Below, one piece after another: positions 1-64,000 of a stretch of DNA of 64,000 nucleotides. Position 1 is the first letter of the stretch. Each line of letters begins with the position of its first letter. Source of the DNA: Metridium senile (Eukaryota > Cnidaria > Anthozoa > Actiniaria > Metridiidae); NCBI GenBank assembly GCA_949775045.1, contig OX459108.1:10022072-10086071 (forward strand). Reading direction: 5' to 3'. Under the pieces are notes generated by a model. It was not told where the DNA came from, searched no databases, and was given only the letters and a program-made list of their open reading frames with translations. The translations under genes were made by a program, and so were the position numbers.

Positions 1-1407
1 ACGACTACGCATGCGCGTACTATCATCACCACCACCATCATCACCACCACTATCATCACCATCACCACCATCATCATCACCACCACTATCATCACCATCA
101 TCACCACCATCATCATCATCAACACCTTCATCATCACCATCATCTTCACCACCACCATCATCATCACCAGCACCATCATCATCACCACCATCACCATCAC
201 CACCATCATCATCACCACCATCATCATCCCAATCATCATCATCACCATTATCATCACCACCATCATCATCATCACCATCATCATCACCACCATTATCATT
301 ATCATCATCACCACACCATCATTACCATCATCATCACCACCATTACCATTATCATCATCACCACACCATCATTACCATCATCATCCCAATCATCATCATC
401 ACCATTATCATCACCACCATCATCATCATCACCATCATCATCACCACCATTATCATTATCATCATCACCACACCATCATTACCATCATCATCATCAACAT
501 CATCACCATCATCACCATCATCACCACCACCATCATCATCATCATCATCACCAACATCATCACCACCACCACCACCATCATCACCACCACCACCATCACC
601 ATCACCACCATCATCACCACCATCATCATCCCAATCATCATCACCACCATCATCATTATCATCATCACCACACCATCATTACCATCATCATCATCACCAT
701 CATCACCATCATCACCACCATCATCATCATCATCATCATCATCACCAACATCATCACCACCACCACCACCATCATCATCACCACCATCACCATCACCATC
801 ACCACCATCATAATCACCACCATCATCATCCCAATCATCATCATCACCATTATCATCACCACCATCATCATCATCACCATCATCATCACCACCATCATCA
901 TTATCATCATCACCACACCATCATTACCATCATCATCATCAACATCATCACCATCATCACCACCATCATCATCATCACCACCACCATCATCATCACCACC
1001 ACCACCATCATCATTATCACCATCATCATCACCACACCATCATCACCATCATCATCATCACCAACATCATCATCACCACCATCATCATCATCACCAACAT
1101 CATCATCACCACCATCATCATCATCACCAACATCATCATCACCAACATCATCATCATCACCAACATCATCACCACACCATCATCACCATCATCACCACCA
1201 CCATCATCATCATCACCAACATCATCATCATCACCACCATCATCATCATCACCATCATCATCACCACCATCATCATCATCACCACCATCATCATCATCAT
1301 CATCATCACCATCATCATCACCATCATCATCATCATCACCACCATCATCATCATTATCATCATCACCACACCATCATCACCATCATCACCACCATCATCA
1401 TCATCAG
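1..1407. repeat. ATC/ACC trinucleotide satellite
   Basis: About 1.4 kb built almost wholly of ATC and ACC triplets in a higher-order pattern (runs of TCATCACCA with periodic TTATCA and AACATC variants). Long stretches recur almost unchanged, for example around 240-480 and 840-940, so the array grew by unequal duplication of longer blocks. All frames stay open only because no stop triplet can occur in such a repeat; I see no gene. The same repeat class lies in introns at 6695-7490 and 58497-59465. Confidence 0.95.
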
Positions 1408-1673
1408 TGTTAACCCTCTATCAATACGTCCTTAATATAGCTTTACATTTAAAATTCTATGTAACTTGGATAACAAAAGCTCTCTGCTGCTCTATCGGCA
1501 ATAAAAAGGAATAAAAACAAAAAGCAAATGCCTAAATGTAACCGAAAACGTTGCTGTCTCGAGGCGCCATTTTGGAACTGTTCGTTTTGACAAACAATCC
1601 TTCGCGCACTTCGAAGCGAGATCACGTGCACGATAATGAACCTTTATGATTCCATTACTCTATCATGTTTCAG

Positions 1674-2321
1674 AATGCAAAGTCATGTATGGACATTCGT
1701 TTATTTGGAATCCAGCAGAATGGAATCTTCACCATCACAGGTGATGATGGCTCAAACTTCCCCGTCTACTGCGACTTCACCTCAGAACCAGCTTCAGTGT
1801 GGACCCTTATTTACTCATTTGCATTAAAAAACAAAGCCATGACGGCCTTCTGCGGAAAAGGATTTTATATAAACTATCCATGGAATGTCGATAACCCAAA
1901 CTGGGACGCCTACCGCCTTTCGCTGAGCAGGATGCAGAGTATTTCCAAGCGATCGACCAAAGTAAGATTCACAACGGCCTTTATCAAGAGGGGCGTCGAT
2001 CATCGAGATTATCTCCGGGCCCTGATTTCTTCCTTGGATATTTTAACAATTAGTGGCAGAGGCTTGTGCAGAACTGTCAAATATATTAACATTCGAGGGA
2101 TTGGTGCTTCAAATGCTAATGTGCCTTTTTGGCAGTTATCGGACTCGGCTATTCATACTGATAGTACGGCAACTGGTTGTGGTTTTCATGCCAGCTCTGG
2201 AGCTGTGCATAGTGAGAACAACTTTGGAACGTACTGCCACACCAATAGTCATAATGTCAAATTTCGTGGATGCGAAAACGCCGACAGCACAACTGAATAT
2301 TGGTTCGGTTCATACTTGTAG
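1674..2321 (+). CDS. fibrinogen-related protein, 3' terminal exon (partial)
   Basis: This is the last exon of a secreted fibrinogen-like (FReD) protein; earlier exons lie left of the window or were not recognised. The acceptor is a pyrimidine-rich tract ending in cag at 1671-1673, and the exon reads 215 codons to a TAG at 2319-2321. It opens with SCMDIRLFGIQQNG and VYCDF, the usual start of a fibrinogen C-terminal domain (Cys-x-Asp ... Gly ... Tyr-Cys-Asp). It continues with WTLIYSF, an NWDAYRLSLSRM segment, and ends with TGCGFHASSGAV, NNFGTYC and WFGSYL, matching the GCGF/WFG end of the fold. The layout is one I associate with anthozoan fibrinogen-like families, which are secreted carbohydrate- or protein-binding lectins. 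The calcium-site and ligand-pocket residues cannot be judged by eye. The in-frame ATG at 1665 lies inside the acceptor and is probably not a start. Confidence 0.85.
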   Translation, partial: NAKSCMDIRLFGIQQNGIFTITGDDGSNFPVYCDFTSEPASVWTLIYSFALKNKAMTAFCGKGFYINYPWNVDNPNWDAYRLSLSRMQSISKRSTKVRFTTAFIKRGVDHRDYLRALISSLDILTISGRGLCRTVKYINIRGIGASNANVPFWQLSDSAIHTDSTATGCGFHASSGAVHSENNFGTYCHTNSHNVKFRGCENADSTTEYWFGSYL

Positions 2322-2489
2322 AGCGAACTCTGTCAAGCATCAAAGCTTAGCCTGTAGAGCAGGCGTTCTTTTGGCTTTTTGGAGAATTTAGGATCTTGGT
2401 CTTCCTGTGTTACTTTTTTGATATCGTGCAAGATGAAAAAAAAATCGTGCACATACTTAGAGTGGGAAAAAAATATCGTGCCAAAAAAC

Positions 2490-2960
2490 ATTGAGATTTT
2501 CATTTCACGATTTACATTATTGAGATATTCCTCTTTATCTTTGCATGTAGCTTTTCGGGTTTATATCTTAAGGATTTTCAAGATGAAATACAACTAGAAA
2601 ATATGATTGGATCAGTCGTAGTTGTAAGAGAACTTTGTTTAGCAAATCAAAAACTACTTTGGGATTTTCATTTTACGATTTACAATATTGAAATATTCCT
2701 CTTTCTCTTTGCATGTAGCTTTTCGGGTTTATATTTTGAGGATTTTCAAGATGAAATACAACTAGAAAATATGATTGGATCGTAGTTGTAAGAGAACTTT
2801 GTTTAGCAAAACAAAAACTAATTTTACGATTTTACAATATCGAGATATTTCTCTTTGTCTTTGCATGTAGCTTTTCGGGTTTATATTTTTTAAGGAGTCT
2901 AGAGGTATATATAATACAACTAATAATTGGTTGGATTTTAGTGGTGAAATTTTTGTTCAG
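2490..2960. repeat. three diverged tandem copies, about 150-160 bp
   Basis: The segment around agatattcctctttatctt, followed by gcatgtagcttttcgggttt, recurs near 2530, 2690 and 2840 together with its flanks. It lies downstream of the fibrinogen exon, in its 3' UTR or intergenic DNA. Short open frames here (2379-2785) are by-products. The rest of 2322-3072 holds nothing I recognise. Confidence 0.8.
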
Positions 2961-3072
2961 CAAGAACAAAACGGCACAATCAAAACTAATTTGGGTTACA
3001 ATTTTACTAATATTTATGCCTATTCAGTTCTGGTGCTTATGATTTAATTTTAATAGGGTAAAAAATAAATAC

Positions 3073-4039
3073 ACCCTTTCCGAGAAACTTTGTCACCCGT
3101 GACATTGCAGAAATATCGGACAAAATGGCGTCGCGCATGCGCATTTTGCATGATAATGGCTTCAGAACATTACAAGAGAATGTATAGGACTAGGCAAACA
3201 ATGCTAGATTAAAAGAATGAACGATAATGTTTTTCTTTTCTCTACCCAGCTCGAATTGTATTCTGTAGTATTTTTGCTACGTTCGGAAGTTAAAAAAACA
3301 TCTAAAGTATAGTACTCAAGGTTCCTGAGCTTACAAAAGATAGAGCTTGACATACCTTCAAATCGCCATACATTATTTAGAATATGAGTGATGTTGTGGT
3401 AAAACTTCGTCGATTATTGTTAAACGTAGTTGATGTACTACGGAGCTCTTCATCCAAATCACAACAACAAAGATTAAAATGCTTAGATTCCCCAAAAAAC
3501 AGCCATTTCTTGCTTCATTGGTGGTTCCTCTAGCACTTGAAGTTTCCTTAAATTCAAATATGGAGTCCGAAGGCCACAAGAAGGATGAAATGTTTGGCGA
3601 AAGTGAAGAATAGAAAAGTAGATTTTTTAGCTTCGGTTCGATCGCCATTTTGTTTTGGATCGTTCCCAGGCCCTTTTCGAGCAAAATACAAAGTTCAGTT
3701 TTCCCGCGAAAATAAATTGTGTTTTTCTGAGGCTGTTTTGTTAACCGCTGACAAGATATCGCGGGCGCTAAAAGGCCGATATTTCTGGCAATGAGTGAAA
3801 AGCCTACAAGCTAGTAGCGCAGGGGATTGTGGGTAACCTATGTATACTTTATTAGAACGCAGGGATTTCATGGCCACATTGCTACACTTGTCAACATGTT
3901 ATTGAGAAATGTCCATTTTGACTTATCAAACAACAAGAAAGCCGTTCCGAATGCACATTTAGTTTCTGAACTGATCCATGATCCTTTGCGCCACTAGCTT
4001 GTGTGCTTTTCACGGGTGACAAACTTTCTCGGAAAGGGT
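3073..4039. mobile_element. non-autonomous TIR element, about 967 bp
   Basis: The left end accctttccgagaaactttg (3073 on) and the right end near 4011-4039 form about 29-bp terminal inverted repeats with one mismatch, continuing into cacccgtga. No convincing target duplication is visible and no transposase is encoded. The interior contains gcgcatgcgc and short chance frames. The superfamily cannot be assigned. Confidence 0.7.
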
Positions 4040-4356
4040 ATATGAAAAAGAGCTAGTACGGAGTCTGCCCCGAGGTGTGATTCTCGTCTATGTAATCTTC
4101 TTGTATTGAATACAATGTAATGATATAACGATATGTAATTAAATACAAAGTGCTCTCATTACTAGTTTCATGTTGTACTTATTCTGTCAATTTAGAGTCA
4201 TAGTTAATATTAGAGTCATAGTTAATATTTTAACTACATATGGTGGGTAATAGAATGAAATTTATAACCGGCACCGTAACTGAAATAACTGTACTGGTCT
4301 TAATGTTCTGTGACTTATGTAGTTTGAGACAAATTTTTTTCAAAAAACATGCGTTT

Positions 4357-4475
4357 TATCCAGGTCTACCACCTTAAGTTATTAAGTTAACATTTTTTAC
4401 GGTGTTACACATTTCATTCTATTACCTATCGTTTGATTATATCAAACACCGACGCAGCCTATACTATAGTTTACA
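4357..4475 (+). repeat. dispersed repeat fragment (family also at 38.6, 39.6 and 60.2 kb)
   Basis: It contains ttacggtgttacacatttca, then ctattacctatcg, atatcaaacaccgacgcagc and tatactatagtttac. The same order of blocks appears at 38590-38735, 60210-60305 and, reversed, 39595-39670. The fuller copies carry a GACGAAGGGCT..GCTCGAAACGTC hairpin. A Penelope-like element end is possible but unproven. The rest of 4040-4660 shows only AT-rich DNA. Confidence 0.6.
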
Positions 4476-4664
4476 ATTCACCATTATTAACTGTAAGGTG
4501 TGATTCTATACATAACTGAAAACAACAACAACAAAAAACCTGAATGAAACGTCAATATAGTATTTGTGATTTACCTTGAACTTTCAGGGACCGCAGAGGG
4601 GGAGGGGAGCATTCATTTCCCGCGCAAACCACAGGAATCCCACGGCTCAGTTCTGCTCATGTCA

Positions 4665-5047
4665 CAATTGCCGGATTTCAAACCGTTAGGGGCTGGGGCG
4701 AATTGCCCTATACTTTGCCAAACAAGATTTTATTTACATAATCAGAGAAACCTTGTCAAGCTTTACAATGTCTTGAAGTTTGGTGTTGATTGGTTTAATA
4801 TTGCATTAGAAACAGCTATTGACGTTTGTAAAGAAATGTAAGGGAAATGTCAAAAACCGGACAACTTGACTAACTTGTCCGGTTTTCCATACATTTCTTC
4901 ATAAATTTTCAAGTTTTTGAATGGCTGTATTTCACACAATATTAAACCAATCAACACCAAACTTCAGGATTTTGTAAAGCTTGACAAGGTTTCTCTGATT
5001 ATGTAAATAAAATCTTGGTTTGAAATCGGTTTGAAATCCGGCAATAA
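4665..5047. mobile_element. foldback element, about 380 bp
   Basis: Two arms of about 190 bp are inverted copies of each other. The outer ends are aattgccggatttcaaacc (about 4666) and ggtttgaaatccggcaat (about 5029). Inner blocks include cataatcagagaaaccttgt and its complement, meeting at a central accggacaa / ttgtccggt hairpin (4856-4886). Such near-complete palindromes are typical of foldback MITEs. No coding content. Confidence 0.8.
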
Positions 5048-5140
5048 TTCGTGAATTTGCAATATACGTTCAAACAAAAAATTCAGCATCGGAAAAATTG
5101 TGAAAAAAATTCATAACCGCGCGGATCAATAGATGTCTTG

Positions 5141-5158
5141 GGGGGGGGGGGGGGGGGT
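5141..5158. repeat. poly-G run
   Basis: An uninterrupted run of about 17-18 G, a mononucleotide repeat likely to be unstable in length or in assembly. The DNA after it (5159-5326) is AT-rich with cagttaactgttaa-type short palindromes. Confidence 0.9.
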
Positions 5159-5326
5159 GTACCAATATCAGTTAACAGCTAAATTTTAGCAATTTTCTCA
5201 GTTATCAGTTAAATTTTTCGGTTCTTTTTTTTTCGGTTCTTTTTTTTTATCAGCTAAAAAGACAAAAAATTCTTAACAGTTAATTTTTAAGCCGTTTCTC
5301 AGTTAACTGTTAACCCCATTCAGACC

Positions 5327-5360
5327 TAGCCTGCGTCACATCCGGACTTTTTCTCGGTTT
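5327..5360 (+). mobile_element. half copy of the 66-bp palindromic MITE
   Basis: The 33 bases from 5327 (tagcctgcgtcacatccgga onward to ctcggtt) are identical to one arm of the perfect palindrome at 18443-18508. The second arm is absent here; the match stops at the palindrome centre. This is a solo arm left by deletion or end-only rearrangement. Confidence 0.8.
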
Positions 5361-5375
5361 ACCCAGACCCTGAAA

Positions 5376-6236
5376 TAACAATTATGTTTTAGAATTTGTG
5401 TTTCACACAATAAACTTTAATTGTTGTTTAATCGTAGTTTTATTGAGTCATTAACCATAATGATAGCCCCCATTTAAAAACAATGGAGCGTTTTGATTGG
5501 ATGCTTTACCACCTCTAATAAAACATTTATTGGATAATTGCACGTACAGGGCTCATTTAAAGTTTATTGAGTAAATAACGTTTAACTGGGTTCTCCAATG
5601 ACAGAGAGTTTTCAAGAGCATCAATGCAAGGCTGTAGCATTAAAAACCAAGAACGCTAAGGTCGATATAAGGTCAGTTTTAATAATGGTTTAGAGTTTAT
5701 TTAAATAAGCTAAAAAGATAAATTATGTCAGTTTAAGTGATATTTGTTTAACAAGTACTGAAAGGATGAGGAAAGATACCAAGCATGTTTAATTTGCTAA
5801 AATAAAAAAAAGCAGAAAAAAGCCTTAAAAAGGAATAGAAGCAGTGAAAATTATGGCTAAAAGATTGCACAATATCTTGCAATAATTTAAGAAGCGAAAA
5901 GATGGTTTTAAAAGTTGCAAAAAGGTTGAACAAATTGTAAAACTCCCAATTAGAGCTTGAAAAATGCACCGAAAAGCAAAAAAAGTTCAAAATACAAAAC
6001 AGCAAAAAAAAAAAGACAAACATAAGTTTCTATTTTTTGTCAAAATATCCAGAAAAATAGTCAACGGAAACGTAAAATAAGCAGTCGAAAAAAATACTCT
6101 GAAAGCAATGACTGCATTCATTGTCAGATTTAATAAAAATGCTTTATTTAAAAAAAGTTATTTAACAAATCAAAACTTTAAATCTAACTTTTAGATAAAA
6201 CATCATTTTGAAAGAAATATATCAAAACAGGCAAAT
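5376..6236. other. AT-rich upstream region of the PAN/pentraxin gene
   Basis: About 860 bp of AT-rich DNA directly upstream of the ATG at 6237, expected to hold its promoter and 5' UTR. I see no gene. The 91-codon minus-strand frame at 5748-6023 is Phe/Leu/Ser-rich low-complexity reading of A-rich DNA. No TATA box stands out from the AT background. Confidence 0.5.
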
Positions 6237-7062
6237 ATGTTGACGTGTCGACATATCACACTGACGTCATTGATAGCTATTGTTGTGTTTCCATGGCTAC
6301 CAACCATGGCCTATGAACAAGTCTGCGGGTTGTTCTTCACCAATAAGAATCTAAAGCTGGCAGGTCACGTGATCAAGAATGTGTCCGTCCAAACCAACAT
6401 GAAATGCATGGACCAGTGTGCTTTGGAAAAGCGTTGCTATAGCATCAACTTTTACCAAAACAAAAGTATATGCGAGTTGAATGGTGGCGATCATCTGACC
6501 AACCCTTTAAGCCTTGGGCAGTACCTTGATGATGGTGTTGAATATATGAACAACCATGAAAGAATTCCCTACAGGTGCAACAGATTATTGTGTACAGATT
6601 GGACAAGGCAATGTCTAGTAGATAAAGATGGAGAGGGCTTTAAGTGTAACGCATGTGAAGGTATTATGTGAGTTATAATTTGTACTCATAGTTTGTATCA
6701 TTATTACCATCATCATCACCATCATCACCATCACCATCATCATCAACTCCATCATCATTATCATCATCATCATCACCACCATCATGCTCACCATCAACAT
6801 CGTCATCACATTGTCTTCTTTAATATTCATCTATATCACACTATAGCTACCACCAATATTATCAACAACATCATCATTATCATCGTCATCACAATCATTA
6901 TCATCAACATTATCATCATCACCACTATCATCATCATCCCTAACATCGTCATCACATTGTTTTTGTATTCTTGACCATTATCTATATCATGATCAAACTA
7001 CCACCAAGATTATCATCACCATCATCATTATTATCATTAACTTAATATGACTTCATTATTAC

Positions 7063-7110
<48 letters not shown>

Positions 7111-9911
7111 CATCATCATGACCATCATCATCATCATCATTATCACCATCACCACCACCATCATCATCATCATCATCATCATCATTATCACCATCACCAC
7201 CACCACCATCATCATCATCATCATTATCACCATCACCACCACCATCATTATTATCATTATTATCATCATTATCACCACCACCATCATCATCATCATCATT
7301 ATCACCATCACCACCACCATCATTATTATCATTATTATCATCATTACCACCACCACCATCATCATCATCATCATTATCACCATCACCACCACCATCATTA
7401 TTATCATTATTATCATCATTACCACCACCACCATCTTCACGACCATAATCATCATCATCATCAACACCAACACCAACATTATTATCATCATTATTATGTT
7501 TCAGAAGCTCATGGCAGAGAGGTTCTCTGGTGGCCCAGTAGACATGTATATAGGACAGTAAGATGGGAGAAACCATTTAACAACCATCTGGCTGCATTCA
7601 CCATCAGTTTGTGGTTAAAAGTCATTTACGACCAAAACAAGCCTTCGTATCATTACACAGCGTTCAGCTACGCCACCGTCAAAAACTCCAATGAACTCGG
7701 GCTTTTGTTTATGACGGACAACACATTATTTCTTCTGAATGGAAAATTGAGGTATGTTTCAAATTTGGCTGTCCACAACATTGTCCGTATAATGTCCCTG
7801 TAAAGGTTCAGTAAGATATCCGTAAATTCCAGTAAGGTTTCTGTAAAGTAACTGTATACGTAAGATTCACTTTCCAGTAGGATATCCGTAAATTCCAGTA
7901 AGTTTTTCGTAAAGTAACTGTCTACGTAAGATTCACGTTCTAGTAAGATACATGTATGCGTAAATTCCAGTAAGGTTTCCGTAAAATAACTGTATACGTA
8001 AGATTCACGTTCCAGTAAGATATCCGTAAATTCCAGTAAGGTTTCCGTAAAATAACTGTATACGTAAGATTCACGTTCCAGCAAGACATGCGTAAATTCC
8101 AGTAAGGTTTCCGTAAAGTAACTGTATACGTAAGATTCACGTTCCAGCAAGACATGCGTAAATTCCAGTAGAGTTTCCGTAAAGTAACTGTATACGTAAG
8201 ATTCACGTTCTAGTAAGATACATGTATGCGTAGATTCCAGTAAGGTTTCCGTAAAGTAACTGTCTACGTAAGATTCACGTTCCAGTAAGACATGCGTAAA
8301 TTCCAGTAAGGTTTCCGTGAAGTAACTGTATACGTAAGATTCACTTTCCAGTAGGATATCCGTAAATTCCAGTAAGTTTTCCGTAAAGTAACTGTCTACG
8401 TAAGATTCACGTTCTAGTAAGATACATGTATGCGTAAATTCCAGTAAGGTTTCCGTAAAGTAACTGTCTATATATATATAAATATATAGATATATATAGA
8501 TACAAAATTGTCCTGATTTGCATAAGTTTAAACATGAATTTTCTCGACCAGATATTCTTTAATCTTGTCAATTTTATTAAAATATAAAAGAACTTACGTT
8601 GGACTTTCATAAGTACTATACAATATTCGCATCCGATCTGTATTCGACTCGCCGTTGTATATCACATATAGATCGGCCGCCCATGTTGTGCAACAGTGCA
8701 ACAGACTTATACTCACGAGTTGTTTGTGACAAAATGTCTTTTTAGATGGAAATAATAGTATGAATAGCCCACGATATTTTGGTTGAGTGATCATACACAA
8801 TATAAACCAAAACGAGACTCAACTCGTGAGTATAAGTCTGTTGCACTGCTGCACTGTTGCACAACAATGATGGGCGGCCGATCTATATGTGATATACAAC
8901 GGCGAGTCGAAGACGAAGTCCAACGTAAGTTCTTTTATATTTTACTAAAATCGACAAGATTAAAGAATATCTGGTCGAGAAAATTCATGTTAAAACTTAT
9001 GCAAATCAGGACGATTTTGTATCTATAATACAACCTTCGTCACGAACGTGATTTCTTTTATAAAATTCTCATTAACTTTTCATGATTTTTATATTTCCAT
9101 ACAGTACTATTCCAAGATCATTGACTCACAATCACTGGCATCACGTGGCAATCACGTGGAACAACACAAACGGTGATTGGCAGTTCTTCATCGATGGCCT
9201 CAAGATAGCCGATGGGAGATCCAATGAGGGTCACGTGATTAAGCCAGGCTATTTGGTTCTTGGTCAAGAACAAGATCGTTACCGTGGAGGGTTTGATCCC
9301 AGCCAAAGTTTCAATGGACAGTTGGGCAACCTTCACATGTGGGACAAGGTTTGGACTTTGATCACTTTAATCATGAATACATGCATAGAACGGACTCACA
9401 TTAAAACATCCGAAGACTTCATAGCTCGCTATAGAGCGAGTGTGAAATGTTCTGTGCCGTGTGAGTGCTTTGCCGCGACCGTGATGTCTCTAGAATATTT
9501 AGCAAATGCGCCTTTTGTACAAACAGAACAGCTGTTTTCCTGATCAGAATCCTGATCAGTAGACATTTTTGAAAACTTATTGACCGAATCTGAATATGGT
9601 GACATCCTATTGTTCCTGTAAAGCCTGGTGTTCACGTTGGAACAAAATAAAATGTTTACATGCATTTATGAAAGGCTAGCCTGTCAATAGCACTAGTAAT
9701 TCAAATCGGTCGCCATTTTTCGATTTGCTGTATTTTAACTTGTATTTTGATTTGCGTGTAGGTCCTGACGAATAAGAACCTAGTAGGCCTTGCAAAATCT
9801 GGGTGTGGATCGATAGCAAGGGTTGGTAACGTCATCAAGTGGGCTGACGTAAAAAGACAAAGAAGACATCAAGTGCATTTCTACTGTTCCTATGAATGTC
9901 AGAAGCCATAA
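6237..9911 (+). CDS. secreted PAN/apple + pentraxin (LamG-like) protein
   Basis: Four exons join cleanly: 6237-6660, 7505-7751, 9105-9348, 9762-9911, all GT-AG, giving 354 aa. Residues 1-25 are a signal peptide (hydrophobic core LIAIVVFPWL). A PAN/apple domain follows (Cys30, 57, 61, 67, 79), with an N-glycosylation sequon at Asn48. Next is a short Cys-rich, possibly EGF-like segment (Cys114, 119, 126, 137, 140). Residues about 150-354 form a pentraxin/LamG fold: FTISLWLK, HWHHVAITWNN, WQFFIDG, then QEQDRYRGGFDPSQSFNGQ, which holds the calcium-binding Gln-Glu-Gln-Asp and the QSFxG motif of pentraxins, and LHMWD. The protein is likely extracellular and binds glycans or phosphate-type ligands. 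The canonical Cys of the pentraxin HxC signature is not present. Introns hold a trinucleotide satellite, a minisatellite and a foldback element. A MITE begins 24 bp after the stop, so it probably lies in the 3' UTR. Confidence 0.9.
6695..7490. repeat. ATC/ACC satellite in intron 1
   Basis: Same triplet class as 1-1407, filling most of intron 1 (6661-7504) of the PAN/pentraxin gene and ending about 15 bp before its acceptor. Between 7120 and 7440 a longer unit of several tens of bp (ATC runs, ATTATCACC, then ACCACC) is repeated. Open frames here are compositional. Confidence 0.95.
7800..8470. repeat. minisatellite, period about 68-72 bp, about 9 copies
   Basis: Units contain ttccagtaaggtttccgtaa, agtaactgtatacgtaagat and tcacgttccagtaagat with small variants (tctacg/tatacg; tatccg/catgcg). 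It lies at the start of intron 2 of the PAN/pentraxin gene, shortly after the donor at 7752. Minus-strand frames (7668-8206) are repeat readings, not genes. Confidence 0.95.
8494..9029. mobile_element. foldback MITE in intron 2, about 535 bp
   Basis: Left arm 8494-8720 (tagatacaaaattgtcctga ... gcaacagacttatactcacg) and right arm 8820-9029 (ctcgtgagtataagtctgtt ... aggacgattttgtatctata) are long inverted copies. They contain gcggccgatctatatgtgat on one side and its complement on the other. No protein is encoded. The left end sits in an AT dinucleotide tract, so the target duplication cannot be read. Confidence 0.85.
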
Positions 9912-9934
9912 GAATCAAGAAATCATGTACTTTA

Positions 9935-10193
9935 CAGTGCGACTACTGAAACCGGGGCCAACAAAACATGATTATCCAATCACGATCGAGAATATGAACA
10001 ATACAATCTCTACAAATACTTGACTTTTTTGCTTAAAATGCAAATAATTTTCATTATTTGTGAACAGAATAGATAAAGATTGAATAAGAAACTTCTTAGC
10101 CTGTAAGAACCCTCTACAATATTTTTGTTTGATCTCAAAAAATGTTTTATTTTGAAATTTGTTTGGGTGGCCCCGGTTTCAGTAGTCGCACTG
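9935..10193. mobile_element. TA-flanked MITE, family A copy 1 (Tc1/mariner-like ends)
   Basis: The ends cagtgcgactactgaaaccg (9935) and cggtttcagtagtcgcactg (10193) are perfect inverted repeats, each bordered by TA, as expected for Tc1/mariner-type insertion. Sister copies lie at 25586-25851 and 57606-58390. It starts 24 bp after the PAN/pentraxin stop codon and so probably adds to that gene's 3' UTR. Confidence 0.85.
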
Positions 10194-10231
10194 TAAAATG
10201 AGTGCAATGCAATGTGTGTAAAGCATACTCG

Positions 10232-10318
10232 CTTAGAGTGGTTTTCATTAACTGTTATTTGACTATTGCACTTTAACTAATACTCTTTGTTTCACGGGTT
10301 TATGAAAACCACTCTAAG
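10232..10318. mobile_element. 87-bp MITE
   Basis: Inverted ends cttagagtggttttcat and atgaaaaccactctaag enclose about 50 bp with cactttaactaatactctttg, which is also found in the 128-bp tandem array at 36640-37150. It is a minimal member of that repeat family. Confidence 0.75.
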
Positions 10319-10321
10319 ACC

Positions 10322-10670
10322 GCCGATATTAATTGGGAGTGATGGTTGTAAATACTGCTATCGGGGTATAGTTTAGTGTGTGTATTAGTGTAGTGTGTGT
10401 ATAGTGAGTATAGTGGAGTACGTGTTCAGTAAACATTAAGGAAGAACCTCAATGGGGAGTGGTGGTTGTAAATACTGAGTGTAGTGGTAGTGTGTGTGGA
10501 GCTATAAATACTGAGTGTAGTGGTGGTGTGTGTGGAGCTAACATCACGGAAGAACCATGATGGTGAGTGGTGGCTGTAAAAACTGAGTGTAGTGGTGGTG
10601 TGTGTGGAGCTAACCTCACGGAAGAGCCCTTGGTGAGTGATGGCTGTAAATACTGAGTGTAGTGGTGGTG
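10322..10670. repeat. minisatellite, left part (split by transposon)
   Basis: Units of about 65-75 bp containing gtgagtgatggctgtaaata, ctgagtgtagtggtggtgtg and tgtggagctaacctcacgga. The same array resumes at 17466 after the 6.8-kb transposon, so it was one array before the insertion. Confidence 0.9.
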
Positions 10671-11327
10671 GACACGGCTTAAAAAGGTCTGATTGGCTAA
10701 TCACATTTGACTTATGCGCATGCGTGTTCCAATATACCGCGTAAATTTGCGGGCTTCGCATGAGCATCGAGGTTCAAAACAAGGGATGATTTCGAGTTAA
10801 CTGCATTGGTTTTCTTTAAACATTTACTGTTTTTCGCCGAAATAATAATGTTTGAACTTGTATGGTGTCATTTAAAAAGCAGATGTTGCAATGTGACTTA
10901 AAAATCTTATGAAATTCCTCGTCGATTTAACGGAAAATGGCCTTCAAGTTTGGTTATTGATGGCTGTTTTTTATCTTCGAACATTTAAAAATGAGGTAAG
11001 TCTCTCTTCTTGTTGTTTTCATTATGATCATTTTATTTTCCTCTATTGTTGTTTTATTTTCCTTTATTATTGTTTCATTGATTTATCCTGACAGCTCACT
11101 TGAATGTTAAGTTTAATTATTTGAGTGTAAAAGATCAAAAGCTATTAACTCATGCCGAAGCTTTGTATCGTTTGCTTCACCGACCATAACTTATATTTAT
11201 ATTTTCATGTACAGTTAAAAGCTTATCATAAAATTAAAAGCATTTATATCATCACTTTTGAAAATTTGTGGTTCTTAATAGAACCTGTTTGACGATTTGT
11301 TATTCGTCATTTGTGGATAGTCGACAG

Positions 11328-14300
11328 CTAAGTGTGTTTTGTAGCTGTGTGTCTTGTAAGACCGCCTTGAGTTTTGTACGTTTTTGTGCATCCAGGATGA
11401 GGGCAACTTAGAAGTGGATGCTCTTTTGTATTAGTAGTAACTGTTGTGGATTGATCCAACTTTGGCTTGTCCTTGATGTTGTTGTGGACTGGTTGATTCT
11501 GTGCATTGGGTAGTGAGGACAGTGTACAGGCAAAGTTTGATTGAGCTTTAACTACCATGGCCATGTATGATGTTTCGTCAAAGTAGTCTTCTTCTTTAAT
11601 TTTCACATCTTCATCATCATCATCATCATCATCATCACTTTCATTATCAGATTCACTGTCATCATCGGCATCATCATTTTCACCGGCCAGATATCTATTA
11701 AAAAATTTAACATACTTTATCATAATTGTTAACAATTATTTGCTAAAATTACATGGTGGATAGTTACTAAGCTCTGTGTCCTTTGAGCATATACAATGAG
11801 AGCACACATTATTACAATCATTGTGTTATTTTAATGGTTTTAGCAAATACTCAATATGAAATGTGGTTACTCAATATACCTGTTCATTGTTAATGCCAAT
11901 TGTTCAATTTTTTCTCTTAATGGATCCTGACAAACTGGACAGACTACACCATTAGGCACTGCATATGGATGGTCCCCCTGTTCTCGATCAGCTCGTAATA
12001 TACAGCATTTGTGGAAAGAATGGCCACACGTCAGTCTTTGAACATTTGGCTGTGAGTCATCATCTGCCTGGCAGTTTGGGCTGTCGCAGAAAAGCATTGC
12101 ATCTGGTTCTTTGTCACATGTGAATGCATACCCAAGAGGAAAACACCTCTGGTCAACTGTGGCATCCAATGCGGGTAAGTAGTAGGGCTTAAAACAAATA
12201 TTCAAAAAGAACTGTTAGCAATCACAGTTTGTTATAAAAAAATGTTTGTAGAGAGTGAATCCCTTTTGTTGCCTTGTATATACACCTAATTGCAATAACA
12301 TTGTCATATCAAAAAGAATATTGCAAAATAGGAATTAATTAAAAGACAAAAGCAGATTACTCAAGCTGAACTTAATCTTTTGTTTTTAATTAATTCCTAT
12401 TTTGTCATTTTCTTTTTTATATGACAATGTTATTGCAATTAGGTGTATGTATGGTAGTTGAAAAGATACAATAGGCACCTGATACTTTCGTCTTCCCTTA
12501 GGAATTTTCTGAGTTTGACCAATGGTCTGCCAAGCACGTGTAAAAATGTCCATGATAAACTCTGCAGCTTTCAATGCATGTCTTGTCAGGTCTTGCTGGC
12601 CTAGACCACGTTGATATTCTGGTACAAATACTTGTTGGAATTGTTGAATAAATCGTTGCGCACTTAGTACATGTGCTTGTTGCCTAATGTACTTCCCATC
12701 AGCCCACATTGGTACAGTTCTATTGTATTTTGAGCATTACAAACAAACATTGTTATATACTGTAAAGATGGGAACATGACTACAGTGTATAACATGTCGA
12801 GATATAGAAATGACTTAAAAAATGTTAAACAAAAAAACATATCATCTTTCAATTTTTTTCAGCTGACCATACTGTATTTTATGATGATTTTATGAGGTAT
12901 ATTATTTGATTTATTGTATTTTTTTACCTTCTCAGTTTTGAATGAAAGACCTCGATCTTCTTCTCTGAAAGAAGGTTCAGACTGTTAGTCATCAGATTCA
13001 AGAAATCTGGTCTCTCCATGTGATGTAGAACATCTGACAGATGGCAAAGGGTTGCCTTATCATAGTTCTTTCTCTTAAAAATGATAAATTGTATGGCAAT
13101 TCTAAATTTGGTTTCAAGCCATTGGTCAAAATTGCCACCTCTAAAAACTACAACATAGTAATAAAACACAAGGGGAATAACTTCATCAAGTAGGTGGACA
13201 AGAGACAAGTACTGTGGGTCTTTGCAGCAGTTTCCAAAGTGTTGGAGTATCATGTGTCTAACAATTGTCCACCCACCAAATGATGATGAAATTAACAACG
13301 AGATTTTTTCAGACTTTGGTCGTTTGGGAAGTTTTTTGGTCTCCCCAAACAAAGCCTTGTAAAGCTTCTCAAAAAACGGTCTGAATATTAACACAGTTGA
13401 CTCCTGGATATTCAGAGACACATGAAAGGGACCTTGCCATGGTATTAGTGATGGTATGTGTGAAGGACCAGTTGCAGGATCCCACTGAAAAATAAAGGTA
13501 ATGAAATTTTGAGTTCATTTATAGGAATACAGTTAATCCCATTAACCTTGTTCAGTTGAAAAGACATTTAGAGATTAACAAAAACAGGTTCCCATTTAAA
13601 TCTGTACTTTCCCATTTAAATCTGTACTTTCCCATTTAAATATGTACTTATGGAAATTGTGTTGATGTGTGCTAAACACACAGATCAACCAATCAGAGTA
13701 TATTATTTCTGAAGTGAACTTCTCTGATTGGTTGATCTGTGTATTTAGCACACATCAACAAAATTTGCATAAGTACATATTTAAATGGAAAAGTACAGAT
13801 TTAAATAGGAACCTGTTCAAAGTAATTTGCATAAAGCTGTTTTTTGCTATTCCCATGAAATAATTTATAATTAAGACCTTAAATTATAACAGGCCTAGAA
13901 CAAGCAAGTTATATGTTTCAGAGTCTTTATTATGACATATTTTTTTCTATACAGCACATTCCGTCATAATGTTTGAATACTGACCTCTGCAACAATTTTC
14001 TTGTTGTATTTCCAGGTTGGGAAATCTCCCTCAACGATTAACAGGAAATCATTTGCATATTCAATCAGTGGAGGATCAACTGTTGTGATATGATCAAGTG
14101 TGGTTTTGTAGTCATGTTTGCTGTGGAGGTCCTGAACAAACTCATCAACCAACCATGTAGTGTTCAACAGATCAAGATTGCGTCTGTCTTCTCCAGTGTA
14201 AGCTCTATGCCAAAAATAGGATTTATTATACTCACTGCTTTTATATTATATGGCTACAAGTATCAAAGTAAAAACAAAAGCCTTACCTGAGGTTTATACA

Positions 14301-16667
14301 GCTCTCTTTGGCAATTGACATATCAAGTTCCTTATATCTGGGTGGACATGCTTGTAAAAAACTAAGTGTAAAATACTCTGCGGTTGTTCCCCTAACATGA
14401 AAAAATCTGAGGAAACTATTAACATCAATCCCTCCCCGGCTGTTAGCATAGTTGCCATTTTTGAGCTTAACCTGGACATTTCTATGTATAGCATTGTAAT
14501 CTTGAGGCCTTACGATGCCAGCATTGTTTTGTGGGATATCAACCATTGCCGTACACATGTGAATAGACGTGCTAGTTGTTGCATCTCGGGGACTTTTTTT
14601 ACAGTGTATGAAATGGATGTCATCTTCTAGTAAAAGAACCAGTGATTTATTCTGGAAAAAAACAGTTATTTCAAAAAATGTTTAGCTATTACAGTCAAAC
14701 TACCTGAAGTGTGAACATGTAGAGATCATTAATGAATTCATTATTCAATTATTGATTTCATTCTTCGACTCTAATTTTCATTATACAAATGAAGTTTTTG
14801 ATATATGAAATAAATAGAATGATTATAAATAAACATGTACATTGTTTTTAAAAGTTGAATCAAAGAATTAAATCAATATTCAAATAATGAATTCTTTAAT
14901 GATCTCTAAGTGTTCACACTTCAGGTAGTTTGACAATAATAAGTGATTGATATATCTATTATTAACAGGTTCCCATTTAAATCTGTACTTTCCCATTTAA
15001 ATCTGTACTTATGCAAATTTTGTTGATGTGTGCTAAACACATGCACAAATCAACCAATCAGAGAAATTCACTTCAGAAATAATATACTCTGATTGGTTGA
15101 TTTGTGTGTTTAGCACACATCAACAAAATTTGCATAAGTACAGATTTAAATGGGAAAGTACAGATGTAAATGGGAACCTGTTTATTTTGACTGATAGTAC
15201 AAACATTCTAAAGGTGCATCATTCTAAAGTAGCTTATAGAGAGTTATACTTTACAATAACTATTTTGTTGGTTCACTTGTACCTTGTAATGTTTATACTC
15301 CAGTGATGTACATTTATGTGCAGCAATTATTTATTTTAGATATATTTACTTGACTTACTATATGTGCATTTTTAATAGCCTTGAGAGTTTCTTTTTGATT
15401 CATCATAAACAACTGCTTACTGTAGTTCAGTATAGTATTAGGATGGCTGGAGTAGCCCATTATTGTTCCTGACATTAGTCCATCACAACTAGTTCCACTT
15501 AGCTTCAAATGTAAACCATTGTATTTTTGAAGGGAATTCATTTTCTGCGGGGGGGAAAAAAGTGGACATGAATGAACACATGTCTGTAAAGTTTAGATTT
15601 TGGCTGTTATGGTTTATTATATTTACCTGATCTCTAAAATAACTCATACTATGTAATAGGGACACAACTCTTTTTTTCTGCTTTTCAACTCTTGCCTTAG
15701 ATGGCTCATGGTTTTCATTGTTGACAATTGATTCCAGAATTACTTCAAACAGACCAGGAGCTGCTGTCTTGCAGAATGCTTCCATTTCCTTTGGCTTAAA
15801 AAGATCCTTCCCCCCATTTCTATTGTAATTATAGAATGCCGAATGGAAGCGTTTAAACAGGCAGTCAAATCTTTCATTTCCTGTAACATAAAATAGCCAA
15901 TATTTACTTGACATGTACCTAGTCAAAATGTATATAATATACAAATAATTACCATCTAGTTTTTCTCTGAGCTTAGCATTATCTTGCTTGAGGTTTTCAG
16001 TGGTAGTCTCATAATTTGTCACAATTAACTTCAGCTGCTGGTTCTCTTGTTCCAATTGTTTAATCTTCTTAACTACACTTTCATTTTGGCTTTCTTGATC
16101 TATATCTGCAGATCTCTGATATGATGTACATTTAAGTTCACAAAATTGTAGTTTAACTCATGCAAATTTTATATTTATTATCTTTGCAATTTGTAAAAAA
16201 TGAGCTCAGTAAATTATTGTTGTAGTAATTGTGTGTCAGTGTGTATTTTGTGTTTGTATTTTTTACAAGAAGAATGTATACAACATTACCTTTCTTTCTT
16301 TGGGTTTTTTGTATAACGGATGACTTGTGATAACTTCTAGCTTGTCAACTTCTTTGAAGTGAAGGATACATATTTGCGTGCTTATTTTTACTGGACTTAA
16401 TGTATCAAAAACCTCCAACAATCTAGCTGGACAGTCACGAAATGTCTTTGAGCAAGCACCAGGTAAGGGAAAGCAACAAACATCTTTTGACTCATTTCTG
16501 GACGATTGACTGTGGTATTTGCATAAATATACTGCTCGTAAAAACCCTAAAGCTCTAGCTTCAATCCCAGAATATAAATTTATACTGCCATAACATGAAC
16601 TCATGGAACTAGAGCTTCGTAAACGAGTCGTCGACTTTTCACAAGACATATTTTTTGAACGGGACAA
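11328..16667 (-). CDS. 10-exon putative transposase with RING-like and C2H2 zinc fingers
   Basis: Exons in coding order: 16667-16290, 16115-15953, 15880-15627, 15544-15359, 14651-14287, 14204-13985, 13484-12928, 12719-12479, 12187-11880, 11694-11328. All introns are GT-AG, all phases fit, and the total is 1012 aa with no stop. Residues 60-110 are Cys-rich with CILHF, faintly THAP-like. Residues 127-181 are a charged coiled coil. Residues 328-345 hold LLLEDDIHF and 523-708 the PWQGPFHVSLN ... LLDEVIPLVFYYYVVVFRGG ... EVFHSKLRR region. This recalls cnidarian/sponge proteins annotated as DUF6589; that is from memory and unverified. Residues 803-874 are a RING-H2-like cluster (CDSPNC, CGHSFHKCC, CPVC). 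Residues 897-920 are Asp-rich, and 988-1011 form a classical C2H2 finger (C-x4-C-x12-H-x4-H). It probably binds the element's ends and moves it. The catalytic residues are not established, and an untranslated or extra 5' exon is possible. Confidence 0.85.
12283..12445. mobile_element. MITE nested in transposase intron 8
   Basis: Inverted ends cacctaattgcaataacatt and aatgttattgcaattaggtg, flanked by TA on both sides, lie between exons 12719-12479 and 12187-11880. The palindrome continues inward (gtcatat, aataggaattaatta). Non-coding. Confidence 0.85.
13584..13816. mobile_element. MITE family B copy 1, nested in transposase intron 6
   Basis: Inverted ends acaggttcccatttaaatct ... agatttaaataggaacctgt, with an inner ttgttgatgtgtgctaaaca and its complement. 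The subterminal tgtactttcccatttaaat is repeated. The second copy is at 14964-15182. Confidence 0.85.
14694..14934. mobile_element. MITE nested in transposase intron 4
   Basis: The ends gtcaaactacctgaagtgtg and cacacttcaggtagtttgac are inverted repeats of over 40 bp, including agagatcattaa and gaattcattatt. It lies 30 bp from the next MITE within the same intron (15358-14652). Confidence 0.85.
14964..15182. mobile_element. MITE family B copy 2, nested in transposase intron 4
   Basis: Starts aacaggttcccatttaaatc and ends with its complement near 15182. It shares the caaatcaaccaatcagag and gtgtttagcacacatcaaca core with 13584-13816. Confidence 0.85.
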
Positions 16668-17465
16668 TTTAAAAAACTCTGGGCATTTTTAAAACAATGT
16701 AAACAAAACTACATCTGCGGGAAAACCCTAGAAATGCACGGCCGCGTCAAAATTGTAAAAGGGCGGGAATTTTCGCGGGAAAGTTTCTTATACAGCAAAT
16801 TGGTTCGCAAGTGCAACTAAAAGTGGTAAAAACTACTATATATATTCGTCAATAATTCATCTTTATTGCAAAACAATATCAACATTTAATCAAATACCGA
16901 TAAATAATATCTTGAGTTAATAAAATTATGTAGGTTTTGAAAGAAATAACATTACAATTTTGATTTTTTAGGAAGTCAACACAAATAAATTCTTATCGTC
17001 ATTTGAGCATCTTTGAAGGTACTTCTTCATGATACGAATTTCAAAGTTCATAAAGGTAGCGTTTGACAGCACAAGCTTAGGACAACCAGCACATTTGATA
17101 TGTTATTAAACAGAAAATGATGTATAAAATATCGAAAACTCAACCTTATACTTGGTGTCTTGAGCTTGTTCTAGGTCAAAATGTGAGTCGTAGTCACATC
17201 GAGTTTTTCGAAGGGAAATACTTATACCATCCCAAATCACACTTCATTATCACATCAACAGTACTTTGTACATAACTCAAAAGAATACATACATTTGGAG
17301 AAAGGTTTTAAAGATCAATTGTCAACGACCATTTGAAATCACTGTCAAAATAAGACGATAAAGCCAACAAAATGCTACTGTGTTTTTCAAGCGCGGGAAA
17401 CTCGAAGCCGTCCGCCATTTTGTTTTTGAAAACTCGCGCATGCGCAGACCTTTTTAAGCCGTGTC

Positions 17466-17890
17466 GTGGTGGTGTGTGTGGAGCTAACCTCAAGGAAGAG
17501 CCCTTGGTGAGTGATGGCTGTAAAAACTGAGTGTAGTGGTGGTGTGTGTGTGGAGCTAACCTCACGGAAGAGCCCTTGGTGAGTGGTGGTTGTAAATACT
17601 TAGTGTAGTGGTGGTGTGTGTGGAGCTAACCTCACGGAAGAGCCCTTGGTGAGTGATGGCTGTAAATACTTAGTGTAGTGGTGGTGTGTGTGGAGCTAAC
17701 CTGACGGAAGAGCCCTTGGTGAGTGATGGCTGTAAATACTGAGTGTAGTGGTGGTGTGTGTGGAGCTAACCTCACGGAAGAGCCCTTGGTGAGTGATGGC
17801 TGTAAATACTTAGTGTAGTGGTGGTGTGTGTGGAGCTAACCTCACGGAAGAGCCCCTGGTGAGTGATGTTTGTAAATGCTAAGTGTAGGG
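17466..17890. repeat. minisatellite, right part (split by transposon)
   Basis: About six to seven units of the array interrupted at 10670, for example gagcccttggtgagtgatgg and agtggtggtgtgtgtggagc. Units are nearly identical, so the array is young or homogenised. 17891-18300 shows no gene. Confidence 0.9.
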
Positions 17891-18299
17891 TTGTTTGTAA
17901 ATACAATAATGTAATTAAACAGAAAAAACGTTGGGCAATTAAATTAACGATTATTCATGATATAGAACTACTATCAGCTCTGTTTCTTTCCCTATCGTTT
18001 AATTATGTCTATGGTCCAGTCTGACTACAATCTCGGGAAACACTATTAAGGGGGCTTTCATTTATAAGTGTATGGGGGGAGGGAGGGACTGGGTCGGCAA
18101 AATCTTATGTTGTCTTTCCAAATATTACGCAGCCTTTCCTCAAAATTTTTCCTCAAAATAAAAAAAGGTTTTTGATGTTAATATTTGTAATGGAAAAATG
18201 GAAAAGAGGTGAAGTTGTTTGCTCAAGATTTCTCTATAATTACAACTTTAAATTGAAGATTTGTTTTTCTTTTCACTATCAAAAAGGAAAACAATTGAA

Positions 18300-18840
18300 T
18301 GTATTTGTTCAAAGTGTTGCAAGACCTGCAATCTGGTCGAGAGGGTCACTGGTGGTGTAGACGAACAGAACTACATCTATCAACGATACCTAAATTACTT
18401 TATGAAGAGATAGAAAACGCCAGCGAGGGTTCAGGGTATTACTAGCCTGCGTCACATCCGGACTTTTTCTCGGTTAACCGAGAAAAAGTCCGGATGTGAC
18501 GCAGGCTAGGTATTACAAGCAAACTACATGAATTATTGCAAGACCTTTAATCGGGTAGAGAGGGTCACTGGTGGTGTACATGAGCAGAATAACATCTATC
18601 AACGATACCTAAATTAACTTTATGAAGAGATAGAAAACGCGAGCGCGGTTCACGGTATCACAAGCAAAGTACATAAATTGTTGCAAGACCTGAGCTGACT
18701 GCAACCGGTCGAGAGGTTCACCGGTGGTGTACACGAACAGAACTACATCTATCAACGATACCTAAATAAACTTTATGAAGAGATATAGAAAACGCTAGCG
18801 AGGGTTCAGGGTATCACAAGCAAAGTACATAAATTATCTT
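18300..18840. repeat. three tandem copies of about 146 bp
   Basis: Units contain tcgagagggtcactggtggt, gaacagaactacatctatca, acgatacctaaat, tatgaagagata and gcgagggttcagggtatcac. The first unit is interrupted by the 66-bp palindrome at 18443; the others show the uninterrupted sequence. 18841-19333 holds only the probable transporter upstream region. Confidence 0.9.
18443..18508. mobile_element. 66-bp perfectly palindromic MITE with 8-bp target duplication
   Basis: Two 33-bp arms are exact complements with no spacer; arm ends are tagcctgcgtcacatccgga and the complement tccggatgtgacgcaggcta, meeting at cggttaaccg. GGTATTAC flanks both sides (18435-18442, 18509-18516). Sister tandem units read ggtatcacaagc at the same place, so the insertion is directly demonstrated. 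An 8-bp duplication suits hAT-type mobilisation. Confidence 0.9.
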
Positions 18841-19333
18841 GTGGTGTAATTGAAAAAAAAACTTTCCCTTCCTATCCCCTCCACGTACTCCGTTAGGTGA
18901 TGACACACGACGACTTTTGGCGACGATTTTTCACGATATGGCATGTCAATAAAGCTGTTACATCATGGATAATATTATCCTTGATTGTACGAATCAACTT
19001 GCTGAGAGTTCGCCATTCTGCGTTGCGAGTTTTTGAAGCTGAATCAGAAACTCCCAACGTGTTCTGCCGCTTCAAAAATCTGCCGTCGAAAAAAAACGTC
19101 CCTGAAAATATCCTCGTGTGTTGCCACCTTTAATCTAATCAGTCACGCGAAACAGTGTTCGTGACTTAGTCGCGTAATTCAGTGGAGTACGTGACATGAT
19201 TTCATCCAAACACTTGGAAGCGAACAGATCAAACAGTGAAACTACTTCAGTTTCTAATCCCCAAAAACGTGGACTTTTTGTACTGACCCCTATCACCAAA
19301 TAGATTGATAATTACTACAATGTATTGCCTATA

Positions 19334-22300
19334 ATGGAGGGAGATCGAGATATAGTTCAAATTGAACAGGATGTTGTAAACGCAACTGAAATTGAAAATC
19401 TCTCGCCGGTGAGTGAGGAACAAGTTGAGCCATCTGTCATACCTGATGGAGGCTGGGGTTGGTTTATTTGCTGTGGAACATTCGTTGTTAACTTCATCAT
19501 TTTTGGGATCCATAATTCCTTTGGTGTTATCTACGCAAACTTACTAGATGAACTCAAAATCGGAGAGGCAGAAACAGGCATGTATATATATTTTCACTTG
19601 TATTATAATTGTTTTTCTTTTTTAAGAACAGCATGTGCATAATTTCATTGGATATCACCGATGAAAATGTTCTAGATAAATTATATATACTTTTGTGCCG
19701 GTTTTCTCAATGATTTTCCGGGAAATAATTTTACTTTTCTGTACTTTCGACCTTCGGGCTTGTAGTAATGAACTAGAATATAATTGATCTAAAACTGAAA
19801 GTGTGTATTTCGCAAGCGAGGCTAGAAAAAAAAAGTTCATGACAAGCCATGATATTAAGTCCACAGCTTCTGTTTAAGGTCAAAATATTGGCTAATATTA
19901 TTCGTGACCTTGGTGATGTCTTTTTCAATAAAGCTTTTGCTATCCGGCGATTATTACATAATGTTGTTATTCTGTTCAACTTGAATTTTAAAACACACAG
20001 TCAGTTTATTAACATTTACTCTGATCATTGCGTTTAATATTTTTACTAAATCTGCCGATATAAACACATCAATAGCATTACTTTCATCATTCAGATTCAA
20101 ATTCATTCAAATTAGTGCTAAGACCAAAGCAAACATGAAAATAAAAGTAACAGTGTAAAAAAAAGTCATCGCATTCAAATACACTCAAGTTTATTAATGC
20201 TCAAGAAATATAATCCGAGCCAAGCCGAAGATATTTTTTCCTGAATGAATATTAAAAGTAAAAACCTTCTGCATTCAAAAGGAGGTTTTCTCAATTTTAA
20301 ATTATAAATTCCGTAACATGTAACGTCAAAACATCGACTTGTTTTGTTTGCTTTTCGAAATAACAATTACAACACCTTGAAAAACAGTGCTTCTATTAGC
20401 TATATCCACAATTAACTTAAAGAAAAACAGGCCTGTATTCATGCTAGAGGATTTTAGGACTACAATGTGAAAAGTCAACTCTTTTTAGCGAAGAAATTTG
20501 GTCACAAAACGTTTACAATCGATTTTTGGCGCAGGCGGCATTATTTAAATTCACGCGTCACCAAAACATTTCTACCTTGTGTCAACTGCTACCTTAGTAA
20601 CGTAATATGCTGTAAAATACACATTTATAGTAAACTGTAAAGATATATTTATGAAACTGAATAAGTTTTATTAGTTCGCTTTCTATTGATATTTATTTCT
20701 AAGATTAGTCTGGTCACGTTTTCATGATATTGTATGCTCTGAGTTCAATAGTAAATCATGCATTATAGATTGCAATAACAATCATATAAGATCTATTTAT
20801 AGTAAGAAAAAAAACATATACCTGTAAAGAATTATCAATTTGTATTGAATTTCTGAGTATTTTTTATTATAATTATTTCATACACGTGGCTCGGATGGAT
20901 ATGATGTTTTTTCGTTCGATAGAGTTCAAAGTCCAGTTAAATGTATTGTTTGAGAGTTTCAATCGAATGATCTTGAGAACAACAGAGCATGCTGTTTCTT
21001 TCGATCTTATATTTAGCTTGTGTACGTGCACCTATTTTGGACTTTGAACTTTATCAAACGAATGAAGGTCCAATTAATTGAACCGGTCACGTTGTAACAA
21101 ATGAAAAAGCTAAATGAGAAAAAAAAAAAAACACTCTAGCCACATAATGTTAATATAAAAGTTTCTGGCAATGATTTATCCCTATTTATTTTAGACTCGT
21201 CTGTGTTGTGTTTCATAAAATGGCGGACGTAGACCTGATAACGAAACTAATAAAATGGTGTAAAAAATTACGATGGAAAACTTCAAAATTCGATCATTTT
21301 CCCTAAAAAATACGATGAGAAACTTCAATATTAAATGTTTTTCCCTCAAAAAACTCTTAGAGATTTCTCCTAGTACGAAAATTATTTTTTAAAGCTATTT
21401 CTTCGAGTAGACATATAGTTGACTATGATCCAAAGAAACGACAGTGGGCACATACAGTTTACGTAATTGAACAACAACAACAAAACTAGTGTATTTTAGA
21501 GTGAAGGCACTACATTTATGCAACAAAACCTATGAAAGTGTAATAGTCAAATGACACAAAAGAAATATACACCTATTTCAATTAACGTTGTCCATCTGGA
21601 ATGGTTGATCTGAGACCGATAGGAATTGTGGGAGTTCATTAAATTTCAAATACATTGTTTTAATCACACTTGAATGGTGCTGAATTACAGATAACAGTAT
21701 TTCGGAAGTAAACATTAATATTCAAGTATGATTATAATAAATAAATAGTGCATTTGCAGTTTAACGAGCTCCCACAATTCCTATCGGTCTCAGATCAACC
21801 ATTCCAGATGGACAACGTTAATTGAAATAGTTGTATATATATTTCACAGGTATGATGTCTTCAAAGTCTATTTGTTTTTAACGTTATTCTATTGTAACTA
21901 ATGGAGTCATCGTTATCTCTCTTGAATGGTTGTTATTACAGTTATTTGCCAATGTTTTCAAACAATGCATTCTAATCACGGCGCTAGGGTAATAACAGAA
22001 AGCTCAAATATTAGTTCATTGTTCAAAATCATTTGCATGCAACTGTATGACAAAGACAGGATTTTCTATACGAAAAAAATCACTTAGAGCTAGTCCAAAG
22101 GCACGCAATACGTCTTTCGCTCTTAAATATCTTTGTCAATTTTATTATATAATTTAAGATTATTGCCCCGCCACAAGGCAGGGCTACGAAAAATCAAACT
22201 ATACACTACAACACTACACGGATATCTTTAGTAAAAGGCGACAGTAAAAAAAAAAAAAAAACAAGAGTGGCGTTTTTCAAATATTTTGTAAAATTTATCA

Positions 22301-25300
22301 TTATATGCATGGAGCAATTAGCTACAAGTGTTAATTTAGTCTGATAAAGACGGATGGACACTTACCAGCATGCACCGCGCGAAAGACTGGATTTCGTGGA
22401 CCATGAAACACACCAATCAGAAATTTTAGTATCTTTTACGATTTGAGTTTGCATTTACGTTCTTACTAAATCGTTTAGTGTTTTTTTTTTATATATATTT
22501 TCTCTTTATTCGACTGAATACGGATTAATTATAACACTCAAATCAAAATTAACAGCGCAAAGCATGCCGGTAAGTGACCGTTTGTATTATCATCGAATTT
22601 TTAAAGAAAAAAAAAAATGTTTAAATTTCTCCTCAGCATGGATAGGAGCCCTGGCAATGGGTCTTAACTTCTTCTGTGGTCCTCTCACAAGTTTACTATG
22701 TGATCGCTACAGCTGTCGTGCCGTGGCTTTCGTCGGCGCCTTCCTATCCGCCCTCGGCCTTTTCCTGACATCCTTCGTCCAAGAACCTTCCAAAATGTAC
22801 GTCACCTATGGATTACTGTTTGGTGTTGGCTCTAGCTTGTCCTTCGTTTCTTCAATTGTCGTTTTAGGAGATTACTTTCATAAGCGTTTGGCATTTGCTA
22901 ACGGAATTGCAACATCTGGGAGCGGCGTGGGATCCCTTATTACGGGGCCGGTTATAAACTATCTTCTCGGTACCACTGGATGGCAGAACTGTATGAGGAT
23001 ATTAAGTGCGTTTGCTCTGCTACTGGTGGTAGCTGCGTTTTTATATCGACCTAATAGGAAGATTGATAGGTCGGCGAGAGGAAAAGCCAAACTTTTTGAG
23101 CCTAAGATATGGAGAAATAAAGCGTATGTGTGCTGGGTGGTGACTGTAGCTTTGTTCCAGTTTGGATATCTCATCCCATTTGTACATTTGGTAAGAGTTT
23201 TAATGTTGAATACAGTGATGAAACCCCTCTATACCGGACCCTCAATAAACCGGAACCCCCGCTAAACCGAACATTTTTCTTGGATCCAGCAATATCCGGT
23301 ATAGAGGGGTTTCACTGTACAGTTGACTCTCTCGTAAGCGACCACCCTCAGACCAGAGGAAAGTGGTCGCTTACGGGAGATAGTCACTTATAAAACCTTA
23401 ACACAGGAAGACGAAACCCTATCACGGGAACCAGGCGTAGAGCTTACAGTGTATGCATCTGTGCTTAACAATCCAGAGTAACACTTGCATATGTTGTATG
23501 CATAACCACAATTGATTTCAATCGTTCAATCTCCATTCGCCTTTCACCCCGAAAACTGACTGAAGTGACCTAAACGGCTATGCCCGTCGAGTACACTATT
23601 CAAACTGACCATGCATTCCCACGGGAGATGATTTAATGATATGCAAGACTATATAACAAGGGGCATGCAATTAATTCATTGTCATTTGCTCAAACTGCCG
23701 AAACGAACAACATCGATCCGGGTAGACTGATGGAATGTTAGGGCGGGGGGAGGGCACAGGGCAGTGAGTGTCCAAAGTGCCTTTCGGTGTTATGCTGAAG
23801 AAGAGATTCGCTGAATAGGAGAGTGTCTACAAGAAAGCAGTAGTTCTGTTTCACCCACCCACCCTCCCTCTTCTTTTAGAGTCCTGGTTGGCCGTTGCCT
23901 CTCCGGATCTCCTCCATTGTTTTCCCACGGGAACAATGAAGTTTCTCGATTCCCCATTCTTAACATCGATCCGTGGAACAATGGCCAGTTTGGATATACT
24001 ACTATGCCTATCGAGTAATTACCATTTATTATTTCTCCCTCAGGTACGATATGCCGAAGATCTGGGCATTTCCAAATCAAAAGGAGCCTGGCTTATCGGT
24101 TTTCTATCAATAACGTCTACAGTCGGCCGGGTCTTATTTGGTAAACTTTGCGATATGAAAAGAATAAACCGATTGTACGTCTATCAGTTCTCCACGTTTG
24201 CTATTGGTCTAAGTACTTTATTATGTCCGCTGGCTAAGTCGTACGGTGGGCTCATTGGTTATGCGTTAACGTTTGGTCTTTTCGATGGTTGTTTTGTTGG
24301 CCAGGTAGCTGTCATTACGGCTGATATAGTAGGACATGAGAATCTTTCACAAGGAGTTGGAAATCTGTTTGGATGTCTTGCGGTACCGATGAGCTTTGGG
24401 CCTCCTGTTGCAGGTTAGTGTACATGTTGATTAACTGGTATCCTGTGAACAGAGGCTTTTTTTCTTCTCACCCTTAAGCCCCGGTCAAACAGCAATGATA
24501 ATTGATGATAGTTCCAACTATCATGTGCGTTTGACCACCAACTATCATGCACTATCATCGACTATCATGGACTATCATAGAGTTTGAACATGTTCAAATT
24601 TCACATGATAGTTTTTGCCGTTTGACCGCGTGAATGATAGTTGATGATAGTTGAGACGCCTTCAGCTGTCATCAACTATCATAGCCGTTTGACCTCCGCT
24701 TTAGAGCTTTACGTTAGAAACTTGCTTTTCTCGTCGCTCTCAGAGGGATAAGAGAAATCAACCTCTGCTGGCAAGATAACTTGCTGGTAAAGACCAAACT
24801 AAAATATGGTGACCTGCTATACAGTGTGCTGTCTCATGTTCACGTTGGAGTGATTACGGCCACGGTTTCCTCACTGAGTGGTATACTTATATACATCCCC
24901 GAATGCAGCCGGTTGGTGAGTGTAGTGTGTGATGGTGTGAGCCAGTCACTAGAGTCAGGCTGAGTTTGTTACGTCCTCAGTGTTATATGTTTCTCAACTT
25001 CCCCCATACAGTAGGCCTCTGGTCCTTAATTAAGTTGCCTTAAATCGCCCTAAATCGCTTAAAATTGCCCAATGTCGCCTCTGATTTCCCTCCTTTTTTT
25101 TCTAAAATCGCCTTAAATCATGATCGCACAAAATCGCTTAAAATTGCCCTATGTCGCCTCTGACTATCTTATATTTTCCTAAAAATCGCCTTAAAATGCC
25201 TTAAATAACGGTGAGTTATTAAAGGATCCGAGACAGGCCTTACAGTGTATTGAGTGTAAGTGATAACGGCCAGGATTTGCTACTACCGTTCCTCAGTGTT

Positions 25301-27660
25301 ACATGTTTTTCAAATTTCCCCCATACAGTGTAGCGTGTGTAATTTGAAAGTGACGACGGCCAGGGTTTGCTACGGGTTTGATACATCATATCAATCACCA
25401 TTGATATTTAAATTTCTTATAATATTGATGATAATATATATAACATCAATTAACACTCAATTAAAAAGTTATTAGTCATAATTCCTGAAGATTGTAAGCC
25501 ACCAGTGGTCTGAATATATAATTGCAAAGCGCATTGAGACGTATGTGAAATGCGCTATATAAGCACCACATTAAAAAAAACGTTACAGTGCGACTACTGA
25601 AACCGGGGCCACCAAAACATAACTATCCAATCACGATGGAGAATATGATCAATAGAATGCCTACTTGTGTTTGATTTTTTTTGCTTAAAATGATACTAAT
25701 TTTCATTATATGTGAACGGAATAGATCAAGATTGAATAAGAAACATTTTAGCTTGTGAGAACCCTCTTTTTTTTTTTTTTTTTTAATCTCAAAAACTATT
25801 CATTTTGAAATTTCAGTTGTTTGGGTGGCCCCCGTTTCAGTAGTCGCACTGTAACAACATTGAGGGACGTAAAAGAACTCCGTGTTCAGACATGGGTTGT
25901 ATGCATGGGTTGTACTGCATCTCTAAACAGATCAACAAAGATTTACAACTTATCAGCAAGTGGTCTGCTAGCAACAAACTACAGATAAATAAAACAAAAA
26001 CGAAGTCAATGTTTATTTTGGGGAAACGCCTTCGTAAACGCCTAAATAACGACGAAATTGACCTTGACCTTGACCTTGACATTAATATCAATAACTCTGA
26101 AATAGAACAAGTACATAATCACAAAGTTCTTGGAGTAATTCTCGATGATGATTTAAATTTTGATGCTCACGTGGATGATCTTTATAAAAGAGTTTCACAA
26201 CGACTTGGAGTTCTAAGAAAAATTAGCCCCTATCTCAAACGTCAACAAAAGGAAACATATTACAAAACTATAGTTAAACCTGTCCTTGAGTACGCCTGTC
26301 CAATCTGGACTATATGCAATAAAAATAACCTAAATAGACTCTTCAGCCTTCAAAAACGCGCGGCTAGAATAACAACTGGTGCTGATCCCGAATCAAGGTC
26401 AATCAACTTATTCAACTCTCTTGGGTGGTTACCGTTTTATCAGGAGTCACTTATCCACAGCGCATCTATCATGTATAAACGTATCTCAGGCGAGACACCC
26501 GACTATCTGAAGGAGAAGCTGCTAACAAATTCTGACATTCATAGTAGAATCACCCGTTTTTGTAAACTTAACTTTAACTGTCCAACCTTTCAGAGGAAAA
26601 CGGAGGGAGGCAAAACTTTTGCCGTGCGAAATAGTAAACTTTGGAACTCCTTAGATAATGACTTAAAAAAGTCCAAATCAGTCAAAAACTTTAAAAAAAG
26701 TATTTTTTCAAGTTTTATTCAAAAACAAAAAGAAACACAGTCCTTCTTTTAGTGTAGACAATTTACAGTTATTCACTTAAAACTTTTTGCAATTTTTTGC
26801 AATTTTTATCATCACATTACGATTATAAATTTCAATCCATAATAATCTCCTTGTAATTTTAAAATAGCTCATTCAATATTTAGCGTTTTATACATATATA
26901 TATTACATTTTTAACTCTTTTTTACTACAAATTATATTAATATTTTTCTTATATATCATAGTTTTTGTATACTTTGTTATTCTTATAAATTTACTTATAT
27001 ATATATAATTATATATTGATCTATATATAGATATTCACTTATTATTATTCAGTATCATTATTTTCTTATTGTTTTAGGGCCACTAGGTTATCAGTACGAT
27101 TATTGTAAATTGTAACTGTTATGTGTCACCCTCTTTAAATAAAGTTTATTCATTCATTCATTCATGGTTGCAGCTTAATGCGCCTTGATATACCTTCAAC
27201 TCGAACACGTTGAGTAAGCGCATTGAGCAGTTCTGGATAAGAACTAGCAATTATTAATTATTATTATTATTACATTACATTTATGATATTTTAATTATTT
27301 CAAGGTTGGATATACGAAGGATCTGGCTCCTACGATGTTGCTTTCTTCGCGTCTGGTAGTGTAGCCATCGTCTCTACTATTTTACTCTTCTACGTAGCAT
27401 TCCTTAAGAACGATATAGGATCACTTACAGAGATAAATCAACGTTCAATCGACCAATCACAATCCGACGCCCATGACGCATGCTCAGACAAAGAAGACCG
27501 CATTAGTTTACCATATAGAAACAGTTCAGGCTATTCGTCCCATTCGCAAAGCGATGACTGTCGACTGCTGGTTGATAACATCGAAGGCTCAAAAACGTAT
27601 TTAGAAGGATGTAAATTAAGACAAAAGTTTGTGGATCTTGAGCGAGAAACAGTTTTATAA
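19334..27660 (+). CDS. SLC16-family monocarboxylate transporter (MCT-like)
   Basis: Four exons: 19334-19577, 22637-23190, 24044-24413, 27305-27660, giving 507 aa. This is a 12-helix plasma-membrane carrier of the major facilitator type, expected to move lactate/pyruvate-like or other carboxylates, often with protons. Diagnostic are DGGWGW at residues 38-43 entering helix 1 and YFHKRLAFANGIATSGSGVG (161 on), the conserved helix 4-5 signature. GRVLFGKLCD (294-303) supplies the charged pair usual in helix 8. The C-tail (after about 430) is Ser/Asp/Glu-rich and cytosolic. Start: ATG 19334 is followed by an acidic N-tail, as usual. Intron 1 must begin at GC (cag|gcatgt, 19578) to keep frame with the AWIGAL exon; the nearby GT at 19581 would shift it. 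Introns contain several MITEs and a LINE fragment. Which SLC16 paralogue this is cannot be told, and no basigin partner is in the window. Confidence 0.92.
20908..21067. mobile_element. short inverted-repeat element
   Basis: ttcgttcgatagagttcaaa near 20911 pairs with tttgaactttatcaaacgaa near 21043, with about 110 bp between. Probably a degenerate MITE. Confidence 0.55.
21573..21830. mobile_element. MITE with 60-bp inverted ends
   Basis: ctatttcaattaacgttgtc ... ctgagaccgataggaattgt on the left is matched almost perfectly in reverse at 21768-21830. The spacer is AT-rich and non-coding. Confidence 0.85.
23213..23317. mobile_element. MITE with pogo/Tigger-like ends
   Basis: TA-flanked; the ends cagtgatgaaacccctctat and atagaggggtttcactg are inverted, followed by accgg. 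It lies in intron 2 of the transporter, 22 bp after the donor at 23191, and shares its right-hand TA with the next MITE. Confidence 0.8.
23320..23388. mobile_element. small MITE abutting the previous one
   Basis: cagttgactctctcgtaagc and the imperfect complement gcttacgggagatagtcact enclose about 20 bp. It begins at the TA (23318-23319) that closes the preceding MITE. Between here and the exon at 24044 I see no gene. Confidence 0.7.
24477..24699. mobile_element. MITE rich in actatcat motifs
   Basis: ccccggtcaaacagcaatga at the left and catagccgtttgacctccgc at the right are inverted. The inside has many aactatcat/atgatagtt copies in both orientations, so the whole unit can fold. It lies in the transporter's third intron. 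Confidence 0.75.
25480..25580 (+). repeat. LINE/SINE 3'-tail fragment
   Basis: gcaaagcgcattgagacgta ... aatgcgctatataagcacca is the kind of 3' end shared by L2/CR1-type LINEs and their SINEs. It lies in the transporter's third intron. The DNA before it (25020-25230) has degenerate aaatcgcctt-type repeats. Confidence 0.55.
25586..25851. mobile_element. TA-flanked MITE, family A copy 2
   Basis: cagtgcgactactgaaaccg and the complementary right end at 25832-25851, each with flanking TA. It is the same family as 9935-10193. It is followed within a few bases by the LINE fragment. Confidence 0.85.
25857..27170 (+). pseudogene. 5'-truncated non-LTR retrotransposon (LINE), C-terminal reverse transcriptase part
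   Basis: The open frame 25892-26752 encodes the end of a LINE ORF2. It has the LQLISKWSASNKLQINKTKT segment, then KVLGVILDDDLNFDAHVDDL, SPYLKRQQKETYYKTIVKPV, LEYACPIWT and LQKRAARITTG, which are the thumb and connection region of non-LTR reverse transcriptases. The catalytic FADD part and the endonuclease are absent, so the copy is dead. The 3' UTR ends in aaataaagtttattcattca, a simple-repeat tail as in CR1/L2-like clades. The host site is the transporter's third intron, same strand. Confidence 0.88.
27178..27290 (+). repeat. LINE/SINE tail ending in ATT repeats
   Basis: gcgccttgatataccttcaa ... agcgcattgagcagttctgg followed by attattattattatt. It is directly upstream of the acceptor of the transporter's last exon (27305). 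Probably a short retroposon end. Confidence 0.5.
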
Positions 27661-27778
27661 CAAATAGGAACACTTGTATTGGTACACAAAGTTTAAAAAA
27701 CGTTTAATATTTGCTGCATTTTTAAAATTCTCATGGTTAAAAAGTGGAATTGGTTAGGAAACGTTTTGAGAAACAGAT

Positions 27779-28001
27779 AAATAGTCCCCATCACAGTTCC
27801 CTGCTCCATCTTGGAAGGTAGCACGGCCTTTGCATTGAAGCAAGACAAACGTTGAGCTTGCGATGATAGAGACCCTTTAACACCTCGCGGGACTATTATT
27901 CACGTGTCTCTATATCATTGTAAGCTCAACGTTTGTCTCGCTTCGATGCAAAGGCCCGGTCACCTTTCAAGATGACGCAGGGAACTGTGAAGGGAACTAT
28001 T
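27779..28001. mobile_element. MITE in or next to the transporter 3' UTR
   Basis: aatagtccccatcacagttc and gaactgtgaagggaactatt are inverted ends. The inner gcaagacaaacgttgagctt also pairs with its complement. A related copy is at 33807-33943. Possible poly-A signals (aataaa) follow near 28115 and 28143. Confidence 0.8.
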
Positions 28002-28344
28002 AACACAAACATCTAATGTATCAAGTTTTATTCAACAGTAAGACGGTCTATATGGTGTTTGAGAATTTATAAAAAGATGTCGCTCTTTTCTTGTGTCGAA
28101 ACCGTAGAAAACAATAAAGGATAATTTATAACTCAAATGAGTAAATAAAGTATTTTAAATACTATAAAATAGCTAGCGAATTGCTGACTGGAGTTTTGAA
28201 CTTCATTCTTCTTTGGAGCTAGTAAACAATCAGTTTATAACATTTGCGAGGATTATAATGCAAAAGACGAAATTTGGACTGTGGCTTAGTTGTAGAGTGG
28301 TACGGCTTTTAAAATGTTTTGTATTATAGAGATAATTATAAAGA

Positions 28345-28479
28345 GCAGATTTCGTATGACTATGAAAAGCTCACGGCACGAACGCGGTGAAGACAAGGCA
28401 TGTCAAATTTCTGGAAAACAGCACGGTCGCGGCAAGGCATGCAAACTGCACTGAACTTTTCACAGTCATACGAAATCTG
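28345..28479. mobile_element. MITE, family C
   Basis: The cagatttcgtatgactatga / cagtcatacgaaatctg ends are inverted; inside are gcacggcacg- and ccgcgac-type motifs. Related sequence occurs at 9430-9480 and 56210-56350. Confidence 0.75.
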
Positions 28480-28784
28480 GTCTGAGTCAAAAGTGAGGTA
28501 CAGTGCTCAATAAATTAATATTGAAGGAATAGAAAACGAGGAAGCGTGCTCTATCGAGTCATAGAGCACGCGGGAATTTTAAGAAGACGAGAGAAGCGTT
28601 AGGAGAAGCACGACGCGTAGCGGTGCTGCCGAGTTTTCTATTTCTTTTATAAAATATTCAGTAGTTAAAATCAAACGAATGGACGTTCCGTGCACTGTTG
28701 AGTTATAGAGAACGCTTCTCAGCCAATCAGAGCGCGCGATTTATATCAAATATTTTATAAACAATAATATAATATGTATAGCGT

Positions 28785-28945
28785 TATAATTTGTAAATTA
28801 TAGACAGATCAAAGACAAGCCATCACTAACTGTTACTCGGAGTTTCACGCTTACGCGATCACCTGACAGACTTTAACTCTGAAACTCTGAATAACAGCTA
28901 AAGTGATGTCTTGTCTAGATCCATCTATAATTTACAATATATTAT
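28785..28945. mobile_element. inverted-repeat element
   Basis: ttataatttgtaaattatag and ctataatttacaa ends, with inner agacaagccatcact / agtgatgtcttgtct. 28500-28780 before it looks like a degraded repeat (gaaatagaaaacg motif, also at 36549). Confidence 0.65.
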
Positions 28946-29055
28946 CTTATATATATGTGAAATAAAAATTTTCTAGTTTTATGTTTTATTTATTATGGTA
29001 TGTGTAGTTCTAAGTAGCCAGATCTACAATACTACAGTTTCATGTTATCTATTAC

Positions 29056-29244
29056 TGCTGTACGTTTTGACAAAAGGCGCATTTGTACAGGCTAAGCCTC
29101 GATTTGTTGTAAAAATATTCACAAATTTCTAGCAAAGCATGAAAAAATGATATCGCTAAACAATAGAAAACACATTTGAATTTTCGCTGAATCGAGGCTA
29201 TCCCTGTACAAGTGCGCCTTCTGTACAAACAGTACAGCGGTGCG
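29056..29244. mobile_element. MITE, family D copy 1
   Basis: tgctgtacgttttgacaaaa at the left pairs with tgtacaaacagtacagcgg at the right; inside, tcgatttgttgtaaaaatat and tgaatcgaggctatcc. Related copies: 46301-46481 and 56359-56455. Confidence 0.7.
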
Positions 29245-29276
29245 GCCAGATAACACGAAACAGGAGTATCAGCATT

Positions 29277-29690
29277 GTTAGACTGCAAACAGTCGCTTCT
29301 TTTCCCTCCAGATTCCGAGGAAAACGAGAGAAAAATGAGCATTTAAATAAAACACGGACGAGCGGGGATTGGGGGCGAAAAGGGGGAGGAGCGATAGGAG
29401 AGGAAAAGTAGGGGCTGCAGACAATACTGTAAAGGTTGAATTCACCGTTGGCTACACAACGGAAAATTCCCATTGGTCAGAATTAACGATCACTCATCGT
29501 CCTGTCAATCACAACTATCAAACGACAAACACTTAGGGACTGGTCATAGGATGAAAACATGGCCGAAGTTGGTTTAGTGAATTTTCCAAACGTGAGATAT
29601 TTGAAGCCGGAGCAGAATAGAAAATTAAAGTTAAAATTTTCTGAATCCAGAGGGGAAAGTAGGGACTGCTCACAGTCTACAGCATTGAAA
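29277..29690. mobile_element. TIR element, family E long form (about 412 bp)
   Basis: The ends tagactgcaaacagtc and gactgctcacagtcta are inverted, with cttcttttccctccagattc / gggaaagtagggact next to them. A shorter relative at 60857-61085 has the same two ends but a different, reduced middle. The 95-codon frame at 29559-29846 runs out of the element and is not a gene. Confidence 0.65.
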
Positions 29691-29699
29691 ACAGGCGAT

Positions 29700-30960
29700 T
29701 TTATATTATGTTCTAGTTCCCTCTCCAACAAGGTCGTCGCGGAAGGGAATTGGAAACCAGAACACACAGCTATTTCAAAAAACGTAGAATACTGCATAGT
29801 GCATTGCAGGACCCAAGTACATTTTGGGTCAAGTAATATAGTTTAAAGTAAACTAAATAATAGTTAGTTATTTTATTCTTATTGCATTCCATTCAAAACA
29901 ATATACGAGCTAGTTATGGGGAGTAAATATCGCTGTATATATATTATTTATTACGAATTAATGAGACCCATAATGCCCTTTGGTCTTGGAATGCACTATT
30001 CAGTATTCAATGTCAGTTTTTGAAATAGCTGTATACAAAAGCTTCCGCGTAGGAGTCTACATCAAAGCAAGTCCCAATGCCCCCTTCCTTAGTCGAGCCC
30101 TGCGGTATCAAAACAACTGGTTATAGAATCACTTCTATACTTAGAGTGAATTGTCCTCCTTGGGGATACAATAAATGGTAACCCATGATCAAGAAAATCA
30201 TTTTAGTCGGCAGGTTTCTATTTAATGACTTAGCATGAAAGTATGATATATATCATTAAGTGATATGACCCTGACCTAGAGAAAAAGCAAAAAACAAGTC
30301 TTTTTTATGCGGGGCCTGTGCATTAATGTAGCAGCCTCGCAAAATATTTACAGCAGGCAAAACTCCCGGGGGTATCAAAAGGATCAAAAAGATATTAACC
30401 TATCCCAGACAAAAACCTTACCCTACCCCAGACAAGTTGAAAAAATGATACCTTCATCAGTGTTCCGTTTTACGAGTATTTAAAGTTACTTAAACCTACT
30501 CCGAAAGGAGAGAAGTCGAAACAAGGATGTGAGGTCCCGGGGGGGGGGGGGGGGGGGGGGGGACAAGACAAATTGGTAAAAAGTAGACCCTATCCAATGG
30601 TTATTCCTTTGACACATATTGACACCCTGAGTAAGACATAGTAAATTTAGAAAGTGCAACCCTATTTAAGACAAATTAGGCTAAATTGTATACCCTTTTT
30701 CGACACAAGAAGTTACCCTAAAGCTATGTAGCCATAGTGATGATATTTTCAGATGTGATAATAACATGATATCAACTTTTTGAAACAGAGAAATATAGGG
30801 GTTTTTTTTTGACAATTACATAATAACAAGAACTAGATAAATATATCGTGCATCTATAACGCCATGGGCGCGCGACTTTATGTTGTCTAATTGAAAAATA
30901 ACCTTTTTTCGAAATATCTTCATATCAAAATATACACCAATTTGGTGCTTTTATCACTCT
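29700..30960. other. no gene seen
   Basis: AT-rich DNA with short repeats such as accctaccccagacaa. A poly-G run of over 20 lies at 30539-30562. No splice-supported coding segment. Confidence 0.6.
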
Positions 30961-30969
30961 TGTCACGAT

Positions 30970-31113
30970 CAGGAGGACGGATCATTAGATATTTGAGGTG
31001 TGCAGGGTGGTTGGGCAATTACCAATGAAAACAATTCGAGCAACTTAATTGAAAAATAATAGCGTGCACAGCAAAAAATTCCCCCACCCCCTCAAATATT
31101 TAATAGTCCATCC
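30970..31113. mobile_element. short MITE
   Basis: aggacggatcattagatatt and aatatttaatagtccatccc are imperfect inverted ends. Similar end sequence occurs at 51385. A (TA)n tract lies at 31217-31233. Confidence 0.6.
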
Positions 31114-32920
31114 CTAAGTGAGTAATTCCTACTCTAACTAATTGAATTACGAATTGGCAATCTTTGAGCGTGGTAGTTGCCACCAATTAAAAAAAACAAG
31201 TTTTTAATTTAAAATATATATATATATATATATTAAATTAAAAGTTTGTGCAATTAAGTAGACTAAATCTAGCTGTCCAGAATAGATTACAAACAACTTT
31301 TTCGCAAGAGATTCGAACTACAACCACATTTTAACAATAAAGCGACCAGTTAGGACACTGTATTTTAAAACTCACTTTGTTCCCTTTAGTCTCAAAGCTG
31401 GTTGGAATTCAGAGTCTAAGGTTATGAAACACACTTCAAAATCGCAACTCCTTTGCAATATTGCACATAAAGGCTACTCAAAACGCTTCTCCCATAGGTT
31501 GAAATGCTTATAGCTAGACTAACCTAAAAAGAAACTGATCCGCTATAACTTCAAAGAAGGTCCTGAAGGGGTTAAATGGGAGCTGGGATTGGCCTTATTT
31601 TTGACTGGGAAAATGCACTGATTTGATGCACTGGGACTGGGATTTACAAATAAAAGAACAATACTTGAGAAAAACTGATGGTATATTATGTGAATTTTGA
31701 CTGGGATTTGGTCCAAATATGAACTGGCCATTGGAGATGGGATTTGCCCCCCCCCTCCCCTTTCAGGACTAATGATTAATGAATTTCTTTCTTGCAAATT
31801 TGGCAGTCACGAAAACATTCCAAAACCTCTTGGAAAGAAAACGAAATGGGCGTTGATGGTCTGTAAACAACTAAGTAAGTGCGTTTTCCGCATTTTATTG
31901 ATATTCGCGCACTTGTTTTTTTTTCGAATCCTTTTTTGACCTCACAAACTGGCTTAACTTCTGGTCGAGCTTGGCCTACAAATTGGCCCATCGATGCCAA
32001 CTTTATCATGTTTTGACGAAACGAATGGCCTAAAACGATGATGTGATTCTAAAAAATCAGAACCAGTGGAAAAACAAAAGCATAATCTGCCATATGCTTG
32101 ATAACATTTTACGCTACTCACGGAACAAAAAAGAAAAAAAATCACACACACCATATTTGTGAAATGAATTAACAAATTGAGAAAACATATTTGAAAATTA
32201 TACCAAAATGCCATCAGATTCTTTCCGGAAATCCAAATCAGTTAAGACAATATTCATAATTCAAATTCAAACCGTTTATAGTGTGTCAAAAGTGCAGTAA
32301 ATGTTTGCAAATTTAGTCATGTGCGATAGAATTTCAACATATGGCGAACGTGACAAAAAAGACTCATTTATTTCGTGGAAAAAACTAAAACTGCTTTTAA
32401 TAATTGAGATGTCAATAAATTTAGTTGAAAAATAAAGTGAAATACCTAAAACTTGCTATCTAGATGTTCAAAATGTTATTTAATACAAAAAGAACGAAAT
32501 AATCCTGCATTTCTCACACTTGGCCGATAGTTTCATAAAAACATTGACTGCCAGCTTCGGCCAGCTTGTGTACACGCCACCAAAATACGTTAGGAAAAAA
32601 ATTTATATAACAAAAATTAACATGCTTGGAGGACGAACATATCATTTACAAATTGTGCAGCCTGACTACAGGAAACTTCTGGCATTAAATTCAAAAAGTC
32701 AAAAACCCGTAATTTGTTCGCGCAAGGGCATATAAACGTGCCTTGCGGTACACCTTAACAAGCAAGACTTCATCAATGACTAACATTGTTCGAGGCATTA
32801 TGACTCGGCTCATTTAGCTCATTTGGTGTCAATAAGTCTTCACTAATCGAATGTGAATCATAGGAATGCACTTTTACTAAACGGCAATGAATCACCCAGT
32901 GGGTGTCTTTACTTCTGAAC
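31114..32920. other. no gene seen
   Basis: AT-rich intergenic DNA. Open frames of 70-86 codons at 31543-32735 lack family resemblance and splice support. Confidence 0.6.
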
Positions 32921-32924
32921 ACGT

Positions 32925-33285
32925 TTCCCTGCATGACTCATTCATTGGCTCATTTAGAGTGAATGTTTCAAAACAACTCACCAGTTTCACTTCTGAACCG
33001 ACTTTCCCCTGAGGAAGCATGACTCATTTATTTGCTCATTTAGAGTGAACGGTTTAAACCTTATTGAATACAACTCATCAGTTTCACTTCTGAACACTTT
33101 CCCCTGAAGCAACATGACTCATTCATTGGCTCATATAGAGTGAATGTTTTACTCTTATTGAAAACAACTCTTCACTTCTGAACACTTTCCCCTGTGGCAG
33201 CATGACTCATTCATTGGCTCATTTAGGGTGAATGTTTTACCCCGTATTAAACACTCTCCCCGAGGCAGGATGACTCATTGGTTGG
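32925..33285. repeat. diverged tandem repeat, about 85-100 bp, 4-5 copies
   Basis: Repeated blocks gactcattcattggctcatt, tagagtgaatgtttta, cagtttcacttctgaac and actttcccctgaggcagcat. Confidence 0.85.
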
Positions 33286-33806
33286 CACTTCTAGAGCTCA
33301 AATTTAGGCGTTTAGTTCTAAGCACTTTTCATGCATGAGTGAGTTGATTTTACGCTACTCAATGTTCAATTTTCCACTATATCGATTTGTTAAGAACACA
33401 TGCATAAATACGCGAATGAGCGTCACTTCTAAATCCCATGTGGTCTGAAAAGAGCAATTTGCATATGAAATTATTTATTTCTTCCACCTTCCACTCTTCA
33501 TGCACGCATGTTTAACAATGGTAGTCGAGAGAACATTTGTACTTATAAAAGAAATCAAAATATATATAAAATTTATAATAATGATAGCATTTGAGATTAA
33601 ATATAACTTATAACATAGAATAAACTCCACTTATGAGTAGGACCCAGGCAGGCCTGTCTGAAAATAAGGCTAGGTATTTAAGACTTAGTTGATTCCCATA
33701 ATTTGCATTTTATTTAATTCAAAACGGAGTCTGCGCATGTCTCTCCTCACTCTCCCTGTGCCAATACTATACTTGCCATGGACAGTTCAATTAATAAACC
33801 AGTTTC

Positions 33807-33943
33807 GAATAGTCCCCTTCACAGTTCCCTGCGCCACCTTGAAAGGGAGCCGGGTCTTAGAATCGACGGGAGACAAACGTTGAGCTTTTACTTGCTTGCT
33901 TGCTTGCTACCTTTCAAGATGTCGCAGGAAATTGTGAACAGCC
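33807..33943. mobile_element. MITE related to 27779-28001, degenerate
   Basis: gaatagtccccttcacagtt at the left and gtcgcaggaaattgtgaac at the right, with agacaaacgttgagctttta inside. It abuts the next MITE. Confidence 0.65.
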
Positions 33944-33946
33944 TTA

Positions 33947-34141
33947 GACCCCGGCTACACGGATCCGGATACTTTTGAAAGCGCATACTTTTTGATGCGA
34001 ATCGGCATATCGTCCACACGAATCCAGTGAATCCGGTCACTGAAACCGCATACTTTTGAATAGGAAACGATCAACAGGATTCGTGTGGACGCAAATATTT
34101 GTATGCGGTTTCAGTCGGATCGGATTCGTGTAGAAGAGGCC
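33947..34141. mobile_element. PIF/Harbinger-type MITE, family F copy 1 (TTA duplication)
   Basis: It starts gaccccggctacacggatcc and ends gtgtagaagaggcc, flanked by TTA at 33944-33946 and 34142-34144. Inside are several gcatacttttgaa / gaatccg motifs. The related copy at 34660-34847 is flanked by TAA. TWA duplications are characteristic of PIF/Harbinger. Confidence 0.8.
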
Positions 34142-34642
34142 TTAGTCCTAACTATACGAAAATATTATAGTCAAAAGTAAGAAATATTTAAAATATGTGA
34201 TATTTTCAATTTGTTGTTTCTTTGTACATCCAAAACTAATAAAGCTGTATTGATGTATTGTTTCCTTTTGTATTTGTTGTTTCTGGTTGAGTTATACACG
34301 CTAAATATTCATTAAGTAACTCGCGGATTTGCAATCCACGAATTAAAAACTATTAGTAACTACGTATCAAAGATACCGTATGCAATCTTGAAAACGATGC
34401 CATTATCATATATGATATTGTAGGTGAGAAGTAGAGTGCACGCCATATATCCGTGAAATAAAACATAATATGTATTGTCTAATTTCACTATTATGTACAA
34501 ACTAGTGGATAGCACTGGAGTGGAACAGTGCAAAGAACAATAGTCACATAGCTGCCTTTGTGTTTCTTTGTATGATTTACGCCTGAGTGAAATCTTAGTT
34601 AGTTGATAACAAACTAGTTGATAACTAAATACTATTATGCAC

Positions 34643-34978
34643 TAGAGTACAAACACTAAGGCCTCGTCTACACGAATCCGATCCGGCTGAAACCGCATAG
34701 AAATATTTGCGTCCACACGAATCCGCGTATCCGGAGGATTCAAGTAAAAGTATGCGGTTTCGGTATGTGGATTCGTGTGGACGATAGGCCGATTCGCATC
34801 AAAAAGTATGCGGTTTCAAAAGTATCCGGATCCGTGTAGACGGGGTCTAAAAGTGTGCAATAGTTTGTACTATTTACCACTAAATAGTGTTGATTAAACA
34901 ATAGAGAACAAAAGAATTTGCATAATTTAGCAGTATTTAGTGGTATTTATGTCGCACACTTTTAGTGTTTGTACTCTA
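34643..34978. mobile_element. MITE family G copy 1, interrupted by a second MITE
   Basis: tagagtacaaacactaa ... tttagtgtttgtactcta ends are inverted. It is split at 34660-34847 by a family F element. The uninterrupted relative is at 35005-35149. Confidence 0.8.
34660..34847. mobile_element. PIF/Harbinger-type MITE, family F copy 2, nested (TAA duplication)
   Basis: Starts ggcctcgtctacacgaatcc, ends gtgtagacggggtc, with TAA at 34657-34659 and 34848-34850. It interrupts a family G MITE whose sister reads straight through, which confirms the insertion. Confidence 0.85.
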
Positions 34979-35004
34979 CAAAGTTAGTAGTTGTTTCACG
35001 GATA

Positions 35005-35149
35005 TAGAGTACAAACACCAAAAGTCTGCAACATAAATACCACTAAATACTGTTAAATTATGCAAATTCCTTTGTTCTCTATTGTTTAATCAACACTATT
35101 TAGTGGTCAATAGTACAAAGTGTTGCACACTTTTAGTGGTTGTACTCTA
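35005..35149. mobile_element. MITE family G copy 2, uninterrupted
   Basis: tagagtacaaacaccaaaag ... cttttagtggttgtactcta. The middle has ctctattgtttaatcaacac, the reverse of copy 1. It lies 27 bp after copy 1. Confidence 0.8.
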
Positions 35150-35329
35150 TGGTGTGCACTCTAACAAAAGAGTTTGATTATAGCGCGTGAGATTTTTTTT
35201 AACAGGTTGAGATTTCAACAGAACAATAGGGATATCTTTTTTTTTATGTATTTTACATGGGAAGTGCACTATATAAAACTGATCAATATTTTACGTCGAG
35301 ATCCGGTAAAGTAGATTCCGCATATCCTT

Positions 35330-35640
35330 AGCCAGGGGCTAATAGTTAAGTATCAGAAAGACTCCAGCGCTCTCTACCCTCACATGGCGGTATTCTAAAA
35401 TATTTTTAAAAATCACACAACACTCATTTCACATCTTGATTTTCGAAACTCGATCTTGGATTCGACTAGAGCGTTGAGATGCTAAGTGGCCAGTGGCTAA
35501 TATTTAAGTAATAGACAAACTCCAGCTCTCTACCTTCACGTGGCGGTATTTGTAAATATTGTTTTAAATCACACAACCTAACACTCATTTCACATCTTGA
35601 TTTTCGAGACTCTATTTTAGACTACAACGGTGAGACGCGC
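35330..35640. repeat. tandem duplication of about 160 bp
   Basis: Two copies share ggctaatatttaagtaatag-like starts, ctccagc-ctctctacc, catggcggtatt / cgtggcggtatt and cacatcttgattttcgaaac. 35641-36630 holds poly-A/CAA runs, a repeated gcgtagggggccat and a CT-rich tract (36280-36400), but no gene. Confidence 0.8.
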
Positions 35641-36639
35641 GAGGCTAGCTTAATAACCACTCCGCCAACTGAGTCACCAAAAAAAAAAACAATAACCATA
35701 ATGCCTTCTCTTTGGGGGTTAGCTCTTGTAATTCAAATCAAAACAATTGTAATTCAAATCAAACAAATTTGAATTACAATATCTACTTTCCTCCAATTAT
35801 ATTTTTGTTGCTCTAAAGACTAAGATTGCGTAGGGGGCCATTTAGTGTTGAACGACCTGCCTCAATAATTACAATATCTACTAAAAAAAAAAAAAAAAAA
35901 ACAACAACAACAACAATTAACAACAACAAAACAGAAGGCACTATGATTGTGTGAAAGTAGAGTATAGTGTTGTTGTTGTTCTAATCTCTAAGATGGCGTA
36001 GGGGGCCATCAACGAACTGCCTCAAGGTAATACTATAGTAAGTACCTCCAGCTGTTTGGGCGGCTATATCACTTGTGGGAATATAAAGACTAAATACTTG
36101 AGTGATCAATGTGAAAAACAATGTTCTATTACTGTTTTACTTCGAGCACTTGATCTATTATGTATAAAAAATTGAGAATGTCTTGGTACGTAGGAATCAT
36201 TATCTTAAATATAAAGTTGCATCGAATACGTTAGGAAAGTATATGAATTTTTTTGTACATATCAAAATTTTCCGGGTACGTCTTTCTCTTCTTTTCTCTT
36301 CTCTCCTCATCTCTCCTTCCTTCTCTTCACAAGTCTTGTCTTGTTTTCTCTACTCGTGTCTTCTCTTCTCTTCTCTTTTTTTTTTTTTTTTTGTTCTCCA
36401 TGTCTTTCATTCATGTTTCATTTCGTGTTATTTTGTTGTGGTGGTTTAAGGCTAGTGCATGTAGCTAATGTATAGTAGAAAATGCCTGTGGGTGTTGTGG
36501 TGTATCTCAAGGAACACTGTTGGGCCCCAAAGCTTCTAACATTTCAATGAAGAAATAGAAAACGATCGATCTTTAATGATCTAGAACGCGGGAAGTTTTA
36601 GGAAAACGAGAAAAGCGTTAGCAGAAGCACGATGTTTAT

Positions 36640-37150
36640 ACTAGAGAGGTTTTCATTAACCCATTAAAAACTCTTTGGTGTATTACTCTTTAATGTACCT
36701 TATTTCCATTGTGTTCTTTTGTTGTTATCTCACTATCACACTTTAACTAAAACACTTTGTTTCACGGGTAACTGAGAACAGCTCTAACCCGTAAAACACA
36801 CTTTAGTGTATTACTCTTTAATGCACCTTATTTCCATTGTGTTCTTTTGTTGTTATCTCACTATCACACTTTAACTAAAACACTTTGTTTCACGGGTAAC
36901 TGAGAACAGCTCTAACCCGTAAAACACACTTTAGTGTATTACTCTTTAATGCACCTTATTTCCATTGTGTTCTTTTGTTGTTATCTCACTATCACACTTT
37001 AACTAAAACACTTTGTTTCACGGGTAACTGAGAACAGCTCTAACCCGTAAAACACACTTTAGTGTATTACTCTTTAATGCACCTTATTTCCATTGTGTTC
37101 TTTTGTTGTTTTTTGAATAGTACACTTTAGCTAATACACTTTGTTTCACG
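36640..37150. repeat. 128-bp tandem repeat, about 4 copies
   Basis: gtaaaacacactttagtgta starts units at 36791, 36919 and 37047, exactly 128 bp apart. The unit includes ctttgtttcacgggtaactg and tttccattgtgttcttttgt. Copies are nearly identical, so expansion was recent. Confidence 0.92.
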
Positions 37151-37177
37151 GGTTACTGAAAACAACTCTAACTTGCG

Positions 37178-37319
37178 AGAGTGATTTTCATATGACCGTG
37201 AAAGAATGGGCAAACTAATAATTCTTACTACACTCTGAATCTATTGTTTTCTTTTGTTCTTTACCAACAAGTACGAACTAAATAGTCGTTTTTCTTTCAC
37301 GGTCAAATGAAAATCACTC
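37178..37319. mobile_element. MITE
   Basis: gagtgattttcatatgaccg and cggtcaaatgaaaatcactc inverted ends. Confidence 0.8.
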
Positions 37320-37659
37320 GAAACAACGTAAGGTACATTAAAGAGGAATACATTGGAATACATTAAAGAGGAATACAATGAAAACAACTCTATTAATAAC
37401 CAGTATAAAATAGATATTAGACTATAATACAACTTGCAATTGGTAGTCTTTAATTCAATGGCATATGATATTTTTCTCGTGTATCTGTATTTCACTTATA
37501 CGCCGAACGCATTTCAATTCTTTAATTTATTGGGGTTTTTTTTCGTGTCTATTCCTCTATTAGATTTTGTTTCACAGGTTTAGTAACTTATACACCAGTG
37601 AAATAGATTTTAGATTAATGCACTTTAGTGTTCTAATTCCATTGTAGAGGGGGGCGTAA

Positions 37660-37920
37660 GGGGGGTCTGAATACCGCAATACCGCACAAAAAAATGGGCA
37701 AATACCGAATACCGCAACATAACACCTACCACACATTTACCATATCATTTACCACACTCTTCTTTTTTCAGCGAATGCCAAGGCCTAAAATGTATGAATA
37801 CCGCACACCGCATATTATTTGAATACCACAATACCGCATGTTAAATAAAAATTACCGTAATACCGCAACAAAAATGACTCAATACCGCAACACCGCAATA
37901 CCGCAAAGCCTTACGTCCTC
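37660..37920. repeat. degenerate ataccgca repeat
   Basis: Many scattered copies of ataccgcaataccgca and variants, a decayed simple repeat. Confidence 0.75.
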
Positions 37921-38034
37921 ATTGTGTCTATTAAGTTTTGACTGTTACTGATTTTTGTTTCATTGCTTGTTCTAAGAGGACGAGGGACTTTACAGTATTG
38001 TGATCTTGTTTTGAGTGTGTACAATAGACCACTT

Positions 38035-38416
38035 TCATAAATACCATAATATGTAGCAGAAAATGATTTTTCAAGCAAACAGATATTTTAATATTTTAGC
38101 ACTGTCATATGAAAGAACCACATGAAATAGGCATGTTTGGAAGGTTTTGATGCTCTGGCTAAAATACCAAAGACGTTATGCTCAATGAAAAATGTAGAGA
38201 TTTGTATGTGATTTTTTGCTGAGGCCTTTGATGCCTTGTTTTGGTGGTTTTCTGATTTTTCATACTCTTATAGTTTTTTGCAAATTTAATCGTTTTTTCT
38301 CAAACTTTCACAAGTTATTGTTATGGTGAATGCCTATCATATGATAGCTTACTTTTTCTTAAAACATCAATTTTAAAAATTGATAATTAGTGGCGGCCAT
38401 TTATGAAAGTCGTCTA
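38035..38416. mobile_element. TIR element, about 380 bp
   Basis: tagaccactttcataaata and atttatgaaagtcgtcta ends are inverted (one base offset). No coding capacity. Confidence 0.65.
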
Positions 38417-38589
38417 TATTACAGCTGCAAAGTTCGTTTCACGCTGAGAATTTTTGTCTTTTCGCTTTAAGGTGGCAATTTGGTATTTTTTTTTCTTTTT
38501 CGAAACAATAATTTACTTCTTACATAACCCAAATTGCACTTCAGTACTTATCAATATTATAACTTAAATGTTGACAGAATAGTTAAGTT

Positions 38590-38735
38590 AACATTTTTTT
38601 AAGGCGTTTTATTCTATTACCTATCGTTTATATCAAACACCGACGCAGCCTATACTAGTTTACTCGTTAGTTTCATTCTATTACCTATCGTTTATATCAA
38701 ACACCGACGCAGCCTACACTAGTTTACTTGTTAGT
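38590..38735 (+). repeat. duplicated dispersed-repeat end (family of 4357)
   Basis: Two tandem units of ttctattacctatcgtttat, atcaaacaccgacgcagcct and actagtttactcgttagttt. Confidence 0.7.
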
Positions 38736-39040
38736 TTCCATCTATAATATCATAGCGAGACGATAATAACGGAAAGATGACTTGCTGCATGCAAGCCCTC
38801 GTAAATAAATGCGTCTTAAGTTTCTTCCTGAATGACTCAACAGTAAGATCAACATTACTAATTTCTAGTGATAAAACACTCAGTGCGCAGGTGCGGGCAA
38901 TAGAAAGGCGCCATCCCCTAAAGTTATATTAGATTTAGTGTTAGGACTGCTTTAAAGTATTCCGTTATTATTAGTTCTTAATTCAACGATTGTATTAACT
39001 TGAAGATGGAGGCAAGACAGATAGAAGCTCACTAGCAATT

Positions 39041-39258
39041 TTACACTAGCAATTTTGTCGCGCGACAAGAGCTGCGATTTCAATGGCGATTTTATCGCAG
39101 CTTTGTCGCCGCAATTTCGAATACGCTCGCTTTTAGGAGACAGAAAGTCGCAGCAAATTGCACAAAATTTCGAGCATGTTCAAGTAGCGTTGACAAATCT
39201 GCGATAAAATCGCCATTGAAATCGCAGCTCTTGACAAAATTGCTAGTGTAAATGGGCC
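39041..39258. mobile_element. MITE with long inverted arms
   Basis: ttacactagcaattttgtcg and caaaattgctagtgtaa ends. Inner gagctgcgatttcaatggcg and attttatcgca also pair with their complements on the far side. Confidence 0.8.
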
Positions 39259-39259
39259 T

Positions 39260-40260
39260 TTAGAATATATTGATAAAGTGGAGAGAGTGCATGAGAACTT
39301 TTCTCCTCGATGCCTCGTTTGACATAAGGTCTCGAGTGTATACCATACAAAAATACGCTTATACTGACGTTTTGTTGTAGGGGTGCTAGTCCCAGAATGA
39401 TATCCTATGTAATGTTTAGATTAATATATTTTATAGTTAGTGTAAACCTGTGCAGGATTTACCTACTTCATAAACATGATGATGATGATGAAAGAACTTT
39501 TATTCAGTAGTAGTAATCAAAACTTATTTAAATTTTAAAGCGAATCGTAAATTCGATGCGAAAGTGAATCAATAACCAATGTAATACAAATAGAAACTAG
39601 CGAGTAAACTAGTATAGGCTGCGTCGGTGTTTGATATAAACGATAGGTAATATAATGAAACTTGTAACATAGTAAAAAATGTTGAATTAATTTTACTGAC
39701 GTTTCGAGCTTTAGCCCTTTGTCGGAGTAAAAGACGTAATTCAATGTAACTCAATTAAGTAACAACGGGATAATGTGACGGCAAAATCTAGGAACAGAAA
39801 GTACTATTTATTATCATTATTATTGTTAATACTATTTTTAACTGAATGAAACAGCATTTACCCGTCAGATCCGTTATTAAACAGGATAAGTAACAATTAA
39901 GGAGTAATGAATTAAGTCGGTGTTCCCGCGCGCAATATCTTCCAAAGTAGCGCTCCTCAACGCTTCAATGTCGACCTAACTCACAATCACTCGCAATTGC
40001 CTAAATGTTTCCTGCAATTAACCACTTTGAGGGACAATACGGATGCTATTAAACCACAATTGAGCCAATAAACTTATATATAGCTAGCTGTTATTGCTGT
40101 AAAATTTATTTAAGTTGAGTGTATCGTTTGATTGCGGCAACGTCGAAGGAAAGGGTACGCTGGAAAAGGACACATCTGCTAGCCGGTAAGGTAAATACTG
40201 TTGTTATGAAAATAGTCTTCTTTAGTTCCTATTTTAAACAGTATAGCTTCGAGGATTTAA
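39260..40260. other. no gene; one repeat fragment
   Basis: A reversed copy of the dispersed repeat (39595-39770) includes gacgtttcgagctttagccc. Otherwise AT-rich, with a short GAT run at 39478-39490. No gene is visible. Confidence 0.6.
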
Positions 40261-40269
40261 TTGTAGATG

Positions 40270-41245
40270 CACATATAAGCCGTTCTTGCAGTGAGCAACT
40301 GTGTTGTTTGAGTAACCACTGCTCAGTCGTTTTTACTTTGCGCCGTAGAGGTAGTGAGTGTGAGTGAGTCTTCCCGATTAGAAGGGCACTCTGTTTCCAG
40401 CTAGTAGATTGAGACGTTAATTTATCTATTTGGTAACTGTGGATGCATCGATTTGAGTGACCATGCACTACTCAGTCGTTTTTCCAGTGAGTAACTATGT
40501 ATGTATCGATTTACTCAGTTATTTGAGTAACCACTACTCATTCGTTTTTCCAGTGAGTAACTGTGGATGCATCGATTTACTCAGTTATTTGAGTAACCAC
40601 TACTCATTCGTTTTTCCAGTGAGTAACTGTGGATGCATCGATTTACTCAGTTATTTGAGTAACCACTACTCATTCGTTTTTCCAGTGAGTAACTGTGGAT
40701 GCATCGATTTACTCAGTTATTTGAGTAACCACTACTCATTCGTTTTTCCAGTGAGTAACTGTGGATGCATCGATTTACTCAGTTATTTGAGTAACCACTA
40801 CTCATTCGTTTTTCCAGTGAGTAACGGTGGATGCATCGATTTACTCAGTTATTTGAGTAACCACTACTCATTCGTTTTTCCAGTGAGTAACTGTGGATGC
40901 ATCGATTTACTCAGTTATTTGAGTAACCACTACTCATTCGTTTTTCCAGTGAGTAACTGTGGATGCATCGATTTACTCAGTTATTTGAGTAACCACTACT
41001 CAGTCGTTTTTGCAGTGAGTAACTTGCTATGAATTAATGTATCGATTTACTAAGCTATTTGAGTAACCACTACTCAGTCGTTTTTGCAGTGTTTGACTCT
41101 GAAACGATCGATCGATTTACTAAGCTATTTGAATAACCACTACTCAGTCGTTTTTGCAGTGAGTAACTGTGAATTAATGCATCGATTTACTAGGCTATTT
41201 GAGTAACTACTACTCAGTCGTTTTTGCAGTGAGTAACTGTGGATG
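40270..41245. repeat. 66-bp minisatellite with diverged flanks
   Basis: From about 40490 to 41030 eight or more nearly perfect 66-bp units read gagtaaccactactcattcg, tttttccagtgagtaactgt, ggatgcatcgatttactcag. Flanking units to either side are diverged and about 72 bp long. As 66 is a multiple of 3, a 191-codon frame stays open (repeating NHYSFVFPVSNCGCIDLLSY), but there is no independent sign of a gene. Confidence 0.93.
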
Positions 41246-41328
41246 CTCCTTCTTTTTAAAGGGGCTGGCTGCGTAGTAATATATAAAGATTGAACCATTT
41301 CTGTATTTATTTCTTTTTCATATATATC

Positions 41329-41594
41329 TATTTTAAAAATCGTTGTCGCAGCCGAAGCTACAGTCCACACTCTAAAGCTTGCAAAGGGTGTCGGTAATAT
41401 TACGCGCTTTTTAACTAAATATTTGTTCCATTATCTACCCCTACAACAGTTTGTCATATTCATATAACACAAACACGCACAACCAAAATATGTTATATGA
41501 ATAAATCGATAACAAGAGACGAAATACCGACATCCTTTGCAGACTTCAGAGTGTGGACTGTGGACTTGTTTGCGACAACGATTTTTGAAATAGG
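41329..41594. mobile_element. MITE, family H copy 1
   Basis: tctattttaaaaatcgttgt and caacgatttttgaaatagg are inverted, with cagtccacactctaaagctt / agacttcagagtgtggactg inside. Copy 2 is at 53304-53585. Confidence 0.85.
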
Positions 41595-41599
41595 TGTAT

Positions 41600-43090
41600 T
41601 TGAAATAATATTAAAAAGGTAAAGGCATACAAGCCAATAGACGTTTCAGCAAGAACTAAATCAAACAGTGAAGCGGCTTTTTTTGAACCCCTTTAGCAAA
41701 TAGATTGAAAAATTGGATTTACCATGAGCACTCGGTGTTTTTGAACTCAATGCTTCATTTTAAGTGGTTTTAAACTTATTTTTTTTTAATTCAAATTTAC
41801 AACAATTTACACACCATAATAAGCTAGTCATGCATTACATAACGTAAAAAAGAAAAAACCCTACTTATTTAGAACTTACAAATAATAATTTAACAATACA
41901 AACTTGTTTTACAATAACTTTTTTACAATAGTATAGTATTATTTTGTTTTTACATTTTGTTTTACTTCAAACCCGATTGTTTTATAATGTATTTATGTTT
42001 ATATATATAACCTAGTTTCCGTTGTGTTTTTTTCGTTTTTTTTTTTTTTTTTACATTAACCACAAAATATAGACACACAGTGATACACCGCTACATATAA
42101 AGCAGATATCACAGATATATATGTATATAATTCAATACAATTAAATAGAAAAAGAAGAATACAGTAGAAAAAGAGATATAGGGAGAGGAGAAAAAGAATT
42201 TTAAAGGGAATAGAGTTCACTTCACGTACGCATTCGTATTATTCGAAACAATTCAGTACTTCGAATGGTTTTAAACTAGTAGAATGTTCGGGAAAAATCT
42301 GAAACAGTTAAAGTGTAAAATTACCTAACCATAGATAACATAATAGAAAAGGAATTCAAGGAAGAACAATTATTCAATATAAAATGGCTTCTTTAAACTA
42401 AATTGCCCTAGGCCTTCACATAAAAACGAAAGCAGGTGATTTAGGTTCAGTTGATCAGCTTTACACATAAATATCGCTAACTTTGCTCAATTATCCCCTC
42501 GAGCGAACTACTGACTCATAATAATGTGTTATCCAAGCCGAAACTAAGGAAGAGGAAGCTATAAAAACAGCCGAAAATTACGATAAAACTTAACAAACTA
42601 ATACTTCAAAAATATAGTTGCCTAAAGGTGAAGAAATTATTCAAAAACAACTCGTTTATTCGTCATTTTGATTGACACCTGTTCTATCGTAAATATCTAG
42701 ATAGTTCTATCAACATCAGTGCCCCAAAACAATTGACCGAATTCCAATATGGCCGCCACTTAATTATCATGTTTTAGAAGTCATATTTTGATTGACCACT
42801 ACATTTAAAGTGCGAACCAAAAAACTGTGGACATCCAGTAATATTTCAGAACAACCTGAAACAACACTCAAACAGATAGAACCAAGGGAAAGAACCATTA
42901 GTGGGAACAGATAAACTTCGTGTAGTTTAAATACAGAGTCGTTTCACATTGTTCAACGAACAATAAACGGTTACTGCAAATATTTCTCGGTGCCCATTTT
43001 TTAAGACAAAACTATTCAATTCTTGAGAAGTTATGACAATTCAAAAGTGTGAAAAACACCACAACGAGGCTAGCAAGGAAACAGTTCACT
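41600..43090. other. no gene seen
   Basis: Very AT-rich, with poly-T near 42036-42053. No open frame of note. Confidence 0.65.
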
Positions 43091-44464
43091 AAAACAGATC
43101 TCGCTGTCCTCTTCTTGATTAGAACTATACGAATATTGGGGAGATAACTTAATGGGCGAGCGGTGAAATATAATTAATTTGAACTGAAAAACTTAGTAGC
43201 TTTTGATAAAAATTTTATTTCCAATGCTGTTCTAGAGTAACATTATAGCAATCAAATGCGGCGCTTATTCGAGGACGGCGCTTATTCGAGTAAATAATGT
43301 AATATTAATCCATTCAGTGGATAAACACACACTGTTATCAATGGGATAAACGCACACTGTTATCAATGGGATTACCGCACACTGTTATCAATGGGAGCCC
43401 TTTAATTTTCAGTCAGTATGAGATTACCGACTTCTGCCCACACCCAGTTTGAAATGAATCTGATTTTATTTGGGACAAAGTGGGGGGGACTCGGCGGGGA
43501 TTCAAGGGGTAAAGTATCGGGTATAGCTCGTCGTGACACGGGTGAAAAAACACACGGCGCATTCGTAAGCAAAACAAAAGACTAACTGAAGACTTTACGA
43601 AGGGTTTCGTGTTTTCGTGTGGTTATGTATTATGCGAATTTCTCTTGTATTATTTGACAAGGGAAATAATAATGTAATGTTTTAGGAAAATATAAGCAAG
43701 AACTTTCTTAACTTTTAAGATTTAATCTGTAAATCTCCATTGGTTTTATTGTAAACACGACTGTCTTCCGAGCGAGCGCAGTGCGTTTTTCACCTGTGTC
43801 GCTCGTCTTGTAAAGAAAAATGTCTAAACAAACTCATTGGAGAGAAAAAAAGTCGCAACCACGGATCACAGCGGTGCCGAATGACCACCCCTCTAATCGT
43901 ACCACCCGTGAATGAAGGTTAATTTAATTTCGAGTTCAATGAAACCATAGAGAGAGAACAATAAATGGGCGCGCGGCGATATGAAATTTCTCTTCAAGCG
44001 AGCTAGTGAGCGCATCGAACGAGTGACATATATCAAATTTGAACACGAGAAGATAAATCCCATATCTCCCAAGCTTCCATGTATTATTCAGTTTATTATA
44101 AACACAAATATTATTTTTAGAGGGGAAAAAATATATGATATTTTCACATGTAAAATTATCGTATTTTTACATGTGTTCAAATACGATTTATTTTAATGGC
44201 ACAAATCCCTGTAAAGCACTGTTAGTTTTCGAATAAACTATCATTATATAAGAGTGACAACAACTGAAAAAGAAAACACCCGAAACATGAAATTCAATCT
44301 TTAACTCAATAACAAGCTTACAAATATTATTTTTAGGGGAAAAAATGTTATTTTCACATGTAAAATTATTGATTTTCACAAAGACGATATTTTTTAGTGG
44401 CAGAAATCCCTGTAAAGACTGTAAATCACTATTATTTATACAATAAATTGTTTTTATAGAGTGA

Positions 44465-44591
44465 GGGGCCGTTTACATGGAGATAGGGTAACCCTCCTAG
44501 CAGGGCTAACTCTTTTGTTTGAGAGTCCCCAGAGAAAAGAAAACAATAAGAGTTAGCCCTACACCTAAGGTAACAATATCTCAACGGCCCC
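44465..44591. mobile_element. 127-bp MITE nested in duplicated DNA (TGA duplication)
   Basis: ggggccgtttacatggagat ... atctcaacggcccc ends, flanked by TGA at 44462-44464 and 44592-44594. The sister duplicate near 44250 reads agagtgacaacaactg without it, giving the empty site. Inner agggctaactctt / aagagttagccct also pair. Confidence 0.85.
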
Positions 44592-45589
44592 TGACTACAA
44601 CTCTGAAAAGAAACACCGAAACTTGAAACTCAATATTTAACTCAATAACAAGCTTAAGACGATCAACTGCGTGGAAAGATATTTAAAGCAATAGCAAAAC
44701 GATTAATTAAGTTAAAAGATATTCAAGTTAATGACAAGACGTTAGATTTTTTTTTTAAAACCCTACATTTCGAACCTACCATTTAAAACCATTCTCGCGT
44801 AATCTGTTAATCTAAACTTTCCAAAACTGTCTTTCATTGATTTTTAGAAGGCAAAACCTGATTGGCTTCACTTTTTTTAAAAAAAACGGGTTTTTGTTTT
44901 TGTTTTGTTTTGTTTTTTTCAAAATATGCTTCCTCTATGGGCGTAGCAGATTTATCCAATCAACAAAAATATATGCTTTGTAAGAAAATAGATCAAACAC
45001 TTGGATACATGAAGTATTTGAAGACAGTGAGGATACTCGAACCGTTAACACTTGATTTTTTCCATGTTATTATATTCTGAACCTTCTCACTGCTTCAAAA
45101 CCTCTAAAAATGCAGCAGTGAGTTCAAATCCACTGAATGTTTGAAAGAAATATTTCTCAGTAATCTATTTGCTCAAGGGATACAGGTTAAAAAAAGGAAA
45201 AAAGAACCTAAGTGTTCACGGTTTGAGTATCCTCAATGTAAGACTAAACGTGGAAAACGGGAGTGAGTTCTAGTACAAATAACCAATGTTGATGTGAATA
45301 ATTTCTATATACATAGGTGGGCGATTAATTAGAAAATATTTGAACAAATAATATGTGTTATGTGTTATAATTGATCTTTAGTTAAAACACTTTTCTATTT
45401 TTGTCCACAATGACGTCGATCAAGTGAAGTTCTTGTTATTATAGAAAATACATAAAAAATATATTTTAAGTTTGACAAAGTCAGAACTATATCAGCTTAA
45501 CATAAAATATGTTAAAAAAGCAAAAATACTATATCCATGAATTTTTTATTGTGTAATAGTTCTTGTTTAGTGACTATTAGTCACTATAA

Positions 45590-45890
45590 AAGACAAGTAA
45601 AGTTGTAAATGAGGTATTGTTTCCTTTTGCATTTGTTTCTGGTTGAGTGATACTGACTAAATAGTCACTAAATAAAAACTATTAGTTAGTAACTATTTTG
45701 TTTTTATTTCATGGTTCTAGTGTTTTCGCTCTAAAGTTGTAATGAGGTATTCTTTTGTATTTGATGTTTCTGGTTGAGTGATACTCAGGACAAAATAGTC
45801 ACTAAATAAAAACTATTAGTTAGTAACTATTTTGTTTTTATTTCATGGTTTTGTTTTTGCTCTACAACAAGATAAAAAATATATATATAT
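45590..45890. repeat. tandem duplication of about 125 bp
   Basis: gtttctggttgagtgatact and aactattagttagtaactat each occur twice. A related stretch is at 34250-34370. Confidence 0.8.
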
Positions 45891-46300
45891 GTAGTTTTCA
45901 TCTAGTCCGGAATCTCAAAACGTTGGTTTATAGTATATAAGAAATTTTCACTTTACATTATTATCATTTCAATAATCCACCATGCTTCTTAGAAAAGAAA
46001 TAACTTTTGCTTTCATTATTAAGAGGCTTTTCAACTATCAATATTGTGTTTACTCGAATAAGCGCCTTCCTCGAATAAGCGCCGCATTTTAACGCTATAA
46101 TTTTACTCTAGAACAGCGTTGGAAATCAATTTTTATCAAAAGCTATATTCTTCAGTTCAAAGTAATTATATTTCACGGCTCGTCTATTAAGTTATCACCG
46201 TAACATTTGTAGTTCTGATCAAGAAGGGGACAGTAAAATCGAGAAAAACTTTATATTATTCGAGTAAACATGATACTCCAATTTCACGTTTTCTTGCACA

Positions 46301-46481
46301 CCTGTACTATTTGACAAAAGACGCCATTGCATAGAGCTCAATTTGTTGTAAAAACATTCACAAATTTCAAGCAAAGATCTATAAAAAATGTTATCGCTTA
46401 ACATCAGGAAACACATTTGAATTTACTCTGAATTGAGGCTATCCTTTAGCAAATGAGCCTTTTGACAAATAGTACAGCGGT
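46301..46481. mobile_element. MITE, family D copy 2
   Basis: cctgtactatttgacaaaag / cttttgacaaatagtacagc ends. Confidence 0.7.
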
Positions 46482-47405
46482 TAAACTAGAGCATTTCCGA
46501 AATGCAATGCAAAACACTTATTTTCTTGGATAATTTCTTTTCAAGCAATATATTTTTTAGAAAATAAGGCGTTTAGATTTGCTGTTACTTTATTTGAACG
46601 TTTTCGACTACATAGTCATCGTCAGGAAATGGTATAAATTACATGAAATGATCTTGTTTTGTTTTTTTCATCCAAAAACGCAAACCTTCTCTAAACAAAC
46701 AAAACACTATGTACATTGCAAAACGTTTTCCTTTGGGAATTACATGAACCTTTAAAACAAGATCATTTCATGACACAATTATGACAATATATTTTTTACT
46801 TGTTAGAAAATCAGTCGAAAATACGTTCGTTTTATAAGGTGTTGTTTATTTACAACCATCTAGCATAATCTTAACGCCCCAAACAGATATCCAATTTATA
46901 TTGACCCCTTCAGGGCGATCAAGCATCAAAATTATGATTCATTAAATCGACATAAAGGACAGGCTTAAAATGCTTCTTAATTGTGGAGCACTTTTTAAGT
47001 CTTAGGCAATTTAAGTTGATGGCCATTTGTATTGATCATATATAGGAAGTGTTTTAGGGCCCACACGTGTTTAAGATATTTGCTCAATTAGTAAAGCTCA
47101 TAAAAGGGCAGTTAGGAGTTCTGAGGGGCCGGTGACAAACAGGTTTAGAACCGCGAGTCGACGGGTGAGCAACATAAAGTGTTGGGGATATTTGTACTAG
47201 AGTTTCAAGCTAGACCATAATATATAACGTACGATAGGGATATAGCTGACATTTCGAAGTCTGACTTATTAAGGGCATTCAACTTTGGCAAAGAACTAGT
47301 TAAGGTGAGTGGAAAAGTAATGAAAAAGGGATGAAAAACAAACAATTACAGTGGAATAACAAACAAAAAAGAAAGCTAGACTTTTTACAAAATATAGTAT
47401 AAATA
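46482..47405. other. no gene seen
   Basis: AT-rich DNA with a small inverted repeat (catgaaatgatcttgtttt near 46642 and its complement near 46757). No coding segment. 47600-48000 is likewise empty. Confidence 0.6.
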
Positions 47406-47597
47406 TTGACGAAAAAAGAGAAGAGAAGAGTAGAGAAGAGAAGAGAAGAGAGCAGAACAGAACAGAACAGAACAGAACAGAACAGAACAGAACAGAACAG
47501 AACAGAACAGAACAGAACAGAACAGAACAGAACAGAACAGAACAGAACAGAACAGAACAGAACAGAACAGAACAGAACAGAACAGAACAGAACAGAA
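47406..47597. repeat. AGAAC pentanucleotide microsatellite
   Basis: About 30 perfect copies of agaac/gaaca preceded by gaaga-type variants (47417-47450). Frames through it encode meaningless NRTEQ or FCSVL periodic peptides. Confidence 0.97.
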
Positions 47598-47999
47598 ATT
47601 TAAAAAAAGAAAGAAGAAAAAGAGAAGACATGCCCTTTTACTGACAATATATGTCTATGAATTGTATAGCCGAAAGTAACAAGTGAATTGTATAATATTT
47701 TACTCTACGAAGAGATGGTTTAAACAAACGACAAAGCAAATTCAAAATTCGGTTGACATTCTATAATTGAAAACTATTGTGTTTTGTAGAAACTATTGTT
47801 TATATATATCATGTATTTTTCGAATTTCCGTGTATTTTTGTGGCTACGTTTTAACCAGTTTTATTGTATCTTAAAATATCCTGGATACACTTAATTTCTC
47901 GGCATTCAACTCAAGTGCAGCAACTTCGAATTCATAGCCTAAAACAAAATAATAATGATAATATCATGTGTGTCACATATTATCTTTTTATGATATATA

Positions 48000-48830
48000 T
48001 TTTTATGCATCTATCTATATAAATATTTATCCATGTAATCATCCATCCATCCGTTCATTTATTCATTTATTTATACATGTATTTATTCATTTATCCATGC
48101 ATTCAGTTATTCATTTATTTATTTAATAATCCATGTAGTTATTTATTTATTTATTTATCCATGTATTTATTTATTTATTTATTAATCCATGTATTTATTT
48201 ATTTATTTATTTATCCATGTATTTATTTATTTATTCGTGTATTTATCCATGTATTTATTTATTTATTTATTTATCCATTTATTTATTTATCAATGTATGT
48301 ATCTATTTATTTATTTATCCATGTGTTTATTCATTTATCTATGTATTTATCCATGTATTCAGTTATCCATTTATTCATTTATTTATCCATGTATTTATTT
48401 ATTTATCCATGTATTTATTTATTTATCCATTTATTTATTTATCAATGTATGTATCTATTTATTTATTTATTTATTTATTTATTTATCCATGTGTTTATTC
48501 ATTTATCCATGTATTTATCCATGTATTCAGTTATCCATTTATTCATTTATTTATCCATGTATTTATTTATTTATTTATCTATGTATTTATATATTTATTT
48601 ATTTATTTATTTATCCATGTATTTATTTATTTATCTATGTCTATGTATTTATTTATTTATTTATCCATGTATTTATTTATCTATGTATTTAATATTTATT
48701 CATGTATTTATTTATTTATCTTTGTATTTATTTATTTATCCATGTTTTTATTTATCCATATATTTATTCATTTATTTATTTATTTATCCATGTATTTATC
48801 CATGTATTTATTCATTTTGAGCAATCAATG
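48000..48830. repeat. TTTA/TCCA tetranucleotide satellite
   Basis: About 830 bp of ttta, with periodic tccatgta and tcaatgta. All forward frames stay open (YLFIYPCI-type peptides) purely from composition. It ends 70 bp before the start of the peptide-precursor gene, in its promoter or 5' UTR zone. Confidence 0.96.
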
Positions 48831-48901
48831 ACTATCTCTATGCCTAGTCTAGATGTTTTTAACCCGTTTGACTGATATCCTTACAGATTATCTTCAGTAT
48901 C

Positions 48902-51900
48902 ATGGGATTTCAATCTTCTATGTCTATACTATTAATGGCAGTAATCTTCTTGGCCGCAATAGAATCAAATGGTAAGTATTATTGAAGAAATAAAAAATAT
49001 TTCAGATACTACGCGCGCTCAGATTGGCTGGCTACCGTTTTTATGTCAGAGGACAGAGAAGCAATATAAAATGTCTGTTTGTGTCTTTATAATTTTTCGT
49101 CTCAGTATTTCAACATTCACTCAAAGTTTAGAGGTCTTTAGCGGCTATGTTTTGGTAGCGTCCCCTAAAAACCTCGATCCCAGGGCCCTCTCCCTTTTTC
49201 CCCCGCCCAACCCAAAAGCGAAGGGAGAGCGCCATGGGATCGAGGTTGGTCCCCTAAAACATCCCCAGAATACAGCGCGTGGCCGACTCGCACCAGTCCA
49301 CTGCGCAACTCCGAAAAACATGGCTAATAAACACTATGGGGGCTGTATAGAGCACTCGAGAAGTTAGACACACACTCGGCTCGTGTCTCGTGTTTCTTTA
49401 TATACGACTTCTCTCTTGCTCTACAGCTCCCAGTAGGGGTAAGAGAAGCCGGGTGCATCTCAACATTTCTCGGGTGTTTTCACAATCCCCATTACTTTGC
49501 AACTGCAGACAGCACATCAAGCAAGCTGTTTAAATTTTCTTTCATAAAATACGTTATATTAAATCCTGTCATTAACTTCCTTAATCCCATCTTATCTTTA
49601 AATCCTCTAATTCAGAATCTAAAGAAAGTGTTGATTCACGGCAACGGTTTACTAGGTCAGCGGATTGTGTACGTGGAGTTGACGGATCATGTCAACCACT
49701 AATAGGTGAAGAAGAAGAAGAAGAAGATGGAGAGGTTGTAAAGCGACAATCAAACTGTGATCGAAAAATATATCCAAACTGTAGACTATCAATAGGAAGA
49801 AAAAGGTACGGCCAAGCAGAACTAGAAACACCCGGGGGGGGGAGAGAGTACTTCCACTTTTCCAAGTGGTAGGGGTGATCGGCGGAGGTTTTGAAAACAA
49901 CCCCTAACAGGTACGCGCAGATAAAAATAACTGATAAAGCCTTGTTGATTTCTACCCAAACAAAACAACAAAACACAGTAATTATGATTCTTACAGGTAC
50001 AAAATCATGTTACGTAACTGATTTTTGAGCCAGGCCCTCACATCAGCAATTAAATATTTTAACCCTAAAACTGGGCACGCCCGGGGAATAGACACACGCC
50101 AAAAGTCCGTGAAACAAATCAATATCCACGTGCTTTATGACTTCACACAACACGTACGCGTTTTCTATTTTTTCATCTTATCTATAATGGTTAAGACCCG
50201 GCCAAACAGCTTCAACATTTGCTTCAACATCCGTTCGATTTTGTTGAATGGCAATGTTTTTAAGGCTTTTAAACTCTTTCAACATCAATTCAACATCAAT
50301 TCAACATGTTTCAACAACGTTGAAAGAGTTTATAAGCGTTTAAACATTGCTATTTAACAAAATCGAACGGATGTTGAAGCAAATGTTGAAATCGTTTGCC
50401 CGTGCCCTTATCTATGATGGTTAGACGTCCTAGACTCAAAAAACAAACGCAAACTGTAATAATAATGTATCATCTCCCGAAAAGTAATCATGTTTAAACC
50501 TTTTTGAAATAGGTATCATATTTTCTTATTATTATCAATCGGTGTTTAATTTCTTATCTCTAATTGGACTCTTTTTAGGAGCCAAGTACCAAACCTAGAT
50601 CCCGAGGGGAGTAGTCTAGATTGTTCTAGTCCAGTAATGAGAACCAGTGTTCTTTGCAAGGTTATGACATATCTACGTAGGTGTCAATCAGGAGACTGTG
50701 ATGACTCACTTAAACGAGGTAACGTACCACAACATAGAAGCACGGGCTTCCCACAATATCAATCTGTGGTTTTGGGCTTCCTGCGGTATGTAAGTTCAAT
50801 AGGAAGCCCAAAACCACAGATTGATAGTGTGGGAAGCCTGTGATAGAAGGATCTTAAGGCCGGTTCACACGGGCGATTTTTGCGGCGATTTGAAATGCGA
50901 TTTTCGCATCAATATCAACAATAAACCCTCTATAAATGTTTAATTTTCTGCCCTTTAATTTTCACATATAAGTTTCATCATTGCAAACAGCTTCAAAATT
51001 GCCATTCAACAAAATCGAACGAATGTTGAAACCGTTTAACCGGGCCTTTAGTCTGAGAGAACCTCATTTTTTTCGTTTCATCTCAAACATACTATATAAT
51101 ATTCATTTTAAAATTTGTTTGGATTGCATCGATTGAAGTACAGTGGAACCCTGTTAATCCGGCCACCGAAGGGACAGCCCAAAGTGGCCATATTAACGGG
51201 GTGGCCGTATAACTATTAAGCAGGTAAATTTTATAGAAAATGTATGGCATACATTTCGTCGGGACCTAAAAAACTGGCCGCAATAACGGGGTGGCCGTAT
51301 TAAGCGGGTGGCCGTAAGGCGGGGTTCCACTGTAGTTCCATTGTAAAACGTAAACATAGCAGCAGCATCATTGCTTTGGCTTTAGGGAAGGACCATTAGA
51401 TATTTGAAGTGTGAGGGGTTTAGACATTTTTTGATGTAATTGTTTTGGTAATTCGCCTTTCCGGATTCATGAGGTGACTGGGGCTGAGTGACAAAATTAA
51501 TCTAATTAAAAAATGATCCCCATCACAAAATAAAACATACAAACATTAGTATTATTACCGGGTTTGAGCATGTTTGGATAAACACTTATACTGAGTTATA
51601 AGCTTCTAAAAGTCGCAAAAAATAAGAGAGAATGTATGGGGTTTAAGGACAGCGTCCCCAAAAACCATACATTCTCTCTTATTTTTACGATTTGTTTAAA
51701 GTCCATAAATCAGTCAGTCATTCTAAAACTTGATAAACTTAATAATTTTAGTGCCGTCTTCCATGTGATGTGGTTTGTTTCTTAATTAGATTAATATTTC
51801 TACACTCGTTCCCAGTCCCTTCATGAATTCCGGAAAGGCGAATTGCCATCCCTTACTAATTTATTTTAATTTATTTTATTTTAATGACAAAGCGAGCCCG

Positions 51901-52836
51901 ACCTGCGATACCAGATCACCTCTATGTTATATCACATTCCCTGGTAAGAGATTAGGAAAGCAAGACGAACTACTTCCATCCTTCCACAAGCGTCAAGCTA
52001 CTGAATTTCCAACAGAAGAAGGAACTGAGAAGTCGAAGAAAGGACAGGAGGGTTGTAATCCTAAGAGGGATTACTTTTGTCGCCATAGAGTACCGGGAAA
52101 ACGGAACAAGGTGAGATGTTTGTATTACTCACGCTACCCCCACAGGGGAGCCTAAGATTACTCAGGCTACCCCACAGGGGATCCTGAGTCTAGGCTTTCT
52201 ATCTATGGGTCTATCGTTGTGTCGAGATTACACATGACTTAATGCCACAGGTAAACCACCTATCAATTACTACTCTATGACGTAGCCTGAGTAAACGCAC
52301 TAAGTGCGCCTAGTCTATCTATGGGTCTATCGTTGTGTCGAGATTACACATGACGTAATGCCACAGGTAAACCACCTCTCAATTACTACTCTATGACGTA
52401 GCCTGAGTAAACGCACCAAGTGCGTCTAGCCGTAATAGAGCACTAACACTAAAACTTTGTCATAATGTCAGCCAGCTAATTATCATAATATATGAAATTG
52501 CTGATGTAAGGAAAATAAAGCTATTCTATAACAATAAGGTGTGAAAGTTCTACAAAATATACGTTGGCGTTTTTGAAGCCGTTTATAAACTTGCAGATCG
52601 TGTTTTATCAGGTCTAAAACCACTTGGCTTCACCTCGTTGTTTTAAATCCTGATAAAACACTCCTGCTCGTTTATTAAACTATACACATCGCACTTTCCA
52701 TGTGAAATATGTTGAAATGAGATTTACAATGTCTAACTGATTTAACTAGTTATAAAATTTAATAAATTAATATCAATATTTAAAGTATCTTTATATTTTT
52801 CAGATCATCGAAACTTCCACCAAAACAAATGCTTAA
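48902..52836 (+). CDS. secretory precursor of four Cys-loop peptides, at least three predicted amidated
   Basis: Five exons: 48902-48971, 49616-49805, 50579-50718, 51893-52110, 52804-52836, all GT-AG with matching phases; 216 aa. Residues 1-23 are a signal peptide (SILLMAVIFLAAIES). Four short Cys-loop units follow: C41-x7-C49-QPLI-G before six Glu; C71-x7-C79-RLSI-G then RKR; C138-x6-C145-YITFP-G then KR; C188-x7-C196-RHRVP-G then KR. Gly plus dibasic is the standard signal for cleavage and C-terminal amidation, and two units would end in Pro-amide. Dibasic sites at 66-67, 132-133 and 166-167 release N-termini (one Gln, possibly pyroglutamate). Residues 102-127 hold four more Cys (C102, C113, C122, C127). 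I know no named family with this arrangement. Neuropeptide/hormone precursor is favoured; beta-hairpin antimicrobial peptides or venom-type peptides are alternatives. The exon 4 acceptor (acaaag) has a weak pyrimidine tract. Introns carry at least five MITEs. Confidence 0.85.
49157..49255. mobile_element. MITE in intron 1 of the peptide precursor
   Basis: cctcgatcccagggccctct / gagcgccatgggatcgagg, with ccctttttc / cgaaggg. Short hairpin-forming unit. Confidence 0.7.
50203..50405. mobile_element. MITE, family I copy 1
   Basis: ggccaaacagcttcaacatt ... atgttgaaatcgtttgcccg inverted. Inner catccgttcgattttgttga and its complement. Lies in intron 2 of the peptide precursor. Family also at 50985-51050 (fragment) and 55950-56158. 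Confidence 0.8.
50741..50841. mobile_element. 100-bp palindromic element just after exon 3
   Basis: cacgggcttcccacaatatc ... gtgggaagcctgtg, with aatctgtggttttgggcttc matched by its complement. It begins 22 bp after the exon 3 donor at 50719. Confidence 0.8.
51141..51332. mobile_element. pogo/Tigger-like MITE, family J copy 1
   Basis: TA-flanked cagtggaaccctgttaatcc ... ggcggggttccactg. Internal repeats ggggtggccgtattaa. Intron 3 of the peptide precursor. Second copy in opposite orientation at 53671-53860. Confidence 0.85.
51383..51860. mobile_element. foldback element ending 33 bp before exon 4
   Basis: tttagggaaggaccattag at the left versus gccatcccttacta at the right; cgcctttccggattcatgag / ttcatgaattccggaaaggcg; inner aaataagagagaatgtatgg and its complement. 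Its right end falls where the exon 4 branch-point region should be. Confidence 0.75.
52190..52435. repeat. 121-bp tandem duplication in intron 4
   Basis: Two copies of tctatctatgggtctatcgt, tgtgtcgagattacacatga, ccacaggtaaaccacct and tgacgtagcctgagtaaacg, differing at few bases. Confidence 0.9.
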
Positions 52837-53137
52837 CCAAAAATAAAACCAGTTTGGAAAGATACTATCAAGACCGAAACAAATAACTAATAAAAAACTG
52901 AGTTAAAAATAAATCGACAAGAAGAAGAAAATTTATAAGACCAACAATGGCTTCTACGGCTTACTCATTTGCATAAAAAAACAAGATCACGGTACTGCTG
53001 GAAACTTCACTATCAGTTGTAGATCAGTGATGTTCTTCTTTAAATCATTGTTATTATTCATATTCTGCTCAATTGATAAAAATAAATATTGAGAAACTAT
53101 TTTAACATCGACACAGTTGTTTTTCGTTTATATACAC

Positions 53138-53288
53138 CTTATACCAAAATGGCTGACTGGCCCTTGATGTCTCGTTCTCATGAAATTATTATTTTCTTTT
53201 AAATTCACTCAAGCTCAAAGACAAAAGAATAATTTCATGAGAGTGAGGCAACAAGGGCCAATGGAACAAAAGGTCGCCATTTTGGAAT
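53138..53288. mobile_element. inverted-repeat element downstream of the peptide precursor
   Basis: ccaaaatggctgactggccc ... gggccaatggaacaaaaggt then cgccattttgg; inner tctcatgaaattattattt / aagaataatttcatgagag. Confidence 0.7.
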
Positions 53289-53303
53289 AATAAGTATACA
53301 GCT

Positions 53304-53585
53304 ATATTTTCAAAAACCGTTGTCGCAAACAAAACCACAGTCCACACTCTGAAGCCTCCAAAGGATGTCGGTATTTTCTTCTCTTGTTATCGATTTATTC
53401 ATAGTATATTTTGGTTGTACGTGTTTGTGTTATATGACCATAACAAGTTGTTGTAGTGGTAGATATAAATACAAATATTTTTTAAAAAACTTGCAATAAA
53501 TCACAAATTATGTCCATATAACTGACATCCTTTGCAGGCTTCAGAGTGTGGACCGTAGCTTCGGCTACGACAACGATTTTTGAAT
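53304..53585. mobile_element. MITE, family H copy 2
   Basis: tattttcaaaaaccgttgtc and gctacgacaacgatttttga ends, with cagtccacactctgaagcct and ggcttcagagtgtggaccgt. The middle is inverted relative to 41329-41594. Confidence 0.85.
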
Positions 53586-53670
53586 ACGTGTAATTTAAAG
53601 GTTTGCCAAAACGATACCTCATTCCCAGGGGATGCTTGTTGTAAAGTTTGAATATGACCCCTACGAGGTA

Positions 53671-53860
53671 CAGTGGAACCCCGTCTTACGGCCACCCGCT
53701 TAATATGGCCACCCCGTTATTGCGGCCAGTTTTTTAGTTCTCGACGAAATGCATGCCCATACATTTTCTATAAAATTTACCCGCTTAATACGGCCACCCC
53801 GTTAATACGGCCACTTTGGGATGTCCCTAGCTTCAGTGGCCGGATTAACGGGTTCCACTG
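53671..53860. mobile_element. pogo/Tigger-like MITE, family J copy 2
   Basis: TA-flanked cagtggaaccccgtcttacg ... ggccggattaacgggttcca+ctg. Internal taatacggccaccccgttaa. Opposite orientation to 51141-51332. Confidence 0.85.
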
Positions 53861-54149
53861 TACCTGCAATCATGTGCAAAATACCTTGGGAGATTATCTG
53901 ATTTTTATATATTTCAACATCATTTTTCCGTTTCCCCCTCATCAATATTGAGTTTTGGGAATGTGAAACAGTTATTATTTGAAAGACCAATCAACATTGC
54001 TCAGGGGGGAAGGGGGTTTGCAAATCAAATCGATAGATTTTGTATATTTTTAAAAACTCGCTCATAAAAATGTGACAATTTCCCAACAATTTTGCACATG
54101 ATTGTGGGTCTTAATCCTTAGGGTGGTTGTGTGTGTTTGTTTGTGTTAC

Positions 54150-54257
54150 TATTATTTTCTTCTTAATTTGTTGTGTCCCCTATTAGAATCAGAATATTTT
54201 TGAGTTCTCTGCCTAGAAACACGACACGTAAATAAAGTATTCCATTCATTCATTCAT
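54150..54257 (+). repeat. LINE 3' end with ATTC tail
   Basis: acgacacgtaaataaagtat followed by attcattcattcat, the same type of tail as the LINE at 27150-27165. It is followed directly by the SINE. Confidence 0.6.
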
Positions 54258-54261
54258 AACT

Positions 54262-54530
54262 ATCTATGGGTGGTCTTTCACCGCTGTGATCTGGGTTCGA
54301 TTCCCAGCTCGGGCACCGGATCATATGTGAATTGAGTTTATTTGATGTGTTGTTCTATACCATGCTACGAGGGTTTTTCTCAGGGTTATCCGGTTTTCTT
54401 CCCTCAGCAAAAATCAACATGTGAGGAGTGATGAATAAAAAATATTTAATGCAGAGGTAGTGAGTGTGAGTGCCAGCAGAAGAATAACCACTATGTGGAT
54501 CTGCTGTGGAAAATATTATTATTATTATAT
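54262..54530 (+). mobile_element. tRNA-derived SINE, 5'-truncated
   Basis: ctgggttcgattcccag (54288 on) is a perfect tRNA T-arm (5-bp stem, GGTTCGATTCC B-box) but no D-arm or acceptor stem is present, so it is not a tRNA gene. Downstream come gggtttttctcagggttatc, cggttttcttccctcagcaa and aaatcaaca, a conserved-looking SINE body, and it ends in attattattattat. Confidence 0.65.
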
Positions 54531-54689
54531 GATTACTATCTATGTGTATCTATGTCTCTTTCTGGTTGCGTGTTGTTTTGTTGGTTGCGCATGCTAGCAA
54601 ACAGTAGCACTTGACTAGCTTTGAAGAAATTACCCCGTTATTGCGACAGGCCAATGACTGTCATTGTTGCTGTTGATGTAAAACTTAAT

Positions 54690-54865
54690 TCAGGGGCGGA
54701 TCTAGGGATAAATCTCTTCAGGCACCGGACACCACGCTAGCGCCGCAATTACCCCTATTTTATTTAAAACATTTAGGGACCGGACACCCCCTAACACCTT
54801 AAGAGCCCTTCATTTGCAATTGGGACATCCCAGGGCTGACAAATTTCTGGATCCGCGACCCTGCT
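54690..54865. mobile_element. MITE
   Basis: caggggcggatctaggg and ctggatccgcgaccctg inverted ends, inner gcaccggacacc repeated as gaccggacacc. Confidence 0.7.
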
Positions 54866-55356
54866 CAGTAAAAATTGGTAATACGTTAGAACTGTCACCG
54901 TAAGTAGTCAGCACAGCATTTGAATGTTTTAATCCCTATTTACATGTAAAGTGACGTCATAACCCAGTAATATACAGCACAGCTAGGCAACACTGACACT
55001 TGAATGGCTTGAGCCATATTTATCCCAGTATAAAATGACTTCATAAACCATGAACTGTAACACTGTCAAAAGTTGTCATTGTTGCTAGGTAACACTGGCA
55101 CTTGAATGGCTTGAGTCATATTTATCCCAGTATAAAATGACTTCATAAACCAATCACTGTAACACTGTCAAAAGTTGTCATTGTTGCTAGGTAACACTAA
55201 CACTTGAATGGCTTGGGCCATATTTATCTCAGAATAAAATGACTTCATAAACCAATAACTGTAACACTGTCAAGAGTTGTCATTGTTGCTAGGTAACACT
55301 AACACTTGAATGGCTTGAGCCATATTTATCCCAGTACAAAATGACTTCAGAAACCA

Positions 55357-63157
<7,801 letters not shown>

Positions 63158-63256
63158 CTAGAAAGAGAACGTCATTATTTAGTTGCCATGACAACTTATT
63201 AGTTTTAGTATTTTTAATAAAAAAGAAACATCATTTCAGTATTTCTCGTTTTATGA

Positions 63257-63440
63257 ATAGACCTAATCGGCTAACGCGTTGCTATGTACGTTTCCACCTA
63301 ATTCAAATTTTTTGGGAATAAGATTCTTTGTCTTATGTATTTCAATGTCACGTGGAAAATATTTGGCGCAAAAGTTTTTATTCCCATAGGTTTTCAATTG
63401 GGTGGAACCGTACATAGCAACGCGTTAGCCGATTAGATCT
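63257..63440. mobile_element. MITE, family K copy 1
   Basis: agacctaatcggctaacgcg ... cgcgttagccgattagatct inverted; inner gtacgtttccacctaattca / ttgggtggaaccgtac. Confidence 0.85.
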
Positions 63441-63461
63441 ATTATTGTCCAATCTTCAATT

Positions 63462-63645
63462 AATAGACCTGATCGGCTAAAGCGTTGCTATGTACGTTTC
63501 CACCCAATTCAAAACCACTGGGAATAAAAACTTTTGTTTCAAACGTTTTCCACGTGAAATCGAAATACATAAGAGAAAGTAACTTATTCCCAAAAAGATT
63601 TGAATTGGGTGGAAAAATAAATAGCAAAATGTAACCGATTTGGTA
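63462..63645. mobile_element. MITE, family K copy 2, with a decayed right end
   Basis: agacctgatcggctaaagcg ... caaaatgtaaccgatttggt; inner cacccaattcaaaaccactg / gatttgaattgggtgg. It is 21 bp from copy 1 in the same orientation. Confidence 0.8.
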
Positions 63646-63739
63646 TATACAATTTAAGATGTTAACGTTTCTCGAATTAGTAAATTTGGAAAACACTATA
63701 GCAGTTACAGTCCATACACTTCACTTTCATTAAGAAATA

Positions 63740-63798
63740 CACCCATAACACCGGTTTAAGGAGGATGAAAAGTATAAATATAATAAAAATCTTATTAT

Positions 63799-63832
<34 letters not shown>

Positions 63833-64000
63833 CCGGTTTAAAGAGGAAAAACAGTATTATACTAATAAAAATCTTGTTTTCTTTATCTAGAACACACATA
63901 CCACCGGTTTAAAGATGATGAAAAGTATAATTATAAAAAAAAATCATATTATAACACCCATACCACTGGTTTAAAGAGGGGAAAAAGTATTATACTAATA
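63740..64000. repeat. tandem repeat with a poly-C run, cut by the window end
   Basis: Three to four units of accggtttaaag, agg/gatgaaaagtata and aataaaaatctt. A C-run of about 17 lies at 63805-63822. It continues past the window. Confidence 0.85.

Follow-up and report, generated by a model that had tools for sequence, protein, structure and literature searches.

A candidate gene for a precursor of amidated, disulfide-loop peptides in the sea anemone Metridium senile

Background

Does a short stretch of chromosome 14 of the sea anemone Metridium senile hold a gene for a secreted precursor from which several small, disulfide-closed and C-terminally amidated peptides would be released, and if so, would these peptides serve as signals or as venom? 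Peptides that combine one ring with amidation are familiar from the vasopressin/oxytocin, CCAP and calcitonin types. The vasopressin ring encloses four residues in the arrangement C-x4-C-P-x-G-amide, and its precursor carries a neurophysin domain. The CCAP ring encloses five residues, and calcitonin has a small N-terminal ring, possibly similar in size to those considered here, followed by a long chain that ends in Pro-amide. Among cnidarians, one-ring amidated peptides have been described from scyphozoans and cubozoans (PMC6909153). In Nematostella, mass spectrometry has documented precursors cut at KR, RR and KK, peptides that often begin with Q directly behind the cut, and amidation from Gly (PMC11087051).

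All positions given here are those of the window, the whole stretch of 64,000 nucleotides that was analysed (Metridium senile chromosome 14, OX459108.1, 10022072-10086071). Besides the candidate gene, the window contains a monocarboxylate transporter 10-like gene (19334-27657, + strand; closest named match from Nematostella, 76%), within which lies a 302-residue open frame (25844-26752, +) that resembles by eye the final part of a LINE-encoded reverse transcriptase and has no Pfam match. PAN and pentaxin domains occur in successive open frames at 6195-6671 and 9076-9543 (+) and perhaps belong to one secreted gene. TRAPPC10 domains (PF12584, PF23604) lie at 55357-56019 and 60330-60800 on the minus strand, facing the peptide gene.

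Results and discussion

The candidate gene occupies positions 48902-52836 of the + strand, which correspond to about 10,070,970-10,074,910 on chromosome 14. Its five exons join into a frame of 651 nt, or 217 codons including the stop, which encodes 216 residues, and its introns are all GT-AG (4/4) with phases 1, 2, 1 and 0. The five-exon structure with fitting phases that a sequence-only reading had proposed was reproduced down to its exon coordinates and its last base. Exon 1 (48902-48971, +) provides the start codon and a signal-peptide-like segment, MGFQSSMSILLMAVIFLAAIESN, with a gtaagt donor immediately behind it; upstream, ccttacag, which ends at 48886, may be a 5' UTR acceptor. At 3.29, the 10-residue hydropathy of this segment is the highest among the hydrophobic ATG frames listed for the + strand between 28 and 49 kb, and an in-frame ATG at 48920 has the same segment. 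The signal peptide claimed earlier was therefore recovered as a signal-like N-terminus, as judged by hydropathy only. A signal exon of a second, upstream gene was also sought, and none was convincing.

Exon 2 (49616-49805, +) encodes RFTR (an R-x-x-R site), unit 1 (CVRGVDGSCQPLIG), a run of Glu that derives from a GAA repeat, KR, and unit 2 (CDRKIYPNCRLSIG, contained in QSNCDRKIYPNCRLSIG-RKR). The last R of this RKR is split by the intron, and exon 3 completes its codon. Exon 3 (50579-50718, +) encodes a middle part in which C-x10-C, RR and C-x4-C follow one another, with KR at the end. Exon 4 (51893-52110, +) encodes unit 3 (CDTRSPLCYITFPG, contained in ASPTCDTRSPLCYITFPG-KR), a spacer with KR and KK, and unit 4 (CNPKRDYFCRHRVPG, contained in GQEGCNPKRDYFCRHRVPG-KR). 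The acceptor of exon 4, acaaag, is weak, with few pyrimidines immediately before the AG. Left unspliced to exon 5, exon 4 would continue to a stop ending at 52155. Exon 5 (52804-52836, +) supplies the final 10 residues, IIETSTKTNA, and the stop, immediately behind which AATAAA was found by eye. The last intron includes a tandem pair of 116-nt copies that are 97% alike (52198-52429), and the start of intron 1 (about 48990-49060) is part of a repeat with at least about 40 further genome matches.

All four of the Cys-x6/7-Cys-x4/5-Gly units noticed earlier were found again in the precursor, as were the basic residues behind three of them (RKR after unit 2, KR after units 3 and 4). Unit 1 is followed by EEEEEED, with six Glu and no basic site, so that of the four cyclic peptides proposed earlier three can be amidated, and unit 1, which lacks a Gly-basic site, cannot. 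The tails of the amidatable units are RLSI, YITFP and RHRVP; two of the three peptides end on Pro, in agreement with the two Pro-amide ends that had been predicted. The 12 Cys of the precursor form six consecutive pairs, each of them preceded by a dibasic or R-x-x-R site, and the predicted ring sizes are, in order, x7, x7, x10, x4, x6 and x7. Convertase and amidation sites are repeated along the chain (GRKR, GKR and GKR, together with KR, RR, KK and RFTR). One of them, RR at residues 120-121, lies inside the four-Cys middle part, which would thus be cut into two peptides, C-x10-C and C-x4-C, the latter without a Gly-basic site; the single four-Cys product envisaged earlier would give way to two two-Cys peptides. 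The loop of unit 4 contains a KR and that of unit 2 an RK, which would complicate, and speak against, a simple processing scheme. Outside Cys and Gly, the likeness of units 1 and 2 is not clearly above that expected (P about 0.10, one pair), and descent by duplication accordingly finds no support.

The best reading of the gene is an amidated, convertase-processed precursor of disulfide-loop peptides; the interpretation given by the sequence-only reading is supported in part. Under this reading, the signal peptide would be cleaved off in the ER and each Cys pair would form a disulfide loop. Convertases would then cleave at KR, RR, KK and RFTR, a carboxypeptidase would remove the trailing basic residues, and PAM would convert the exposed Gly to an amide on three peptides. 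The predicted amidated products are pQSNCDRKIYPNCRLSI-NH2, ASPTCDTRSPLCYITFP-NH2 and GQEGCNPKRDYFCRHRVP-NH2, and up to three more two-Cys peptides would be non-amidated. With the disulfide closed and the amide in place, the calculated [M+H]+ values are 1889.911 for unit 2 with pGlu, 1868.867 for unit 3 and 2159.013 for unit 4, the last rising to 2177.024 if its loop is cut. The released peptides would most likely serve as secreted signals at receptors. We infer every one of these processing steps. As a cyclic-peptide precursor gene the locus is probable, a good candidate though an unproven one, and we lean towards regarding it as a genuine gene of Metridium senile, apparently present in one copy, that encodes a secreted peptide prohormone whose products probably act in signalling.

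Searches for relatives were negative within their reach. Among proteins, the whole precursor had no relative at E<=1 (29 candidates) and a four-unit probe had none at E<=10 (17 candidates), both searches depending on common five-residue words. The precursor matched 0 families in Pfam, which we take to include the sea anemone toxin families, and 0 PDB sequences, both at E<=5, and no family in NCBIfam. Viral contigs gave 154 pattern matches, none of them a relative, and the six ring sequences were absent from the paper texts that were searched. As a control, the neighbouring transporter found a Nematostella protein with 76% identity and 73% query coverage, as well as several corals, which shows that anthozoan proteins are present in the database. 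The names shown for the control, among many rows that were nameless or incomplete, did not include Metridium, Diadumene or Exaiptasia, the last of which presumably shares a superfamily with Metridium. Since the best control match reached just 76% and no close genera were named, near relatives may be absent from the database, and the negative result for the precursor is limited to that extent.

The genome search, which covered 389.28 Mb in 169 contigs (the published jaMetSeni4.1 assembly has 390.9 Mb in 250 scaffolds, a few small ones of which seem to be missing from the searched copy; PMC11362738), returned four matches to the precursor, each of them one of its own exons. The gene thus appears to be single-copy, although weak paralogues may escape a search in which only four candidates passed the first stage. 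The earlier designation as a family of anthozoans is not borne out, as neither the protein nor the genome searches, all of limited reach, found a relative.

Signalling is favoured because Q follows KR and because Gly-RKR and Gly-KR sites are present, both of which are usual in the anemone neuropeptide precursors of PMC11087051. The main alternative is a venom or gland precursor with several loop peptides, stored in nematocytes or gland cells, and it earns this place because Metridium senile itself has venom peptides, Ms11a-3 and Ms11a-4, that carry a C-terminal Gly for amidation (PMC9866706). Several peptides per precursor also have a parallel in a jellyfish, where one precursor contains five presumptive ShK-like peptides (PMC11122761), and an anemone toxin that has a nervous-system relative (PMC10501145) indicates that venom and neural roles can be close. 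Against a venom precursor stand the processing sites just mentioned and the lack of any Pfam or PDB match at E<=5. The Ms11a peptides, likewise secreted, are each the single mature peptide of their precursor and have a modified ICK fold (PMC9866706), whereas the candidate gene encodes several two-Cys units. We regard a venom role as unlikely, albeit worth keeping in view.

Less probable again is a locus without function, in which open frames are chained by chance or a gene has decayed. The failure of the protein searches and the weak coding statistics would suit such a locus, as would the occurrence of look-alike frames by chance, exemplified by CSRFEYPQCKTKRGKR at 45213. This match, which was first read as a paralogous exon, has plausible splice sites and a likeness to unit 2 of P about 0.006 (Cys and Gly fixed). 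It was rejected as part of a dispersed repeat: it lies within an inverted repeat, in one of the two 30-nt arms ( 45024-45053 and 45210-45239), and the element (about 45024-45241) has copies of about 75% identity in 2/20 random 10-kb loci. A flanking paralogue was sought in three 10-kb loci, and no strict match was found there.

The strict pattern used for such matches was Cx6-7Cx4-5G[KR][KR], read in six frames. The window contains four, namely three in the precursor gene within 2.3 kb and the one at 45213. When the window was dinucleotide-shuffled 300 times, the mean was 0.12 (0 in 265, 1 in 34 and 2 in 1), and two matches within 4 kb on one strand were never seen. Twenty 10-kb stretches taken at random from the genome (200 kb) contained 0 matches. 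As the pattern was chosen after viewing the units, all these figures are post hoc and somewhat overstate the case. Three strict units within 2.3 kb thus argue against a chance origin, as do the chain without a frame break, the signal-like exon 1 with its good donor, and exons that are nearly free of the repeats found in the introns.

With regard to the last point, repeat copies cover 31/651 exon bases, all in the GAA run of exon 2, versus 1145/3284 intron bases, and 53/3934 circular shifts of the exon set matched its repeat avoidance. Exons 1, 3 and 4 had no blastn match at E<=0.01 in the 200-kb genome sample, and exon 2 matched over the GAA run only (3/20 loci). Exons 1-4 are all stop-free in the chosen frame (4/4); the other two frames hold 3 and 0 stops in exon 1, 4 and 7 in exon 2, 5 and 6 in exon 3, and 1 and 6 in exon 4. 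Codon usage, trained on one transporter gene, placed exon 2 above 95% of intron windows and exons 1, 3 and 4 below that level.

The predicted precursor also differs from the known ring peptides. It departs from the vasopressin/oxytocin type in its spacing and in having no Pfam family at E<=5, and from calcitonin in that just 4-5 residues separate ring and Gly. The difference in spacing asserted by the sequence-only reading consequently stands for the vasopressin and CCAP rings but not for those of calcitonin, which can be similar in size, with much longer tails. Nearest in idea is the medusozoan cyclic FRamide family (CTSPMCWFRPamide, CXGQMCWFRamide), which is likewise multi-copy, with one presumed ring and a short amidated tail, but whose copies are nearly identical with a conserved WFR, while the Metridium copies are divergent (PMC6909153). 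That the gene is another guise of this family, CXXXMCWFR(P)amide, is highly improbable: in both cases a cnidarian precursor with Gly and basic sites is predicted to yield amidated peptides that have a single ring, and CTSPMCWFRPamide of jellyfish has a Pro-amide end as units 3 and 4 do, but its ring is C-x4-C against C-x6/7-C in the amidatable units, none of which has WFR, and the family was not found in the Octocorallia and Staurozoa surveyed (PMC6909153).

Actiniarian neuropeptide precursors, among them those of RFamide, GPRGamide and LRWamide, resemble the candidate in signal peptide, dibasic sites, a Q that often follows the cut, and amidation from Gly (PMC11087051, PMC7523074). The multi-copy precursors of PMC7523074 contain identical or similar copies, whereas the Metridium units share the Cys pair and the Gly and little else.

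Conclusions

The preferred reading is a secreted prohormone for amidated loop peptides. That it represents an undescribed sea anemone family of amidated signalling peptides, with one disulfide each and several copies per precursor, is a tentative suggestion, which we hold to be possible and somewhat doubtful. Such a family would have escaped the hexacoral survey of PMC7523074 because its script demands at least three highly similar peptides. That survey took in the genome and transcriptome of Exaiptasia, and the portions of it considered here mention no cyclic family of this kind, nor does its text mention Metridium. The terms 'cystein', 'cyclic' and 'disulfide' do not occur in the main texts of three anthozoan neuropeptide papers (PMC7523074, PMC6756747, PMC9525235). 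Disulfide bridges were permitted in PMC11087051, where bridged peptides were graded as uncertain identifications; such peptides may therefore already be in its data (PXD041235), and a described relative may be among the 15 new ones of its 33 Nematostella precursors.

With the exons placed exactly on an assembled chromosome and the peptide masses predicted, the question is directly testable. If the proposed family is real, it would expose a blind spot of the similarity-based precursor script (PMC7523074), and a single precursor of Metridium senile would give rise to as many as six distinct rings.
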